A program made the translations under genes and the position numbers. Positions 1 through 64,000 of a stretch of DNA of 64,000 nucleotides are shown one piece after another. Positions within the stretch are counted from its first letter, which is position 1. Each line of letters opens with the position of its first letter. This stretch comes from an uncultured Monoglobus sp. (lineage in GTDB: Bacteria > Bacillota > Clostridia > Monoglobales > Monoglobaceae), in assembly GCA_947630135.1 (NCBI GenBank), contig CANRGH010000001.1, positions 1 to 64,000 on the forward strand, in the 5' to 3' direction. The notes below the pieces were generated by a model. It was not told the DNA's origin. It did not search any database and worked only from the letters and a program-made list of their open reading frames with translations.

Positions 1-50
<50 letters not shown>

Positions 51-67
51 ACGACAGCATAATAAAA

Positions 68-91
68 GTTATAACCGCCCGCGGTTATAAC
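68..91. repeat. Perfect 11-bp inverted repeat between two tRNAs
   Basis: GTTATAACCGC and its exact reverse complement are separated by 2 nt, filling most of the 43-nt spacer between tRNA-Gly and tRNA-Arg. No T-tract follows on the minus strand. A processing hairpin or a cruciform is as plausible as a terminator. Confidence 0.7.
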
Positions 92-93
92 GT

Positions 94-167
94 TGGAGCG
101 GGTGATGGGAATCGAACCCACGCAATCAGCTTGGAAGGCTGAGATTCTACCATTGAACTACACCCGC
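94..167 (-). tRNA. tRNA-Gly (anticodon TCC)
   Basis: The acceptor stem GCGGGTG pairs with CACCCGC, the discriminator is T and CCA is genome-encoded (94-96). The D arm contains AGTTCAATGGTAGAA. The anticodon loop CTTCCAA gives TCC, and the T arm contains GTGGGTTCGATTCCCA. All arms are intact, so it should be functional. Confidence 0.96.
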
Positions 168-196
168 ACATATGCCACCGTATCGGCGACTTAATT

Positions 197-225
197 AGTA
201 TAGCAAGTTCTTGCCATTTTGTCAA
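197..225 (-). promoter_or_regulatory. Sigma-A promoter of the tRNA-Gly/tRNA-Arg unit
   Basis: On the minus strand there is a perfect -35 TTGACA (220-225), a 17-nt spacer and -10 TATACT (197-202). The -10 box lies about 30 nt before the mature tRNA-Gly 5' end, as expected for a stable RNA promoter. Confidence 0.85.
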
Positions 226-303
226 GGGTTTTTTGGCGATTTTTTAAAAATAATTTTTTGATCAAAAAAACCGCGTCACAGCACATTATCATGGTGACAA
301 TTG

Positions 304-333
304 TTGACGGCAAAACATGATCTGTGCTATAAT
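304..333 (+). promoter_or_regulatory. Sigma-A promoter for the HTH protein
   Basis: -35 TTGACG (304-309), an 18-nt spacer and a perfect -10 TATAAT (328-333). The start codon follows 40 nt downstream. A GGAG (357-360) is the ribosome binding site. Confidence 0.8.
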
Positions 334-372
334 ATTTAGGAATTTTATGAAATTACGGAGCGGCTTAACAGC

Positions 373-1740
373 ATGACAGTCGGTGAATATTTAAAAAATC
401 TTCTTAAGCAAAAAGAGGTAAGCGTTACTTGGTTGTCAAATGAGCTCGGTCTCAAAAGCAGGAATGTTTTATACCGCGTTTTCAACGACTATTACAGCGA
501 CGATAAAACGCGCGAAATGATCGAGCGAATTTACAAAATAGTGATTTTTTCGGATGCCGAGAAAGCTAAAATTGGTGAGTTATTAAATATAGGCGTGACA
601 AGCCGTCAGGTTACCGAAAGCAGAAACATATTGAGCGGGATATACAAAGACCCGTCATATGGCAAGTTCGGCACGGTGCACGGCGGCATGCATATAAATT
701 TTTCCGATATACTAAAGCACGCGGCGCCGCATGAATCGGTCGTATTCATGGCGGGCGTTTCCGACGCGCGGATTATCGGGGATATTGACAGTTTTCTCGG
801 CAATTCTGAAAAAACCACCGCTTACAATTATTTTCACTTCTCGCAGAGGAACATGACCTGTCACGAGATAACCGCTTTGATCACGCTGATGGGGCACAAA
901 AACTACACGCCTCTTCTTACGCGGAACGTTGATTTCAGAGGCGTTTTCATATTGTATAAAACAGAGTCGGAATACCGCGGCATCAAGCTCGAGCTTTTCC
1001 AAAACGACTATCTGTTTCTTGAAACGCCGGTTTCGGAGGAGTTTTATAACCATATAATTTACAAAAAAGATATTTTTAACGATCTTTGCGAGCCTGTGAA
1101 AAAGCCGGGAAGCAGAGTTGTTGACTATATCGACATAATAAAAGACAGTATTATCTTTGACAACACCGAAACATATTTCAGCGAGGGCGCTCCGTGCTTC
1201 GGAAATCTCCCATATAACATCGTATATGATATGTTTAAAGACATAAACTTTTTCGGATTTCCGAAAGATCATCCTTATATCGTCAAGCTTATCAACATGT
1301 TCATATCCCGCCAAAAGTCGTTTATGGAAAACCCCGCGGCCAAAAAGCTGTTTTTATTTGATTACGATTCAATCAAGCGCATGATGCAGACCGGCCTCTC
1401 GTTTGACCACGCCGAGCATTTCAAGCCCATGAGCCAAAAGCAGCTTAAAGATTATTTTGACTCGCTTATAAAAACCGCGAAGGAAAGGCCCGACAAGATA
1501 CGCTTCCGCTTCACAAAAGTGCCGCTGAAACGGCCGTTCGTCTACGGAATAGACACCATGCTGTACAGCTATATTTCAGACTCAGGCTACACGGACGGAT
1601 TTTTCATAATGCTGAGAAACAAATCTCTTTTTGACGTTATGAACGATTTTATGCCGTACGTCTGGGATGAGTACACAATGTCCGACGAGGAGAGCGCGAA
1701 GCTGCTCGCGCAGATGAGCGACGAATATATCAAGCCGTGA
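373..1740 (+). CDS. HTH-headed protein of unknown function (455 aa)
   Basis: The first ~55 residues look like a small XRE/phage-repressor-type helix-turn-helix (WLSNELGLKSRNVLYRVF). The remaining ~400 residues have no motif I recognise. No signal peptide or membrane segment is visible, so a cytoplasmic DNA-binding sensor or regulator is the best inference. The ATG is preceded by GGAG at 12-nt spacing and a strong promoter. A terminator follows directly, so it is monocistronic. It sits just upstream of a BlaI/BlaR1-type operon, but nothing in the sequence ties them together. Confidence 0.7.
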   Translation: MTVGEYLKNLLKQKEVSVTWLSNELGLKSRNVLYRVFNDYYSDDKTREMIERIYKIVIFSDAEKAKIGELLNIGVTSRQVTESRNILSGIYKDPSYGKFGTVHGGMHINFSDILKHAAPHESVVFMAGVSDARIIGDIDSFLGNSEKTTAYNYFHFSQRNMTCHEITALITLMGHKNYTPLLTRNVDFRGVFILYKTESEYRGIKLELFQNDYLFLETPVSEEFYNHIIYKKDIFNDLCEPVKKPGSRVVDYIDIIKDSIIFDNTETYFSEGAPCFGNLPYNIVYDMFKDINFFGFPKDHPYIVKLINMFISRQKSFMENPAAKKLFLFDYDSIKRMMQTGLSFDHAEHFKPMSQKQLKDYFDSLIKTAKERPDKIRFRFTKVPLKRPFVYGIDTMLYSYISDSGYTDGFFIMLRNKSLFDVMNDFMPYVWDEYTMSDEESAKLLAQMSDEYIKP

Positions 1741-1759
1741 ACCGACCTTAAAAAATCAG

Positions 1760-1788
1760 GCGCCGAAATTCCGTTTCGGCGCTTTTTT
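1760..1788 (+). terminator. Intrinsic terminator after the HTH gene
   Basis: GCGCCGAAA and TTTCGGCGC form a 9-bp stem with a 5-nt loop, followed by six T. Confidence 0.9.
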
Positions 1789-1841
1789 GATCCCCAAAAA
1801 TCTTATTTTAAAAATTTTTTAAAAAAATTTTAAAAAAAGTA

Positions 1842-1892
1842 TTGACAAATATAACTACATATTGTAGAATATACTTATCTACACAGTGTAGA
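1842..1892 (+). promoter_or_regulatory. Promoter with two BlaI/MecI-type operators
   Basis: -35 TTGACA (1842-1847), a 17-nt spacer and -10 TAGAAT (1865-1870). Two dyads of identical consensus CTACA-N3-TGTAG lie at 1855-1867 (overlapping the -10) and 1879-1891 (in the leader). Their centres are 24 bp apart. BlaI/MecI repressors bind TACA/TGTA dyads, so the first gene of the operon very likely autorepresses here. Confidence 0.88.
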
Positions 1893-1912
1893 GAATTGGA
1901 GGTATTAAAATT

Positions 1913-2269
1913 ATGAAGATTTCGGAATCGGAAATGGAAGTTATGAAAATCATCTGGGGCAAAAAGGGCGAAGCGGTGACGACCGCCTACATCCTTGACA
2001 GTCTCAAAACACCCTGGAAGCACACTACGGTGCTCACATTTTTAAAGCGGCTCTGCGACAAGGGCGTTTTAAAGTGCGAGCGCATCGGCAAAGCAAATTT
2101 ATACTCCCCGCTCATCAGCGAGAGAGAGTATAAGAACGCACAGACAAAAGAGTTCATGTCGGAGCTCCACTCGGGCTCGGTCAAGAATTTTCTGACCGCG
2201 CTCTACGGGGACAAGCGTCCGACCAAGGATGAGATCAACGAGATAAAAGAGTGGTTCGAGGGGGTGTAG
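1913..2269 (+). CDS. BlaI/MecI-family transcriptional repressor
   Basis: This 118-aa winged-helix repressor has the usual family length and opening (SESEMEVMKIIWGKKGEAVT), followed by the recognition-helix region WKHTTVLTFLKRLCDKGVL. The C-terminal helices serve for dimerisation. The family dimer is inactivated by proteolysis triggered by a partner M56 peptidase, which is the next gene 4 nt downstream. An AGGT-type SD precedes the ATG. Two CTACA-N3-TGTAG operators lie in its promoter, so autoregulation is expected. Regulation of the downstream SLH array is possible but not shown. Confidence 0.92.
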   Translation: MKISESEMEVMKIIWGKKGEAVTTAYILDSLKTPWKHTTVLTFLKRLCDKGVLKCERIGKANLYSPLISEREYKNAQTKEFMSELHSGSVKNFLTALYGDKRPTKDEINEIKEWFEGV

Positions 2270-2273
2270 TCAA

Positions 2274-3953
2274 ATGACGGAACTGCTTCACAAACTGCTG
2301 ATATGCACGGTAAGCGGAAGCATCATGTTCGGTCTCGGCACCTTGTTTAACTTAAAATTCAGAAAGAGCAGCATGTCGCGCTGGTACTACGGCATAATCA
2401 TTTTGTCATTGATAATGCTGCTGGTGCCCCTTGAGTTCGGCGGCCTTACGCCGAAGCTCATAAACGTGACGGTGCCGCGCAGGCTGACAGAGGCTCCTCT
2501 TCCTCCTCCGCCGAACGGCGCCGCGGTCGGCGCAGCGCGAATATCGCCGATCGCGGTAATATTCGCAATTTGGCTCACGGTGGCGCTGATTTTGGCGGCC
2601 CGCGCCGTAATAATGTATTTCCGTGCGCGAAGAACGATCAAGCGGATCTCGCGCCCCTGCGAGGATCCCGAGGCGCTCCGCGTCTGCGAAAAGCTCCGCG
2701 GGCAGCTCAAAATACGCAAAAAAGTCCGCGTCATGGTCAGCGGCGGCACACAGTCGCCCCTGCTGTTCGGGATTTTAAGGCCAGAAATAATCATACCCGA
2801 CCGCGATTTTGACAGCGAGAGCCTGAGGCTTATTTTCGCCCATGAGCTGACCCACCTCAAGCACCACGACCTTCCGGTCAAGCTGCTGGGTCTTGCGGCG
2901 GGCTGTGTTCACTGGTTCAACCCGATCATCTATCCTCTCAGGAAATCGCTGAATACGGTTTGCGAGCTGTGCTGCGACGAGTCGGTGCTCCGCAGACTGA
3001 AGCTCAACGACAACAAGGACTACGGCAGGCTGATCATTTCGGTGGTCGAGGACAGCGGCCCGAGCTACGCCGCGTATTCAACTTCCATGGCCTCGGCCAA
3101 AAAGAGCATGAAAAAGCGGCTTTCGAGAATAGCGCACTTCAAAGAAATAACCGGAGCGCTCAAAATGATTAGCGTGCTGACGGCGGGCGCGCTGACGGTG
3201 TGCAGTCTGACGGCGTTCGGCTTTACCCAGGCAGCCGAGATCATGCCCGAGGAGATCGCGCCCGTGTTTGAGGGAAAGGGAAAATCGGTCATAAGCAAAT
3301 TCTCGGCCGAAGCTCCCGCGACGCCGCTGCCCGCGGCCGAGTTACACCCGGACGAACCGGGGCCCGACGCGGAGACTACGGACGCGGCGCGCGTGGAGAA
3401 CGCGGCACCGAGCGACGCAAACGTTTCACAAACCGGGACGGAAAACACCGCGAATGAACAGTCGTTTTATGAACCGTCTTCCGAAGAACAATTGTCCGCA
3501 GAACCCGAAGCGCAGTCGTCCGCGGAACAATTGTCCGTAGAACCCGAACCGCAGTCGTCAAGCGACCGCGCAACTGTTCGCGAGGCTCCGGCGGCTCCCG
3601 CGTCACCCACGACTGTCCCGGCCGTTGAAGCGCCGCGGCCCGAGACAGTAAAAGTGCCGGGCGTGTCGTCTTATGTGCTGAACCTTGAATACGGCACGGA
3701 CGGAAAGGCGTCAACCCCCATACTCGAAGCGGCAAGCACCGCGAAGATCGGGTTCACGCTGACCGCACGGGCGGGCGCGGTTGAGATTTACAAATGCGAC
3801 GCTTACGGAAACGCCGCCGAGCTTATCTACGGAGACGACAAAAGCTCCGTCACGTCGTTCAAGCTTCCCGTCACCAAAGGCGAATATTTCTACGCGGTTT
3901 TCGGAAAAGACGAAATTGATGAGAGCAATTCAAACACGCTGATAATCAAGTGA
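2274..3953 (+). CDS. BlaR1-like M56 membrane metallopeptidase with atypical ectodomain
   Basis: The 559-aa protein starts with membrane helices (to ~residue 120). It carries a cytosolic M56 zinc peptidase with HELTH near residue 189 and the downstream Glu in CELCCDES. A final transmembrane helix lies near residue 310 (LTAGALTVCSLTAFGF). In known systems this protease cleaves BlaI after ligand sensing. The penicillin-binding sensor of classical BlaR1 is absent. Instead there is a ~130-residue Pro/Glu/Ala/Ser-rich linker with repeats of the type QLS(A/V)EPE, then a ~95-residue C-terminal module (~465-559). That module matches the free secreted protein at 8127-8501 in pattern (I-Y/F-K-C, SFK, GEY-F/Y-Y, terminal LIIK). 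The ligand is unknown and is probably an envelope signal rather than a beta-lactam. Confidence 0.88.
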   Translation: MTELLHKLLICTVSGSIMFGLGTLFNLKFRKSSMSRWYYGIIILSLIMLLVPLEFGGLTPKLINVTVPRRLTEAPLPPPPNGAAVGAARISPIAVIFAIWLTVALILAARAVIMYFRARRTIKRISRPCEDPEALRVCEKLRGQLKIRKKVRVMVSGGTQSPLLFGILRPEIIIPDRDFDSESLRLIFAHELTHLKHHDLPVKLLGLAAGCVHWFNPIIYPLRKSLNTVCELCCDESVLRRLKLNDNKDYGRLIISVVEDSGPSYAAYSTSMASAKKSMKKRLSRIAHFKEITGALKMISVLTAGALTVCSLTAFGFTQAAEIMPEEIAPVFEGKGKSVISKFSAEAPATPLPAAELHPDEPGPDAETTDAARVENAAPSDANVSQTGTENTANEQSFYEPSSEEQLSAEPEAQSSAEQLSVEPEPQSSSDRATVREAPAAPASPTTVPAVEAPRPETVKVPGVSSYVLNLEYGTDGKASTPILEAASTAKIGFTLTARAGAVEIYKCDAYGNAAELIYGDDKSSVTSFKLPVTKGEYFYAVFGKDEIDESNSNTLIIK

Positions 3954-4000
3954 CAAGCGTGACACCCAAAGGATCTGGGCACGAATATTGACTGGCCTGC

Positions 4001-4235
4001 GGGCGGCCGAGGTCGTCCGCCCCTACGGTGTAGGGCAGCATGCCCACATGCCGCCGGCCGGATGTGGGCATCCGGCCCTACAACGATGGAGGATGTAAAT
4101 CGGGCGGATAATATCCGCCCCTACGGGTGCCTGTGATGTACCATATCGTCGCAGCCGTGCAAACTCCGCCAATCCTGTAGGGGCGGCAATCTGCCGCCCG
4201 TTCTATTCACTATTCGCTAATCACTAATCACTACG
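4001..4235. repeat. REP/BIME-like repeat block A
   Basis: Five GTAG-headed GC-rich hairpins lie in alternating orientation: 4001-4026 (-), 4030-4055 (+), 4056-4081 (-, abutting the previous one), 4102-4124 (-) and 4177-4200 (+). An AT-rich tract of ctaatcacta-type words (4203-4235) then runs into the ribosome binding site of the next gene. The ~100-bp unit 4102-4200 recurs at 6013-6111 and 10359-10457. GTAG followed by a palindrome is the hallmark of REP sequences mobilised by RAYT Y1 transposases. No such transposase is present here. Bases 3954-4000 hold nothing I can identify. Confidence 0.8.
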
Positions 4236-4252
4236 TTGAAAGAAGGATTTAT

Positions 4253-5935
4253 ATGAAAATTTTAAATAAAATACTATCGTTATTAATTTCCGCCGCGGTT
4301 CTGGCTTCGGTGTGCGGCGGGCTTTCGGCCTTCGCGGCCGAGCCTCCGGTAACCGGCGCCCGACTTAAGGAAATGGCGGAATGCCGCAAACTGAGCGACT
4401 CTCCCGACGCGGAGCAAATTCTGAACATGGAATACCAAGACCAAAACCCCGAGCTTGCCGTGACCGAACAAAAAGTCGAAAAAGTCGGTGATTATATTGA
4501 CCCGGACTCGGCGTTTATGATGTATTTAACTCCCGCTCAGGGCATCACCAAATTTTTCAGAGACGGAGGCGGAAACGCAAAATCATTCGCCGAAGCCTTT
4601 GATTTATTCAAAAATTCCGAATACTGCATCGAGGAATACTGGCAGAGGGTCGAGCCGTTTTACGACGAGCACGGCCAGCTTATGAACGCGAGAAATTTTG
4701 AGGTCCAATATTCGGACGGAAAACTCAATGACATCATGCCGCCGGCCGCCGCCGACTTCCGGTTTGAGGACAAATACTACGACTTGGCCGCGGAGGCCGT
4801 GAACAAAAGCGATATTCGGGATGTCAGCGCCGTTTACACTTTCATGAACGAGATCGCTCTCGACACCGACAAAGGCAGCTTCGTTATGCCCTGCGAAACC
4901 GTGACGAACGGATACGCCGCATATCTGGGATACGGCGAGATAAAGCTGGAGGGCGGAACGCTCTATCCCGTTTTGGATTACGACAATTTTTACAGTCTTC
5001 TGTCTCAATACGCGGGCGTGGCCTCCGAGCATTTTGAAAAACGCGTAAGAGAGGCAATAGGCGGTATGCCCACGCAGACCGAGGTTGAGCAATGCGGCGC
5101 GAGTTATCCCGAGGACACGGACAGCTTTTCGCGATATATAGGCACCGAGCCGCGATACTCCGACATAACGGCGGAGCAAGCGGCAGTGACCAATCAGATG
5201 AGCGACCTCGGCGTTATCACCGGGGAAAACGGATACTTCAGGCCTAACGACCGTGTGACCCGCGCCGAGACCGCGGCCATGCTTTGCAGGCTGTTTGATA
5301 TCGAGCCGTCCGTAAGCAGCGGATTTTCGGACGTTCCGGATGAATATTGGGCGGCGGGTTACATCGCCTCACTCGCGGAGCAGGGAGTGATCAACGGTTT
5401 CGAGGACGGCTCGTTCGGGCCCGAGGAGCCCGTGACATATGAGCAGGCGCTGAAAATGATCGAAAACCTGCTGGGCTACTCATCGCAAAGCACATTAACA
5501 TACGGCGAATATCCGGAAGGCGAGATAATTGTCGGAGCCATGCTGGGTCTTACCGACGACATGCCCGGATTTGACTCCGCCGACCCCGTATCGCGGATCG
5601 AAACGGCGTGTATACTGAGCCGCGCGCTGGACACCCACATTCTTACCGAATGTTATTACTTCACGGGCTCGTCTATGGGCTTCGGCTCCTCCGGCGTTAT
5701 TGACAAAACTCTCGCGGATTAGAAAAACGGCGCGGAACTGAGCGGTGAGTATTTCAGAAGCTCCGCGGCTTTTGAAGCCCGCAAAGAGGCATTGGAAAAC
5801 GAGCTTAACGTGAAATGCGGTGACATTTTCCGCGAATACCATGAGGCGACCGGGCTCATGTCCGGCAAAGTGAGCTTCGGATTGAGAATGATGCCAAAGC
5901 CGATAAAAAGCAACCCCGTACCGCGCATACAATAG
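4253..5935 (+). pseudogene. SLH-domain secreted protein 1, interrupted by in-frame amber codon
   Basis: The reading frame encodes a signal peptide (1-28), a family-specific N-terminal region (~30-290) and SLH units near residues 301, 359 and 419, which normally bind secondary cell-wall polymer. A TAG at 5720-5722 stops it after 489 aa. The same frame continues without another stop to TAG 5933-5935, encoding KNGAELSGEYF... and ending NPVPRIQ. This matches the C-terminal tails of the three downstream paralogs, where the equivalent stop position is Leu. Full length would be 560 codons, as in its neighbour. The truncated product keeps all SLH units and may still work. An SD (GAAAGAAGG) precedes the ATG. 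Confidence 0.88.
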
Positions 5936-5954
5936 GGGATTTGTCCAAAAGCGT

Positions 5955-6150
5955 TCCCACCTCCGTCTTTTCGCCTTACGGCGAAAATCCACCTCCTCCC
6001 CGGAGGAGGCACGGGCGGATAATATCCGCCCCTACGGATGCCTGTGATGTACCATATCGTCACAGCCGTGCAAACTCCGCCAATCCTGTAGGGGCGGCAA
6101 TCTGCCGCCCGTTCTATTCGCTATTCACTAATTACTAATCACTACGTTGG
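5955..6150. repeat. REP/BIME-like repeat block B
   Basis: In order it holds a hairpin centred on TTTTCGCC/GGCGAAAA (about 5968-5988), a CTCCTCC/GGAGGAG hairpin (about 5992-6008), and GTAG-headed hairpins at 6013-6036 (-) and 6088-6111 (+). The same ctattcactaattacta tract as in block A follows, ending at the next SD. The segment 6013-6150 is nearly identical to the matching parts of blocks A and D. Confidence 0.78.
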
Positions 6151-6163
6151 AAGGAAGGATAAT

Positions 6164-7846
6164 ATGAAAAAATTTAAAAAAATTATATTGGCGGCCGTTG
6201 CAGCGGCGGTTGCCCTGACCGCTTTCACATGCACCGCCGTCTCGGCGGCGGAGCGCGTGACCGGCAGACAGATAAAAGAGCTCGCGGAGGTCACGCTGCG
6301 CAGCGAGCCCGATCTGGGAACCATTCTCTCCACCCAATTTGTTCCGTATGACGGCGACGTCACAAACGTCTCCAACTTCGGCGAACTGATCGACCCGAAC
6401 TCCGCGTTTTTGGTTCACTCGAACGCCGAGAGCTACACGCGGCTCATCGGAAACGGAGCCGACAACATAGCCGAGGCGATCGAGCTCTGCGAAAACGGCA
6501 TAAACAGCGGAACGCGATATGACGACTCGAGCGAAAGATGCTATTACCAGCCTCTGCCGGGCTACCCGAACTGCGCGGACTATCCGCAGTTCAGCGGCGC
6601 GGCGGCATACAGACTGAGCCTCAAAAACGGCGAGCCGATCGATCTTACGGTACAGCCCCTATATAACTACTCGGGCGAGTATGACAAAATCGCCGAAGTT
6701 TTAAACAAATTCGGCATCGGCAAACCCGCCGCCGTCTACCTCTTCGGCTCCTCCTTCGGCAACCCGCTCAAATCGGCGGCGTTCGGGATTTCGGTGAGCG
6801 GTGACGAGGAATATATCATCCCCGTCGGCGCCGATCTTGAGGACAATTATTCCGACTCGGCCCTGAAAGCGTATGAGCTCTATGACATAAGGGACTACAA
6901 CGCGTTTTTCGCAAGCCGCGGCGACGCCTCCGACAGCCTGCTCAAAACCGCCGAGCAAGAGCGCCTTGATCTTCTTCCGGGCGTCAGAACGCGCGAGGAG
7001 CTTGTGAAAGCCGACGAGCTTGTCGGCGCGAACGAGACCGACAGCTTTTCAAAATACATAGGCACCGAGCCGCGGTACTCGGACATCACGGCGGGTCAGG
7101 CTGCGGTCACGAACCAACTCACCGATCTCGGCGTGATCAACGGCAGCGACGGAATGTTTTATCCCTCAAGCGACGTGACGCGGGCCGAGACCGCGGCCAT
7201 GCTGTGCAGGCTGTTTGAGATCGCGCCCGAAAGCTCCGTCTCGTTCGGCGACGTTCCGCAAAGCCACTGGGCAGCGGGCTATATCGGAGCGCTCGCGCAA
7301 ATGGGCGTGTTGAGCGGCTTTGGCGACGGAACCTTCCGCCCCGACGAGAGCGTGACATATGAGCAGGCGTTCAAAATGGTCGAGCAGCTTTTGGGATACA
7401 CCCCGAAGGTACTTTTAAGCGTCGGCAGCGAATATCCCGCGGCGAACGTGCTGGCGGCGGTTCGTCTGGGGCTCGCGGGCGACCTCGGAAACTTTGATTC
7501 GGCGGACGCCATATCGAGGATCGAGCTTGCATGCGTGCTGAGCCGCGCGCTTGACACGCATATGGCGACGGTCGAGGTGTTTATCGAAAACCTCACCTCG
7601 GGAACGTATTACTTCACCGACGTGACGCTGAGCGACCTCAAAAACGGCGCCGCCCTCACCGGAAAGCTCTGCGTGAGCGACGAGGAGCTGCTTGAATACA
7701 CAAACGCGCTCAAGAACGAGTATGCCGAAAAGACAAAATATATTATTGACGAGACCGTCAGAAAAGTCGGCGGAATGGGAGTGATCGCCGACGGCGGCAT
7801 GATCCTACCCCCAGCCCCGAAAAATATACCGAGGACAACAACATAG
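6164..7846 (+). CDS. SLH-domain secreted protein 2
   Basis: This 560-aa paralog has a signal peptide (MKKFKKIILAAVAAAVALTA...), the shared N-terminal family region beginning VTGRQIKELAE, and the block YIGTEPRYSDITAGQAAVTN that opens the first SLH unit (~300). A second SLH unit (DVPQSHWAAGYIGALAQMG) and a degenerate third follow, then a ~90-residue tail ending IPRTTT. SLH units anchor proteins non-covalently to pyruvylated wall polymers. Here they are internal rather than terminal, which is unusual. The SD GGAAGGAAGG precedes the ATG. The gene belongs to a tandem array of four paralogs separated by REP blocks. Confidence 0.88.
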   Translation: MKKFKKIILAAVAAAVALTAFTCTAVSAAERVTGRQIKELAEVTLRSEPDLGTILSTQFVPYDGDVTNVSNFGELIDPNSAFLVHSNAESYTRLIGNGADNIAEAIELCENGINSGTRYDDSSERCYYQPLPGYPNCADYPQFSGAAAYRLSLKNGEPIDLTVQPLYNYSGEYDKIAEVLNKFGIGKPAAVYLFGSSFGNPLKSAAFGISVSGDEEYIIPVGADLEDNYSDSALKAYELYDIRDYNAFFASRGDASDSLLKTAEQERLDLLPGVRTREELVKADELVGANETDSFSKYIGTEPRYSDITAGQAAVTNQLTDLGVINGSDGMFYPSSDVTRAETAAMLCRLFEIAPESSVSFGDVPQSHWAAGYIGALAQMGVLSGFGDGTFRPDESVTYEQAFKMVEQLLGYTPKVLLSVGSEYPAANVLAAVRLGLAGDLGNFDSADAISRIELACVLSRALDTHMATVEVFIENLTSGTYYFTDVTLSDLKNGAALTGKLCVSDEELLEYTNALKNEYAEKTKYIIDETVRKVGGMGVIADGGMILPPAPKNIPRTTT

Positions 7847-7848
7847 GG

Positions 7849-8110
7849 ACTAGGGAATAGAGACTAGGGACTAGGTTCCCACCTCCGTCTGCGGCAAGCC
7901 GCAGACACCTCCTCCCCGGAGGAGGCACGGGCGGATAATATCCGCCCGCGGGACGCCGAGGTCGTCGTCCCCTACAACCAAAGTACGCAAAACGCCGTAG
8001 GGGCGGACGACCCGGCCGCCCGTCATTAAAACGAACGCGGGAAATACGCGAATGTTTTTCGCCAAACTGTCTCCGCGTATTCGCTATTCGCTAATTGCTA
8101 ATCACCACGT
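7849..8110. repeat. REP/BIME-like repeat block C
   Basis: It begins with short CTAGGGA tandem words (7849-7876), then a TCTGCGG/CCGCAGA hairpin and the CTCCTCC/GGAGGAG hairpin. GTAG-headed hairpins follow on both strands (about 7929-7948, 7951-7975 and 7997-8025). The attcgctaattgctaatcac tract (8082-8109) abuts the next SD. The composition differs from blocks A, B and D, so it is a re-assortment of the same modules. Confidence 0.72.
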
Positions 8111-8126
8111 TGAAAGGATGAATAAT

Positions 8127-8501
8127 ATGAAAAACCACAAAAAATTGCTGTTATCCGCAGCCGCGGTCTTATTGATCGCTTTCGGCGGAACATCCGCGCT
8201 CGCCGCGGAGACAATAACACTGCCCGCAAAATCGGTCTATGTCATGACATGCGCCGACGACGGCACAACCCCGGTGCTTGAGATGAGCGAGAGCAAAAGC
8301 GTCTCGGTCACCTCGCTGAACCAAATAAGCTCGCTGCGGATATTCAAATGCGAAAAGGACGGCAAAAACCCCGAATGTATATATGAAAACGACAGCGAAA
8401 CGCGCAGCTCTTTCAAAATAAATGTAAAGCGCGGCGAATACTACTACTTCAAAATCAAATGCTCGGGCAGCGGCGAACATGAAAAACTTATTATAAAATA
8501 G
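8127..8501 (+). CDS. Small secreted protein related to the BlaR1-like ectodomain
   Basis: A 124-aa protein with a clear signal peptide (MKNHKKLLLSAAAVLLIAFG...ALAAE) and a ~95-residue compact domain. The ATG at 8127 is chosen because AAAGGATG lies 8-14 nt upstream and the extra N-terminal residues of a longer frame fall in repeat DNA. The domain shares the pattern I-F-K-C, IYxND, SSFKINV, GEYYY and the exact C-terminus LIIK with residues ~465-559 of the M56 protein at 2274-3953. The gene lies between SLH paralogs and has a 13-nt gap to the next one. It may be a decoy, ligand or partner for the sensor, or a stand-alone beta-sandwich envelope protein. Its function is unknown. Confidence 0.82.
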   Translation: MKNHKKLLLSAAAVLLIAFGGTSALAAETITLPAKSVYVMTCADDGTTPVLEMSESKSVSVTSLNQISSLRIFKCEKDGKNPECIYENDSETRSSFKINVKRGEYYYFKIKCSGSGEHEKLIIK

Positions 8502-8514
8502 GAGGTTGGATAAT

Positions 8515-10275
8515 ATGAAAAAATTCAGAAAAATTATTTCGGCGGCGCTTGCCGCGGCGGTCGCGCTGACCGCTTTCGCAGGCCTCACCGTCTCGGCGGA
8601 GGGAAACATAACCGCCGCGCGGCTCAAGGAGCTCGCGGAGAGCCGCAAGCTTATCGACAGGCCCGACGCGGAGCAGATACTTGATTATGAGTACGCCGAA
8701 GGCAAAACCACATTCACGCTTGAAGACATAGACAAGATTGACCCCATCACGCGCGAATATGTCTATGACATCACGGAAGAGCGGCCCGCGCCCACAAAAA
8801 TCGGCGATATACCGGGCATCGAGACGGCGTTCCTCTGCGGCCCTTCGGCAGAGGTCATTGCGGAAGGACTCGGAAACGGCAAGAGCTTTGACGAAATCAT
8901 GAGCGAGCATGATAATCAGTATTGCATTGTCACCGATCAAAAAAGCCCCGCGCTGAACGATCCGCCCGAAGGCCCGTACACCGGCGCGGTCACAAAAGAG
9001 ATAAACGTCAACTATTACGCGGCGGACGAAAACGGAGACCTCCGCGAAGCAAGCAAGGCCGAGGGCAGCCTTCGGGTCGACTTCCACGACACGAGCGTTT
9101 TTGACTTCGGGAATGCGTATGACAAGATCGCCGACGCTCTGATCGACGCGGGCTGCAAGTCGGTTGACGACGCCTGTATCGAGAGCGGAACAGGAATAAG
9201 CGTTTCCACGGACATCGGATGCATGTATGTGCCCGTTCGGGATTTGAGCGGGAAAGTGGCCGAATACATAGGTGAAAACATTGGCGACATCAACGCTTTT
9301 GAGGCGTATAAAATAGGCGACTATGTAAAATTCTTGGAGCTACGCGACGAGGCGAGCCTGAAAGCGTCCGAGCTGCTCGGCAAAAAACTGCGCGAAAAAA
9401 TGCCCGACTCGCTTGACACCAACAGCTATAAACCGGACACAACGTTCGGCGAGGCGACCGACTGCTTCTCAAAATATATCGGCACCGAGCCCCAATATTC
9501 CGACATAAGCGACGGACAGGCTGCGGTCACCAACCAACTCACCGACATGGGAATAATCAACGGCTCGGACGGAAAATTCCGCCCGAATGACAACGTCACC
9601 CGAGCCGAGACCGCGGCGATAATATGCAGGCTGCTCAGGATCGAGCCGAATATAACGGGAAAATTTGATGATGTTCCCGACGAATATTGGGCGGCCGGAT
9701 ATATTGGCGCTCTCGCGGAGCAGGGCATGATCGACGGGACCGCCGACGGTCTGTTCTCGCCCGAGGAAAGCGTGACATACGAGCAGGCGCTGAAAATTAT
9801 CATAACCCTGCTTGGTTACGCCGGAAATCAAACCGACTACTACGGCGGCTTCCCAACGGGATTTTTAAAGCTCGGCATCGACCTTGGCCTGATCGACGAC
9901 TGCGGCAGCTTTGACTCGGGCGGCGCTATATCAAGAATTGAGCTCGCCTGCGTGATAAGCCGCGCCCTTGACACAAGGCTTTCCACAACGACTGTCGGAG
10001 TCGGCGGTTTCGGAGCCCAAATATACGAGATCGCGGACGTCACATTGTACGGATATTTAAACGGCGCCGAGCTTCGCGGAGAGCTGCTGCGCGGCGCGGA
10101 CGAAAAGGAAGCGTTTAAAGAGCGGAAGTCTGCCGAGTATGCCGAAAAATGCGGCGGCATCATTGACGAATTCAAAAATATCACACAGTCGAGCATGACG
10201 CTCGTGAAAGAGATAAACGGCATAATGGTTGCAAAGCTTGAAAAATACAACCCCGTTCCGAGGAGCACAACATAG
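8515..10275 (+). CDS. SLH-domain secreted protein 3
   Basis: 586 aa from the ATG at 8515 (GGAGG at 8501-8505; a TTG three codons earlier is too close to the SD). The signal peptide and the following AEGNITAARLKELAES are shared with paralog 4, pointing to recent duplication or gene conversion. The N-terminal family region is longer than in the others. SLH units start at YIGTEPQYSDISDGQAAVTN, FDDVPDEYWAAGYIGALAEQ and a degenerate third. The tail ends NPVPRSTT. It sits 13 nt after the small secreted gene, so the two are probably co-transcribed. Confidence 0.88.
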   Translation: MKKFRKIISAALAAAVALTAFAGLTVSAEGNITAARLKELAESRKLIDRPDAEQILDYEYAEGKTTFTLEDIDKIDPITREYVYDITEERPAPTKIGDIPGIETAFLCGPSAEVIAEGLGNGKSFDEIMSEHDNQYCIVTDQKSPALNDPPEGPYTGAVTKEINVNYYAADENGDLREASKAEGSLRVDFHDTSVFDFGNAYDKIADALIDAGCKSVDDACIESGTGISVSTDIGCMYVPVRDLSGKVAEYIGENIGDINAFEAYKIGDYVKFLELRDEASLKASELLGKKLREKMPDSLDTNSYKPDTTFGEATDCFSKYIGTEPQYSDISDGQAAVTNQLTDMGIINGSDGKFRPNDNVTRAETAAIICRLLRIEPNITGKFDDVPDEYWAAGYIGALAEQGMIDGTADGLFSPEESVTYEQALKIIITLLGYAGNQTDYYGGFPTGFLKLGIDLGLIDDCGSFDSGGAISRIELACVISRALDTRLSTTTVGVGGFGAQIYEIADVTLYGYLNGAELRGELLRGADEKEAFKERKSAEYAEKCGGIIDEFKNITQSSMTLVKEINGIMVAKLEKYNPVPRSTT

Positions 10276-10498
10276 GGACTAGGTTCTAGGTTCTAGGTTC
10301 CCACCTCCGTCTTTTCGCCGTCGGCGAAAATCCACCTCCTCCCCGGAGGAGGCGGATCGGGCGGACAATATCCGCCCCTACGGGTGCCTGTGATGTATCA
10401 TATCGCCACAGCCGTGCAAACTCCGCCAAACCCGTAGGGGCGGCAATCTGCCGCCCGTTCTAATCACTATTCACTAATTACTAATTACTACATTGGAA
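10276..10498. repeat. REP/BIME-like repeat block D
   Basis: Tandem ctaggtt words (10277-10299) are followed by the TTTTCGCC/GGCGAAAA and CTCCTCC/GGAGGAG hairpins. GTAG-headed hairpins lie at 10359-10381 (-) and 10434-10457 (+). The attcactaattactaattacta tract ends at the SD of the next gene. The arrangement is the same as block B. Confidence 0.78.
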
Positions 10499-10509
10499 GG
10501 AAGGATAAT

Positions 10510-12201
10510 ATGAAAAATTTTAAAAAAATTATATCAACGGCCGTTGCAGCGGCGGTCGCGCTGACCGCTTTCGCTGGGCTCACGGTCTCGGCGGAAGGAA
10601 ACATCACCGCCGCGCGGCTCAAGGAGCTCGCGGAGAGCGACACTCTTGACAAAAGCCCGTATGCGGCCGAGGTTTTAGAACAAACCTACATGGTACCCGG
10701 CGCTGACGTGCTTGAATCGAGCGGCAGGATCGGCGACATTATCGACCCGAAAAAAGCCTTTGCAGCTTACGGTGACGCGTTTGATGTTACCAAGTTTTTT
10801 GAAGCCGACAACGGCGGCTCGAAAAATTTTGACGAGGCGATCGCGGCGCAGCAGTTTTCCTTTATCGGCAATAAATCCGATATTTCAACGGAATACTACG
10901 TCCGGATTGAGCCGACCGTGAACGCGGACGGCGCCAGGTCAAACGCTGTCAGTGTTTTTGTAAACACTCTTAACGGAAAGCTTTACACTAACCTTAACAC
11001 AAACCAATCAATATTTATTGATAACGAGGAATACGAAAAAGCCGCCGAGCTGATCAACGACAGCAATATCGGAACGCCGGTCAAGGCCTATATATTCAGC
11101 TCGAGCCATATGCTTGGTGTTGAGACCGACACGGGATGCTATATTATTCCGTTCATGAAATATGATGATCCTTACGCGTCTTATCTTGGCGAAGATGACG
11201 GCACAATAGAAACCGACCGAATTTACACCGTTAATGAATATAACGCCCGAAAAACGGGCGCGGCCGATAATGAGGCAAGGGCCCGCGCGCTTTTGACACA
11301 AAAAATCCACGAGGCGCTGCCCGACATAAAAACCGCCGACGAGCTTAACGCCATTCTTGAAAACAACAAAACAGGCGGCAGTGACAGCTTTTCAAAGTAC
11401 ATAGGCACCGAGCCGCGGTACAGTGACGTCACGGCAGGTCAGGCTGCGGTCACTAACCAAATGAGCGACTTCAATGTTATTACAGGCGAAAACGGTTTGT
11501 TCAGGCCCGACGACAATGTTACACGCGCGGAAACCGCGGCCATGCTTTGCAGACTGTTTGAGATCGAGCCATCCGAAACAGCCGGCTTTCCCGACGTACC
11601 CTCATCTCACTGGGCCGCGGGATATATCGGAGCTTTGGCAAACGAGGGCATCATCAACGGATTTGATGACGGAACCTTCCGCCCCGACGACAGCGTGACA
11701 TATGAACAGGCGGTCAAGATGACGGAAAACCTGCTGGGCTTAACATTTGAAAGCGACATATGGATGTACGGCGAATATCCCGTGGGGAATTTAATTGTCG
11801 CCTCTCAAATCGGACTGACCGACGACCTCGGCAGCTTCGACTCGGGAAGCGCCGCATCAAGAATAGACATGGCCTGTATCCTAAGCCGCGCTTTGGATTT
11901 GGACATAATAACCAATTGCTGTTATCTGGATGAGCTTAACAATGAACTCGGGTTTTACTCCTTAAACGACATAAGCCTGAGCAGTCTCAAAAACGGCGGA
12001 GAACTGACGGGTAAATGGCAGAGAAGCGATCAGGAAAAACAAAAATACGCGGACGAGATCGGAAAAGAATATATCGAAAATTGCGGCGGCGTGATCGACG
12101 AATGGAACGAAAAAACCGGCGGCGCCATGAGCAAGGAAATAACCCTCAGAAAAAACTGCACGCTCAAAAACGCCAACCCTGTTCCGAGGCTCACTGATTA
12201 G
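10510..12201 (+). CDS. SLH-domain secreted protein 4
   Basis: A 563-aa paralog: signal peptide (MKNFKKIISTAVAAAVALTA), N-terminal family region opening EGNITAARLKELAESD, and SLH units from YIGTEPRYSDVTAGQAAVTN (~300), FPDVPSSHWAAGYIGALANE and a weak third unit. The tail ends NPVPRLTD. Codon 3 onward of the signal region is nearly identical to its siblings. The SD GGAAGGAAGG precedes the ATG. It is the last gene of the array and is followed by a strong bidirectional terminator. Confidence 0.88.
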   Translation: MKNFKKIISTAVAAAVALTAFAGLTVSAEGNITAARLKELAESDTLDKSPYAAEVLEQTYMVPGADVLESSGRIGDIIDPKKAFAAYGDAFDVTKFFEADNGGSKNFDEAIAAQQFSFIGNKSDISTEYYVRIEPTVNADGARSNAVSVFVNTLNGKLYTNLNTNQSIFIDNEEYEKAAELINDSNIGTPVKAYIFSSSHMLGVETDTGCYIIPFMKYDDPYASYLGEDDGTIETDRIYTVNEYNARKTGAADNEARARALLTQKIHEALPDIKTADELNAILENNKTGGSDSFSKYIGTEPRYSDVTAGQAAVTNQMSDFNVITGENGLFRPDDNVTRAETAAMLCRLFEIEPSETAGFPDVPSSHWAAGYIGALANEGIINGFDDGTFRPDDSVTYEQAVKMTENLLGLTFESDIWMYGEYPVGNLIVASQIGLTDDLGSFDSGSAASRIDMACILSRALDLDIITNCCYLDELNNELGFYSLNDISLSSLKNGGELTGKWQRSDQEKQKYADEIGKEYIENCGGVIDEWNEKTGGAMSKEITLRKNCTLKNANPVPRLTD

Positions 12202-12205
12202 TATA

Positions 12206-12240
12206 AAAATTCCCGCGGCCTAACGGCTGCGGGAATTTTT
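12206..12240. terminator. Bidirectional terminator between SLH array and murA
   Basis: AAATTCCCGC-GGCC pairs with GGCT-GCGGGAATTT around TAAC, flanked by A- and T-tracts on both sides. It can serve the plus-strand SLH array and the minus-strand murA. Confidence 0.88.
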
Positions 12241-13512
12241 TTACATCTTATCCTCCACTCTTTCTATGTCCGCGCCAAGGCTCCTCAGCTTTTCGGTAAA
12301 GCTCTCATAGCCCCGCTCGATATGCTCTATGTTGTGAATTACGCTTTTGCCTCCCGCCTTGAGCGCTGCGGCGACAAGCGCGGCTCCCGCCCTGAGATCG
12401 GTGGCGCGCACCTCGGCTCCGCTCAAATGCCGAACGCCGTTTATGAACGCCGCGTTGCCCTCGGTTTTTATTCCCGCTCCCATGCGGCACAGCTCCGGAA
12501 TGTGCGTAAAGCGGTTCTCGAAGATCGTTTCGACCACCATTCCGCTGCCCTCGCCCGTGGCGAGCAGCGCCATAGCCTGCGCCTGCAGATCGGTCGGGAA
12601 GCCGGGATAGGGCATCGTCTTTATATCGACCGCCTTGGGCCTGCCCGAGGGGTGAAGCTCGATAAAGTCCGCGCCCGCCTCGCAGTCGAGCCCCATTTCG
12701 CCGAGCTTCGCGATAAGCGGCTTTAAGTGTCTCGGCTCGGTCTTTTCGACCTTGAGCTCCGCGCCGAGCCCCGCGGCGAATATCAGAAACGTTCCGGCCT
12801 CGATCCTGTCGGGAATGATTTTATGCGAGCAGCCGTGAAGCTCTTTAACTCCTTCCACCGTTATCGTGTCGCCGCCCGCGCCCGTTATCCTCGCGCCCAT
12901 GCCGATCAGAAAATCGGCCAGATCGCAGATCTCGGGCTCGTTCGCGGCGTTTAAGATAGTGGTGGTTCCCTCGGCGAGGCAGGCCGCCGTCATAAGGTTC
13001 TCGGTGGCTCCCACGCTCGGAAAGTCAAGATAGATCCGACAGCCGAGAAGACCTCCCGGAGCCGACGCGTCCACAAAGCCGTGGCCCTGCCTTATCTTCG
13101 CGCCCATGGCCGAAAAGCCTTTAAGGTGCAGGTCGATCGGCCTCGCCCCTATCTTGCAGCCGCCCGGCATCGGGATCTTCGCCTTTCCGAAGCGCGCCAA
13201 AAGCGGCGCCATGATAAGCACCGAGGCGCGCAGCCTTGAAAACAGCGCGTAGCCGCATTTTCGACGCGGCTTTTTTATGTCCGCGGTGATCTCGACCGCC
13301 CCGTCCGCGCGCCGCTCTGTTGCGCAGCCGAGCGAGGCCATGATCTCGGCCATGGCCTCGGTGTCGGAAAGCCGCGGCAGGTTATATAATACGCTTTTTT
13401 CGGGGCAGAGCATTGCGGCCGCCATGATCGGCAGCGCCGAGTTTTTCGAGCCGCTTATCCTGACGCTGCCCCCGAAGTTTTTGGCTGGGCCGTTTATAAT
13501 GTAGCTTGCCAT
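12241..13512 (-). CDS. murA: UDP-N-acetylglucosamine 1-carboxyvinyltransferase MurA
   Basis: 423 aa, the usual length. It catalyses the first committed step of peptidoglycan synthesis, enolpyruvyl transfer from PEP to UDP-GlcNAc. The substrate-binding SGSKNSALPI lies near the N-terminus. The catalytic Cys (fosfomycin target) sits in PGGCKIGARPIDLH at ~residue 117. The late FPTDLQAQAMAL and ENRFTHIPELCRMG blocks are typical. All key residues are present. It is transcribed toward the SLH array, converging on a shared terminator. A 42-codon ORF with a good SD lies 74 nt upstream on the same strand. Confidence 0.96.
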   Translation of the reverse strand: MASYIINGPAKNFGGSVRISGSKNSALPIMAAAMLCPEKSVLYNLPRLSDTEAMAEIMASLGCATERRADGAVEITADIKKPRRKCGYALFSRLRASVLIMAPLLARFGKAKIPMPGGCKIGARPIDLHLKGFSAMGAKIRQGHGFVDASAPGGLLGCRIYLDFPSVGATENLMTAACLAEGTTTILNAANEPEICDLADFLIGMGARITGAGGDTITVEGVKELHGCSHKIIPDRIEAGTFLIFAAGLGAELKVEKTEPRHLKPLIAKLGEMGLDCEAGADFIELHPSGRPKAVDIKTMPYPGFPTDLQAQAMALLATGEGSGMVVETIFENRFTHIPELCRMGAGIKTEGNAAFINGVRHLSGAEVRATDLRAGAALVAAALKAGGKSVIHNIEHIERGYESFTEKLRSLGADIERVEDKM

Positions 13513-13586
13513 TTATCCTGCCTTTCCGTCCGCCCGCTCCCGTGCCCTCGGCCGCGGGCGGACTTAAAGGCCAATGGGAATTTAAT

Positions 13587-13715
13587 TTACAGCATTACGC
13601 TTGAGGTGTTTTGCGCGCGCCCATCCCCTCCGCTGACAAAAGAAAGAATGGGAACGTATATCTTCGCGGTCAGAATTGACGCGATCATTAATGCTGATAT
13701 TACGGCGTTTTTCAT
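13587..13715 (-). CDS. Small predicted membrane peptide upstream of murA (42 aa)
   Basis: Minus-strand ORF starting ATG with a strong SD (GGAGG, 5 nt spacing). It encodes MKNAVISALMIASILTAK then YVPILSFVSGGDGRAQNTSSVML. The N-terminal two thirds form one hydrophobic helix or uncleaved signal anchor. It lies 74 nt before murA in the same direction, so it may be co-transcribed. I recognise no family. The call rests on the SD, start and hydrophobic pattern only. Confidence 0.5.
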   Translation of the reverse strand: MKNAVISALMIASILTAKIYVPILSFVSGGDGRAQNTSSVML

Positions 13716-13860
13716 TTTTACCTCCGGTTCCGTTTTGTTTTCGGAACGCTTTTATTTTGACCCGATTTTGTGATTTTATAATAAAATCGGCTTAGAAAAT
13801 TCTGAGCGGCCGACTTAAATTTTTCCGAAAAATATTTTCGTGTAAACTGCATGAAAATCA

Positions 13861-13889
13861 TTGACAAAATTTTTAATTATATATATAAT
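13861..13889 (+). promoter_or_regulatory. Sigma-A promoter for the K+ channel pair
   Basis: TTGACA (13861-13866), a 17-nt spacer and TATAAT (13884-13889), a consensus promoter. Between it and the gene at 13978 lie two minute frames: ATG at 13900 (11 codons) and a TTG-started 15-codon frame after GGGGG whose stop overlaps the SD of the channel gene. Either could be a coupled leader peptide, but this is speculative. Bases 13716-13860 show nothing else. Confidence 0.85.
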
Positions 13890-13977
13890 TTATATGATAA
13901 TGGATTTAATGGGGGTTAAATCTTGGGTAGCGTAGATAAAAAGAATAAACATAAAATTTCCGCAAGGTGAAAGCCAA

Positions 13978-14739
13978 ATGAGAAAAACCATATACTCACT
14001 GATATTTTATAAGGACAGCCGGGGGCTTACCGGGCGCATATACGATTTCATAGTCAGCGCCGCGGCGCTCATCAGTATTATTCCGCTGCTGTTTAAGACC
14101 TGGTACCCGTTCTTTGACAAGATCGAAACCTTCACGCTGTACATACTGTTCCTTGACTATATCCTGCGCTGGATAGTGCATGATTTCAGAAGCAGATACG
14201 GCAAGCCGCGGGCGTTTCTGGTCTATCCGTTCACGCCTATGGCGGTCATCAGCCTGCTGTGCATGCTGCCGTCGCTGGGATTGCTGGATGAGAACTTCAG
14301 AATTCTGCGAATGTTCAGAATATTCAGGATGATCCCGTATATGCGAACCTTCGACATGGTCGCCCGCGTATTCAAAAGGGAAAAAAAGACGCTGCTCTCG
14401 GTGCTCTATATCGCGCTTGGCTACATATTCATTTCGGCCCTCGTTATGTTCGTCAACGAGCCCGAAACCTTCAACACGTTCTATGACGCGATATACTGGG
14501 CCACCATAACCCTTACCGCCGTGGGCTACGGAGACATCTATCCGGTGACAAATATCGGAAAATTCATAAGCATGCTGTCATCGATTTTCGGCATCGCGAT
14601 CATCGCTCTCCCCGCCGGTATCGTTACCGCCGGATTTATGGAGGAGATCAACAGCACGGTCAGGGACAGCGATGAAAATGATAAGCCCGAGGCGCCTGAC
14701 ATAACGGCGGCCGAAGCGGAGGTGGACAAAAATGAGTAA
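13978..14739 (+). CDS. Voltage-gated potassium channel (Kv type)
   Basis: A 253-aa six-helix membrane protein. S1-S3 occupy ~20-100. The S4 voltage sensor RILRMFRIFRMIPYMR (~107-122) has Arg every third position. The pore loop carries the K+ selectivity filter TAVGYGD (~179-185), followed by a Gly-rich S6 ending near ~225 and a short acidic tail. This is the canonical bacterial KvAP/KvLm-like arrangement, selective for K+ and probably gating on membrane depolarisation. SD AAGGTG precedes the ATG. It overlaps the next membrane gene by 8 nt, suggesting translational coupling. Confidence 0.93.
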   Translation: MRKTIYSLIFYKDSRGLTGRIYDFIVSAAALISIIPLLFKTWYPFFDKIETFTLYILFLDYILRWIVHDFRSRYGKPRAFLVYPFTPMAVISLLCMLPSLGLLDENFRILRMFRIFRMIPYMRTFDMVARVFKREKKTLLSVLYIALGYIFISALVMFVNEPETFNTFYDAIYWATITLTAVGYGDIYPVTNIGKFISMLSSIFGIAIIALPAGIVTAGFMEEINSTVRDSDENDKPEAPDITAAEAEVDKNE

Positions 14740-15334
14740 AATAAAAAAGCTTTTGGGGCAAATGACGCTAAATCAAAAGCGGTACGCGATAATCATGCTC
14801 ATCTGCGTGATGATCAATATGGTTTTGGCCGAGGTCGTGACGCGCGCTAACCTGCCGCTCTGGCTTGACGTTCCCGGCACGATCGCGGCGACGATAATCT
14901 TAGAGCCCGCCGCGGGGCTTATCGTGGGGCTTATCAACAACTTCTTCCAAGCGATCTTCATTAACGGCCCCACAACGCTCGTATATTACAGTGTGTCCGC
15001 CGCGGTGGCGCTGCTCGCGGTGCTGATGCTTGACGAGTCGGGCCGCTTAAAGCTCGGCAGGATAATCGTCTCGGCGCTGCTTATCATCATTGTCTCGACT
15101 CTGCTTTCAAGCCTTCTCAAGCACTGGCAAAGCAACGATATTTCCGACCATGTGTGGGAAAACTACTTTTCATTAATGGCCGCCTCCAAAGGCGCGGGGC
15201 CGTTTTTATCAAACTTCATAGGGACCCTGCTTGTTAAAATTCCCGACACGGTGATCTCGGTGTTTTTAGCTGTGATCATGTACAAAATTACCCCGGAAAA
15301 ATACCGGGGCAGGGATAAATGTCAACTGTTATAG
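14732..15334 (+). CDS. Five- to six-helix membrane protein, ECF S-component-like
   Basis: A 200-aa, almost wholly hydrophobic protein. Its LPLWLDVPGTIAATII segment resembles membrane sensor/ECF substrate-binding (S) components and the membrane domains of some clostridial sensors. No ATP-binding or enzymatic motif is visible. It overlaps the K+ channel by 8 nt and so is probably co-translated with it, although the substrate is unknown. Its 3' end overlaps the convergent ABC exporter by 13 nt. I am sure it is a membrane protein but not of its family. Confidence 0.6.
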   Translation: MSKIKKLLGQMTLNQKRYAIIMLICVMINMVLAEVVTRANLPLWLDVPGTIAATIILEPAAGLIVGLINNFFQAIFINGPTTLVYYSVSAAVALLAVLMLDESGRLKLGRIIVSALLIIIVSTLLSSLLKHWQSNDISDHVWENYFSLMAASKGAGPFLSNFIGTLLVKIPDTVISVFLAVIMYKITPEKYRGRDKCQLL

Positions 15335-17070
15335 AGATTATAATAGATCCCTTTCTTTGCGAGGAGCTCGGCGTGCGTGCCCTGCTCCTCTATTCCTTTT
15401 TCGGTAAGAACAAGGATCAGGTCTGCGTTCCTTATCGTGGTCAGGCGGTGCGCGATCACAAACACCGTGCGGCCCTTCGCGAGCTCGTCAAGCGATCTCT
15501 GCACAAGCCTCTCGCTCTCGTTGTCAAGGGCCGAGGTGGCCTCGTCAAGTATGATTATCGGCGGATTTTTGAGGAAAACGCGCGCAATGCTGATGCGCTG
15601 CTTCTGGCCGCCCGAAAGCTTGACTCCGCGCTCGCCGACATAGGTGTTATAGCCCCTCGGCAGCAGCTTGATAAAATCATGGGCGCCCGCCCTCTTGGCC
15701 GCCGCGATAACCGCCTCGCGCGAGGCGCCGGGCAGACCGTACTCGATATTCTCAAACACGGTTCCCGAAAACAAATAGACATCCTGCTGCACAACGCCGA
15801 TCGAGCCGCGCAGCGATTTCAGCGTCACATCGCGTAAATCGTTCCCGTCGATCATGATCCTTCCCTCGGTCACGTCATAGAATCTCGGGATAAGGCTGCA
15901 CAGCGTCGTTTTTCCGCTGCCCGACGGGCCCACGAGCGCGACGTTGCCGCCTTTTTTAATATCAAGATTGATCCCGGTCAGCACGTTGGTGTTGTCGTCG
16001 CTGTAATGGAAGCCCACGTTTTCAAAGCGTATCTCGCCTCGAACGCTAGACAACTCGCGCGCGTCGGGCGCGTCGGTTATGTCAACGGGCGCGTCCATGA
16101 TCTCAAGAAAACGCTCAATTCCGGTCATGCCGCGCTGGAACTGCTCGGTGAACTGAATTATCGTCTGAATGGTCGTGAGCAGGGTGCTGACATACAGCAG
16201 ATACGCCGTGAAGTCCGCGGCGTTTATTTTTCCGCCCATCAGAAACAGAGCGCAGGCGATCGTCACAATGAGATACATGACGCCCTGGAAAAAGCGGTTC
16301 GAGGTCTGAAAGCCCGCCATGTAGAAATATCCCTCTTTTTTGGTGTCAAGGAACTTCTCGTTGCCCTGCTCGAACTTTTCGGCCTCGATATCCTCATTTG
16401 CGAACGACTTCACCACGCGGATACCGAGCAGCGAGTCCTCGACCTGAGAGTTGATCTCGCCGATCTGATCGCGCTGCCGCTTGAACGCCCGCCTCATGCG
16501 GGTGTTGAAAAACTTGACGAAAAACAGAACCAAAGGCAGCGCCGCGAAAACGATGACCGTCAGCGGAATGTTTATTCCGCAGAGTATCGCGAACGACACC
16601 ACGATCTTAAGAGCGCAGATGAACATTTCCTCGGGGCAGTGGTGCGCGAACTCGGTTATGTCAAACAGATCGGATGTAATTCTCGCCATGATCTGGCCGA
16701 CCTTGTGCTCGGAATAATACGAGTGCGAAAGCCGCTCCAGATGGTCGAACAAATCTCTGCGCATGTCGGTCTCCATTTTCGCGCCCATGATGTGGCCCGT
16801 GTCGGCCATATAGAAGTTGGCGGCCGCGTCGATAACGCGCAGCAGCAGATAAAACAGGCCAACCTTGAGGATCAGCGCAACGGTCAGCGACGCGGGGTCG
16901 CTGAGACCGAGATTGCTTATGTATCTGACCAGCATGGGAAAGACCAGCTCGCACACCGTCGAAAGCGACGCGCAAAACAGGTCAAGGACCAATATCCACT
17001 TGTAACGTTTAAAATAAGGCACGAACCGCCTTATCAGGTACCCGAGCCGCATAGGCTGCTTTTCCGCCAT
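15322..17070 (-). CDS. ABC exporter, fused permease-ATPase
   Basis: A 582-aa half transporter of the MsbA/BmrA type. Six transmembrane helices (~1-320) are followed by an ATPase with Walker A GPSGSGKTT (~380), signature LSGGQKQRISIAR and Walker B IIILDEATSALD, then the switch His in VIAHRL. It exports lipids, drugs or peptides as a homodimer or heterodimer. The substrate cannot be read from the sequence. No second half transporter is adjacent, so a homodimer is likely. SD GGAG precedes the ATG, 35 nt after the MNT-HEPN gene on the same strand. Confidence 0.93.
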   Translation of the reverse strand: MAEKQPMRLGYLIRRFVPYFKRYKWILVLDLFCASLSTVCELVFPMLVRYISNLGLSDPASLTVALILKVGLFYLLLRVIDAAANFYMADTGHIMGAKMETDMRRDLFDHLERLSHSYYSEHKVGQIMARITSDLFDITEFAHHCPEEMFICALKIVVSFAILCGINIPLTVIVFAALPLVLFFVKFFNTRMRRAFKRQRDQIGEINSQVEDSLLGIRVVKSFANEDIEAEKFEQGNEKFLDTKKEGYFYMAGFQTSNRFFQGVMYLIVTIACALFLMGGKINAADFTAYLLYVSTLLTTIQTIIQFTEQFQRGMTGIERFLEIMDAPVDITDAPDARELSSVRGEIRFENVGFHYSDDNTNVLTGINLDIKKGGNVALVGPSGSGKTTLCSLIPRFYDVTEGRIMIDGNDLRDVTLKSLRGSIGVVQQDVYLFSGTVFENIEYGLPGASREAVIAAAKRAGAHDFIKLLPRGYNTYVGERGVKLSGGQKQRISIARVFLKNPPIIILDEATSALDNESERLVQRSLDELAKGRTVFVIAHRLTTIRNADLILVLTEKGIEEQGTHAELLAKKGIYYNLYNS

Positions 17071-17105
17071 ATTCCGTTCTCTTCTCCTTTAGATTTAGTT
17101 CAGAT

Positions 17106-17783
17106 TTAAATTTGTTTCTCCGAGAGTGTGCTCTCAAGCTCATCAAACAGTTTAATATGCTTTGACTTTATCCTCGCGAATATCTCGTCCGCGTCCTCCT
17201 CGTCATACACATGAGACGTGGAGTTGCGATCACGGATAATCGAGAGCCAACCTTCGCCGTCCATGATGATCGAATTGCTCAGCGCCTCGCGCAGAACATT
17301 TTTCGGATTATTAATATCGCCGATCTCCTGCATGAGAAGGTATTCCCGCATGGTTTTCCACGACAGTTCCGCGGTAAACTCAAATCTCTGAATAACTCCG
17401 TCGCGTATGGTAAGGCTTCCGCTCCCCTCAGCCTCTTTGAGCGACTCATGCAGTCTCGACAGCGCGTTTTTGTAGTTATTAAACTTTATTTCAAATTTGT
17501 TCATAATATCAACTCCGTCGCGTAAAATATTCGCATAAAGCTCCGTGTCGGCATGACGCTTTTCAATAAACACCGTGTCTATCTTCCGCAGCGTTTCCAC
17601 AGCCTCGACTTCGCCCAAAAAAGACTCTTTTTCCGCGTCGGTCATGCCCGGCGCGAAAACGGCTATGTCATAATCGGAATTTTCATCATTGTCGCCCCGC
17701 GCTCTTGAGCCGAACAGCACGAGCCTTTTCACCGAACCGCAGCGAAGAGCGATCTCCCCGAGCGCATGTATCACCTTGTCCAT
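17106..17783 (-). CDS. Fused MNT nucleotidyltransferase-HEPN (HI0073/HI0074-like) protein
   Basis: 225 aa from the ATG at 17783; a TTG 19 codons earlier has no SD. The N-terminal ~100 residues are a minimal nucleotidyltransferase with GSRARG and the metal-binding pair in SDYDIAVF. The C-terminal ~120 residues resemble HI0074 substrate-binding/HEPN proteins, with WKTMREYL and an R-N-x3-H motif in RNSTSH. In type VII HEPN-MNT toxin-antitoxin systems the MNT enzyme AMPylates and silences a separate HEPN RNase. Here both are one polypeptide. Whether it is toxic, self-modifying or a repurposed enzyme is unknown. Confidence 0.8.
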   Translation of the reverse strand: MDKVIHALGEIALRCGSVKRLVLFGSRARGDNDENSDYDIAVFAPGMTDAEKESFLGEVEAVETLRKIDTVFIEKRHADTELYANILRDGVDIMNKFEIKFNNYKNALSRLHESLKEAEGSGSLTIRDGVIQRFEFTAELSWKTMREYLLMQEIGDINNPKNVLREALSNSIIMDGEGWLSIIRDRNSTSHVYDEEDADEIFARIKSKHIKLFDELESTLSEKQI

Positions 17784-17850
17784 ACCGTCACATCCTGAAT
17801 TTATATAAAATATTTTAACACAATTTGTCTTTTGAGTCAATGATTTCGAT

Positions 17851-20154
17851 TTATTTGCCGCGCTCCACGCACGGGAGCTTGAGCAGCAGGCGCAGGATAT
17901 TTTTCGCCGCCTGCTGGAGCTCGCCCCTCGTCAGGCTGCCGTTTTTCAGCGCGGCGAGCGTGTTGTCGGCCCCGCTGTTCGCCTTGGGGCTTTTTTGGAC
18001 CATGTAAATATCACAGCCCGCCCGAAGCATTGCGGCGGTATCGCGCTTCGACGGTGCCGACGCGCTGCCGAGCCCCGCCCACCAGTCGGTCATGATCATG
18101 CCTTTAAAGCCGAACTCACCGCGTATTATTCCGGTCAGCATTTCGTAATTCGAGCCGCACATCTCGCCGTTTACCGCGTTATAGGCCGTCATTATCGCCT
18201 CGGGCTTTGACAGCTCCATGGCGTACTCAAGCGGCTTTAAATAAATCTCTCTCAAGGCCCGCTCGGATATGATCGAGTCAGAGGTCTTGCGGTCCTTCTC
18301 GCGGTTATTGGCCGCGATATGCTTGAGCGTGCCGCAGACATGCTTTGTCCTGAGCCCGTTCAGAGCCGACGCAGCGATCACTCCGCTCACATACGGGTCC
18401 TCGGAAAAATACTCAAAATTCCTGCCGCACAGCGGGTTCCTGTGAATGTTAAATCCCGGGCCCAACAGCAGATCAACATCATTCTCCCTCATCTCGCCGC
18501 CTATCCGGCGGTATATGTCAAAAACAAGCTTCTTGTTCCACGAGCACGCGAGCATGGTTCCTATCGGAACGAGCGTCGCCTTGTCGCCGTTGTCAAAGCG
18601 CAGCCCCGACGGCCCGTCGGTTCCGGCCGCGACAGGCACTCCGAGCCCGCGGAGCCCTCGCGAAACGCCGCCGAACGCGGTTCCCGTCCCAGGGCGCACA
18701 CGTCTGCTGTTCATGCCCTCGCCGCGGCAAAGGCAGGCCAGCTCTTTGTCCGAAAGCGGCGCGACAAACTCGTTGACCGATACAACTCCCTCGCGCACGT
18801 CCTTGATCATGAATTTTTTCCTGCCCGGCCTCTTGATCTCGGCGGGAGGGTTTTCGCGCCTTAACGCGGTTTTTCTTATCGGCGCGGGCTCAAAGAGCGG
18901 GCCGTTTTCATCAAAGCCGCAAAGCCTGCTAAACGGCTCTCTCGGCGCGGCAAGCGATCTGCAGCGTCTGAAAATTTCGTCCTTATAAAGCTCAAATCTG
19001 ACGACCGCGCTCCTGTCGCGGACGTTTTTGGCCAAAATAAGCCGATATGTTCCCTTGTCGGCTTTATAGCAGAGATTTCTGTCATCGTAATACGAAAGCC
19101 TTGACAGCGGGAATTTTATCTCAAGCTCCTGCTCCTCTCCCGGGCGCAGAGAGCGCGTCTTGGCAAACTCGATAAGCGTGAGCTTCGGCCGCGGCAGCGC
19201 GCACTCGGGCGGTTCGGCGTACACTTGAACCACCTCTTTGCCAACCGCCGCGCCTGTATTTTTGACGGCGGCGTTTAATTTGATCTCGCCGCCCGCGATA
19301 ACCGCCGATCGGCAGCTTATCTTAAACTCGGTATATGACAGGCCGAAACCGAACGGGTACAGGACTTTTTCGGGGCAGAATGTCTCAAAATATCTGTAGC
19401 CCACAAATATGTCCTCTTTGTAATATATCTTGTTGCCCTCGTCATAGCCCGCGGCCGACGGATAATCCTGATAGCTTCTCGCGATCGTGTCGGTCAGCCG
19501 CCCGCTCGGCGAAACTCCGCAAAGCACGTCGGCAACCGCCTCGCCACCCTCCTGGCCGCCCTGCCAGATATAAAGAAGCGCGTCAATTTCAAGCGCCTCC
19601 GCCCGGCTCGTGTCAATGACCGCTGGAACGTTCAGCAAGACGATCACCTTTTTGAAATATGCGCGTACCGCCCTCAGCGTATTAAGCTCGGTGTCGGTCA
19701 GCAGCCAGCCGCCTTTGCCAAAAAAGCTGTCCTGCTCCTCGCCCGACGAGCGGCCGATCACCACGATCGCCGTGTCGGAGGTCTCCGCCGTTTTTTTCAC
19801 AAAATCGTCGTCAAGCTCGGGCTCCTCCTGGAACAGCGGACGCGACGCCCACATTCCGCCGCCCTCGGACACGGGATTTTTCAAGACCCAGTCCCTGTAA
19901 AAATCCGCCAACTCCTTGTTCAAGCTGACGCCCGAATTTTCAAGCGCCGACAAAATATCGGTTTGATACTCCGTGTTCACGCTGCCGCCCGAGCCCGTTC
20001 CGCCCGCGTTGTAGTCGATCTGCGCGCGGCCGAAGATCGCGACCTTCTCGCGCCGTTTAAGCGGCAGAGCGCCGTTTTTATTTTCAAGCATAACAATCCC
20101 CTCCGCGGCCGCCCTGCGTGCTGTGGAGGCAGTCTTTCTCATAGCCTCGGTCAT
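17851..20154 (-). CDS. GH3 beta-glycosidase with inverted domain order
   Basis: A 767-aa cytoplasmic enzyme without a signal peptide. The usual C-terminal GH3 domain comes first (LLENKNGALPLKRREKVAIF; ~20-260), then a fibronectin III-like domain (~270-370). The catalytic barrel comes last, with KHIAANNREKDR (~615) and the nucleophile Asp in MIMTDWWAG (~689). A few clostridial and ruminal beta-glucosidases are known to have this inverted arrangement, so it is a recognised but minority architecture. Likely substrates are short beta-glucosides or related oligosaccharides. SD GGGAGAG precedes the ATG. The amidase gene is 35 nt upstream. Confidence 0.9.
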   Translation of the reverse strand: MTEAMRKTASTARRAAAEGIVMLENKNGALPLKRREKVAIFGRAQIDYNAGGTGSGGSVNTEYQTDILSALENSGVSLNKELADFYRDWVLKNPVSEGGGMWASRPLFQEEPELDDDFVKKTAETSDTAIVVIGRSSGEEQDSFFGKGGWLLTDTELNTLRAVRAYFKKVIVLLNVPAVIDTSRAEALEIDALLYIWQGGQEGGEAVADVLCGVSPSGRLTDTIARSYQDYPSAAGYDEGNKIYYKEDIFVGYRYFETFCPEKVLYPFGFGLSYTEFKISCRSAVIAGGEIKLNAAVKNTGAAVGKEVVQVYAEPPECALPRPKLTLIEFAKTRSLRPGEEQELEIKFPLSRLSYYDDRNLCYKADKGTYRLILAKNVRDRSAVVRFELYKDEIFRRCRSLAAPREPFSRLCGFDENGPLFEPAPIRKTALRRENPPAEIKRPGRKKFMIKDVREGVVSVNEFVAPLSDKELACLCRGEGMNSRRVRPGTGTAFGGVSRGLRGLGVPVAAGTDGPSGLRFDNGDKATLVPIGTMLACSWNKKLVFDIYRRIGGEMRENDVDLLLGPGFNIHRNPLCGRNFEYFSEDPYVSGVIAASALNGLRTKHVCGTLKHIAANNREKDRKTSDSIISERALREIYLKPLEYAMELSKPEAIMTAYNAVNGEMCGSNYEMLTGIIRGEFGFKGMIMTDWWAGLGSASAPSKRDTAAMLRAGCDIYMVQKSPKANSGADNTLAALKNGSLTRGELQQAAKNILRLLLKLPCVERGK

Positions 20155-20189
20155 TTCATACTCTCCCTTCGATCTAACCCCTTGATCTG

Positions 20190-21467
20190 TCAGTTATTAA
20201 TATATTTGTCTATTCCGCTTGCTATCGCTTTTCCGATTTGCTCATACTCGCTGTTTAGTATCGCGAGGTCCGAGGAATTGTCAAAAAATCCGCACTCGAT
20301 ATAGGCGATCGGGATCGGGCTCTTGCAGAACAGGATCAATTCGGGCATATACGGATAGCATCCGCCCATATACGCCGAAAGACTTGTATCGGCCACGATC
20401 TCATCGTTTATAAATTTACCTGCGCGGTTGCTTAAATCCGCGTAGTTTGACGGGATCCCCGCCTGATCGTAAACGCCCGACAGCTCGATATAGGCGCTGC
20501 CTCTGCCTCCGCCCGCGTTCGAGTGTATGCAGACAAACAGATCGGCGTCGGGCGCGGCGGACGTGTCATTATCCGGATAGCAGTATATGAGCCGCTTGGT
20601 CATCGACGGGTTCTCGTCGTTTGTGTTTCTTGTCATGCGCACCTCGTAGCCCATTTCCTCAAGATATTTTTTTGCGAACATGCAGTTGCGCAGGGTTATC
20701 TCGGGCTCAAGTTTGCGATCGCCCGCGCCGATCGGGTACCAGCAGCTTCCGCCTTCGGTAACTCTGCCCGAGCAGCCATATCCGCCGCAGTCCTGCCATG
20801 TCGTGCCGCTCTTCCAATGTCGCCACTCACCCCAGCCGCCTTTTGCGGAATTGTATATCCAGCCGTCGGCAGCCTTCTGCTCGTCGCTCATGTTCCCCGA
20901 AAGCCTGCCATGGCCGGGATCGAGCACGATCACTCCGCGCGAGACCTTTTTCGTCTCAACGGGATTTGGATTGTCATTTATCGGGATCCACGATATTTTA
21001 ACGTCGGCGCGGCGCAGCTCCTGGCTGAAGCTCACCTCGCCGTAGGCCTTCAGCGCGTTAAGCGGGACCATGGTGCTGCCGTCGATGCTGAACGCAGTGA
21101 TCGGCTCTCCCTGCAGATAGGTTGTGATGTCGGTTTGGATAACGTCCGCGAACTTAACGCCGAGCCCGTCGTATTTATACACGATGCCGGTGCCCGCTGC
21201 GAAGGATTGATCATCCGCGGGCGCGATCGAAAGAGAGCGTGTGCCGTTGTCCCAGACCACGTCAAATCCGTATTTGCGCAGATCCTCGGCGATAACCACG
21301 GTATAGCCGCCCACGTTGTAGGACGGGATCGGCTGGTTGTTGATATAAGCCACAATATCGGTGTAAACCGCCTCGCCGATAACGTCGCCCGACTCCGCCC
21401 TCGCGCCCGCCGCAAAGCCGAAGCACAGCGCAAGCGTTAAAAATAAACATAATAATCTTTTAGTCAT
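20190..21467 (-). CDS. N-acetylmuramoyl-L-alanine amidase with stalk domain
   Basis: A 425-aa secreted protein. A signal peptide (1-24) precedes a copper-amine-oxidase-N-type stalk region (~30-160, with PIPSYNVGGYTVVIAEDLRKYG). An Amidase_3 catalytic domain follows, with VLDPGHG (first Zn His), the EITLRN Glu, CIHSNAG (second His) and catalytic Glu in AYIECGF. It cleaves the bond between MurNAc and the stem peptide. A ~70-residue Trp/Gly-rich insertion sits between the first His and the Glu. It is upstream of the permuted GH3 by 35 nt, suggesting an operon. Confidence 0.92.
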   Translation of the reverse strand: MTKRLLCLFLTLALCFGFAAGARAESGDVIGEAVYTDIVAYINNQPIPSYNVGGYTVVIAEDLRKYGFDVVWDNGTRSLSIAPADDQSFAAGTGIVYKYDGLGVKFADVIQTDITTYLQGEPITAFSIDGSTMVPLNALKAYGEVSFSQELRRADVKISWIPINDNPNPVETKKVSRGVIVLDPGHGRLSGNMSDEQKAADGWIYNSAKGGWGEWRHWKSGTTWQDCGGYGCSGRVTEGGSCWYPIGAGDRKLEPEITLRNCMFAKKYLEEMGYEVRMTRNTNDENPSMTKRLIYCYPDNDTSAAPDADLFVCIHSNAGGGRGSAYIELSGVYDQAGIPSNYADLSNRAGKFINDEIVADTSLSAYMGGCYPYMPELILFCKSPIPIAYIECGFFDNSSDLAILNSEYEQIGKAIASGIDKYINN

Positions 21468-21510
21468 AATATTTCTCCTATCTGTCTCCCCTGCCTTTAG
21501 GTGGGGGAGA

Positions 21511-21722
21511 CACGGGCGGCCGAGGTCGTCCGCCCCTACGACATTTTGCGTACCATGTTCGTAGGGGACGGCGCCCTCGACGTCCCGCAGGGCGGATATT
21601 ATCCGCCCGTTTCAATGACTACATCAGCTTATGATGGACGCCCGGCTGCCGTCGTCCCTGCCTCCCTTGCCTTTATGAGGATGAGCCTGACGGGCGGCAG
21701 ATTGCCGCCCCTACAAGTTTCA
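21511..21722. repeat. REP/BIME-like repeat block E
   Basis: GTAG-headed hairpins lie at about 21513-21539 (-), 21560-21586 (+) and 21694-21714 (-), plus a GGGCGGAT/ATCCGCCC palindrome at about 21590-21609. The block fills the gap upstream of the amidase gene. The rest of 21468-21847 holds only the terminator below. Confidence 0.72.
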
Positions 21723-21775
21723 CCACAGCGCCCTATATATCCCAAACTCATCATACCACAAAAAAGAAAAAAATG

Positions 21776-21807
21776 CAAGGACCCGCGGGATTTTCCGCGG
21801 GTCCTTG
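21776..21807 (-). terminator. Strong terminator after the giant GH3 gene
   Basis: A 13-bp perfect stem (CAAGGACCCGCGG and its complement) with a 6-nt loop. On the minus strand it is followed by CATTTTTTTCTTTTTT, marking the 3' end of the gene ending at 21848. Confidence 0.9.
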
Positions 21808-21847
21808 TTTGGATTAATTATTGGGAAGAATAATTATTTTTTAAAAA

Positions 21848-24800
21848 TCATTTAAGTCTCTCGTAACTGCCGATATTGTACACGTTTTCATAGCCCAGAA
21901 CCTTGGCCGTCTCGACCGCCTTGGCCGCTCTTGAGCCGCTCGCGCAGCAGAAGATCAATGTTTCGCCTTTTTCGTAGGACGCAAGCCCGTTCTCCAGATT
22001 GTCGATCGGGATATTAACGGAGTTTTCGGCATGATCCGCGGCGAACTCTTCGGCGGTGCGCACGTCTATCGCGACCGCTCCGCCCGCGATCAGAACATCC
22101 GCCTCGTCGGGCTCGATCGTGTCGGCTCCCAGATCGTTCATGGGAATTCTGACCTCGCTCGCGCCGTCGCCCGCGATCATGACTCCGTCCTCGATCGTCA
22201 TTGTCTTAAGATCAATATCCGACGCCTTTTTGAGCTGATAGCACTTCGCACAGTCGGTGAACATGATAACCAGTCCGCCGTCGCAGGCCGCGTACAGCCT
22301 GCCGTTGTACTCGGCGATAGCGTTGATATTATACCTGTCGCCGTAGCTGTACGGAACGTCGGAGGCATAGAATGTGTCGGTCCTGAGCTGAAGGCGCATG
22401 CCTTCGGGAAGCTCCACCCATACTTTAGACTCGCCTGTCCGATCATTTTTTGTAAGCGTGACGTCCTTTCCGTTCCACACCGCGTACTGCACAGGTCTGT
22501 CAAAATCCTCGGGCTCGTCGTCGGGCTGATCAGCCGTATCGGCCGATTTTGCCGTGCCGTAATACTCGACAATGATTGCGTAGAGGTCTTTGTTGGAGCT
22601 TCCGCCGTAGACATATACCGGCAGCTTTTCAGTTATCTCAAGACTTGCCGCCGCGGTTCCAGTGCCGCCGGGCATCTCGGTGTTAACGTCATCGCTCTGC
22701 CAGATCTTCATGCTTCTGGCCGCCTCGCTGCCCTGGAACACCGCCGAGACCTTGCAGGGCACTTTCTTGGGCGTGAAATAGAAATTTCTGTTGGTCGTGC
22801 TTCCTCCACCCGCTCTCCAGGCCTTGGTGAACTCGTAGCTGTATTCGGTCTCGTTAATATCCTTATAGGTGTATTTCGACGACGAGTCAACGACCGTCCA
22901 TGAACCGAAGCCAGATACGCCATTCACGGTCGTTCCGAGAGCGACTGTGTCCTTGTTGGTATTTGTGTTGGACGTGAGCTGACTGTAATCAAAGCTTGTG
23001 TAAGCCTTGTTCAGCGTGATGACCTCGATCTCACTCTCCACGGGTGTCGAGTAAGTATGTTCGATCGGCTCGGCAAGCGGGATCATACTCTGCGGACTGT
23101 CCCAAATGAATAATTTTATGCGGCTTCCGTCCGGGGCGCCGAGCGCTACGTTATACTCGCCTCCGCCGTTTATGACCGTGTCGGTGTCGATCACGTCAAG
23201 CGCTCCCTCATTGTCATAAGCCGCCGCGATCAGGCTCGCCTCCGCGGGAGCCGCACTGCCGCGATAAGTCACGCTGACCTTGAGGTTTCCGTCTGTTTTG
23301 TTTAATACCTTTTCTATAATGTACGGCTTATCGTCGTTGGGCACATAATGATTTATTCTGAAATAGTCAAGGTTTACTCCGTTTGTCTGAATGTATATGT
23401 CGCCTCTGCCGTCCTTGTCGATCTTGCCCGAGGCTTTCGCCGCGTCAATAACGCTCGGATTAAGTTTAAGCGATACCTCGGTCCATGCCGCCCAGCCGCC
23501 TGTCGCATCCGCCTGAACCGACGCGATCAGATTTTCGGCCTTCGAGTTCTTGTCAAGGCTCACATAGATCATGCCCGCGTTCCTGCCCGCGACTCTCGCG
23601 ATAAAGCTGTCAATATACTCAAGGTTGACCGACTTATAGAGCATCCACTCGTTCGCCGTGCTGCCCGCGTCAAATCCGCCGCTGGCTCCGTTCTGGGCGT
23701 CCTTGAGATTGGCCTTGCCGCCGTCGTCCGCAGTCTCGGCCTCGATCTGTGTCTCCACATCAACGATAAGTCTGCCGCAGGTTCCCGCAGCAATATCCGC
23801 CGCCGTGATCTGAACAATACCGTTGCCGTACACCGTCAGAGCGCCGGTTTCGTTATCTATATCCGCCACCCTGCGCGACGAGGGATCAACTTTTTTGATC
23901 TGCCATGTGAGCTTTGACGCGTCAACCTTGTTTCCGGAAGCGTCTTTGGCGACAAGCTCTCCCGTGTAGGGGTTCGCCTCGTTGACCGTTCCGGTACCGT
24001 TTTCGTACATTGGTATTCCGCCGTCGCGGTAATCTATAACGCCGTCGACTATAAACTGCGGATTTACCGACTCGATCGTGTAAGTCTCGCTCAAGTTATC
24101 CATTGTGATGTTCTTCATTCCGGAAATAACGCCGGGAATAATATTCTCTATATCATCCTTTGTCACGGCGTCGTTTATAGCCTTCACGCCGTCCGCGTAT
24201 ATCTTCTCGATCTCCGCCCAGCTCTCGGCTTTATACGCTGTCTTGGGCAGCGAGTCGCGGACTTCGGTCAACTGCGCGATCGCCGCCGTCTTGTCGGCCT
24301 CGCTCGCCTTGATCTGCAGCTCGTTCACGATCGGGAATGACGCGGTCTTGGTCTCGCCGCCGTATGTAACAGTCGTCGTAACCGTTGTGACGCCGGTCTT
24401 TGTTCCGGATGTAACGGTGCCGCCCGCGTCCACAGCCGCGATCCCGCTGTCAGCGCTCTCATAGGTTATCTCGGCTTCTCTCGGGTCGACCACAGTCTCG
24501 TCGCTCATAACGATACTGATGTTTGAATTAACGCTGTTCACTGCCTCGTGGCCGTTTCCGTTTTCGTCAACTCTGCCCAGAACGGTCACACCGTCCGGAT
24601 TTGCTCTTACCGTCTTTAATGTTGAGGCAAGCGTTCCCGTGACCTCGAACTTCGCCGAGTTCTTTGTGTCGGCCGAGCTTGAAGCCATATAGGCCGTGTA
24701 CGTTCCCTCGGGAACTATATCCTTCTGCGCCGCCTCGTCAAATAGGTACATATCTCTGATATTAAGCTCAATCGAAACGGTCTTGGTCTCGCCGGGCCGG

Positions 24801-27754
24801 AGCTCAACCTTTTCAAAGCCCTTGAGCTGCTTCGCGGGAGTTGTTCCCTTGCCCGCGTTCGGATGGGAGACATAGAGCTGAACAGCCTCTTTGCCCGCGA
24901 CGGAACCGTTGTTTTTAACATCTATCGTAAATGTTATTTTGCCGTTCGCGTCAACGCTCGATTTATCCTCGGTCATATTTGAATACTCAAAGCTTGTGTA
25001 GCTCAAGCCGTAGCCGAACGGATAGACCGGCGTTCCGCCGTAATACTGATATGTGTGGCCCGGGTTAGAGCCGTCGGCCTGAATATCATAATCGGTGTAG
25101 CCGCCGCTGATGTCGCCTATCTTCTTGTTTCCGCCGTAGAGCTCCATTTTCTTCACGTCGTCGTTTTTATACCATGTGGTCGTCAGCTTTCCGGAGGGAT
25201 TGACCTGACCGGTCAGAACCTTTCCAAGCGCGGTGCCCTGCGTCTGACCGTTGTAAGCCGTCCACAGAATGGCCTTGCACTTATCCTTAAACGGCTCAAC
25301 ATTGATCTGTCCGACCGTTGACATAACAACGACCGTCTTGTCGGGATAGGCGTCGCAAATTGATTGAACATGCGCCTGCGACGCGGGCAGGTCAATATTC
25401 GCGCGGTCGTGGCTCTCGGAGGAGTCGCCTGTGTTTGTGCCGGCGTACGCGATGATGACGTCCGCGGCGTCGAACTCGGCCTTATATCTTTCGGCTGTTA
25501 TCTCGGGAGTGTTCGCCTCAAAGGTCAGCTCCATGAGCTCGGTGCCGCTGTAGCCGCCGTCGGCTCCGGTATACTCGCCCGAGCACTCGGCGTATGTGTC
25601 AAGGCTTGCCGTATCCTGCGACTTGATATACGCGCCCTCGGGGCCGCCTTCTCCGTAGTGTACCGCGACCGTTCCGCCCGGCGCGCTGCCGGTCGAGATC
25701 TCCATTGTTATCGTCGCGGCTTTTCCGAAATTGATCTGAGGGATCTGAACCTTGGAAACGCGGGTAATTCCCGTGATCACTCCGTTTGTCACCGAGCCGC
25801 CTCCGATAACCTCCGCCTTTGAAAGATCAACCGAAGTCTTTCCGCCCTTTTCGTCAACCAGCGTTATGCTCTTGATATTCATCAGCGCGGTGGTGTTTTC
25901 CACAACGCCGACCTGCTGCACCGTCGATCCGGGGTACTGCGCCGCGACCTCCGCGGTGATACCCTCTATCGGAGTAACGTTCTTTGTCGGGGTTCCGGAA
26001 TAGTCGCCCAGCGTTACCTCGGCCGCTCTCGGGCCGGCCACAACAATTTTCTTGTCGTTTGCGTCAAGCGGCAGAATACTGTCGTCGTTCTTCAAAAGCA
26101 CCCACGACTCCTCGGCAGCAGCCTCGGCCTTTGCCACGTTCGCGTCAGACTCAAGGTCCGCGGCGTTTGTGTTCCTGTATGAAACGTCGCTGTCGAACTC
26201 TCCGGTTCTGAACCTCTGAAGGAACAGTTCATATACTGTCCGCTCGATCTCATTCTCGGTAATATATCCGTTTTCAACCGCCGCAATGCCGTAGCTCTGC
26301 GTCCTGTTGTCGCTTGACGGAGCCGATCTGTCGCCTAAGTTACACTCGGTGTTAAGTCCGTTTTTGACAGCCTCGGCTATATATCTTTCCATGTCATATG
26401 TTGAATTTCCGAGCATTCCCTGCTTGAACTGGCTGCTGCCTTCAAGGTTCGCGCCGGCTCCGCAGTCGGTCGTCACATAGCCGTCAAAGCCCCAGTCCTT
26501 TCTCAAAAGCTCGTTTAAGAGATATTTGTTCGCCATCGATGGGATAAAGTTATAAAGAAGCTCGTTGTTTCTGTACACCGTGGTTCCGTTATACGACGCC
26601 ATAACCGACGCGGGCATGACCTGCTCGGTAACGTTCTGGAACACCTTGGCATAGTAATTTCTCATGTTGAACTCGGTCATCACCGAGCTGCCGCCGCCTC
26701 TGTTGTTCTCGTTGTTGTTCGCCGCGTAATGCTTGAGCGTCGCGATAACCTTTAAATATTTATCGTCGTCGCCCTGCATGCCGTCAACAAATTGAGCCGC
26801 AAGCTGTCCGGTGAGATACGGGTCCTCGCCCATGCTCTCCTCGTTGCGGCCCCAGCGCGGGTCGCGCGCCATGTTGATAGTCGGGCTCCAGTATGACAGA
26901 TCGGTTCTTGAGTTTTTTATCCTCGCCTCGGTCGAGGTAACGTCGCCCATATCAAACGCCAAAGCTCTGTTCCATGTGTTCGAAAGAGACAACGGCGAGG
27001 GGAAGGATGTGGCCTTGCCCTGACGCGCGACACCGTGGAGACCCTCGCGCCAGTAGTTGTATGACGCAACGCCCAGTCTGTCGATCGCGGGCGCCATCAT
27101 TCCCATTTGATAAACCTTTTCCTCAAGCGTCATTCGCGACACCAGATCGGCCGCCCTTTCCTCAAACGAAAGGCTTTCGTCCTGATACGGGAGCAGCACG
27201 GGCTTGGCGGTGCTGTTGTAAAATCTGAAAGTGTGAAAGTTTCCTGCATACTCACTCTTCACCTTATTGGTAACATTAAACTCAACGGTGACCGGGCCGG
27301 AAGCCTCGGTTGTTGTCAGATCGGCGGTAAAAAGCTGAAAATTCGCCCAATCGCCGGTCGTGACGCCTTCCAAAGCCGCCACGGGAACTCCTCCGACCTT
27401 GAACGTGACCGTCGTGGTGTTCGTGTTTCCGACGTAGAACTCGACCTTGTCATATCCCGAGCCTTTAAGGTCGATCTCGGGCAAAGTGACCGTGGCGCCG
27501 TCTCCCAGCCTGTCTGTAACGGGTGTGCCGTTCGGCACGCCGCTAACGCCGCTCATCTTGACCGAGCCGCCGCCGCTGATCGAGTTCGCGCCGAGCGCGA
27601 GCGTTACCGAACCGTCCGCGTTCTTTGTAGCCGTGCCGTAATCCTCCGCGGCAGCGGCCGCCGTGTCGTCCGTTTTCGCGAAAGCGGGCAGACTCGCGCA
27701 GCCGAAAATCATGATAACGGAGAGCGCGAGCGCGATGATTCTGCTTGTTTTCAT
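21848..27754 (-). CDS. Giant secreted GH3 hydrolase with CBM, Ig-like and C-terminal rhodanese domains
   Basis: 1968 aa with a signal peptide (1-26). In order: a carbohydrate-binding-like domain (~40-185); a GH3 barrel (~195-480) with RWGRNEESMGEDPYL, KHYAANNNENNR and nucleophile Asp ~429 in TTDCGAG, most like beta-xylosidase/beta-glucosidase; a GH3 C-terminal domain with an inserted CBM6-like segment (~560-900); a fibronectin III-like domain (~960-1050); a bacterial Ig-like domain; a FIVAR-like helical segment (~1150); a second CBM6-like domain (~1330-1450); and a module with IKLFIWDSPQSM (~1530). The end is a rhodanese domain with DVRTAEEF (~1898) and active-site Cys ~1937 in CCASGSR. No sortase or SLH anchor is visible. 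GGAGG precedes the ATG. The rhodanese on an exported hydrolase is very unusual. Confidence 0.9.
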   Translation of the reverse strand: MKTSRIIALALSVIMIFGCASLPAFAKTDDTAAAAAEDYGTATKNADGSVTLALGANSISGGGSVKMSGVSGVPNGTPVTDRLGDGATVTLPEIDLKGSGYDKVEFYVGNTNTTTVTFKVGGVPVAALEGVTTGDWANFQLFTADLTTTEASGPVTVEFNVTNKVKSEYAGNFHTFRFYNSTAKPVLLPYQDESLSFEERAADLVSRMTLEEKVYQMGMMAPAIDRLGVASYNYWREGLHGVARQGKATSFPSPLSLSNTWNRALAFDMGDVTSTEARIKNSRTDLSYWSPTINMARDPRWGRNEESMGEDPYLTGQLAAQFVDGMQGDDDKYLKVIATLKHYAANNNENNRGGGSSVMTEFNMRNYYAKVFQNVTEQVMPASVMASYNGTTVYRNNELLYNFIPSMANKYLLNELLRKDWGFDGYVTTDCGAGANLEGSSQFKQGMLGNSTYDMERYIAEAVKNGLNTECNLGDRSAPSSDNRTQSYGIAAVENGYITENEIERTVYELFLQRFRTGEFDSDVSYRNTNAADLESDANVAKAEAAAEESWVLLKNDDSILPLDANDKKIVVAGPRAAEVTLGDYSGTPTKNVTPIEGITAEVAAQYPGSTVQQVGVVENTTALMNIKSITLVDEKGGKTSVDLSKAEVIGGGSVTNGVITGITRVSKVQIPQINFGKAATITMEISTGSAPGGTVAVHYGEGGPEGAYIKSQDTASLDTYAECSGEYTGADGGYSGTELMELTFEANTPEITAERYKAEFDAADVIIAYAGTNTGDSSESHDRANIDLPASQAHVQSICDAYPDKTVVVMSTVGQINVEPFKDKCKAILWTAYNGQTQGTALGKVLTGQVNPSGKLTTTWYKNDDVKKMELYGGNKKIGDISGGYTDYDIQADGSNPGHTYQYYGGTPVYPFGYGLSYTSFEYSNMTEDKSSVDANGKITFTIDVKNNGSVAGKEAVQLYVSHPNAGKGTTPAKQLKGFEKVELRPGETKTVSIELNIRDMYLFDEAAQKDIVPEGTYTAYMASSSADTKNSAKFEVTGTLASTLKTVRANPDGVTVLGRVDENGNGHEAVNSVNSNISIVMSDETVVDPREAEITYESADSGIAAVDAGGTVTSGTKTGVTTVTTTVTYGGETKTASFPIVNELQIKASEADKTAAIAQLTEVRDSLPKTAYKAESWAEIEKIYADGVKAINDAVTKDDIENIIPGVISGMKNITMDNLSETYTIESVNPQFIVDGVIDYRDGGIPMYENGTGTVNEANPYTGELVAKDASGNKVDASKLTWQIKKVDPSSRRVADIDNETGALTVYGNGIVQITAADIAAGTCGRLIVDVETQIEAETADDGGKANLKDAQNGASGGFDAGSTANEWMLYKSVNLEYIDSFIARVAGRNAGMIYVSLDKNSKAENLIASVQADATGGWAAWTEVSLKLNPSVIDAAKASGKIDKDGRGDIYIQTNGVNLDYFRINHYVPNDDKPYIIEKVLNKTDGNLKVSVTYRGSAAPAEASLIAAAYDNEGALDVIDTDTVINGGGEYNVALGAPDGSRIKLFIWDSPQSMIPLAEPIEHTYSTPVESEIEVITLNKAYTSFDYSQLTSNTNTNKDTVALGTTVNGVSGFGSWTVVDSSSKYTYKDINETEYSYEFTKAWRAGGGSTTNRNFYFTPKKVPCKVSAVFQGSEAARSMKIWQSDDVNTEMPGGTGTAAASLEITEKLPVYVYGGSSNKDLYAIIVEYYGTAKSADTADQPDDEPEDFDRPVQYAVWNGKDVTLTKNDRTGESKVWVELPEGMRLQLRTDTFYASDVPYSYGDRYNINAIAEYNGRLYAACDGGLVIMFTDCAKCYQLKKASDIDLKTMTIEDGVMIAGDGASEVRIPMNDLGADTIEPDEADVLIAGGAVAIDVRTAEEFAADHAENSVNIPIDNLENGLASYEKGETLIFCCASGSRAAKAVETAKVLGYENVYNIGSYERLK

Positions 27755-27876
27755 AAAAATTCCTCCTTAAAAATAAGTTTTTCAAAATTTATACCTTAAT
27801 TTTAACACCTTTTAATAAAAAAATATAGCCATATAAATAATAAAAATAGACAAAAATTGCTGTATTTTGGAGCCGC

Positions 27877-27905
27877 TTGACAACAGCGGAAAATTCATGT
27901 AAAAT
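27877..27905 (+). promoter_or_regulatory. Sigma-A promoter of the cyclophilin gene
   Basis: TTGACA (27877-27882), a 17-nt spacer and TAAAAT (27900-27905), 40 nt before the ATG. CGGAGG is the ribosome binding site. Confidence 0.82.
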
Positions 27906-27944
27906 TAAAATCGTATAAAATTTATTATTGACGGAGGTAAATTT

Positions 27945-28598
27945 ATGAAATTCGGCAAGACATTCAAATTATTCTGCGTTCTGGCGGCGCTCGCCCTCGC
28001 GGTCGGCATGCTCGCGGGCTGCGGCTCGGGCGGCTCGAAAACATCAAGCTCAAGCTCGGACAGCAAGGGTGAAAGCGGAACATTCGCGTTTGACGGCGAG
28101 GTTCCCGATGACGGCCCGACGGTCAAGTTCACGATGAGCGACGGCGGAACGTTCACGATCGTGTGCGCTCCCGAGTACGCGCCCAAAACGGTTGAAAACT
28201 TCTTAAATCTGGTCAAGAGCGGCTTCTATGACGGCCTGACATTCCACCGCGTACTCGACGGCTTTGTGGCCCAGGGCGGCGACCCGAACGGCGACGGCAC
28301 GGGCGGCAGCGACGAGACGATCCCCGGCGAGTTCGCCTTAAACGGCTTTACCGACAACACGCTGCCCCATCTGCGCGGCAGCGTGGCAATGGCGAGAGCC
28401 ACCGACCCCAACTCGGCCTCGAGCCAGTTCTATATCTGCTATGAGGACCTTCCGAACCTTGACGGCAACTACGCCGTTTTCGGAAAAGTGACCGAGGGCA
28501 TGGACGTTGTTGACACGTTCCTGAACGTTCCCCGCGACACGCAGGGAATGCCCGAGACCCCGATAGTGATCGAAAAAGCCGAAGTGATCTCGGAATAG
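27945..28598 (+). CDS. Lipoprotein peptidyl-prolyl cis-trans isomerase (cyclophilin)
   Basis: 217 aa. A lipoprotein signal peptide ends in LAGC, with lipidated Cys26, followed by a Ser-rich linker (~30-45). A cyclophilin domain then follows, with the catalytic Arg in FHRVLDGFVAQGGDP, GSVAMAR, SSQFYIC and YAVFGKV. It catalyses proline isomerisation of exported proteins on the outer face of the membrane. It has its own promoter and terminator, so it is monocistronic. All hallmark residues are present. Confidence 0.95.
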   Translation: MKFGKTFKLFCVLAALALAVGMLAGCGSGGSKTSSSSSDSKGESGTFAFDGEVPDDGPTVKFTMSDGGTFTIVCAPEYAPKTVENFLNLVKSGFYDGLTFHRVLDGFVAQGGDPNGDGTGGSDETIPGEFALNGFTDNTLPHLRGSVAMARATDPNSASSQFYICYEDLPNLDGNYAVFGKVTEGMDVVDTFLNVPRDTQGMPETPIVIEKAEVISE

Positions 28599-28603
28599 GA
28601 TAA

Positions 28604-28642
28604 ATTAAGCGGCTCCGCCCAAAATGACGGAGCCGCTTAATT
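28604..28642 (+). terminator. Terminator after the cyclophilin gene
   Basis: AATTAAGCGGCTCCG pairs with CGGAGCCGCTTAATT around a ~9-nt loop, followed by an AT-rich tract. The remaining bases to 28777 show no feature. Confidence 0.75.
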
Positions 28643-28777
28643 ATATAATTACAACTCACCCGCGGCCTTTATCTCAAACCGCTTTTCGTTATTTTATCAC
28701 AGATCAAAAATAATTCAACAGATTTGGAAAAACTGGCCCTTTTTTCGGAAAAATCGGAACGTTTTTAAAACCGCGGC

Positions 28778-30061
28778 CTACTCAACAAACAGCACAAGCT
28801 TGACGACAAACCTTCCGTTTTCGTATTTTTGCGTTATCTCGCCGTTATATTTATCGACGATCCGTTTAATATTCTTCTGTCCTATCCCGTGCGTTCCGCC
28901 ATCCGTTTTTGAGCTTTTCATACTCCCGTTTTCTATCTTCACATACCCCGAGGTATTTCCCGTCACGCAGAGCAAATATCCGGGCCTGTACCTGATATCA
29001 AGGCTTATGCGCTTATGCTCCGCGTTCGCCCTTTCGCATCCCTCTATGGCGTTGTCAAGCAAATTCCCGAGAAGAATTACCATATCGGCCGCGCTTATCC
29101 TCAAATTCTCGGGGATCGCCGTTTTCACGGAAAACTCCGCGCCCAGCCGCTCCGCCGCGGCCTTTTTGCCGCTTATAAGAATATCCGTCGCCGGGTTCCC
29201 CGTGTCGATTATGTCGTCGATCTCCCCGCGGTTCCCGGGCACCAGCTCGCTTATGTACGCGTCCGCGTCATCATATTTCCCTCCGCGGATCAGCGAGCGG
29301 ACGACAAACAGGTGATTTTTTATATCGTGCCTGAGCGACAGAAATTCCTCGTCCTCCGCGCCCGCGCCGGCCGGTCTGTTTTTCTGCGCTCCGACCTGCT
29401 CGCTCAATATCCTGCGCTCGTCCAGAAGAGACGTCAGCTTGTCAAACAGATAAAACACCAATATCGTTGAATATAACAGCGTAATCAGCAGAATGAAAAG
29501 TGAATAAGAGCCCTCCGCGTTTAAGCCGTGCAGATAATTCGTGTAATGCAGTATAAAAATGATATTTACTATCGGAATGGTAAGAAGCGGGATCCAGTAA
29601 TTCAAATACACCTTCGCCTTTGTTTTGCCGAAAAACAGTCCCGCCGTCTTAACAAATATAATCAATACCGTCATGACGATAACAAGACCGGCATTATTGT
29701 AAACGCTTTTGTCATTCATCAATTCATCGATCGAAACGCCAAACGGCATTAAGACCAGAATATAAATAAAATTGGCCATGGCTATAAAAATCATATACAT
29801 CAGCGACATCAGAAACTTTTTGAGCACGCTGTCCTTGTACGCGGCGGAGCACATAAACGTCAGAAGTATCATGATAACAAACGATGCCACATGATTTGAG
29901 ATAAACGAGTTGTACAAAAACGTGAGGACGCTGAACGCCAGCCCGATAACAACGCGCAGGAGCGGCCCGCCTTTCGGCTCGCTCAGCACGGAATCGAAAA
30001 ACATAAATATAATTATTATCTCACATATCACTGTGGCAATGTTAATCACCGTATATATCAT
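28778..30061 (-). CDS. AgrC-like sensor histidine kinase (GHKL)
   Basis: 427 aa. Six or seven membrane helices (~1-215) are followed by a short coiled segment and a dimerisation box with the phosphoacceptor His in SLRHDIKNHL (~245). A HATPase with N-box GNLLDNAIEGC and G-box GIGQKNIK completes it. This is the membrane architecture of peptide-sensing AgrC/ComD kinases. It overlaps the response regulator gene by 20 nt, so the two are translated together. No AgrB protease or AgrD-like peptide gene is adjacent, so the inducer is unknown. Confidence 0.92.
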   Translation of the reverse strand: MIYTVINIATVICEIIIIFMFFDSVLSEPKGGPLLRVVIGLAFSVLTFLYNSFISNHVASFVIMILLTFMCSAAYKDSVLKKFLMSLMYMIFIAMANFIYILVLMPFGVSIDELMNDKSVYNNAGLVIVMTVLIIFVKTAGLFFGKTKAKVYLNYWIPLLTIPIVNIIFILHYTNYLHGLNAEGSYSLFILLITLLYSTILVFYLFDKLTSLLDERRILSEQVGAQKNRPAGAGAEDEEFLSLRHDIKNHLFVVRSLIRGGKYDDADAYISELVPGNRGEIDDIIDTGNPATDILISGKKAAAERLGAEFSVKTAIPENLRISAADMVILLGNLLDNAIEGCERANAEHKRISLDIRYRPGYLLCVTGNTSGYVKIENGSMKSSKTDGGTHGIGQKNIKRIVDKYNGEITQKYENGRFVVKLVLFVE

Positions 30062-30773
30062 ATCTCTCTCCGCTCACATATTCCAGAAAATCCTTTTTAA
30101 ACCTTTGCTTCCTCGACTTGCTGACAGGTATAACGTCACCGTTTTTCATGATCAGATCATTGCCGTTTATGCTCCTGACCTTGTCAAGATTAACGCAATA
30201 CGACTTATGCGGCGACGAAAATCCGTGCGGCCCGATTTTTTCGATCACGCTCTTCATCGCGCCGTATGTCTCAAAATCCCCGTCCTCGGTATGGAATATT
30301 ATTTTTTTCGCGCTGCTTGTCAGGAAGTTAATGCTGCGGTACTCAATCTTTATGTATCCGCTTCCGTTTTTTATGACAAGCTCGGATCTGCCGCTTTTGA
30401 GCCTTTCCGCGACCTCGGCGAGATCGTCGCGCAGCGTCTCATATCCGACCGGCTTTACCCAGAAGTTTACCGGCATCGGCTTAAAGCAGTCATAAACATA
30501 CTTCCTGTGCGACGTCATAAAAAATATATTGACGCTCTCATCCTGCCCGCGGATGCTCATTGCAGTCTCTATCCCCGACAGCCCCTCAAGCTCGATATCA
30601 AGTATCAAGACGTCAAAAGGGTCCCCGCCGCTCTTGTAATGTCCGACAAGCTGCTCTCCGGAATAAAATGTTTCTGTATCAATATCGATCCGCTGTTCCT
30701 CGGAAAATCTGATCAAATGCTCCTCGATCGCCTTGACCCATGCCTTTTCATCGTCGCAAACAGCCACCCGCAT
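30042..30773 (-). CDS. AgrA-like LytTR response regulator
   Basis: 243 aa from the ATG at 30773, chosen for the SD AAGGTGAG and because it opens MRVAVCDDE. The receiver domain has Asp phosphoacceptor in VLILDIELEG and Lys in FWVKPV. The C-terminal LytTR DNA-binding domain (~140-240) contains SSPHKSYCVNLDKV and VPVSKSR-type residues. It acts with the overlapping kinase downstream. No target direct repeats of LytTR type were identified by eye nearby. Confidence 0.93.
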   Translation of the reverse strand: MRVAVCDDEKAWVKAIEEHLIRFSEEQRIDIDTETFYSGEQLVGHYKSGGDPFDVLILDIELEGLSGIETAMSIRGQDESVNIFFMTSHRKYVYDCFKPMPVNFWVKPVGYETLRDDLAEVAERLKSGRSELVIKNGSGYIKIEYRSINFLTSSAKKIIFHTEDGDFETYGAMKSVIEKIGPHGFSSPHKSYCVNLDKVRSINGNDLIMKNGDVIPVSKSRKQRFKKDFLEYVSGERYDIYGD

Positions 30774-30820
30774 ATATCTCACCTTCCAAGCGAATTGTTT
30801 CAAACGCTGTAATACACACA

Positions 30821-30849
30821 ATTATAATTGCCTTATGAAAAATTGTCAA
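30821..30849 (-). promoter_or_regulatory. Sigma-A promoter of the two-component operon
   Basis: On the minus strand TTGACA (30844-30849), a 17-nt spacer and TATAAT (30821-30826), a full consensus, 48 nt before the response regulator ATG. Confidence 0.88.
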
Positions 30850-30864
30850 TATATAAAATAAAAT

Positions 30865-30900
30865 ATCACCCGCCTTTTAAATCGGCGGGTGATGTTTTTT
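30865..30900. terminator. Terminator of the capsid cassette
   Basis: ATCACCCGCC and GGCGGGTGAT form a 10-bp stem with a 9-nt loop. On the minus strand it is followed by ATTTTATTTTAT and on the plus strand by six T. It directly follows the last virion-type gene (stop at 30902). Confidence 0.82.
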
Positions 30901-30901
30901 G

Positions 30902-32155
30902 TTACAATCCCGGCATGTTCTGAAGAATAAGCCGGTTTATCCGTTCCTGCGTCAGACGGTTGTTCAGTCTGTCGCCCTCAAGCTGCGCGCGCAGCAGACT
31001 CTCGTAATAGCTCGCGTAAATGCTCTGCATCAGGTTCTCGACCGCCGAGTTCTCTATGTCAAGCTCGTTCGACCGCGACTTCTGTCCGTTAAGCACGTCC
31101 GTCCAGTTGTAGTCCTGACTGTTCTGCCTCTCGGTCCAGTTGTAGTCCTGACTGTTCAGCCTTTCCGTCCAGTCGTATTCCTGATTTTTCAGCAGTTCGT
31201 CCCAGGCCCGCTCATAGGCCCTCTCGTCCCTCGCGGCGTTGCTCGAGAGCGACGAGTTCGCGTAGCTTATCGCCTTGTTGTTCGCCGAGTACGTGTTGCC
31301 GTAGGCCTTGTCGTAAAGATCGATCATGCTGCCGAGCATCTCGGTGTCGCGGTCTATGTCGCTCGAATATCTCTCGTAAGCGTCCGCGGCGAGCTGCGGT
31401 ATCATCGAGGAAAGCTGACTCATATAATACTGCTGTGTGAGCGCCGCCGCGGTGACGGCCGACGAGTTCGCGTAGCCTCCTGTCAGGCCCGCGTAATCCG
31501 CCATCGTGTCGCGCGCGGCGCGGTCGGCGTTCAAAAGATACTGCTCCCGATACGCCTGATAGACCGGATCGCTCCCGGGGTCGTATGAAAACTCGTCCCG
31601 GTTCATGATCGAGCGGCTGAGACTTTCGATTTGCGGCAAATACTCGTTGTTATACTCCTCCAAAATCTCGTTGGGCGACCGAACGCCCAGCGAGCGGGCG
31701 TATTCCTCGGCCGCCGCCTCAACGTCGTTTCTGAACGCCCACGCCTTGCCGTCGTCGTCGATATAAAGCGTGTCTATCGGCCTTCCTCCCACTGTGACAA
31801 CGCCGTTTGAGTAGCCCAGCGCGTCGGCCGAAAGGCCGTATCTGCCGGCGTAATTGCCGTACGCGTCCGAGACCCTGACCACCGGGTTGTTTGTGTTTGA
31901 GTAAAAATTCGCCACGCTCCTCTGAATATCTGCGGGCATAGAGTACGAAATTCCCGCCTGCTCGTTGATATACTGCGGCTTCATAAGCTCGCGGCCGCCC
32001 AGAGTGACAGTCTTGTTCGCCTCGTTGTAGCCGATAAGGCTGTTGTCGATGCCCATGTTCCTCAGAGTGGCGCGAACGCCCACCATGCCGTCGGGACGGC
32101 GCGGAACGTCAACCTGCACGCGGCTGTTTTTTGTTTTATCTGATATGTTTGACAT
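30902..32155 (-). CDS. Virion-type protein of unknown function (417 aa, last gene of capsid cassette)
   Basis: The N-terminus (~15-130) contains short beta-rich repeats of the kind found in stalk-domain proteins (GYNEANKTVTLGGRELM, GYSNGVVTVGGRPI). The C-terminal two thirds are helical and rich in Gln/Asn/Arg, with a perfect-register repeat near 322-353 (WTERLNSQDYN, WTERQNSQDYN, WTDVLNGQ). This composition suits an internal or ejection protein, or a tail-fibre-like virion protein. I cannot name the family. GGGAGG precedes the ATG, and the gene overlaps the nozzle-like gene by 20 nt, so it belongs to the cassette. Confidence 0.65.
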   Translation of the reverse strand: MSNISDKTKNSRVQVDVPRRPDGMVGVRATLRNMGIDNSLIGYNEANKTVTLGGRELMKPQYINEQAGISYSMPADIQRSVANFYSNTNNPVVRVSDAYGNYAGRYGLSADALGYSNGVVTVGGRPIDTLYIDDDGKAWAFRNDVEAAAEEYARSLGVRSPNEILEEYNNEYLPQIESLSRSIMNRDEFSYDPGSDPVYQAYREQYLLNADRAARDTMADYAGLTGGYANSSAVTAAALTQQYYMSQLSSMIPQLAADAYERYSSDIDRDTEMLGSMIDLYDKAYGNTYSANNKAISYANSSLSSNAARDERAYERAWDELLKNQEYDWTERLNSQDYNWTERQNSQDYNWTDVLNGQKSRSNELDIENSAVENLMQSIYASYYESLLRAQLEGDRLNNRLTQERINRLILQNMPGL

Positions 32156-33833
32156 TCGTTCTTCCTCCCGTATAGGTTATCATTTCAATATCGTGGACCA
32201 CCGCCTCGCCCTCGCCCTCAAGCATCACGCGGAAGCTGTCGCATTTTTTGAGGCGCACCGGAACGCGGTGAACGAGAAAGCCTTTGCCCTCGCTCTCGAT
32301 CTCGCCGCAAAGCCTGAAATCGTCATCATCTGCGGCGAAGCTGACCCTTATGTGCGTCTCGGAACCGGTCTCGAGGCGGATGCAGACGGCGTTAACACTC
32401 TTGAAGTCAAAATCGTCAAGAGTGAATTTTTTGGATACCACGCACCATCTTATTACTTCTCCGCTCTCGTTCTCGTCGTCGCCGAGCATATACATATCGG
32501 TCTCCGTCACTCCGTACAGCCGCTCGCCTTGGCGGACAAAGTCCACAAACCTCGTATCGTCCTCTCGGTGCCAGAGATTGAGCTTCGGATTATACACGAG
32601 CAGCGAGGACTTCCCGTTCCGATCCGTCGCGCATGCGAAATAGCTCCGCCCGTCCGTGCCGCTTTTGCAGGACTTGAAAATCGTTTTTATCGGGGCGCTT
32701 ATCCTTTCCGGCTCGCCGCCGCTGTACTCGTAAAACCCGTCGGCCGCCATGTAATACAGCACGCCGCCCACCTCGGCGACGCTCTTGCCATCAAGAGCGC
32801 CGCTCAAGGTCTGTTTGGGGATCGAGAAATTTTTCGGCGAGTCGCCGTAAATATGGTGGATATAGTCCCGCTTGAACGCGACCACAGCCGAGCGGTAGCT
32901 CACAATCGCGGTGAACCCGCCGGGCGTGCCGACCTCGCTGTACCAGCTGTCGTCACCAAGCCCCTGGAAGGACGTGAAGTTAAAGCAGTCGCCAAGCTTT
33001 GAGGCATAGATATACTCGCCGTTTTCCGACGCGCCGAACAAGCGGTTGTTGTGAACGCAGGCGCAGGAAATGTCGGGGATATAGGTCTCGATCTTAAGCG
33101 GCCCTCTGTTCACGCAGCTGTCAAAGAACGCGTATCCGCCGCTTTTGTTGTGCATCAGCAGCGAGATCTCGTCGCTCTCAACTTCCTTTATGACCACGCT
33201 GACGATAGCGGTGTCCGAGGCAAACTTCTTTCTGCTGTCCGCCACAAAGGTGTTGTTGCTCTCCATGCTTGCGCCCGAGATCACAATGCTGTCTCCGGCC
33301 TTGAACACCTTGTCAAAGTCCGCGCCGGTCTTGCGGATCGAGGCTCTGTATATACCGCCGATCTCGTCATAATATGTGTTGAGCGCGGGGTCCGTGATCG
33401 TGACGCTTCTCGCCATCGGTCTGAGCTCATTTCTGACCTCTCCGGTATCGGGGTCGGGCAGATAGCGATAGTACATCTTGTCGGGGAAAATGCATATGCT
33501 TCCGCCAAAGTCAACGATCGACTTTTCGCCGTCCGTCAGATCCGCGCCCGGAACAACCTTTCCCTTGTACCAGAACCGCCTCCCCGCGACCCCGGTAAAC
33601 GAGTCAAGACCGCCCGGCGAATATTCCGGAAGAGTGATTGCGGTTATACCCTCCGCGGAAGCGATGTGCCGCCGCGGCTTTCTGGGCGCGAGACACGGTG
33701 CCGCGTCGGACGACATATTGAGCATCTCTCCAAGCTCTCTGTCATCAATTTTGTTTCTTTGGTCGTATCCGAAAAAACTCAGGATATCGACCTTTTTATT
33801 TTTGCTCTTTTGAGCCGCCGCAGGCAAATACAC
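32136..33833 (-). CDS. Podovirus nozzle/DNA-stabilisation-like protein
   Basis: 565 aa from a GTG with AGGAGG 8 nt upstream. The body is all-beta with repeating blades (FNFTSFQGLGDD, GTPGGFTAIVSYRSAVVAFK, IYGDSPKNFSIPK, EVGGVLYYMAADGFYEYSGG, LLVYNPKLNLWHRED). This resembles the beta-propeller nozzle or packaged-DNA stabilisation proteins of podoviruses (P22 gp10 / T7 gp12 class). That assignment is by pattern only. It lies 12 nt after the neck gene. No frameshift is seen. Confidence 0.6.
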   Translation of the reverse strand: MYLPAAAQKSKNKKVDILSFFGYDQRNKIDDRELGEMLNMSSDAAPCLAPRKPRRHIASAEGITAITLPEYSPGGLDSFTGVAGRRFWYKGKVVPGADLTDGEKSIVDFGGSICIFPDKMYYRYLPDPDTGEVRNELRPMARSVTITDPALNTYYDEIGGIYRASIRKTGADFDKVFKAGDSIVISGASMESNNTFVADSRKKFASDTAIVSVVIKEVESDEISLLMHNKSGGYAFFDSCVNRGPLKIETYIPDISCACVHNNRLFGASENGEYIYASKLGDCFNFTSFQGLGDDSWYSEVGTPGGFTAIVSYRSAVVAFKRDYIHHIYGDSPKNFSIPKQTLSGALDGKSVAEVGGVLYYMAADGFYEYSGGEPERISAPIKTIFKSCKSGTDGRSYFACATDRNGKSSLLVYNPKLNLWHREDDTRFVDFVRQGERLYGVTETDMYMLGDDENESGEVIRWCVVSKKFTLDDFDFKSVNAVCIRLETGSETHIRVSFAADDDDFRLCGEIESEGKGFLVHRVPVRLKKCDSFRVMLEGEGEAVVHDIEMITYTGGRTNVKHIR

Positions 33834-33845
33834 TGCTCATCCCTC

Positions 33846-34622
33846 CTACCAGTAATTTTTAAAACGCGCCAGATCGTTAAGCGGATTCCGCGTTTTGTAG
33901 TCTCTTTTGCACTCGTCATAAATATTGTTATACTGTATCATGTGGCTCGAATAGGTGTCGTAGTCGTGCTGATACAGCGCGATCTTCGCCAGCAGATACT
34001 CGACATACATGCGGTCATAGGGGGCCTCGACCTCGGTCTCGTCGCATATCACCCGCTTTATCACAAGCTTCGCGCCGGTCTCCGGCTTAAAAATATCGTC
34101 TGTGAGCCAAAGGTTTTCGCCGTCGTTGTCATAGACATACGTCCGCGCCGGCTCGAACTCCGGATCGTCGGGCATCTCGCACACGATCTCGTCGCCCTTC
34201 TTAAAAGGCAGCATAAAGCCCTCGATCTTGCTCTCGCTGACGTTGAACTCGCCCTCGACGCAAATGTTCTCGACCTCCTCGGGCATGGTCAGATAAACGA
34301 GCCTCAACGTCCTCGGATTGACGAACGACACTCCGTAACGCCTCCAAAGCTCGGCTCCCGCCATGAACGGCAGGCTGCGCAGATCGGCGCGGGTCAAAAA
34401 CCTTCCGTTGAGGTATGCCGCCTCGACTCTGTCGATCGGAATTTCGGGAGGCATCTCAAGCTCCCCTCGGCAGGTGACGCGGGTCTCCATGATCTCATAG
34501 CGCTTTTTCACATGACGGCGCAGCGACAGCGACACCTCATTGCACCAGCCGAGCTTTTCCTCAAGCTCAAAGCTGTTCGGGCTCAGGGCGTCGGCCGCCT
34601 CGATCGCCTTTAAAAGTTTCAA
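33846..34622 (-). CDS. Head-tail adaptor / tail-tubular-A-like protein
   Basis: 258 aa from a TTG with GAGG upstream. The opening LKAIEAADALSPNSFELEEKLGW and the mixed helical/beta middle with DPEFEPARTYVYDN are like neck connector (gp11/gp6-type) proteins of short-tailed phages. The position between capsid and nozzle genes supports this. The C-terminus (YDRMYVEYLLAKIALYQHDY...LNDLARFKNYW) is typical of adaptor proteins packed against the portal. No portal gene is present. Confidence 0.6.
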   Translation of the reverse strand: MKLLKAIEAADALSPNSFELEEKLGWCNEVSLSLRRHVKKRYEIMETRVTCRGELEMPPEIPIDRVEAAYLNGRFLTRADLRSLPFMAGAELWRRYGVSFVNPRTLRLVYLTMPEEVENICVEGEFNVSESKIEGFMLPFKKGDEIVCEMPDDPEFEPARTYVYDNDGENLWLTDDIFKPETGAKLVIKRVICDETEVEAPYDRMYVEYLLAKIALYQHDYDTYSSHMIQYNNIYDECKRDYKTRNPLNDLARFKNYW

Positions 34623-34636
34623 ACCGCCTCACCACC

Positions 34637-34888
34637 CTACGCCTCTTTGAGGCTGTCGATATATTTTTCGGCGGCCGCCGCCTGCTTGTCGGCGCGCTCC
34701 ACAGCCAGCGCGACCTTGCGGGGGACCATGACGCTCTCGCCGCGCTTGATCTGATAGTTGACCCCGTTGACCGTAACGGTGAGATCGTCTTTGTGTTTCC
34801 AGTTGTCCTTGACCAGCATCACCGGAACGGACTCGTTATAGAACGCCTCAAGCTCCGCTTCCTGCTTCTGTTTTTTTGTCATTGCCAT
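34637..34888 (-). CDS. Small protein of the capsid cassette (83 aa)
   Basis: A Lys/Glu-rich N-terminus (MTKKQKQEAELEAFYNE) is followed by a compact beta segment (DDLTVTVNGVNYQIKRGESVMVPRKVALAVE) and a helical tail. The middle looks like a small-barrel capsid accessory or decoration protein. It lies between the capsid and neck genes with 15-nt gaps and has GGAGG, so it is a genuine cassette member. Its function is unknown. Confidence 0.65.
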   Translation of the reverse strand: MAMTKKQKQEAELEAFYNESVPVMLVKDNWKHKDDLTVTVNGVNYQIKRGESVMVPRKVALAVERADKQAAAAEKYIDSLKEA

Positions 34889-34904
34889 TTTCGCCGCCTC
34901 CTTA

Positions 34905-36137
34905 TTAATAGCTGCAAGTCGTCTCGACTCTCACCATGAACTCGGGCGAAAGGATCTCCGCGGTCTGCGTCGCCTTCCAGCCGACGGTGCTTCTCTGATC
35001 GAGAGGATCGCCCGTGCCGGCGCTGCCCTTTTGCTTGATGATCGTCTCAAGGCCGCCGCCCGTGATGTTGGTGACGCCGTAGGCGTTCTGACCGATGAAC
35101 AGCGTGGAGTAGATGTCCCTGCCGTCCTTGCCCGCACCCGCGGGATAGATGATCGAACCGGGAACCACGGTGGGGCTCAGAGTCTCGCTGACGGTGATCT
35201 TTGCCGCTCCGGGATCGCCGGCTGTCGCCGAGGCTATCGTGTAGTCAAAGCCGTTTATCTGAATGGTTCTGCCGCTGAGCGCCGTCGCGTCGCCCGAGGC
35301 TATTTCTTCTCTCACGGTGATGACCTTGCCCGACACTGCGCCGACCGTCAGAGACTCGGGGTCGCCGATCGTGATGTTCGCCATCTTGCGCAGCGGCTCG
35401 GCTCTGAAAACCTTCGCCTCGGTCGACTCCACGAAAACAACTCCGTGGATCTTGCCGATCGTGCCGTTGTACCAATCCTTTGGGTCAACGTTCTGCTTAA
35501 CGGCCTTCCATTCGGGATCGTTGGTAAGATCGTTCGCCACGTCGGGATGAATGATCGCCACATAGCAGCCGTCCTTGATAGGCTGGGCGTTGTTGCGCTT
35601 GAGCGTTGCGACCGCTCTCTTGACCGCGGCCACGCTGAGATAGTCGTTGCCGCTCGCCTGGCCGCCGACAAGCACGTTTCTGTCGGCCTTGCCGTCGCCG
35701 TACTGAACGTTGGTGCCCGCGTTGATCTTCTCGCGGATAACAGTGTCGAGCGTCCTGCCCGCCTGATCTCCAAGCACGTTCTGGGTCTCGACAATAACGT
35801 TGTCGATCGCCGAGAGCGTCAGCATGTCGGACAGAGTCACATAGTCGCCGTACTGATCGACGGTCGACTCGACCGTGGTGACGTTGAGCTGATTGCCCTT
35901 GGGAGTAACGCCCTCGGTCAGCGGCTTCATCGCCTTGGGCAGCGGGCTGAAGCGGCGGAACTCGATCGTCTTGCCCGAGCCCTTGGGAATGGGCTTGCTC
36001 TGTCCGAACTGCGCGTGAACCAGCTTGGGGCTCGCGAAGCGGATCATCTGTCTGTCGTAATACGCCTTCATCTCGGGAGTGACGTTGTTTCCCACGCGGT
36101 TGGTGGTCGTTGTCTGGGTGTTGTAATTAATACTCAT
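34905..36137 (-). CDS. Major capsid protein, N4-gp56-like
   Basis: 410 aa. The N-terminal arm (TNRVGNNVTPEMKAYYDRQM then IRFASPKLVHAQFGQ) and the block GSGKTIEFRRFSPLPKAMKP are characteristic of the N4-gp56 family of HK97-fold major capsid proteins. The later EGVTPKGNQLNVTTVESTVD and YGDYVTLSDM blocks agree. An internal beta-rich insertion (~255-330) may be the surface domain. The gene is intact with GGAGG. It would form the icosahedral shell. The preceding gene is a candidate scaffold. Confidence 0.88.
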   Translation of the reverse strand: MSINYNTQTTTTNRVGNNVTPEMKAYYDRQMIRFASPKLVHAQFGQSKPIPKGSGKTIEFRRFSPLPKAMKPLTEGVTPKGNQLNVTTVESTVDQYGDYVTLSDMLTLSAIDNVIVETQNVLGDQAGRTLDTVIREKINAGTNVQYGDGKADRNVLVGGQASGNDYLSVAAVKRAVATLKRNNAQPIKDGCYVAIIHPDVANDLTNDPEWKAVKQNVDPKDWYNGTIGKIHGVVFVESTEAKVFRAEPLRKMANITIGDPESLTVGAVSGKVITVREEIASGDATALSGRTIQINGFDYTIASATAGDPGAAKITVSETLSPTVVPGSIIYPAGAGKDGRDIYSTLFIGQNAYGVTNITGGGLETIIKQKGSAGTGDPLDQRSTVGWKATQTAEILSPEFMVRVETTCSY

Positions 36138-36182
36138 AAAAATACCTCCGTAAAAATTTTTGATTGGCCGGACCTATCCGTC

Positions 36183-36752
36183 CTAAAACGAGATCTTCTC
36201 GCCCTTGCGGACGCGTCTGATAATATCGTCGACCTCTTCGTCGCTCATATCCTCGGGGTTCTTTTTCACCACGCCGCTGCCGCCGGGCTTTGACGTTCCG
36301 TTTTCGGCAATTCTCTTCTCGGGCGCGGGCCGCGCGGCCCTTTCCTCCGTCTCACCGCGGTGAGTGAGATAATACGCGTCCTCAACGCTGAGCCCGTTGC
36401 CCCAAAGATAATTGCAGAACTTGGGGTTCCGCAGCTCGCGCCTGATGTCAAAGTCTGGGTTTTTGAGTGAGAACTCTCTGACCTGCGCGTCGATCTCGGC
36501 GGCGCGTCTGTCGATATAAGCGGCGAGCTCCGGATCGGACGGGCCCTGCTGAGACATGCGCGCCGTCTGCGCGGCCTGCGCGGGCACTTGCATTCCCTGC
36601 GCGGGCGCCCCGCCCTGCGCGGCCTGCGGACGGTAAGCGTATCCCGCGCCACCTTCCTGCGGATAGGCCTGCTCCGCGGACTGACGCGGCGGATAAGAGC
36701 GCGCATACCTCTCGTCCTCGGGCGTCTGTCGTCTGTTACCAAATCCAAGCAT
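36183..36752 (-). CDS. Candidate capsid scaffolding protein (189 aa)
   Basis: The N-terminal half is disordered and rich in Pro/Gln/Ala/Gly. A central helical segment (AAYIDRRAAEIDAQVREFSL, FDIRRELRNPKFCNYLWGNG) is followed by a charged C-terminal helix (DEEVDDIIRRVRKGEKI) that could bind the capsid. This is how scaffolds of short-tailed phages look, and the gene sits directly upstream of the capsid gene. AAGGAG precedes the ATG. A minus-strand TATAAT (36807-36812) lies 55 nt upstream, with repeats beyond, so the cassette seems to start here. Confidence 0.6.
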   Translation of the reverse strand: MLGFGNRRQTPEDERYARSYPPRQSAEQAYPQEGGAGYAYRPQAAQGGAPAQGMQVPAQAAQTARMSQQGPSDPELAAYIDRRAAEIDAQVREFSLKNPDFDIRRELRNPKFCNYLWGNGLSVEDAYYLTHRGETEERAARPAPEKRIAENGTSKPGGSGVVKKNPEDMSDEEVDDIIRRVRKGEKISF

Positions 36753-36836
36753 AATTATGCTCCTTTCTTAAAAAATAATTTCGCGGCGGCTTCCCGCCAC
36801 AATTTAATTATAGTAAGAAAAACGTGCCGAGGGCTG

Positions 36837-37436
36837 ACAACGTAGGGACTAGGGAATAGGACCTAGGAACTAGGCCCGCCCGTTTGCCTCTCCCCATAAT
36901 TCGTAGGGGCGGATATCATCCGCCCGTTTGGCTTCCCCTTGAGGGGAAGCTGTCAGCGAAGCTGACTGATGAGGTGTAAGCCTCGCCCCTTGGGGATAAT
37001 CAGCGCGCGGAGTGTGCGGGTTCAAAGCGACCTTTCAAAATCGCTTGCGATTTTGACCAAACGCTTCCTTAGAGGTGGATTTCCGCCAAAGGGGGAAAGA
37101 CGGAGAGGGACTCCCTAATCCCTATTCGCTAATTGCTAATCACTACGTTCGTAGGGCCGGATGCCCACATCCGGCCGGCGGCATGTGGGCATGCCGCCCT
37201 ACACCAAAGTATGCAAAACACCATGTAGGGGCGGATATTATCCGCCCGTTTGGCTCTCCCTTTGGGGAGAGGTGGATTTCCGCCGTACGGCGGAAAGACG
37301 GAGAGGGGCTAACATAGTGATTAGTGATTAGCGAATAGGATAGGCGGCAGATTGCCGCCCGCTTGCCTCGCCCCTTGGGGGGGAGCTGTCGCCGAAGGCG
37401 ACTGAGAGGGGGTTCCCAACTCTTTGCATATTTCAG
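36837..37436. repeat. Repeat block F (REP-like and related hairpin modules)
   Basis: A 600-bp run holds CTAGGGA words (36843-36873), GTAG-headed hairpins (about 36901-36930, 37151-37178, 37179-37203, 37227-37250, 37346-37361) and modules of the type gagctgtcagcgaagctgactga, ggtggatttccgccgtacggcggaaagacggagaggg (about 37270-37310) and gctgtcgccgaaggcgactgagaggg (about 37386-37410). The attcgctaattgctaatcactacg tract occurs twice in opposite orientation (37127-37150, 37319-37340). No gene is credible in it. Confidence 0.75.
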
Positions 37437-37446
37437 ACATAATAAA

Positions 37447-37466
37447 AGCACACCCGAAGATGTGCT
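37447..37466 (-). terminator. Terminator of the 65-aa Cys protein gene
   Basis: On the minus strand AGCACA, an 8-nt loop, then TGTGCT and TTTATT. It lies 75 nt after the stop at 37541. Confidence 0.6.
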
Positions 37467-37540
37467 GATATTTTTATTAAAATCCCGTGTTTTCGTCATT
37501 CTCCGTATGGTGGAGCGACTACTTCCGAGTGCTTATTCTC

Positions 37541-37738
37541 TTACAATTTCGGTGAACCGTCATACTCATATTTATATCCGTTATTACACTCTTTGAGCTG
37601 CCTTACATCAATATCACTCTCAAAAAACTTTAAAGGTATCTCGTCGGGAAAAGCCTTGCATCTCGGCATACCGTAACTGCCTGAGATCGGGATTGCGTTT
37701 TTACACATTGAACATGGATGATTAAGTATAAATGACAT
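37541..37738 (-). CDS. Small four-cysteine protein (65 aa)
   Basis: The ORF has a strong SD (GGAGG, 6-nt spacing). It carries HPCSMCKN, RCKAFPDEIP and KECNNGYKYE, spacing CxxC, C, C, suggestive of a small zinc-binding fold. The CKAFPxxIP and NGYxYE signature matches a widespread family of small bacterial Cys proteins that I know only as uncharacterised. It stands alone among repeat modules with its own terminator. Its role is unknown. Confidence 0.68.
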   Translation of the reverse strand: MSFILNHPCSMCKNAIPISGSYGMPRCKAFPDEIPLKFFESDIDVRQLKECNNGYKYEYDGSPKL

Positions 37739-37803
37739 CTCTATTCCTCCATATAAAGTGCAGGAAGCACCTGATGCTTCGTGCCAAGTTTCATATTTTT
37801 CCT

Positions 37804-38068
37804 ACTTGTAGGAGCGGATATTATCCGCCCGTTTGGCTCTCCCTTTAGGGAGAGCTGTCGCCGAAGGCGACTGAGAGGGGACTCCCTAATCCCTATTCGC
37901 TAATTGCTAATCACTACGTTCGTAGGGCCGGATGCCCACATCCGGCCGCTCGTTTGCATCCCCCTCGGGGGAGGTGGATTTCCGCCAAAGGCGGAAAGAC
38001 GGAGAGGGGTTCTCATTGGTTCATTTCCCCTCTTAGCCGGCGGCATGTGGGCATGCCGCCCTACAACA
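37804..38068. repeat. Repeat block G (REP-like modules)
   Basis: A GGGCGG/CCGCCC palindrome and a gctgtcgccgaaggcgactgagaggg module come first. The attcgctaattgctaatcactacg tract, a GTAG-headed hairpin (about 37921-37947), a ggatttccgccaaaggcggaaagacggagaggg module and a second GGCGGCATG/CATGCCGCC hairpin (about 38040-38065) follow. It is largely a reshuffled copy of block F. Confidence 0.72.
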
Positions 38069-38180
38069 TGAGTACAACAATCGAAAATATTCCCTATTGC
38101 TCTTTTGACTATTTCACCAAAATTATTTTTCAGCATTCCGCCTCACATAGTCACGGTGTATTCGATCAATCGGGGAATTA

Positions 38181-38375
38181 TTATAAATCACTGTATTTGC
38201 ATTTTTTACAAATCAATTTGGCATTATCAATATCATTAACATCTTGCAGCTCCTTTACGGAAGATGTCTTAAAACTTCCGCTAAGCGCCATTAAGGAGTC
38301 ATAACATAAGTCAATATAAATCACCTTTTTATATACAGGGCAATAATGCGGCTTAGTATAATTTAGCTTTGACAT
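38181..38375 (-). CDS. Small Cys-containing protein (64 aa)
   Basis: The ORF has GAGGTGG 10 nt before its ATG. Cys residues occur in YCPVYKK, DLCYDS and ICKKCKYSD, so a small zinc-binding or redox fold is possible. I recognise no family. It lies in the same orientation as the 65-aa Cys protein, with repeat DNA between them. Confidence 0.6.
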   Translation of the reverse strand: MSKLNYTKPHYCPVYKKVIYIDLCYDSLMALSGSFKTSSVKELQDVNDIDNAKLICKKCKYSDL

Positions 38376-38567
38376 ACTTCTTCACCACCTCGTATAAATT
38401 CAATCGTTCGGGCACATTCATTTTTCCGCCAAACCGACGCAAATCTATTGTACCACATAAAAAACCATATTTCAAACCGAATTTATAAATATTTTAGATA
38501 ATGTTTATTTTTATTTTAGATTTGCGTGTTAACATTAAATCATTCCGAAATAGAAAGGGGAACTGTT

Positions 38568-39299
38568 ATGAACGAAATCGTAAAAACAACAAATCTCACA
38601 AAGCGCTACAAAGGCGCGGCGGCAGTCAGCGGCCTCAACATGAGCGTTAAAGAGGGGCGGATATACGGCTTTCTCGGGCCTAACGGCGCGGGAAAAACGA
38701 CGACGCTCAAAATGCTGCTGAGCCTTGTCCGCCCGACCGCGGGCGAGATCGAGATAATGGGGCGGCGCATGAACGCGGAAAACCGCATAGAAATTTTGCG
38801 CGGTATAGGTTCGCTTATCGAGTCGCCGTCGTTTTACGGCCACCTGACAGGCGAGGAAAACCTGAAAATCCTGCAAACGCTCTTAGGCGTGCCGAAAAGG
38901 AATATCGACAAGGTGCTGCGAATCGTCAGGCTCGAAAATCAGCGCGGCAAAAAAGCGTCGGCCTACTCGCTCGGCATGAAGCAGCGGCTCGGCCTCGCGG
39001 GCGCGCTCCTTTCGTTCCCTAAACTGCTTATCCTCGACGAGCCCACAAACGGGCTTGACCCGTCGGGAATACAGGAAATGCGCGGGCTTATCAAATCTCT
39101 GCCAAAGGAGTACGGCATGACCGTGATCGTGTCAAGCCACCTGCTCTCGGAGATCGACCAAACAGCCGAGGACGTCGGCATTATCTCAAACGGCAGAATG
39201 ATGTATCAGGGCGCGCTCGACGATCTGCACCGCGTGGACGAGACAAAATCGCTTGAGGAAATATTCCTCGATCTCACAGAAAGGGAGCGAAGCCTATGA
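38568..39299 (+). CDS. BcrA-type ABC transporter ATPase
   Basis: 243 aa from the ATG at 38568 with AAAGGGG; a GTG 14 codons earlier is less likely. Walker A GPNGAGKTT, a signature-like SLGMKQRLGLAGALL and Walker B LLILDEPTNGLDP are present, with switch His in SSHLL. The family (BcrA, NukF, lantibiotic-immunity ATPases) drives export of bacitracin or lantibiotics or ABC-2-type transport. It overlaps the permease start by 4 nt (ATGA). No dedicated two-component system is adjacent. Confidence 0.94.
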   Translation: MNEIVKTTNLTKRYKGAAAVSGLNMSVKEGRIYGFLGPNGAGKTTTLKMLLSLVRPTAGEIEIMGRRMNAENRIEILRGIGSLIESPSFYGHLTGEENLKILQTLLGVPKRNIDKVLRIVRLENQRGKKASAYSLGMKQRLGLAGALLSFPKLLILDEPTNGLDPSGIQEMRGLIKSLPKEYGMTVIVSSHLLSEIDQTAEDVGIISNGRMMYQGALDDLHRVDETKSLEEIFLDLTERERSL

Positions 39300-40057
39300 T
39301 AAAGCTTTTAAAGTGCGAGTTTATGAAAACGCGCCGCCGCTATGTGTTTGTGACCGCGCTCGTCATAACCGCGGCAATGCTCGCGTGGATCTATCCGCGC
39401 CACCGAAGCGCCGACCTGCTGCGGCTCGGCTGGATGGCGAACTTATACGAGCTTCCGCTTATAAATTCGATCTTTATGCCGCTGCTCTCGATAATCGTAT
39501 CGTCGCGCCTGTGCGACATTGAGCACAAAGGCGCGATGCTCAAGCAGCTTGCCGTCACCGAAAAGCGCGGGCAGATCTACGACGCGAAGCTTTTATACGG
39601 TCTCGCGATCATGATGTTCTGCGTAGGTTTAAGCTGGGGAATGACGATCGCGTTCGGCTATATCGCTGGCTTTGAAGGCGGCCCGCCGATAAGGCTGTAT
39701 CTTTTGTATCTGCTGCTTACGGCCGCGCCGACGATCGCGGTGTATATTTTTCAGCACACGCTGTCGCTCTGCTTTAAAAATCAGGCGGTCACATTCTTCA
39801 CGGGAGCGATAGGCACGTTTTTCGGGACGTTTTCGATGTTCCTGCCGCAGCTCCCGTGGCTCCGCGGGTCGCTTATCTGGGGATATTACGGCGCGCTGAG
39901 CTTTGTCGGCCTGTTTGACTGGTCAAAAGACGACCGCTATAAACTCGCGCATTTTGACGTAATCGGCGTTGATTGGAAATTTTTTGCCGCGCTGATCTTC
40001 ATATGCGCCGCGATTTACATAATCGGGCGCGAAATATTCAAGAGAAAGGAGCTTTAA
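39296..40057 (+). CDS. ABC-2-type permease subunit 1 (lantibiotic-immunity-like)
   Basis: A 253-aa membrane protein with about six helices. It starts MIKLLKCEFMKTRRRYV, the usual opening of BcrB/MutE-type permeases, and contains the ABC-2 feature KLLYGLAIMMF. It forms a channel with the neighbouring ATPase and second permease, probably protecting the cell against antimicrobial peptides. It is coupled to the ATPase by a 4-nt overlap and lies 3 nt from the next gene. Confidence 0.88.
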   Translation: MIKLLKCEFMKTRRRYVFVTALVITAAMLAWIYPRHRSADLLRLGWMANLYELPLINSIFMPLLSIIVSSRLCDIEHKGAMLKQLAVTEKRGQIYDAKLLYGLAIMMFCVGLSWGMTIAFGYIAGFEGGPPIRLYLLYLLLTAAPTIAVYIFQHTLSLCFKNQAVTFFTGAIGTFFGTFSMFLPQLPWLRGSLIWGYYGALSFVGLFDWSKDDRYKLAHFDVIGVDWKFFAALIFICAAIYIIGREIFKRKEL

Positions 40058-40060
40058 ATT

Positions 40061-40789
40061 ATGCTGCTGAAATTATTGAACGCGGAGCGAATGAAGCTCA
40101 AACGCTCGCCCGTGTGGCTCGCGTTTTTGATCATGCCGATCATCCCCGCGGCTTTGGGAACGGCGAATTATCTGTATCAGAAGGAGGTTTTAACGCGCGA
40201 ATGGCTGAGTCTGTGGACGCAGCACACGCTGTTTACCGATTATTTCTTTCTGCCGATAACGCTCGGCATTTACTGCGCGTATATAATGCGGTCGGAACAT
40301 ATGAACAATAACTGGAACAAGGTTTTCACTATTCCCGCGCGCCGCTCGTCGGTATTTTCCGCCAAGCTGATAACCGCCACGCTGATGCTGCTTTTCAGCA
40401 TGATATGGATATGCGCGCTGTTCGTGATAAGCGGATATATCGCGGGCCTCACAAACCCGCCGTGGCTCACGGTCGCACGGTGGTGCGCGTTCGGAACGCT
40501 CGGAGGCATGGTCACTGTCTCGATACAAATTCTGATCTCGATGAACGTGAAAAGCTTCGCGCTGCCCGTTGGAATATCGTTCGCGGGCGGCCTGTCGGGG
40601 CTTGTGTTCCTCGCGAAAAATATGGGCCACATATGGCCGTATTCACTGATGTCCTACGGCATGAACGCCAACGCTCCGCAGGAGCTCGCGCAAAGCGGCT
40701 GCGGCCAATTTATATTGATTTGCGTTTTATACACTGCTTTTTTCACGATAACGGGCGGAGTCATCGCGGCGCGGCGCGATATTTCATAG
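40061..40789 (+). CDS. ABC-2-type permease subunit 2 (lantibiotic-immunity-like)
   Basis: A 242-aa membrane protein with about six helices. The opening LLKLLNAERMKLKRSPVW and the block NNNWNKVFTIPARRSSVFSA are typical of MutG/BcrC-like partner permeases. It completes an ATPase plus two permease exporter. The SD lies in the preceding gene end (GAAAGGAG). A terminator follows 40 nt later. Confidence 0.88.
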   Translation: MLLKLLNAERMKLKRSPVWLAFLIMPIIPAALGTANYLYQKEVLTREWLSLWTQHTLFTDYFFLPITLGIYCAYIMRSEHMNNNWNKVFTIPARRSSVFSAKLITATLMLLFSMIWICALFVISGYIAGLTNPPWLTVARWCAFGTLGGMVTVSIQILISMNVKSFALPVGISFAGGLSGLVFLAKNMGHIWPYSLMSYGMNANAPQELAQSGCGQFILICVLYTAFFTITGGVIAARRDIS

Positions 40790-40829
40790 CGCGAAGTCTG
40801 CTACCAAAGGCGCAGTTTCGCCCGCGTCA

Positions 40830-40864
40830 AAAAGGCGCGTCACGCTGATCGTGACGTGCCTTTT
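40830..40864. terminator. Bidirectional terminator between ABC exporter and ptsI
   Basis: A 14-bp stem (AAAGGCGCGTCACG, one G-U) with loop CTGAT and T-tracts on both strands. Confidence 0.86.
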
Positions 40865-40874
40865 AGTTTTGAGC

Positions 40875-42578
40875 CTATTTCCTTCTCGCCTCAAGCAGGG
40901 CTTTTACCTCGCTCTCGGTCGCGCAGTTCATCGCCTCTTCGGCGACCTTGTCGGCCTCGGCCTTGCTCCACTTGCCTATTATATCTCTCGTGGCAAGCAC
41001 GGACGTCGGGCTGACGCTGAACTCGTCAAGTCCGAACGAGATCAGCAGCGGTATCAGCAGCGGATCCGCGGCAGCCTCGCCGCACATTCCAACCATGATG
41101 CCCTTTTGCTTTCCGCACTCGATTATCCGCTTTATGTTCCTCAGCACCGCAGGCTGATAAGCAGAATAGAGATAAGCAACCTTAGCGTTGCCCCTGTCAA
41201 CGGCCATTGTGTAGCCGGTCAGATCGTTGGTTCCTATGCTGAAGAAGTCGGCTTCCTCGGCCAGCAGGTCCGCAATCGCGGCCGCCGCCGGAGTCTCGGC
41301 CATTATGCCGATTTTTATATCCTTGTTATACTCAACACCCTCGCGGTCAAGCTCGGCCATGATCTCTTTTATAAGCGCCTTCGCCTGCCGCACCTCCTCA
41401 ACGCATGTCACCAGCGGGACCATGATTTTTATGTCCCCGAAGGCCGACGCCCTGAGCAGCGCTCTGAGTTGATCGCGGTAGAGCTCCTTGTTCTCAAGAC
41501 AGTATCTCACCGCGCGGAAGCCCATAAACGGATTTTCCTCCTTCTCAAGGCCGAGATATGGAATGTCCTTGTCTCCGCCCACATCGAGGGTCCTTATGAT
41601 GACCGGCTTGCCCTTCAGCGTCATTGCCGCCTTTCTGTAAGCCTCGAACTGCTGCTCCTCGCCGGGCTTTTCATCCGTGTCCATATACAAAAACTCGGTT
41701 CTGAACAGTCCCACGCCCTCGCCGTCCTTTTCGAGAACGGCGGCGCAGTCGTCGGGCTTTCCTATGTTGCACACCAGCTCGACCTTGGTTCCGTCGGCGG
41801 TCACGGTCGGCTTTCCGATCAGCTTTTCAAGCTCCTTTCTGCACTTGTCAAACTCGGCCTTCTTTTCCGCGTACTCCGCCTCGGTCTTTTCGTCGGGCCC
41901 CGTGATAACCTCGCCGCGCGTTCCGTCAACAATGATTCTACTTCCGTCCGCGATCATGCCGGTCACGCCCTCGACGCTGAGCACCGCCGGGATCTCCAAT
42001 GCCCTCGCCAATATCGCCGAGTGGGATGTGCGTCCTCCGGTCTCGGTCACAATTCCCGCAATGTTGTCTTTGTTTATTCCCGCCGTCATGGACGGGGTCA
42101 GGTCATTCACCACAATGACGCTGCCCTTCGGCAGAGATTTGATGTCAACATCCCGAACTCCCTGCAGAGTCTTGATAATTCCGCTCTTAACGTCTCTCAG
42201 ATCAGCCGCCCTCTGCATGGTCAGCTCGTCGCCCGTGGCCTCGAACATGGCGGCGAACGTCTCGAAAACCTGTTCAGCCGCCGCCTCGGAGGTAAGTCCG
42301 CCCGCTATGATCCCGCGAACCTCGTCGGTCATCGCGGGATCGCTGAGCATCAGGGAATGGCCCATTAAGATCTCGGCCTCTTTCTCGCCCACATTCGCGC
42401 GCATTTCTTCCGCCATGGCGTCGGTTTTTTTAATCAGCTCATCCACTGCCGCGTCAAATCTGGCGGTTTCCTCCTCCGCGCTCAATGCGGAATTCTGTTC
42501 GTATTTTATCTCCTGCTCCTTGATCAGCGCGGCGTTTCCGATGCCTATGCCGTCGGAGCCGGCAATTCCCTTATACAT
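40875..42578 (-). CDS. ptsI: PTS Enzyme I (PEP-protein phosphotransferase)
   Basis: 567 aa, normal length. The phosphorylated His lies in GGRTSHSAILARAL (~184). The PEP-binding C-terminal barrel contains EFLYMDTDEKPGEEQQ, IMAETPAA and the Cys in MVGMCGEAA. It takes phosphate from PEP and passes it to HPr, encoded 8 nt upstream. It is the last gene of a five-gene fructose PTS operon on the minus strand. Confidence 0.97.
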   Translation of the reverse strand: MYKGIAGSDGIGIGNAALIKEQEIKYEQNSALSAEEETARFDAAVDELIKKTDAMAEEMRANVGEKEAEILMGHSLMLSDPAMTDEVRGIIAGGLTSEAAAEQVFETFAAMFEATGDELTMQRAADLRDVKSGIIKTLQGVRDVDIKSLPKGSVIVVNDLTPSMTAGINKDNIAGIVTETGGRTSHSAILARALEIPAVLSVEGVTGMIADGSRIIVDGTRGEVITGPDEKTEAEYAEKKAEFDKCRKELEKLIGKPTVTADGTKVELVCNIGKPDDCAAVLEKDGEGVGLFRTEFLYMDTDEKPGEEQQFEAYRKAAMTLKGKPVIIRTLDVGGDKDIPYLGLEKEENPFMGFRAVRYCLENKELYRDQLRALLRASAFGDIKIMVPLVTCVEEVRQAKALIKEIMAELDREGVEYNKDIKIGIMAETPAAAAIADLLAEEADFFSIGTNDLTGYTMAVDRGNAKVAYLYSAYQPAVLRNIKRIIECGKQKGIMVGMCGEAAADPLLIPLLISFGLDEFSVSPTSVLATRDIIGKWSKAEADKVAEEAMNCATESEVKALLEARRK

Positions 42579-42586
42579 AACGCCAC

Positions 42587-42844
42587 CTACTCCGCGGTCT
42601 GAACTATCTCGACCGCTTTGTCAAGCGCGGCCTGCTCGTCGGCGCCGTCGCACTCGATCTCAATATCGCTGCCGCACTTAATTCCGGCGGCCAGCACGTT
42701 CATAATGCTCTTGCCGTTGTAGTTCTGACCGTTAAATTTGATGTTGACGCTCGACTCAAAAGCCGACATGGCCTTTGTGAACACGCCCGCCGGGCGCATG
42801 TGCAGTCCCTCGGGATTTGTTACGGTAACTTTCTTTGATGTCAT
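42587..42844 (-). CDS. ptsH: Phosphocarrier protein HPr
   Basis: 85 aa. The catalytic His is in EGLHMRPAGVF (~15). The regulatory Ser is in GKSIMNVLAAGI (~46), the site used by HPr kinase in Gram-positives for carbon catabolite control. It relays phosphate from Enzyme I to the fructose EII encoded 33 nt upstream. GGAG precedes the ATG. Confidence 0.97.
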   Translation of the reverse strand: MTSKKVTVTNPEGLHMRPAGVFTKAMSAFESSVNIKFNGQNYNGKSIMNVLAAGIKCGSDIEIECDGADEQAALDKAVEIVQTAE

Positions 42845-42877
42845 AATTTTTCTCTCCTTTTTATAATATTTATATTT

Positions 42878-44851
42878 TTATTTCTTAAGTCCGGCCTTAT
42901 CGCCCAAAGGCTTTTTAAGCAGCGCAAGCATCAGCGCGCCGACAACCGAGCCGACAACCAGAGCGATAAGGTAGCCCAGAACGTTGCCCACAACCGGGAA
43001 CACGAATATTCCGCCATGAGGTGCCATAAGCGTGCAGCCGAACGCCATTGAAAGCGCTCCGGACACCGCGCTGCCCACGATACACGAGGGGATAACGCGC
43101 AGAGGATCCGACGCCGCGTAAGGGATCGCGCCCTCGCTGATAAAGCACAGACCCATGATGTAGTTCACAACGCCCGACTTTCTCTCGCTGGGCGTGAACC
43201 TGTTCTTAAAGAACGTGGTGCACAGAGCGATCGCCAGCGGAGGAACCATTCCTCCGACCATAACGGCCGCCATTATGTCGTAGTTGCCCTCGGCGATAGC
43301 CGCGGTGCCGAACACATACGCCGCCTTGTTGAAGGGGCCGCCCATGTCGATCGACATCATTCCGCCAAGAACTATGCCCAAGAGTATCTTGCTCGCGCCG
43401 CTCATTGCCTTAAGGCCGTTGTTGAGCGCCGTGTTGAGTGCGCCGATGATCGGGTTGAACAGGAACATAACCAGTCCCATGAGCAGTATTCCGATCAGGG
43501 GATAGATAAGCACGGGCTTAATTCCCTCAAGGGCGTCGGGCAGCTTTGAGCATGCCTTCTCAAGGCCCAGCGTGATATATCCGCCGACGAAGCCCGCGAA
43601 CAGAGCGCCCAGAAATCCCGCCGATACAACGTTGGCGTCGGGATTAACAAGCGAGGCGAACGTGGTTCCCGCGACCGCCATGGCGCCGCCGACAAAGCCG
43701 ACCGCGAGGCCTGGTCTGTCCGCTATGCTCATCGCGATAAATCCCGCCAGAATGGGGAGCATAAATCCGAACGCCGTGTCGCCGATCGTCTTGAAGAACG
43801 CTGCGAAGGGCGTGTTGGTGCCAAAGCCCGCGGGGTTGATCTCATAGTCGTCAAACAGGAACGCCAAAGCTATAAGTATTCCGCCGCCTACAACGAAGGG
43901 CAGCATGTGCGAAACGCCATTCATCAGGTGCTTGTAGATCGAGTGGCCTATTCCGTCGCCGCCCTCTTCGGTCGACTCGGATGCCGCTCCGCCCTTGTGC
44001 GAGTAAACGCCCGCGTTTCCGCTCGCGATCTTCTCGATCAGCTCGCCGGGCTTGTGGATACCGTCCGAAACCTTGGTCTGGACCATTTTTTTGCCGTCAA
44101 ATCTCGCCATCTCAACATTCTTGTCGGCGGCGATAATAACGCCGTCCGCCTCGGCTATCTCCTTGGCGGTAAGCACGTTCTTCGCGCCGCCGCTGCCGTT
44201 GGTCTCGACCTTTATCTCATAGCCGAGCTCGGCCGCCTTCTGCTCAAGAGCCTCGGCAGCCATAAACGTGTGCGCGATACCCGTCGGACATGCCGTGACC
44301 GCCACGATCTTGACCTTCTTTTGGGGCTGCGCCTCCTGAGGCTGCGCTTCGGGTTTTTGCTGCGGAGCCGCCGCGGCGTCCTCCGCGCCGTACTTTTCGA
44401 TCTCTTTTTCGTCGATGTGCTTCAAAAACTCCTTGGGGCTCTTTGAGTCGAGCAGCTTCTTCCTGAAGCCCTCGTCCATCAGCATGACCGTCAGCCGCGA
44501 CAGCACCTCAAGATGCATGTCTCCGCCCTGCTTGGGCGCCGCGATCATAAACACAAGGTTCGAGGGCGCTCCGTCCATGGCGTCAAGGTCGATCCCGCCC
44601 GGAACCGTAACCGCCGCCAAACCGGGCTTTGCCACAGCCTCGCTTTTCGCGTGGGGGATAGCCACGCCGTCTCCTATGGCCGTGGGGCCTTCCTCCTCGC
44701 GCTTGGCGATGTCACGCTTAAAAGCCTCTTTGTCACTGACATTGCCGACAGCGCAGTGCATGTCGATAAGCTTGGAATACAGCTCCTCCTTGGACGACGG
44801 AGCCATATTCAGAGTTATCGCGTTTTCCTTCAGCAAATCAATAACCTTCAC
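42878..44851 (-). CDS. fruA: Fructose-specific PTS EIIABC
   Basis: 657 aa from a GTG at 44851 with GGAG 8 nt upstream; a GTG three codons earlier overlaps the SD. Domains in order: EIIA (1-150, phospho-His in AIPHAKSEA ~67); an Ala/Gln/Pro linker; EIIB (~180-280, phospho-Cys in TACPTGIAHTFMAAEAL ~187); and EIIC (~310-650), with multiple membrane helices and GGAMAVAGTTFAS. It imports fructose as fructose 1-phosphate, the substrate of the kinase encoded upstream. Confidence 0.95.
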   Translation of the reverse strand: MKVIDLLKENAITLNMAPSSKEELYSKLIDMHCAVGNVSDKEAFKRDIAKREEEGPTAIGDGVAIPHAKSEAVAKPGLAAVTVPGGIDLDAMDGAPSNLVFMIAAPKQGGDMHLEVLSRLTVMLMDEGFRKKLLDSKSPKEFLKHIDEKEIEKYGAEDAAAAPQQKPEAQPQEAQPQKKVKIVAVTACPTGIAHTFMAAEALEQKAAELGYEIKVETNGSGGAKNVLTAKEIAEADGVIIAADKNVEMARFDGKKMVQTKVSDGIHKPGELIEKIASGNAGVYSHKGGAASESTEEGGDGIGHSIYKHLMNGVSHMLPFVVGGGILIALAFLFDDYEINPAGFGTNTPFAAFFKTIGDTAFGFMLPILAGFIAMSIADRPGLAVGFVGGAMAVAGTTFASLVNPDANVVSAGFLGALFAGFVGGYITLGLEKACSKLPDALEGIKPVLIYPLIGILLMGLVMFLFNPIIGALNTALNNGLKAMSGASKILLGIVLGGMMSIDMGGPFNKAAYVFGTAAIAEGNYDIMAAVMVGGMVPPLAIALCTTFFKNRFTPSERKSGVVNYIMGLCFISEGAIPYAASDPLRVIPSCIVGSAVSGALSMAFGCTLMAPHGGIFVFPVVGNVLGYLIALVVGSVVGALMLALLKKPLGDKAGLKK

Positions 44852-44881
44852 AATTACCACTCCTTTTTATAAATTTAAAAC

Positions 44882-45784
44882 TTAAAGCGTTTTATATAAT
44901 TTTTCTACCAGATCCTTTTCCGCGAGTCCCGGCGAGAACGCCGTGGCGCTGCCGCAGGCGGTTCCGAGCTTTATGGCCTCAAGGTAATTGCCCGACCTGA
45001 TGTAGCCGAGAATAAATCCGGCCACCATCGAGTCTCCGGCGCCGACCGAGTTTAAAACCCTGCCCTCGGGAACGCCCATGCGGACCACCTCGTTCGTCTC
45101 GGAAACCAGCGCCGCACCGTCGCCCGCCATTGAAACCAGCACATTGCGCGCGCCCATCTCGCGCAGCTTTTTCGCGTGCTCCACGATCTCGCTGAGCGTG
45201 GTGAGCTTTTTGTCAAACATTTCGCCCAACTCAAAATTGTTGGGCTTGATCAAAAACGGCTTGTATCTCAAAACGTTCAGCAGCAGGTCCCTTGTCGCGT
45301 CGACCACAATGTTAACGCCGCGGCCGTCGAGCCGCTCCATGATCCTCTCGTAAATGTCGTCCGGCATGGCGGCGGGTATGCTTCCGGCGAGAATAAGGTA
45401 ATCGCCGCTTCTGAGCTTGTCGAGCTTTCCGAAAAGCTCGTCTGTCGCCTTTTCGTCTATATCCGGGCCCTGACCGTTGATGTCGGTCTCCACCCGCGCC
45501 TTGATCTTAACATTGACCCGCGTAAATCCACTGCCGAGGTCTATAAAATCCGTCGCTATTCCTATACCGTTTAAATGCGACTCAATGGCCTTTCCCGTGA
45601 AGCCCGCGATAAAGCCCAGAGCCACGCTGTCCATACCGAGATTTTTCAGCACTGTTGAAACGTTGATGCCCTTTCCGCCGTAGAAAACCTCCTCGCGCTC
45701 GCTGCGGTTGACCTCGCCGAAGTTCAGCGCGTGCAAGTGGATAACGTAGTCTATGGCGGGATTAAATGTCACTGTGTAGATCAT
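44882..45784 (-). CDS. fruK: 1-phosphofructokinase
   Basis: A 300-aa PfkB-family sugar kinase. GGKGINVSTVLKNLG is the N-terminal sugar-binding signature, and NSVGAGDSMVAGFILGY contains the catalytic Asp and anion hole. It phosphorylates fructose 1-phosphate made by the adjacent EIIABC to fructose 1,6-bisphosphate. Its start overlaps the stop of the regulator gene by 4 nt. It lies 30 nt upstream of fruA. Confidence 0.95.
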   Translation of the reverse strand: MIYTVTFNPAIDYVIHLHALNFGEVNRSEREEVFYGGKGINVSTVLKNLGMDSVALGFIAGFTGKAIESHLNGIGIATDFIDLGSGFTRVNVKIKARVETDINGQGPDIDEKATDELFGKLDKLRSGDYLILAGSIPAAMPDDIYERIMERLDGRGVNIVVDATRDLLLNVLRYKPFLIKPNNFELGEMFDKKLTTLSEIVEHAKKLREMGARNVLVSMAGDGAALVSETNEVVRMGVPEGRVLNSVGAGDSMVAGFILGYIRSGNYLEAIKLGTACGSATAFSPGLAEKDLVEKLYKTL

Positions 45785-46533
45785 GCCTCTGCCTCCTTTA
45801 TTATCGTGTGTTTTCTGAATTTATTTTTGGCGGCCTCGTCCGTGATTATTATGCCGTCGCCGAGTTCCGCGAATGTCACCGAGCAAACCGTGTCAAACTT
45901 TGTGTGGTCCGCCAGAACATAGTTCCTGCGTCCGCGTTTCATGGCCTCCGCCTTGATCGCCGCCTCCTCCGCGTCCGGCGTGGTGTAGCCGCTCTCCTCC
46001 GAAATGCCGTTGACTCCGATAAACGTCTTGGTAAAGTTGTATTTCCTGAGGTTCCCGACCGCCTCGGTGCCGACCACCGCCTCGGTGTTGAGCCTTATCT
46101 GGCCCCCGACGATGTACGCCCGAAAGCCCTTCTGAATGAGCTTCTTCGCGTGAACAATTCCGTTTGTCACAAAGGTCGCGCGGACGCCGCCCGTTATATG
46201 GTCGATCATCGCCGAAGTCGTGGTTCCCGCGTCGATAAACACAAAATCGTCATTTGTGATCAGCGCCGCGGCCGCTCTGCCGATTTTCTGCTTTTCCTCA
46301 ATATTCATTGTGGACTTGGTCAGAACGTCGTGCTCAAACACGGCGCTTCTGCTCCTGACCGCGGTCGCGCCGCCGTGGACCTTGCGCAGCCGCCCCATCC
46401 TGTCAAGAGCCGTCAGGTCCCTGCGCACCGTGGACTCCGACGCGTCCAGCATTACCGCCAGATCGCTCACCGCCGCCGAGTTCATCTCGTCCAGATACTC
46501 GACGATCCTGTCCTGTCTGTCCTGCGTCAGCAT
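45781..46533 (-). CDS. fruR: DeoR-family regulator of the fructose operon
   Basis: 250 aa. The N-terminal HTH (MLTQDRQDRIVEYLDEMN...SDLAVMLDASESTVRRDLTAL) is the DeoR signature. The C-terminal sugar-phosphate sensing domain contains FIDAGTTTSAMIDH, FVTNG and VGGQIRLNTEAVVG. It probably represses the operon until fructose 1-phosphate or a related ligand is bound. Two exact 13-bp repeats in the promoter are the likely binding sites. It is the first gene of the operon. Confidence 0.93.
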   Translation of the reverse strand: MLTQDRQDRIVEYLDEMNSAAVSDLAVMLDASESTVRRDLTALDRMGRLRKVHGGATAVRSRSAVFEHDVLTKSTMNIEEKQKIGRAAAALITNDDFVFIDAGTTTSAMIDHITGGVRATFVTNGIVHAKKLIQKGFRAYIVGGQIRLNTEAVVGTEAVGNLRKYNFTKTFIGVNGISEESGYTTPDAEEAAIKAEAMKRGRRNYVLADHTKFDTVCSVTFAELGDGIIITDEAAKNKFRKHTIIKEAEA

Positions 46534-46621
46534 CCTCTCACCCCCGATATATTATTTTATACCCGAATAATAAATTTAAGTCTGTTTTTGAAAAATTTTG
46601 CTCTCTTTTAACCTCAATATA

Positions 46622-46685
46622 ATAATATCATCATTTTCAGTCATTGTCAATCATTATTTTTCAAAAAATATGCATTTTCAGTCAT
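46622..46685 (-). promoter_or_regulatory. Fructose operon promoter with two exact 13-bp operator repeats
   Basis: On the minus strand TTGACA (46645-46650), a 17-nt spacer and TATTAT (46622-46627 region). The 13-mer ATGACTGAAAATG occurs exactly twice in the same direction: 46632-46644 in the spacer and 46673-46685 upstream of the -35, 41 bp apart (about four helical turns). The position fits repression by the DeoR-type product of the first gene. Confidence 0.75.
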
Positions 46686-46793
46686 AAACAATCAATTTTG
46701 TAGATACTATCCAAACACATCTGCTCATTTTTGGTTATTTCTGACAACAAAAAAGGCCGCCCGCGCGACGCGTTCCCATAAAACGGTAAAGTT

Positions 46794-46928
46794 TTAAATT
46801 TTTGCAGCGGCATAGTTTTGGCTATGCCGTTGTTTCGTCTTTTGTAATAATGACAGCGTGAACAGACCTACTGTTACTGCCATTTTGAGGGAATAGCAAG
46901 CACAGTAAATGCGTACACACTTGCGCAT
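46794..46928 (-). other. Short open frame, possible mobile-element remnant (44 codons)
   Basis: Minus-strand frame MRKCVRIYCACYSLKMAV... ending QNYAAAKI, stop at 46794. The frame is open further upstream (GGSVK). Its N-terminus holds three Cys. A hairpin (46808-46815 with 46822-46829, loop TTTTGG) lies inside it. I have an unverified impression that similar peptides recur in clostridial genomes next to insertion sequences. No transposase is present. Bases 46534-46793 hold the fructose promoter and nothing else visible. Confidence 0.25.
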
Positions 46929-47040
46929 TTTTACTGATCCACCACCCGCCGTGAATATTGTAAAAATCGGAAGTTTATTCCAAATTCCGATTTATTTTTA
47001 ATATTTTTTATTGATCTTTTAGAAATAATATAGTAGTAAA

Positions 47041-47200
47041 TTAAATATGATGTTCGCAAAACATGTTTTTACGTTTTATCGGCAAAAACGCACGCTCTAT
47101 TTTCACGTATTTGTAAACAATTGAGAATTTGTGTGGCAGCAATCGGAGCTAAGCATTTTTCGTGTGTGGTTCCGTTTGTGACCGCACACTTTTTATTTTA
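47041..47200 (+). ncRNA. Structured RNA copy 1 ending in intrinsic terminator
   Basis: The segment resembles the next ~155 nt in order and sequence: a T-rich stretch, TCGGCAAAAACGCACG, a segment rich in GTAAACA, GAATTTGTGTGGCAGCAA, GGAGCTAAGC, then a terminator (stem GTGTGTGGT/ACCGCACAC at 47162-47189 followed by TTTTTATTTTAT). No protein frame is credible. Its promoter is not clear; a TTGATC at 47011 has no well-spaced -10. It is probably a diverged duplicate of copy 2. Confidence 0.45.
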
Positions 47201-47210
47201 TAAAAAATAC

Positions 47211-47239
47211 TTGCTATTTTTTTCGAGGTGTGGTATATT
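47211..47239 (+). promoter_or_regulatory. Promoter of structured RNA copy 2
   Basis: TTGCTA (47211-47216), a 17-nt spacer and TATATT (47234-47239). Transcription would start at about 47245, exactly where the outer helix of the RNA begins. Confidence 0.6.
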
Positions 47240-47243
47240 TAAT

Positions 47244-47400
47244 TTGCGACATAGCTTAATAATTCAAACACGGTTTTGCGTTGGTAAAAGCGCAAGACTT
47301 GGTGTATCATATCCGTGTTTGGAATGAGCTGTGTCGCAACAGAGATCAAGCTGCGTTTTTATTATTTTGCGCGGCTGTGATTTCACACCGCGCATTTTTT
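47244..47400 (+). ncRNA. Structured RNA copy 2 / leader with terminator before the LRR gene
   Basis: Three nested helices are visible: P1 47244-47256 with 47327-47339 (13 bp, one G-U), P2 47265-47273 with 47313-47321 (9 bp perfect) and P3 47276-47280 with 47291-47295 (loop TTGGTAAAAG). A single-stranded stretch follows, then an intrinsic terminator (TGCGCGG-C-TGTG with CACACCGCGCA, 47368-47394, then six T). The LRR gene SD is only 11 nt further on. It may be an attenuating leader (riboswitch-like) or an independent small RNA. I cannot match it to a named class. Confidence 0.55.
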
Positions 47401-47424
47401 ATGATAGATAGGAGGAAAAATTTT

Positions 47425-50253
47425 ATGAAAAAAGTTATGAATTTAATTGCTGCAATTGCAATAATAATTGCGGTGCTAAATCTGTTTTTTGTTATTCATG
47501 TTTTTGCCGAAGAAGGGTTAAATAACACTGAGACAATATCCGGTTCCGGCATAGCCGAAAGCGCTGGCATAGCTGAAAGCGCCGAAGCTTTGTCATACGA
47601 AAATCTTACATATGAGGTTAGCAACAATACTGTTACTATTACCGACTGTGATGAAAGTGTTACGGCGGTAAATATACCGACAACAATAAATGATATGCCT
47701 GTAGTTGCCATAGGTGAAAGTGCATTTCAAGATTGTAAAAGTCTGCTTGAGATAACGATACCAAAGGGAGTAGCAACAATAGGTGAGTGGGCTTTTTACA
47801 ATTGTGGCTCATTAACAAATATTACAATTCCGGAAGGTGTCGGCTATATAGAAGGTCGTACATTTGTTGATTGTATTGCATTAAAAACAATAACATTGCC
47901 AAAAAGTATTATTTCTATTAGTGTTGATACAGATCGAAATGCTTTTTCTAATTGCAATTCTTTAACAGATGTATATTACGGCGGAAGTGAACTTCAATGG
48001 AATGCAGTCACAAATCACGAAGTATTTGAGGGAGATATATTCCATGTGGTGATTCACTTTAATGCTATGACGGATATTAGCGGGTTTGATCCTGATATTT
48101 ATCGTGCAAATTATCTTATAACTTCCGATTTAGGCAAAATCATGGAGCAAAAATATATTGGCATGGATACGCCCTCCCAAAAGGTTTACCAAGCGGGACA
48201 AGAAAACGGTATGGGTACCGCTGCCGATGCGTGGAGCATGGTTATGGATACTTTAAATACGCTTGACAGCCCTTCAAGTATTGCTGATTACGCATTTGAA
48301 GAAAAGGATATGTATGAAGCGATTATTATGAATCTGTTTGAAAGTTCTGTCGATTATAAATTGATGAATTATATAAACAACAACATCACAAAGCAGGCCA
48401 CTAATCTGTCAAGCACGGTTACTTCTAAAATGAAAAGTCTTTATAATTTTGATGTCATTGATCGCGACGCAGTCTCACATATGTCTGATGCTGAATTAGA
48501 GACCTTCAAGAAAGAATTGAGCGATGCATTTAAGGAAGAGCATGGTGCGGCGGCTGCTACAGCAGATATAACGAAAATCATAAATACCGGTATAAAGTAT
48601 GGGGAAGATATAGAATCTCTTTGTGAAACAATAGAAATGTATAAAAATATTAGAGATTTAAGCGATTCAATGAAGCAAATAATGCGAATGATGTATGATG
48701 AGTGTCCATCTGATAATCCGGCTTTGAAAACCGCTCTATTTGAGTGTATTGCAACAATGAATGCCGGTGAAAAAGCATTTACAGCAGAGATGACAGCATA
48801 TGCATCATTTGCGATTGGTAAAAATGTAGCGCAATATGGTATTGAAAAATTATGGAGCGACGTAAAATCTACATTTTGCGTGACTCATCCGGCTGCGTTC
48901 GCGTTTCAAGCAGCATACACGGCAGGAAAATATGTCACACAGATATGCTTTAATGCTGACTCTATACAAGAAAATTATTGTAAAGTTATAGCAATGATAA
49001 AAACAGAAGAGTTGCTTATGTCAATATATGATGAAGTTAAGGGTAATTTCCAAAATTCACCTACAAGCGAATCCGCCAAAGTTTACAACAGTATGGTAGA
49101 TATAATGTTCAATATGCTTGATACCGACTGCGATTATGCAAATGGATTTGTAGGCGCGGTTGACGGCAATTTGATGAGTTCGCTTTTGGATTTATTTGGA
49201 GATGATACAGCTGAAAATTTGCAAAAACAAATAAATAGTATTCAGGATGGATGTTGGCAGTTCCATGAACAAACAAAGACTTTCTGGATTTTTCAGCTCG
49301 AAAATGAAAATCCGACGCTTTATAATGAGTATTCACATCTCATTGACGAATCAAACGCGCGCTTGATGAAAAAATATGATGTTTCATGTCCGGTTGATGT
49401 CTATGTATATGATAATGATGGTGTGATTGTCGGATCGGTGGTTAATAATATCCCATATTGTCGGTCTAATGCGAATATAACCATAGCTGTGGATGGTGAG
49501 AAAAAAACCATTTATATGTATGGAAATGATGAGTACAAAATTTCGTATATTGGCAATGATATGGGAAATATGGATATAAGTATTACCGAATATGACAATA
49601 ACAATAACGCGACGCGCAATGTTTATTTCAATAATATCGAGCTTTCGGACGGTCTGACATATAACGCATCCGACAGCGGCTCAAATTCGGGTGCCGACGC
49701 ATATACTCTGACAGACGAGAATAACATTAGCATTGCTCCCGGATATGACACCCTGAATGATTGCGCGGTATATACGGCAAGCGTTGAAAGAGGATATTTT
49801 ACGGAGCAGACAGCGGTTAATCGCGAACTTCACGCGGGAGAAAACGCGGAGATTGCGGCTTATGTTCCAAGCGGATATAAATTTATCGGCTGGGCTGTTG
49901 ACACCGGAGAGGATATTTTCGCGGACGCTTCAAGTGTGACTACGACAATATATATGCCGGATCACGACATAAAGATTCAAGCGGTTGTTGAAGCTTGCCC
50001 GACAGTATCGTTTGGTGAAATAACCAAAAACAGTGTAACAGTAAAAACATTGAATTGTGAAGGCTTGCAGGGAGAAGTCATACTGGCGGTTTATGATGAG
50101 AATGAAACACTTAAATCAATATATTCAAAACCTGTTGATAAAGAAGTGCTATTTGAAGGTATTGATTTGACAAACGTCTATATAAAAACCTTCGTTTGGG
50201 ATAGTCTTGACAATATTAAGCCGCTTTCAGAGAGCGCTGAAATGCAATTTTAA
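47425..50253 (+). CDS. Secreted BspA-like leucine-rich-repeat protein (942 aa)
   Basis: The ATG at 47425 is preceded by GGAGG and begins a signal peptide (MKKVMNLIAAIAIIIAVLNLFF). Residues ~45-190 hold LRR_5 repeats (VVAIGESAFQDCKSLLEITI, ATIGEWAFYNCGSLTNITI). A long central helical region of unknown type (~200-640) follows, then beta-rich modules. A C-terminal module near 860-942 contains IKTFVWDSLDNIKPLSE, shared with two other secreted proteins of this window. BspA-type proteins mediate adhesion or host/glycan contact. The gene is visibly AT-richer than its neighbours, suggesting transfer. It is preceded by two structured RNAs. Confidence 0.85.
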   Translation: MKKVMNLIAAIAIIIAVLNLFFVIHVFAEEGLNNTETISGSGIAESAGIAESAEALSYENLTYEVSNNTVTITDCDESVTAVNIPTTINDMPVVAIGESAFQDCKSLLEITIPKGVATIGEWAFYNCGSLTNITIPEGVGYIEGRTFVDCIALKTITLPKSIISISVDTDRNAFSNCNSLTDVYYGGSELQWNAVTNHEVFEGDIFHVVIHFNAMTDISGFDPDIYRANYLITSDLGKIMEQKYIGMDTPSQKVYQAGQENGMGTAADAWSMVMDTLNTLDSPSSIADYAFEEKDMYEAIIMNLFESSVDYKLMNYINNNITKQATNLSSTVTSKMKSLYNFDVIDRDAVSHMSDAELETFKKELSDAFKEEHGAAAATADITKIINTGIKYGEDIESLCETIEMYKNIRDLSDSMKQIMRMMYDECPSDNPALKTALFECIATMNAGEKAFTAEMTAYASFAIGKNVAQYGIEKLWSDVKSTFCVTHPAAFAFQAAYTAGKYVTQICFNADSIQENYCKVIAMIKTEELLMSIYDEVKGNFQNSPTSESAKVYNSMVDIMFNMLDTDCDYANGFVGAVDGNLMSSLLDLFGDDTAENLQKQINSIQDGCWQFHEQTKTFWIFQLENENPTLYNEYSHLIDESNARLMKKYDVSCPVDVYVYDNDGVIVGSVVNNIPYCRSNANITIAVDGEKKTIYMYGNDEYKISYIGNDMGNMDISITEYDNNNNATRNVYFNNIELSDGLTYNASDSGSNSGADAYTLTDENNISIAPGYDTLNDCAVYTASVERGYFTEQTAVNRELHAGENAEIAAYVPSGYKFIGWAVDTGEDIFADASSVTTTIYMPDHDIKIQAVVEACPTVSFGEITKNSVTVKTLNCEGLQGEVILAVYDENETLKSIYSKPVDKEVLFEGIDLTNVYIKTFVWDSLDNIKPLSESAEMQF

Positions 50254-50347
50254 ATATGCTGCAAATTTATATATTTTCCCATATTAAACCACAAAAAAGC
50301 AGATTTTAAGGTCTGTGGTGATACCTCCTTAAAACGGCTCGCATGGA

Positions 50348-50383
50348 AAAACGGATAGAGCATAGATTTCTCTATCCGTTTTT
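50348..50383. terminator. Bidirectional terminator between LRR gene and sirtuin gene
   Basis: A 12-bp stem AAACGGATAGAG with its complement, loop of about 9 nt, with T-tracts on both strands. Confidence 0.85.
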
Positions 50384-50456
50384 ATTCACGCTGTTTGGCA
50401 GACTTATAATTTGATATTATTGTCTTATCTCAGACCGCCGCGCGGTTCTTCTCTTT

Positions 50457-51191
50457 TTAAATCAGTTTCATGGCCTCGCCCATTACCTCGCCTATCGGCT
50501 CGCGGATAACAATGTCGGCGCGCGAGTCCGCGGGAGTGGCGCTTTTGTTTATCAGAATAAGGGTGTGGCCCTTAAAGTCGTGGATAAGCCCCGCGGCCGG
50601 ATAGACATTGAGCGACGTGCCGCCGATTATCATGGTGTCGGCCTTGCGGATAGCCCGCACCGAGCCTTCGATAACGCCGCCGTCAAGCCCCTCCTCGTAA
50701 AGCACGACGTCGGGCTTGATTATCGCGCCGCATTTCTCGCATCTGGGCACGACCTCCTTTGAATTCACGACCGCGTCAAGGCCGTAAAACGTTCCGCATT
50801 TGGTGCAGTAGTTCCGATGTATGCTTCCGTGGAGCTCGTAAACGTTTTTGCTGCCCGCCGCCTGATGAAGACCGTCTATGTTCTGGGTTATGACCGCCCT
50901 GAGCTTGCCCATTCTCTCAAGCTCCGCCAGCGCGATGTGCGCCTTGTTGGGCTTCGCGTCGGTGAATATCATCTTCTCTTTGTAAAATTCGAAAAAAACC
51001 TCGGGACTGTACACAAAAAACGTGTGGCTCACTATCTGTTCGGGCGGGTATTTATATTTTTGATTATAAATTCCGCCGCTGCTGCGGAAATCCGGGATCC
51101 CGCTCTCGGTGGAAACGCCCGCGCCGCCGAAGAAAACCATATTTTCCGATTTTTTGATCGCCTCGGCCAATAAAGCAGCGCTCTCGCTCAT
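50457..51191 (-). CDS. cobB: NAD-dependent protein deacetylase (sirtuin, SIR2 family)
   Basis: 244 aa from the ATG at 51191; an ATG three codons earlier abuts the SD. NAD-binding GGAGVSTESGIPDFRS, TQNIDGLHQ, catalytic His in ELHGSIH (~119) and a zinc finger (CTKC and CEKC) are followed by GTSLNVYPAA. It removes acyl groups from lysines using NAD+. It is monocistronic. A perfect 30-bp palindrome lies 119 nt upstream. Confidence 0.95.
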   Translation of the reverse strand: MSESAALLAEAIKKSENMVFFGGAGVSTESGIPDFRSSGGIYNQKYKYPPEQIVSHTFFVYSPEVFFEFYKEKMIFTDAKPNKAHIALAELERMGKLRAVITQNIDGLHQAAGSKNVYELHGSIHRNYCTKCGTFYGLDAVVNSKEVVPRCEKCGAIIKPDVVLYEEGLDGGVIEGSVRAIRKADTMIIGGTSLNVYPAAGLIHDFKGHTLILINKSATPADSRADIVIREPIGEVMGEAMKLI

Positions 51192-51309
51192 ACAAAACAT
51201 CTCCTTTTTTCACATAAACTTTTCCCGTTAAAGAAAAAGGGACAATACCCCCAGGCGGCATTGCCCCAATCCGTAAAATTTTAATATTTAAGGTTTCTTA
51301 AATTAAACG

Positions 51310-51339
51310 GTAATGTCAATTTAATTAAATTGACATTAC
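51310..51339. repeat. Perfect 30-bp AT-rich palindrome upstream of the sirtuin gene
   Basis: Each arm is 15 nt (GTAATGTCAATTTAA) with no loop. It lies between the divergent sirtuin gene and the second BlaI-like gene, 119 nt before the sirtuin start. The minus-strand copy contains TTGACA. It could be a dimeric repressor operator or an insertion/cruciform site. Nothing else is visible in 51192-51500. Confidence 0.75.
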
Positions 51340-51500
51340 TATAATACACTAAAAAAATAAATCCGTCAATACCCTCGTTTAAATTTGTAATAATTTTACA
51401 ATTTGAAATTGTCAAATACAGTTTTAAGGCTCGGTTTTAGGGCATTTTTACTTAAATTCAGCCAAGCCGCAAAAAAATAGGATAAATTTCAAAAAAATAC

Positions 51501-51529
51501 TTGACAAATCAATGCGCGGAGTTTAATAT
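51501..51529 (+). promoter_or_regulatory. Promoter of the second BlaI/BlaR1-like operon
   Basis: TTGACA (51501-51506), a 17-nt spacer and TAATAT (51524-51529). In the leader, TTACAG-N11-CTGTTT (about 51542-51564) is a weak dyad that may be an operator. It is less clean than the two sites of the first operon. Confidence 0.72.
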
Positions 51530-51581
51530 ATATAGTATATCTTACAGCCGTAATTAGACTGTTTGGAAAGGAGTTTACACT

Positions 51582-51953
51582 ATGGCAAATTTACCGCAGA
51601 TATCCTCGGCCGAGCTCGAGGTAATGAATGTTTTATGGAAGAACGGCGGATTAATGGGTACCGAGATCGTCAACCTTGTTTCAAAGACCAACAAATGGGG
51701 CGACAAGACGATCCGCACCTTCATCAACCGTCTTGTGGCGAAGAAGGCGATCTCTATCGAGAGAATAAACGGCAGGGCCTTCCGCTACTATCCCGCGATC
51801 GACGAGAAGGAATACAAGGCAAGCGCGACAAAGAATTTCTTAAAGAAAATGTATGACGGCTCACTTAACCTCATGCTCACAGGATTTGTCAACGACAACG
51901 AGCTTTCAAAAAGCGAGATCGACGATTTGAAAAAAATTCTTGACGGTGAATAA
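51582..51953 (+). CDS. BlaI/MecI-family repressor (second copy)
   Basis: 123 aa with the family opening ISSAELEVMNVLWKNGG and recognition region KWGDKTIRTFINRLVAKKAI, then IERINGRAFRYYP. AAAGGAG precedes the ATG. It is followed 2 nt later by its M56 peptidase partner. It resembles the first BlaI-like protein of the window in length and domain layout but is not a near-identical copy. It probably autoregulates this operon. Confidence 0.92.
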   Translation: MANLPQISSAELEVMNVLWKNGGLMGTEIVNLVSKTNKWGDKTIRTFINRLVAKKAISIERINGRAFRYYPAIDEKEYKASATKNFLKKMYDGSLNLMLTGFVNDNELSKSEIDDLKKILDGE

Positions 51954-51955
51954 AA

Positions 51956-53617
51956 ATGATTGTGAAACAGCTTTTTTTGCTGTGCCTGACGGCCGCTCTC
52001 TACGGAAGTATCATGGGCGCCGTTGTTCTCGCGGTTGAAAAACTGCTTAAAGAGCAGCTTACCGCGTCGGCGAAGTTCATGTTCTGGGTCATTGTGACGA
52101 TCAGATTTCTGCTTCCCTTCGCGCCCGAAAGCCGGGCGAGCATTTTCAACCTGCTCCCGGACAGGGCCGACGGCGCCGTCGCGCTGTCGGGCGATAATAT
52201 TGTTGTCAATTTAACGGGTGCGCCCGCCGCGTTCGCCGGCGCCGAGCTTATTCAAATATGCGCTTACATATGGCTGGCAGGGTGCTGCGCGGTCTTTTTG
52301 TGGTTCGCAATCCCGCAGATCGTTATGCAGATCCGCATGTCGCTGCTCCCTAAGGACACCGACGAGCGAATAACGCGCATCCTTGACGACTGCCTGAGGA
52401 AGCTGCGCATAAGCCGCAGAATAACCGCGGTATTCCAGAGCCAGTTCAAAACTCCCGCCCTGACCGGCATAATAAGGCCGAAAATACTGCTGACCGACGA
52501 GGTCAGAAGCTTTCCCGACGAGGACATAAAATACATACTGATGCACGAGCTGTGCCACCACAAGCGTCACGATATTTTATATAAATACACGGCGATAGCG
52601 GTCCGCAGCCTGCACTGGTTCAACCCTTTGGCGTGGCTGTTCACGGGCCGCGCCATGCGCGGCGCCGAGCTTGCCGCCGACGAGAAGGTAATGATGTTCA
52701 TAGGCGACGGCGAGAACAAGGACTACGGCAGAGCGATAATAAACACCTCGGCGCGGCTTTCGGTCTACGGCTTCGGCGCGGTCATGGGCATGGCCGACAA
52801 AAAGAGCGATCTCAGAACACGGATCACGCGGATCTCAAAATTCAAGCGCCCCGGCGCGGCGCTGAGAATAATCGGCGTAACCGCGGTTCTTGTGTTGGGC
52901 GTGACCGGCCTTACCAACGCGAAGCTTCCCGACGCGCTGACTCCCGAACCGGTGTTTGATTTCGGCGTCTCGGGCAGATTTTCTCCGGATATCCCGGACG
53001 AAGCTGTGGCCGCGGCGGCTGACGAGAGCGAGAGCCTTTATTCGCAAAACGCCGCCCTGCAAAACGCGCAGAAGCCGCCTGCGAACGCGCCCGCCGCGGA
53101 AAATACCGCGCGGCAAAATGAACCGCGTCCCGCGCCTCAAAGTGCGGAAACCGCCTCGCGGCCGCAAACCGAAACAGACGCTTCGGTTCCGTCGGGCGGA
53201 TCAAGCGCGGCAGCCTCTCCCGTTCCGACACTCGCGCCGACAAGCGCCCCGGAAGCCGAGGCACCCGAAAACGCGCCCGGCGGCTCTGTGTTCGCCTCCC
53301 GCAGCGACCTGCTTCCCGGCACGACGATAGAAGATGTGGCGGAAAGCGAGGCGGGCGCCGAGGAGTACAGCCTCTCGGCGGGCAAAAATGAGGTCGCGAT
53401 CACCGCCGACCAAAACGGCTCGGCAGACTTTTATATCGAGAGCGCGGTTTCGGACATGATAAGCGTCCGCGTCACAAACGGCGCGGGAGCGACGCTCGGC
53501 AGGATATACATAACTCCGCGGGCGTATAATTCATACACGATAAACGGCCTTGAGGAAAACGAAAAATACATTCTTGAAATTAACACGCCCGCCGACGCGC
53601 GGATGCTGACATACTGA
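51956..53617 (+). CDS. BlaR1-like M56 membrane metallopeptidase (second copy)
   Basis: 553 aa. N-terminal membrane helices lead to the zinc peptidase HELCHHKRHD (~196) with the distal Glu in AELAADEK, and a last membrane helix near 310 (IIGVTAVLVLGVTGL). A ~140-residue Pro/Ala/Glu/Ser-rich linker and a C-terminal beta-rich domain (~465-553: DFYIESAVSDMISVRVTNGA, YILEINTPADARMLTY) follow. As in the first copy, the penicillin-binding sensor is missing. The ectodomain sequence differs from that of copy 1, so a different ligand is likely. A WG-repeat secreted protein follows 39 nt downstream. Confidence 0.87.
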   Translation: MIVKQLFLLCLTAALYGSIMGAVVLAVEKLLKEQLTASAKFMFWVIVTIRFLLPFAPESRASIFNLLPDRADGAVALSGDNIVVNLTGAPAAFAGAELIQICAYIWLAGCCAVFLWFAIPQIVMQIRMSLLPKDTDERITRILDDCLRKLRISRRITAVFQSQFKTPALTGIIRPKILLTDEVRSFPDEDIKYILMHELCHHKRHDILYKYTAIAVRSLHWFNPLAWLFTGRAMRGAELAADEKVMMFIGDGENKDYGRAIINTSARLSVYGFGAVMGMADKKSDLRTRITRISKFKRPGAALRIIGVTAVLVLGVTGLTNAKLPDALTPEPVFDFGVSGRFSPDIPDEAVAAAADESESLYSQNAALQNAQKPPANAPAAENTARQNEPRPAPQSAETASRPQTETDASVPSGGSSAAASPVPTLAPTSAPEAEAPENAPGGSVFASRSDLLPGTTIEDVAESEAGAEEYSLSAGKNEVAITADQNGSADFYIESAVSDMISVRVTNGAGATLGRIYITPRAYNSYTINGLEENEKYILEINTPADARMLTY

Positions 53618-53656
53618 TCAATCTTTAGTAATTCAAGCCGAATGGAGCTGAAAAAC

Positions 53657-55249
53657 ATGAAACTGAAAAGACTTATCTCTGTCACAGTTGCCGCCGCCCT
53701 GTGCGCGGCTGCCGCAGCCGCGCCCGTCTCCGCGGGAACCGAGGAGGAAAGGTGCATAGAAAAAGTCGTCGGTCTTATGAACAATATTAATCTGACCGAA
53801 ATAAAGCCCTACTCGCCCGAACTGAGCCCCAGCCCCGAGTTCACGCGCAGCGCGGACGGCAAATTCGGACTTAAGATCGACGGCCGGGTCATAACCGAGC
53901 CGATCTGGGACGATATCCGGCTGAACACCGAAGGCGGCAGGCTTTCGGCCTCACTGGGCGACGAGAACCCGAATTTTGAAGGCGAAAAAGCGGCCCTTCA
54001 GGGCGACTATGAGTCAAACCCCGCCACCGTCTCGGTCAAAAAAGACGGCAAATGGGGCGCGGTCAGCAAGGAAACCGGAGAGATCATAATCAAGCCCGAA
54101 TACAACGAGGTGTGCGAGCTCAACGGCGTTATCCGCATAATGGACTTTAACGGAAAATACGGATACGCCGACAAACGCGGCAGCGTGCTCGTTGAGCCGC
54201 TCTATGACTATGTTTCATCTCTCTCGTGCTCGCGCATGGCGGACTTCGGCAGCGGCTATGCCTGCGAGACCGCAGTCGTCGGACGCGACTACGGCTACAC
54301 GGTGCTTGATCTCAACACAAAAAAAGAGCTTATCCCTCTCACCGCCGACGCGATACATATTTTAAGCAACGACTGCTTTGTCGTGACCGATTACGACAGC
54401 CTCGTGTCGCGCCTCTACGACGGCGGCGGGAACCAAATGCTCGAGCTCAGCGGCACCGGAAGCGTCGAGCTTATCGGCGACAATCGGTTTTTGATCTCCT
54501 CCGCGGTTTACGCCGAGGACGGCGAAACCGTGGTCGGAGAGTGCGACAAACTTATCGGCTCAAGCGGCAACGTGATCATAGACGGCAGCGGATATTATTC
54601 GCTGATATATCAAAACAGCCCGCCCGTGTTTATCGCGGCCAGGCGTGGCGCGGCGGGAGCCAAAACCGAAAGCGGCGAATATCTCCCTGCCTTTGACGTG
54701 CTTGACGCTGACGGCGAAACGCTGTTCAGCGCCGACGCCGGCGACATGAGCGCAAACGACGGCACGATCAAAATATATAATGACGGAAAATGGGGCCTTG
54801 TCAGCGTCACCGGAGATGAGATCCTCCCCTGCGAGTATGACGACATCGTCTTTCCGTTTGTGACGAAAGACGGAAAAACAGGCGTGATAAACAGCGGCGG
54901 AGAATTTGTTCTTGAGCCGGCCCTGAACGCGTCCGCCAAGGACTGCGGCGTTATCGAGCTTGACGGAAAGACCTATTACAGGTTTACCGATAAGGACCTC
55001 GGCGGCGCGTACCTCGCGGACAGCGGCGGCTCGGTCATAGCGGGCCCTTACGCGGACATAAGCGCGGACGGCGGAAAGTTAATTCTGACCCTTCCCGCCT
55101 GCGGTCTGAAAGTTGCAGCAAAATTGACCGAAGATCCTATCGCGATCGTCCAAACCCCGATCGAGGAAATAATCCTCGCCGCCGGCTCGCTCCCCGAAGG
55201 CGCGCCGAAAAGCCAAACAAACGAGATAATCTCATACTACTTTTTCTAA
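53657..55249 (+). CDS. Secreted WG-repeat protein (530 aa)
   Basis: The ATG at 53657 is chosen for GGAG 10 nt upstream and for the signal peptide MKLKRLISVTVAAALCAAA; an ATG five codons earlier overlaps the SD. WG (KWG) repeats are spread along the protein: GKFGLKIDGRVITEPIWDDI, DGKWGAVSKETGEIIIKPEY, GKYGYADKRGSVLVEPLYDY, DGKWGLVSVTGDEILPCEYD. These beta-propeller-like repeats are common in clostridial surface proteins of unknown function. The location right after the BlaR1-like gene suggests it is controlled by, or functionally linked to, that sensor. Confidence 0.85.
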   Translation: MKLKRLISVTVAAALCAAAAAAPVSAGTEEERCIEKVVGLMNNINLTEIKPYSPELSPSPEFTRSADGKFGLKIDGRVITEPIWDDIRLNTEGGRLSASLGDENPNFEGEKAALQGDYESNPATVSVKKDGKWGAVSKETGEIIIKPEYNEVCELNGVIRIMDFNGKYGYADKRGSVLVEPLYDYVSSLSCSRMADFGSGYACETAVVGRDYGYTVLDLNTKKELIPLTADAIHILSNDCFVVTDYDSLVSRLYDGGGNQMLELSGTGSVELIGDNRFLISSAVYAEDGETVVGECDKLIGSSGNVIIDGSGYYSLIYQNSPPVFIAARRGAAGAKTESGEYLPAFDVLDADGETLFSADAGDMSANDGTIKIYNDGKWGLVSVTGDEILPCEYDDIVFPFVTKDGKTGVINSGGEFVLEPALNASAKDCGVIELDGKTYYRFTDKDLGGAYLADSGGSVIAGPYADISADGGKLILTLPACGLKVAAKLTEDPIAIVQTPIEEIILAAGSLPEGAPKSQTNEIISYYFF

Positions 55250-55288
55250 AGACAACAAACTGGCGCGTCTCAAACCGCGCCTTTACTA

Positions 55289-55320
55289 TTGACATCCCCT
55301 ATTAAATAGGGTATAATACC
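55289..55320 (+). promoter_or_regulatory. Toxin-antitoxin promoter with palindromic operators
   Basis: TTGACA (55289-55294), a 17-nt spacer and TATAAT (55312-55317). The spacer contains CCCTATT-A-AATAGGG (55297-55311), and the -10 sits in a second dyad GGTAT-A-ATACC (55310-55320). Both cover RNA polymerase contacts, as expected for autorepression by the antitoxin. The predicted leader is only about 12 nt and lacks an SD. Confidence 0.85.
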
Positions 55321-55335
55321 TTATGTGATGATATT

Positions 55336-55668
55336 ATGAAAAGAAAATTTATAATGATGCCGGTTTTTGACAAACAGTGGAAACAGCTCGGACTTTCGGA
55401 CGATAACCTGAAAACATTGCAGGAGCAAATACTGAACGATCCCGACTGCGGAGCGATTATACAAGGCACCGGAGGATTGCGCAAAGCACGTTTCGCAATG
55501 CCCAACCGCGGAAAAAGCGGCGGCATACGCGTATTGTATGTCGATTTTCCGCCGCGCGAAACAACTTATTTTATTTTTACATATCCTAAAAATGAGAAAG
55601 ATAATTTGACGGATGATGAAAAGAATAATATAAAAAAGCTTATTAAACGCATTGAGGAAACAATGTAA
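55336..55668 (+). CDS. HigB/RelE-like toxin
   Basis: A 110-aa basic protein with the RelE/HigB layout: an N-terminal helical hairpin (VFDKQWKQLGLSDDNLKTLQEQIL), then GTGGLRKARFAMPNRGKSGGIRVLYV and TTYFIFTYPKNEKDNLT, ending in a Lys-rich helix. The GG(L/I)RKxR core and Arg-Val-Leu-Tyr strand are typical of ribosome-dependent mRNA interferases. It precedes the HTH antitoxin by 12 nt, the HigBA order. No SD is visible at its ATG, so translation may be leaderless-like. Confidence 0.85.
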   Translation: MKRKFIMMPVFDKQWKQLGLSDDNLKTLQEQILNDPDCGAIIQGTGGLRKARFAMPNRGKSGGIRVLYVDFPPRETTYFIFTYPKNEKDNLTDDEKNNIKKLIKRIEETM

Positions 55669-55680
55669 GGAGGAATTGAC

Positions 55681-55992
55681 ATGGATATATATAAAGGCAT
55701 TATGCAGGGACTTGAGGAGGCGGTCCAATATAACGAGGGCAAATTAAGCGCCAAAAGCGCTGTTATGTCCGTTTCGCCCGTCCCTAAATTTGATGCGGGA
55801 GAAATCAAAAACATTCGCAATAAAGTCGGAATGACGCAATATTTATTCGCCGGTTTTATGGGCGTTTCCCCAAAAACGGTCGAGGCATGGGAAGCGGGTC
55901 GCAATATTCCCAACGGCACAGCCTGCCGCATGCTTTCTATGCTCAATAACGACCCTCAACTGCCGGAAAAATTTCATATTGTCGCAAGATAA
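55681..55992 (+). CDS. HigA/NadS-like XRE antitoxin
   Basis: 103 aa. An N-terminal toxin-binding segment (~1-35) is followed by an XRE helix-turn-helix (IRNKVGMTQYLFAGFMGVSPKTVEAWEAGRNIPNG). AAGGAGG gives it a much stronger SD than the toxin, which favours antitoxin excess. It should neutralise the upstream toxin and repress the promoter at 55289-55320. Confidence 0.9.
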   Translation: MDIYKGIMQGLEEAVQYNEGKLSAKSAVMSVSPVPKFDAGEIKNIRNKVGMTQYLFAGFMGVSPKTVEAWEAGRNIPNGTACRMLSMLNNDPQLPEKFHIVAR

Positions 55993-56019
55993 ATTAATAA
56001 TACTGAAAGGATGATAAAC

Positions 56020-57033
56020 ATGAACGTATTGCTTACGGGCGGGGCGGGATATATCGGCTCTCACACCGCTATCGAACTGCTTGACATGGGCCACAACGTG
56101 GTTATAGCCGACAACTTTTCAAACTCCAAGCCGGAGGCCCTGAACCGAATTAAGGAAATCACCGGAAAGGATTTTGTGTTTTATGAGGCCGACGTCTGCG
56201 ACGGCGCCGCTATGGACAAGCTGTTTTCAGAAAACAAGATCGACTGCGTTATCCATTTCGCGGGTCTTAAGGCGGTCGGCGAAAGCTGCCAAATCCCGGT
56301 TAAATATTACCGGAATAATATTGACTCGACTCTGACTCTGCTTGAGACCATGGAAAAGCACGGCGTGAATAACTTTGTGTTCAGTTCGTCCGCAACGGTC
56401 TATGGCGACTCTGACAAAATGCCCCTGACCGAGGATATGCCGACTCTGACCAGCGGCAGCCCCTACGGCAGGACAAAGCTGATGATCGAGCAGATACTGA
56501 CCGACGCCTGCGCGGCAAACCCCGAGCTGAGCGTTGTGCTGCTCAGATATTTCAATCCTATCGGCGCACACAAAAGCGGCAGAATAGGCGAGGACCCGGG
56601 CGGCGTCCCCAACAACCTTATGCCGTATATCTCCCAGGTGGCCGTGGGCAAGCTGCCCAAGCTGGGAATTTTCGGTGATGATTATCCGACCCCCGACGGC
56701 ACCTGCATACGCGACTATATTCATGTTGTCGATCTCGCCAAGGGCCACGCAAAGGCAATAGACTACGCGGCGGCCCACAAGGGCGCCGAGGCGTTCAACT
56801 TAGGCACCGGCGTCGGATACAGCGTGCTTGACATAGTTAACAGCTTTATCAAGGTGAACGATATCGACCTCAATTACGAAATACAGCCCCGCCGCCCCGG
56901 CGACATTCCCGAATGTTACTCCGACCCCTCAAAGGCGGAGCGGGAGCTCGGCTGGAAGGCCGAGCTCACAATCGAGGACATGTGCCGCGACACATGGAAC
57001 TGGCAAAAAAACAACCCCAACGGCTTAAATTAA
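56020..57033 (+). CDS. galE: UDP-glucose 4-epimerase
   Basis: 337 aa from the ATG at 56020 (an ATG three codons earlier abuts the AAAGG SD). NAD-binding GGAGYIGSHTAIELL, catalytic SSSATVYGD and SPYGRTK (Tyr-x3-Lys) and LRYFNPIGAH are all family hallmarks. It interconverts UDP-glucose and UDP-galactose, feeding wall polysaccharide or galactose metabolism. A terminator follows immediately. It may be co-transcribed with the toxin-antitoxin pair 27 nt upstream. Confidence 0.96.
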   Translation: MNVLLTGGAGYIGSHTAIELLDMGHNVVIADNFSNSKPEALNRIKEITGKDFVFYEADVCDGAAMDKLFSENKIDCVIHFAGLKAVGESCQIPVKYYRNNIDSTLTLLETMEKHGVNNFVFSSSATVYGDSDKMPLTEDMPTLTSGSPYGRTKLMIEQILTDACAANPELSVVLLRYFNPIGAHKSGRIGEDPGGVPNNLMPYISQVAVGKLPKLGIFGDDYPTPDGTCIRDYIHVVDLAKGHAKAIDYAAAHKGAEAFNLGTGVGYSVLDIVNSFIKVNDIDLNYEIQPRRPGDIPECYSDPSKAERELGWKAELTIEDMCRDTWNWQKNNPNGLN

Positions 57034-57039
57034 AAAATC

Positions 57040-57070
57040 GGCTCCCGAGAACCGGGAGCCTTATTTTATT
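57040..57070. terminator. Terminator after galE
   Basis: GGCTCCCG and CGGGAGCC form an 8-bp stem with a 5-nt loop followed by TTATTTTATTTTT. It overlaps the stop codon of the convergent XRE gene. Confidence 0.88.
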
Positions 57071-57273
57071 TTTGGATCGTCGGTTAATCCTAAAATATAA
57101 TCAGTCGACGTCTTATAATATTCCGCGAGCTTAATCAGCATAGATACCGGAATTTCACGCAATCCACGCTCATATCTGGCATAAACCTGCCGATTGCATA
57201 TCAAATAATCAGCAATATCCTGCTGAGTTAAATCATGGTCAATCCGTAATTCGTAAATTCTTTTAAAAATCAC
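57061..57273 (-). CDS. Small XRE-family regulator (70 aa)
   Basis: Starts at GTG 57273 with AGAGGTGG upstream; the ATG nine codons earlier lacks an SD. HTH: LRIDHDLTQQDIADYLICNR then QVYARYERGLREIP, ending YYKTSTDYILGLTD, the standard single-domain repressor layout. It is divergent from the LRR gene at 57416, and perfect palindromes lie between them, so it probably represses that gene, itself, or both. Confidence 0.88.
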   Translation of the reverse strand: MIFKRIYELRIDHDLTQQDIADYLICNRQVYARYERGLREIPVSMLIKLAEYYKTSTDYILGLTDDPKIK

Positions 57274-57284
57274 ACAACCACCTC

Positions 57285-57345
57285 TTGACAATGATACCAT
57301 ATGGTATTATAATATTAAACCAATGGTACTATATGGCACCATTGG
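57285..57345 (+). promoter_or_regulatory. LRR-gene promoter with operator palindromes
   Basis: TTGACA (57285-57290), a 17-nt spacer and TATAAT (57308-57313). The spacer holds the perfect 14-bp palindrome ATACCAT-ATGGTAT (57294-57307). Downstream, CCAATGGT and ACCATTGG flank a related half-matching core ACTATATGGC (about 57320-57345). The location between the divergent XRE gene and the LRR gene makes a repressor switch likely. Confidence 0.83.
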
Positions 57346-57415
57346 CAATTTATATATAAAAGTATTTGATTTTTTAAAATCAAATATTTACAAAACAATT
57401 TTGGAGGGATATGCA

Positions 57416-60163
57416 TTGAAGAAAAAAGTCTTAATTCTAATCACATTGTTAGTCATGCTTACAACTGCCACGACGGCTTACGCCGCGGACATAGCGTCCG
57501 GAGAGAGCGGCAGCGGTTCCGCGCCGGCAGCTTGGCGGCTTGACGATACCGGTACTCTTTATGTAAGCGCCGACGGTCCGGCTTTTATGTATTACGCCGG
57601 AGCGCCGTGGTACGAGTATGAGCCGCAGATACATCATATTATTTTTGAAGAGGGCGTGACACAGATCGACAATGGTCTGTTTATGTTTCCAAAATATGAA
57701 AGTCTGAAAATCACTCTGCCGGAAAGCCTGTGCTGGATAGGAGTCGGCGGCGAATATGACCCTGTCTCTGACGTAAAAGAAGAACTGGAGCTTGAGGATG
57801 AAGCAGGCTTAAAAAAAGACACTCTTTTTATTGTAAAACCCGGCACTTACGCCGAGGACTATGTAAAAAGAATGGGTTATAAATACTCATATGACAGCGG
57901 CGCGCAGCCCGAGCCTCAGACGACTCCCGAAGCGACAGAGGCGCCGACAACACCGCCTATTGTTATTCAAGGAAAGCTGGAGTATGAAAAGTATCATGAT
58001 CCCGACACAAATGAAGATCAAATAATTATTACGGATTGCAGCGAAGATGCGACTTCGGTCGATATACCCTCCGAGATAGACGGTTTACCGGTGAGAAGCA
58101 TTGCAGAATATGCATTTCAAAGCTGTGAAGACTTAACAAATATAACCATACCAAACAGCGTCACAAAAATTGGCTATTACGCGTTTTCCGGTTGCAGCAG
58201 TTTAACAGATATATCAATACCGGACAGCATTACAAGTATAGGCGTAAATGCATTTTCATATACCGCATATTATTATAATGCGGAAAATTGGTCAAAAGGC
58301 GTACTATATATAGGCAATCATCTCATAGAAGCAGATCCGTTTAAAATCAATTCTACATATGCCGTAAAAAACGGAACAAAGTGTATTGCTGATCAGGCAT
58401 TTGGAAGCTGCATATTTTTAACAAGCATAACAATACCGGACAGCGTAACAAATATTGGCATTTGCGCGCTTTCCGACTGTATTAGGCTTAACATAAATGT
58501 TTCACCTCAAAATAATAACTATTCCTCAATCGACGGAGTATTGTTCAACAAGGATAAAACGGAATTGATCACTTATGCAAAAGATGATATTCAACCGGAT
58601 TATATAATTCCGGACGGCGTTATAAGTATTGCCGATCAGGCATTTGGAAGCTGCATATTTTTAACAAGCGTAACTATACCAAACAGTGTGACAAACATTG
58701 GCAATTCTGCATTTTCCGGCTGTAGCGGCTTAACAGGCGTGTCTATACCGGACAGCGTAACAAGTATTGACGATTATGCGTTTTTCGCATGCAATAACTT
58801 AACAAGCGTGACTATACCGGACAGCGTGGCAAATATCGGAAAATGGGCGTTTTCCGAATGCGGCAATCTTAATATAGATGTTTCAACACAAAACAATAAT
58901 TATTCATCAATTGACGGAGTATTGTTCAACAAAGATAAAACGGAATTGATTGCTTATGCCAAAGACAATATTCAGCCGGATTATATAATTCCGGACGGCG
59001 TGATCAGCATTACCGATTATTCTTTTAACAACTGCGGCAGCCTAACAAGCGTAACGATTCCAAACAGTGTTACAAGTATTGGTAATTACGCGTTCGAATA
59101 CTGCAGAAGCTTAATAAGCGTACCGCTGCCAAATAGTGTTACAAGTATTGGCGATAGTGCGTTTTCCTTCTGCGATGCCTTAACGAGCATAACGATACCG
59201 GACAGCGTAACGAGCATTGGTTCTGGGGCGTTCTTTAATACAGGATATTATAATAATACGGATAATTGGTCGGAAGGCGTACTGTATATAGGCAATTATC
59301 TTATAAAAGCAGATCCGCGCCAAATCGACTCCGCATACGCCGTAAAAAACGGAACAAAATGTATTGCCGATCAAGCATTTATCGAATGCGTGAATTTAAC
59401 AAGCATAACTATCCCAAACAGCGTGACAAATATTGGCAATTCTGCATTCTACGGCTGTAGCGGCTTAACAAGCGTGACTATACCGGACGGCGTGACAAAT
59501 ATTGGAAAACAGGCGTTTTCCGAATGCGGCAATCTTAATATAGATGTTTCACCACAAAACAATAATTATTCATCAATTGACGGAGTATTGTTCAACAAAG
59601 GTAAAACGGAATTAATTGTTTATGCCAAAGACAATATTCAGCCGGAATATATAATTCCAAACGGTGTAACAAGCATTGCCGAGTGCTCATTTGTATGGTG
59701 CGAGCGCTTAACAAGTGTGACCATGCCGAACAGCGTTACAACTATTGGCGATAGCGCCTTTTACGATTGCAGCAGTTTAACCGATGTTTACTACTCCGGC
59801 GTCGAAGAGCAATGGAAAAGCATCAATATAGAAGAGTACAACGAACCTTTGACAAACGCCGCAATACATCTTAATTATAATATGCCGGTGAGTGAAGTTG
59901 TTATGCAAAATGATATTATAAGCATCAGCACAAGTCTCGATAATCTGATCAAGCCGGAAGCTAAGGAAAAATCCGAAGTCTTTGTGGTGCTTTACGACAA
60001 AAACGACGCGGTGATCGACACCTACACGGCGGTATATGACGGAACGGATATAAACGGTACGCTTAAAAACAGCAAGATGGCCGACCATATAAAAGTGTTC
60101 GTGTGGAACAAGGACGGAAGCCTTGAGCCGATAACGGATGTTCCCGAGTATATAAGCTTGTAA
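57416..60163 (+). CDS. Large secreted BspA-like LRR protein (915 aa)
   Basis: Starts at TTG 57416 with GGAGG 9 nt upstream, which yields the signal peptide (M)KKKVLILITLLVMLTTATTAYA; longer frames run into the promoter. After a Pro/Thr linker (~170-190) it is almost entirely LRR_5 repeats of the type LTSVTIPNSVTSIGNYAF. One long segment (~NWS(K/E)GVLYIGN to IQP(D/E)YIIP) is duplicated around residues 285-400 and 620-740, and part of it again near 480-520, so internal amplification has occurred. The C-terminal module with IKVFVWNKDGSLEPITD is shared with other secreted proteins here. It is likely a surface adhesin. Confidence 0.9.
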   Translation: MKKKVLILITLLVMLTTATTAYAADIASGESGSGSAPAAWRLDDTGTLYVSADGPAFMYYAGAPWYEYEPQIHHIIFEEGVTQIDNGLFMFPKYESLKITLPESLCWIGVGGEYDPVSDVKEELELEDEAGLKKDTLFIVKPGTYAEDYVKRMGYKYSYDSGAQPEPQTTPEATEAPTTPPIVIQGKLEYEKYHDPDTNEDQIIITDCSEDATSVDIPSEIDGLPVRSIAEYAFQSCEDLTNITIPNSVTKIGYYAFSGCSSLTDISIPDSITSIGVNAFSYTAYYYNAENWSKGVLYIGNHLIEADPFKINSTYAVKNGTKCIADQAFGSCIFLTSITIPDSVTNIGICALSDCIRLNINVSPQNNNYSSIDGVLFNKDKTELITYAKDDIQPDYIIPDGVISIADQAFGSCIFLTSVTIPNSVTNIGNSAFSGCSGLTGVSIPDSVTSIDDYAFFACNNLTSVTIPDSVANIGKWAFSECGNLNIDVSTQNNNYSSIDGVLFNKDKTELIAYAKDNIQPDYIIPDGVISITDYSFNNCGSLTSVTIPNSVTSIGNYAFEYCRSLISVPLPNSVTSIGDSAFSFCDALTSITIPDSVTSIGSGAFFNTGYYNNTDNWSEGVLYIGNYLIKADPRQIDSAYAVKNGTKCIADQAFIECVNLTSITIPNSVTNIGNSAFYGCSGLTSVTIPDGVTNIGKQAFSECGNLNIDVSPQNNNYSSIDGVLFNKGKTELIVYAKDNIQPEYIIPNGVTSIAECSFVWCERLTSVTMPNSVTTIGDSAFYDCSSLTDVYYSGVEEQWKSINIEEYNEPLTNAAIHLNYNMPVSEVVMQNDIISISTSLDNLIKPEAKEKSEVFVVLYDKNDAVIDTYTAVYDGTDINGTLKNSKMADHIKVFVWNKDGSLEPITDVPEYISL

Positions 60164-60194
60164 AACAATTAATTCTTCCCGATTGAATACGCAA

Positions 60195-60219
60195 AATGCG
60201 GCGCGTAGGCGCCGCATTT
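60195..60219. terminator. Terminator between LRR gene and stalk-domain gene
   Basis: AATGCGGCGC and GCGCCGCATT form a 10-bp stem with loop GTAG, then TTGCGTGTTTATTTG. It serves the plus-strand LRR gene and possibly the convergent gene. Confidence 0.82.
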
Positions 60220-60269
60220 GCGTGTTTATTTGTTTTAAAATTTTACACTAACCGCTTTGGCGTGTCGGT

Positions 60270-61271
60270 TCAGTCAACTATTTCTATCGCGATCGCGTAG
60301 GACTGGGGCGGGATGCTGCGGGTCTCGGCAGCGTCGCGCACGCCCGTTATTTTTGTTCCGACCGTCAGATCGTCTATTTTGTAGATCCGCTTGTCAAGGC
60401 CGTGGGTGATCTTTGTGCCGTCGTCAACGTTCAGCGCTCTTAAAATACCGTTTTCGTCGATCACGATAATTCCCGCCTCAACGTCGCGCTCGGTGATCGT
60501 GCCGCTAAAGTCAATATTGTCAACGCTCTCGGTATACGGAATGACGATCTTGATCGCCGTGGTCTGCGGCGGAAGGCTCATCGTCATCGCGAGACCGTAC
60601 TCGATCTCAAGCTCCATTCCCTCGGGCATGGCCGTAAGGTCATAATCCTCGGGAATAACGCTCGTGTCGGAAAACCGAACGATAACCTCGCCGCGCTTTG
60701 GATCGTTCACGCTCAAATAAATTCCGTCCTCGTCGGCTTGAACCGAGTTAAGCGTGACCTTGGCGGCCTCGGCGACCGTCACAACATTTTCTTCGCCGTC
60801 GTATACAGAAACACCCAGAACCGAAATCAGCATTTCAATCGGAACATATGTCACGCTGTCCCGGTAGAGATACGGCGCGCTGCTTAAATCGGTGTACGGC
60901 ATGGCGCTGCTGTTGTAGGCCGCCATTTTGTTGTAGTGATAATAACGGCCGCTGCCGATATTGAGGCTGACGACCGTTTCCTCGCGAACGCAGTCAACGC
61001 CCTGTGTTTCCTCGTTCCATGCGACCGCGTAGCCCATTTGCTCCATGACCTCGCGCAGCGGCACGGTCAGCGTTCCGTCATGCTCGACCGCCTGAACATT
61101 AAAGGTTCCGCCGTTGCTCAAGGCCGCGGGCTCTTGAGACTCCGGCGTCTGCACAATCGGATTGCCGCTTAAATCAAACGCGGGTGTCCCCTCGGCGAAC
61201 GCCGCGCCGCAGCTCAGAACCATGCCCGCCGCTGTCAGCGACGCCAGAATTTTCGTAATATTTTTTCTCAT
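60270..61271 (-). CDS. Secreted stalk-domain (copper amine oxidase N-like) protein
   Basis: 333 aa. A signal peptide (MRKNITKILASLTAAGMVLSC) is followed by a stalk-type domain (~55-175) with GTLTVPLREVMEQMGYAVAW and DSVTYVPIEMLISVLGVSVY. A beta-rich C-terminal half (~180-333) contains two related segments around LPPQTTAIKIVIPY and IPPQSYAIAIEIVD. Such domains are widespread on clostridial surfaces and are thought to bind wall components. It has no enzymatic motif. AGGAGG precedes the ATG. Confidence 0.8.
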   Translation of the reverse strand: MRKNITKILASLTAAGMVLSCGAAFAEGTPAFDLSGNPIVQTPESQEPAALSNGGTFNVQAVEHDGTLTVPLREVMEQMGYAVAWNEETQGVDCVREETVVSLNIGSGRYYHYNKMAAYNSSAMPYTDLSSAPYLYRDSVTYVPIEMLISVLGVSVYDGEENVVTVAEAAKVTLNSVQADEDGIYLSVNDPKRGEVIVRFSDTSVIPEDYDLTAMPEGMELEIEYGLAMTMSLPPQTTAIKIVIPYTESVDNIDFSGTITERDVEAGIIVIDENGILRALNVDDGTKITHGLDKRIYKIDDLTVGTKITGVRDAAETRSIPPQSYAIAIEIVD

Positions 61272-61333
61272 TTTTGTGTCCTCCTTATTTGTTTAAAATT
61301 CAAAAACAATTGTCTTCTGTTATCTTAGACTTG

Positions 61334-61342
61334 ATTATACCA
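61334..61342 (-). promoter_or_regulatory. Extended -10 promoter of the stalk-domain gene
   Basis: On the minus strand TGGTATAAT is a TGn-extended -10, about 63 nt before the ATG. The -35 is poor. Confidence 0.6.
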
Positions 61343-61421
61343 CAAAAAGTTGCAAAAATAATCAACATTTCTGCACAAAAAATCAAAAGAGGATTTATAT
61401 ATCTTGCACATATATAAATCC

Positions 61422-62519
61422 CTATTTGTTCCAGATTTGCTTTTCGCTTTTTATTGTCTCTCCGCTTTCGACCGCCCTATGGAGCAAAATCGACATATAC
61501 GCGTCCTGAAGCGCGTTCTTTAGCGGATACGGCTCGGGCGCGTTCCCTCTTGAGTATTCCGCCATACCCGCCATTAATTCGGCCACCGCCGTCTCGTCCT
61601 GCGCGAGGCCGCGCAAGCCGAATTTTGGAGCGTACACGCTCTCGCCATCAAAGCTTATGTCGGTGACCTCCTCAACAACGCTCAGGCTCGGGTTCGGATC
61701 GCCCGTTTGAACTATCCGCGTCTTAACGTCGATCTCCGATTTAACATCCTCGAATTTTTCGTTTAAGTAGCAAACCGTCCTGTCGGCGATCTCGCCGCGG
61801 CAGCCGCGTATCTTCACCGAATTGTTCCTGATCGGAGAGCGATACTGCTCGGAGTCAAAGTCAAACAGCGCCGTTTTGCCGTTTTCAAACTCAAACACCG
61901 CCACCGTGCGCTTCTTGTCGGCAGTCCTGCCGTCATAATAGCGCTCGTATCTCGTGAACGTCTCAACCGTCGGGAACTTATACGCTCTGCCCCGAACCGT
62001 GAACCCGACGTCGGGCGAAACATCAAGCAGCGCCCGCATCAGGCTCGCGCCATGATAATCATGCGCGAGCGAAATATTCAAAAAGTCGGGCTCGCCGATA
62101 AGCCGCCGCCTTACAAGCCCGGTCAGCGCGGCATATTCCGGAAACCACGTGAACTGCTCGGCCACAACGATCCTGCACCCTTCCTCCCGCGCTTTCCAAA
62201 GCCTGTTTAAGCTTTCGACGTCAAGCGCCGCGGGAGTCTCGCACAGCACCGCAAGGCCGCGCCGCGCCCACTCCAGACTTACCTCGGCGATCGAGTTTTT
62301 GCTCACCGCCACAACGACAAAATCCGGCTCATATCCCAGACATTCCTCTATCGAGTCTGTTGCGCGGATACCGTGTTCGCGCGACATTTTTTCGGCCTTT
62401 TCGGGCGTTCTGCAATACATGGCGCAAAGCTCAAACACCTCGGGCAGGGCCTTCGCGGCGCGCACATAGTAAAGCGACCGCCAGCCTGACCCCGCGATGA
62501 TAAATTTATATTTTTTCAC
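61422..62519 (-). CDS. Gfo/Idh/MocA-family oxidoreductase
   Basis: 365 aa from GTG 62519 with GGAAG 10 nt upstream; the longer frame runs into repeat DNA. The N-terminal Rossmann fold begins KYKFIIAGSGWRSLYYVRAA, with CRTPEKAEKM and the LCETPAAL block equivalent to the family's EKP motif. The C-terminal half is the usual alpha/beta substrate domain. It probably oxidises or epimerises a sugar or uronate with NAD(P). The neighbouring GH28 gene suggests pectin-derived substrates. Confidence 0.85.
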   Translation of the reverse strand: MKKYKFIIAGSGWRSLYYVRAAKALPEVFELCAMYCRTPEKAEKMSREHGIRATDSIEECLGYEPDFVVVAVSKNSIAEVSLEWARRGLAVLCETPAALDVESLNRLWKAREEGCRIVVAEQFTWFPEYAALTGLVRRRLIGEPDFLNISLAHDYHGASLMRALLDVSPDVGFTVRGRAYKFPTVETFTRYERYYDGRTADKKRTVAVFEFENGKTALFDFDSEQYRSPIRNNSVKIRGCRGEIADRTVCYLNEKFEDVKSEIDVKTRIVQTGDPNPSLSVVEEVTDISFDGESVYAPKFGLRGLAQDETAVAELMAGMAEYSRGNAPEPYPLKNALQDAYMSILLHRAVESGETIKSEKQIWNK

Positions 62520-62564
62520 TTTAACATCACTTCCGTAATTTATGTTTGTATTACCACCGCACAC

Positions 62565-62712
62565 TCCGTAGGGGACGGCGCCCTCGACGTCCCTAAAGGC
62601 TCGCCCCATTTGGGGAGAGCTGTCAGCGAAGTTGACTGAGAGGGGAACCTATTCGCTATTTACTAATCGCTAATCGCTACGTTCGTAGGGGCGGATATTA
62701 TCCGCCCGTCCG
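62565..62712. repeat. REP/BIME-like repeat block H
   Basis: GTAGGGGACGGC...GACGTCCC (about 62567-62594), a gagctgtcagcgaagttgactgagagggg module (62617-62645), the attcgctatttactaatcgctaatcgctacg tract and a GTAG-headed GGGCGGAT/ATCCGCCC hairpin (62686-62709). It separates the oxidoreductase and GH28 genes. Confidence 0.75.
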
Positions 62713-62739
62713 ATTTTGTTATTGAATTTTTAAAACAAA

Positions 62740-64000
62740 TTACATATTGTTCTCAACACCCTCAAGATAACAATCCTTGAAATAAATATCGTGTATCGAG
62801 TCCGGATAACCGCCGAGCGGATTTATCTTGACCGGCGCGCCCGAGCCTATGCAGCCGCAGCGGTCGAAATAAATATTTCTGAACTCGGGCACGTCCTCGG
62901 GATCGTCGCTCTGCACGACCGGATCCTTATAGTCCATAAGGTTATGAACATAGTCCATGGTCATAATGACCGGCTGGTTTTTTATGTTTATCATCTGTAT
63001 ATTTTCAAGATAAATATCCTCAACAACTCCTCCGCGGCCCATCGCGCTCTTGAACCTCACGCCAAGATCAGAGTCGGTGAATGTGCAGTTCTTGACAAGC
63101 ACGTTGCGCACCCCGCGCGACATCTCGCTTCCGATAACGAAACCGCCGTGGCTCTTGCCAACCTTGCAGTCGTGGATATAGACGTTTTCGCAAGGCTTTT
63201 TGAGCTTTCTGGCCTCTCTGTCCTTGCCGGACTTCAAGCATATTCCGTCGTCGCCGGTGCGGAAATCGCAGTTGTGGATATGCACCTTATCGCAGGAGTC
63301 AACGTCTATTCCGTCGCCGTTCTGGGCGTAATACGGATTGGTGATGAAGATATTTCTCACGGTCAGATTTTCGCAGAAGTACGGATGAACGCTCCACGCG
63401 GGCGAGTTCTGAAGGCGCACTCCCTCGATCAGCACGTTATTGCAGTGCCGTATGCTTATCATGACCGGCCTGTAAAAATCGTAATACGGCGCGGCGGCCT
63501 TGAGCGCCTCCTCGTCGGTGGGATAATCACCGGGGAAGACCTCGCCGACATATCTGGCGTCATAGATCGACTTTGACGGCACCCATATCTCGCCGTCATT
63601 GCCGTGGATTATGTATTCCGACCTCGCGAGCAGCCTCTCCCACTGCTTGTCGGTCATCTTCCAGCGCTTCACGGGGCGCCAGAGCTGGCCGCTGCCGTTT
63701 ATCGTGCCGTTGCCGGTTATCGCGATGTTCTCGGCATGGTCGGCGGTGATCGGCGAAACGGTCCTTATCCTTTTTATTCCCTCATAGTCCGTGATTATCA
63801 GCGGATAATCCTCGGGGCTTTTGTCAAACAGAATAAGCGCGTTGTCGTCAAGATGCAGCTCCACGCCCGATTTCAGCGTGATAGGCGCGGTAAGCCACAC
63901 GCCGTCCGGCACGATCACTCTGCCGCCCTTTTCCGCCGCCGCGTCGATCGCGCCCTGCAAGGCCTTGGTGTTTGCTTCCTTGCTTCCCTGCGCCGCTCCG
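62740..64000 (-). CDS. GH28 polygalacturonase-like enzyme, N-terminus beyond window
   Basis: The frame stays open to the window edge (GSKEANTKALQGAIDAAAEK before the first in-window residues), so at least 419 aa are present and the start is missing. A right-handed beta-helix enzyme with the GH28 catalytic set: NGDGIDVDSC (NTD position), RTGDDGICLKSGKD (DD), KSHGGFVIGSE (GHG) and GVRFKSAMGRGG (RIK). It hydrolyses alpha-1,4-galacturonan or rhamnogalacturonan. No signal peptide can be judged because of the truncation. Confidence 0.92.
   Translation of the reverse strand, partial: GAAQGSKEANTKALQGAIDAAAEKGGRVIVPDGVWLTAPITLKSGVELHLDDNALILFDKSPEDYPLIITDYEGIKRIRTVSPITADHAENIAITGNGTINGSGQLWRPVKRWKMTDKQWERLLARSEYIIHGNDGEIWVPSKSIYDARYVGEVFPGDYPTDEEALKAAAPYYDFYRPVMISIRHCNNVLIEGVRLQNSPAWSVHPYFCENLTVRNIFITNPYYAQNGDGIDVDSCDKVHIHNCDFRTGDDGICLKSGKDREARKLKKPCENVYIHDCKVGKSHGGFVIGSEMSRGVRNVLVKNCTFTDSDLGVRFKSAMGRGGVVEDIYLENIQMINIKNQPVIMTMDYVHNLMDYKDPVVQSDDPEDVPEFRNIYFDRCGCIGSGAPVKINPLGGYPDSIHDIYFKDCYLEGVENNM

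Follow-up and report, generated by a model that had tools for sequence, protein, structure and literature searches.

A predicted BlaI/M56 switch over SLH surface proteins in Monoglobus, with a secreted sibling of the sensor domain

The genome of an uncultured Monoglobus, a gut bacterium, encodes a BlaI/M56 pair that, judged from its sequence, is most likely a switch over SLH surface proteins and lacks a penicillin-binding domain. The pair lies in a stretch of 64 kb (referred to as the window) of the 2.35 Mb genome (G000), and the C-terminal domain of its sensor is encoded a second time, as a free secreted protein within an array of SLH genes. M56/BlaI pairs are common in the class, an M56 match having been found in 73 of 118 sampled genomes, and are usually annotated as antibiotic sensors. 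The design described here appears to be a gauge of the cell surface and not of a drug, since the predicted DNA switch precedes other SLH genes. It bears on the question of how Gram-positive bacteria measure and tune the proteins at their surface; a predicted SLH regulon together with a soluble sibling of the sensor domain offers a concrete handle on what orphan receptors sense, and the free domain could be purified and used as bait for the ligand of such a receptor. In the open-access literature we found no paper that joins Monoglobus with an S-layer or SLH proteins and none that joins BlaI/M56 with S-layer control.

Results

A BlaI/M56 pair without a penicillin-binding domain

The locus encodes, in this order, BlaI, the M56 sensor and, at 4253-12201, four SLH proteins; the second and the third SLH gene flank the free gene. 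Its features are:

1842-1891, plus strand: blaI promoter with two operator dyads (TTGACA; CTACATATTGTAG at 1855-1867; CTACACAGTGTAG at 1879-1891)
1913-2269, plus strand: BlaI/MecI-family repressor, 118 aa (Penicillinase_R, E 4e-28; aligns with MecI and BlaI structures)
2274-3953, plus strand: M56 (BlaR1-type) membrane metalloprotease sensor, 559 aa (Peptidase_M56, E 9e-43; BlaR1 structures, E 4e-6; hydropathy)
3234-3638, plus strand: Pro/Glu/Ser/Ala-rich extracellular linker of the sensor, residues 321-455 (65% P/E/S/T/A)
3642-3950, plus strand: C-terminal type I domain of the sensor, 103 aa (alignment with the free protein, profile search)
4253-5722, plus strand: SLH protein 1 of the array, 489 aa (SLH, E 1.8e-19; in-frame stop ahead of the end of its relatives)
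6164-7846, plus strand: SLH protein 2 of the array, 560 aa (SLH, E 1.6e-21)
8127-8501, plus strand: 124-aa secreted protein with the free type I domain (signal peptide, then the domain at 8208-8498; beta-sandwich model, pLDDT 86)
8506-10275, plus strand: SLH protein 3, likely ATG at 8515 (SLH, E 1.4e-17; TAGGAGG overlap with the free gene)
10510-12201, plus strand: SLH protein 4 of the array, 563 aa (SLH, E 5.3e-21)

The genes encoding repressor and sensor are separated by 4 nt. The M56 domain of the sensor is intact in Pfam and in sequence, with the HExxH motif (HELTH) at residue 190. A penicillin-binding (transpeptidase-like) domain was not found in the sensor, Peptidase_M56 being its sole Pfam match, and the NCBIfam BlaR1 model reached 122.6 bits, which is below its cut-off of 400. 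The first-pass annotation had described an outer domain that does not bind penicillin on a long Pro/Glu linker, and both the single Pfam match and the composition of the linker agree with this. By its sequence, the type I sensor is not a BlaR1/MecR1 beta-lactam sensor proper; its ectodomain is predicted to be a short beta sandwich.

The sensor domain is also encoded as a free secreted protein

The mechanical open reading frame of the free protein begins at 8052, and the gene itself was placed at 8127-8501. Smith-Waterman alignment of the final 103 residues of the sensor with the 124-aa secreted protein gave a score of 137, compared with a mean of 26 (sd 4.7) and a maximum of 50 in 5,000 shuffles, which rules out a chance likeness. 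The identity of the two copies is ~35% and their motifs align in one register (free/fused or fused/free: IYKC/IFKC, IYGDD/IYEND, SFKL/SFKI, GEYFY/GEYYY and LIIK/LIIK). The gene coordinates (2274-3953 and 8127-8501) and every shared motif noted earlier were thus confirmed, and the homology proposed for residues ~465-559 proved real, but the domain starts earlier, at about residue 457 (ETVKVPG / ETITLPA). When the whole genome was searched with the free protein (tblastn), it retrieved itself (E 5.5e-79) and the sensor (E 3.5e-11) and no other copy. In searches of Pfam and NCBIfam no family reached its cut-off with the type I domain, and a search of the PDB gave no convincing sequence relative.

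The free gene is coupled to an SLH gene

The four proteins of the array have SLH domains in Pfam and signal-peptide-like N-termini in sequence, and the free protein is indeed encoded inside this array downstream of the sensor, as had been read from the sequence at first. In 6/6 genomes with a free gene, its stop codon TAG also forms the start of the ribosome-binding site, TAGGAGG, of the next SLH gene, whose start codon lies 4-14 nt from that stop. Because of this conserved overlap, the free protein and SLH protein 3 are very probably made together by translational coupling. SLH domains were found in about 60 places of the genome and, therefore, proximity alone proves little. The link to SLH proteins is carried by this coupling and by the shared operators described below, and the design occurs twice in the genome.

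Some further properties of the array were seen. SLH gene 1 has an in-frame TAG (5720-5722) ~70 codons before the end of its orthologues in G004 and G007 (...NPVPRIQ), which is a truncation or an assembly error. The intergenic regions at 3960-4250, 5940-6150, 7850-8110 and 10280-10500 contain palindromic repeat blocks (GGGGCGGCAATCTGCCGCCC, GGCGGATAATATCCGCCC and runs of CTAATCACTA) that recur at about 21.6, 37 and 62.6 kb of the window, like a small dispersed repeat. The array SLH proteins ending at 7846, 10275 and 12201 and their relatives share conserved tails (NIPRTTT, NPVPRSTT, NPVPRLTD, NPVPRITT), perhaps a processing or interaction motif. The SLH repertoire is large for a genome of 2.35 Mb and includes open frames of great length, the longest having 10,597 codons (C2:31417).

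Predicted paired operators precede SLH operons

The CTACATATTGTAG dyad is located between the -35 and the -10 element of the blaI promoter and the CTACACAGTGTAG dyad just past the -10, a layout that is identical in 9/9 genomes with the type I system. At the level of sequence, BlaI has the paired inverted repeats expected of an autoregulated promoter. Sites of the CTACANNNTGTAG type were found twice in the window, both in the blaI promoter, and four times in the whole genome, the other two being in other promoters of the same build. A search of 12 genomes of the genus with the composite double-dyad pattern gave 19 sites and the reversed pattern gave none; the composite pattern was absent from G002, G005 and G011, which are genomes without the sensor. 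All ten non-self sites (10/10) precede operons in which at least one of the first three genes encodes a secreted SLH protein. The predicted targets are:

C3: 227-aa SLH protein; the orthologue in G004 is broken into two frames
C7 and orthologues: one or two secreted proteins, then a 214-220-aa SLH protein
G007: 235-aa SLH protein
G003, G006, G007 and G010: 414-437-aa SLH protein

Since three or more independent groups of SLH operons are hit and the genome has about 60 SLH places, a chance association of operators and SLH operons is unlikely (by a rough estimate under 1 in 1,000). The two secreted proteins of the C7 operon (L133:2857-6149, G000:C7), which precede its SLH protein, have in common a duplicated C-terminal half ending in TGKFMSTFFGDVFDNSDEILNEMGL.

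These results bear out the suggestion that the system is tied to surface proteins, as the operators recur only before SLH operons and every genome with the free gene has it coupled to an SLH gene. The further idea that it senses the envelope gains support from the predicted SLH regulon. A scan of the array revealed no operator within it or ahead of the free gene, and a crude promoter scan gave nothing convincing directly upstream of the array SLH genes. Therefore, co-regulation of the array would depend on read-through from the blaI promoter: array and free gene would be under BlaI only if transcribed from 1842 across about 300 nt of intergenic repeats. In G017, which belongs to another genus, the regulon search matched its own promoter alone.

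The free and the fused domain are older than the genus

The pair recurs in related genomes, as had been anticipated. Both forms are present in six of the 12 genomes of the genus; two have the fused form alone at complete loci (G009, G010), and one has an interrupted fused form (G001), with an in-frame TAA in the linker that is either a sequencing error or a real mutation. Outside the genus, the type I domain turned up once when 51 genomes of the order were searched with a profile; it is fused to M56 in G017, where a protein resembling the array SLH proteins is encoded 125 nt downstream of the sensor. The free copy is absent in G009, G010 and G017, in which the sensor persists. Because it is missing at complete loci in two genomes of the genus and in another genus, the free copy is an accessory to the sensor, dispensable and no obligatory co-receptor.

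Purifying selection acts on the free copy (dN/dS 0.04-0.39), which evolves about half as fast as the fused one, with a dN between clades of about 0.19 versus about 0.42; the fused rows of G008, which are out of register, were left out of the comparison. In a phylogenetic tree free and fused copies split before the genus radiated, but support is weak for most inner branches, and neither the root nor the position of G001 is certain. A recent duplication or gene conversion is not supported, since the two forms are separate groups older than the genus.

This age bears on the possibility that the free domain is a decoy or dimer partner: as a soluble dominant copy it would bind the corresponding domain of the sensor and either dampen or prime signalling, without an external ligand common to both. 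Such pairing would suit two domains with the same fold and the same C-terminal strand, and BlaR1 of S. aureus is a domain-swapped dimer whose sensor domain is shed in soluble form by signal peptidase (PMC9834060). However, copies that diverged before the genus radiated and have ~35% identity left are far apart for homodimer-like pairing, and we consider this explanation improbable.

A second sensor with a sibling, of a different domain type

The same genome encodes, on another contig (L059), a BlaI-M56 pair whose sensor has a different C-terminal beta domain (type II), terminating in KALIY. After this pair comes the gene of a 150-aa secreted protein that has this domain too and likewise ends in KALIY; 7 nt separate it from the gene of a 717-aa protein, in which WG repeats and an SLH domain are found. 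The type II fused/free pair is present in seven genomes of the genus, and in 6/7 the free gene is within 7 nt of an SLH gene. The type I and type II domains have no detectable sequence relationship (hhalign probability 0.2%) and, therefore, the sensor-plus-secreted-sibling design arose, or was rebuilt, twice. A single sequence family is not supported by this comparison; the models of both domains are beta sandwiches, and the two may have a distant origin in common.

The signal peptides of the type II free protein and its SLH neighbour are 58-82% similar over the first 33-45 residues. This, like the repeated intergenic sequences between the genes of the array, is what would be expected if the free protein were a by-product of domain shuffling, its signal peptide coming from an SLH gene and the remainder from a copy of the C-terminal domain of the sensor, and had no role in the circuit. 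But the free copy is old and under purifying selection, its coupling to SLH genes is conserved and there are two cases in one genome, all of which makes a mere by-product very improbable.

A third BlaI-M56 pair is encoded in the window:

51582-53617, plus strand: BlaI (51582-51953) and M56 sensor (51956-53617) with a type II/III fused domain

Its fused domain is related to type II, but no free copy was found at the locus. The type III BlaI promoters (L099-L105; 51450-51581 in the window) have a different dyad, TTAC-N3-CGTAATTAGA, which suggests a separate regulon.

Across the class, a survey of 80 M56 loci yielded 82 sensor C-terminal regions, two of which have a non-M56 homologue nearby. In G103 (L200:3666-6607) an M56 sensor is followed by a lipoprotein that matches the whole ectodomain over 232 residues (E 2e-68), which is an independent case of a sensor with a sibling. 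The other candidate, L230, is weak; it lies at a contig end and a transposase-like gene is in between. Siblings of sensors are rare outside the genus Monoglobus.

Predicted fold

Structure models gave confident beta sandwiches for the type II domain (pLDDT 93) and the type I domain (pLDDT 86). The latter was modelled in its free form; free and fused type I domains are one alignable family, in line with the common fold that the first-pass annotation implied. The nearest solved structures are clostridial C-terminal binding domains, pre-peptidase, collagen-binding and GOLD domains and CBMs, but with a best Z of 9.6 and Foldseek E values > 0.001 these matches give the fold class only, and a sequence match to PPC or collagen-binding domains was not obtained. 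The models suggest a binding role.

With such neighbours, the domain might be an adhesion or carbohydrate-binding module that is shared without cross-talk, the sensor reporting a polysaccharide or a host surface and the free domain being one secreted binder. The ectodomain of RsgI6 offers a precedent: it shares 57% identity with Xyn10D, whose gene is upregulated under the same conditions (PMC4711584). However, Pfam searches of the predicted target SLH proteins revealed neither enzyme nor CBM families, and the coupling of the free gene is specific to SLH genes; we regard this reading as rather unlikely.

Discussion

We consider it plausible, with slightly less than even confidence, that the pair is a proteolytic switch which monitors and adjusts SLH proteins, with the free domain as soluble competing counterpart. 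BlaI would repress its own promoter and a few others by occupying the two dyads that each of them contains. The M56 protease would span the membrane and bind an extracellular ligand with its outer beta-sandwich domain on the long flexible linker; candidates are a segment of an SLH protein or a wall polymer that is also contacted by SLH proteins. A change in occupancy would switch on the inner protease, BlaI would be cleaved, as may be supposed by analogy, and the SLH operons would be expressed. The free domain, co-translated with an SLH protein, would bind the ligand of the sensor, compete with the sensor and close a feedback loop. That free and fused domains have a ligand in common, the direction of the signal and the reading of the array from the BlaI promoter are what we infer; homology, recurrence, translational coupling, operators and SLH targets were obtained by computation.

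We favour this switch as the best explanation because both forms are kept together in six genomes with the free copy better conserved, because coupling to an SLH gene was seen for type I (6/6) as well as for the unrelated type II (6/7), and because double-dyad promoters precede blaI in nine genomes and ten SLH operons. The BlaI proteins of Clostridium thermocellum likewise need two inverted repeats (PMC8457756), the M56 domain and its HExxH motif are intact, and in G017 an SLH-like gene directly follows the sensor, all of which argue in the same direction. More tentatively, BlaI/M56 receptors may gauge SLH proteins by setting the ectodomain in competition with a co-expressed soluble copy. Such a signalling design was not found in the literature searched; it would have been built at least twice in Monoglobus, from domains without sequence kinship, and occasionally elsewhere (the lipoprotein sibling of the whole ectodomain in G103, L200).

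Comparison with known systems

BlaR1-type M56 proteases cleave BlaI directly, under control of the extracellular domain (PMC9834060). The Monoglobus locus resembles BlaR1/BlaI and MecR1/MecI of staphylococci in having a BlaI-family repressor beside an M56 protease with an extracellular C-terminal sensor (PMC9834060) and an autoregulated promoter with dyads. Unlike BlaR1 and MecR1, the Monoglobus sensor has no penicillin-binding domain but, at the end of a long linker, a predicted beta sandwich of 103 aa; the predicted targets are SLH proteins, and the locus also encodes the sensor domain in secreted form. Cleavage by signal peptidase releases the sensor domain of BlaR1 as a soluble piece in S. 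aureus (PMC9834060), whereas in Monoglobus the soluble domain has its own gene.

The regulons of BlaI_0696 and BlaI_1845 in C. thermocellum are small and autoregulated, and each promoter has two inverted repeats (PMC8457756), a build found here as well, but they were read as a beta-lactam response and the S-layer is unmentioned (PMC8457756). In PetP/PetR of cyanobacteria a BlaR1-like protease and a BlaI-like regulator also answer a cue other than a drug (PMC7896320); there, however, copper sensing is proposed, the targets belong to photosynthesis and no mention of a secreted sibling was found in that text (PMC7896320).

Closest in logic are the RsgI/SigI biomass sensors of C. thermocellum, in which an ectodomain has a secreted relative that takes part in the same response (PMC4711584). 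RsgI is an anti-sigma factor, with a cytoplasmic anti-sigma domain and a neighbouring sigma-I gene, with known polysaccharide ligands and without M56 protease or BlaI; since the Monoglobus sensor is an M56 protease beside BlaI, the likeness is one of logic only. The BlaI/M56 kind of system is already known, and what appears to set the Monoglobus system apart are its predicted SLH targets and the secreted sibling of its sensor domain.
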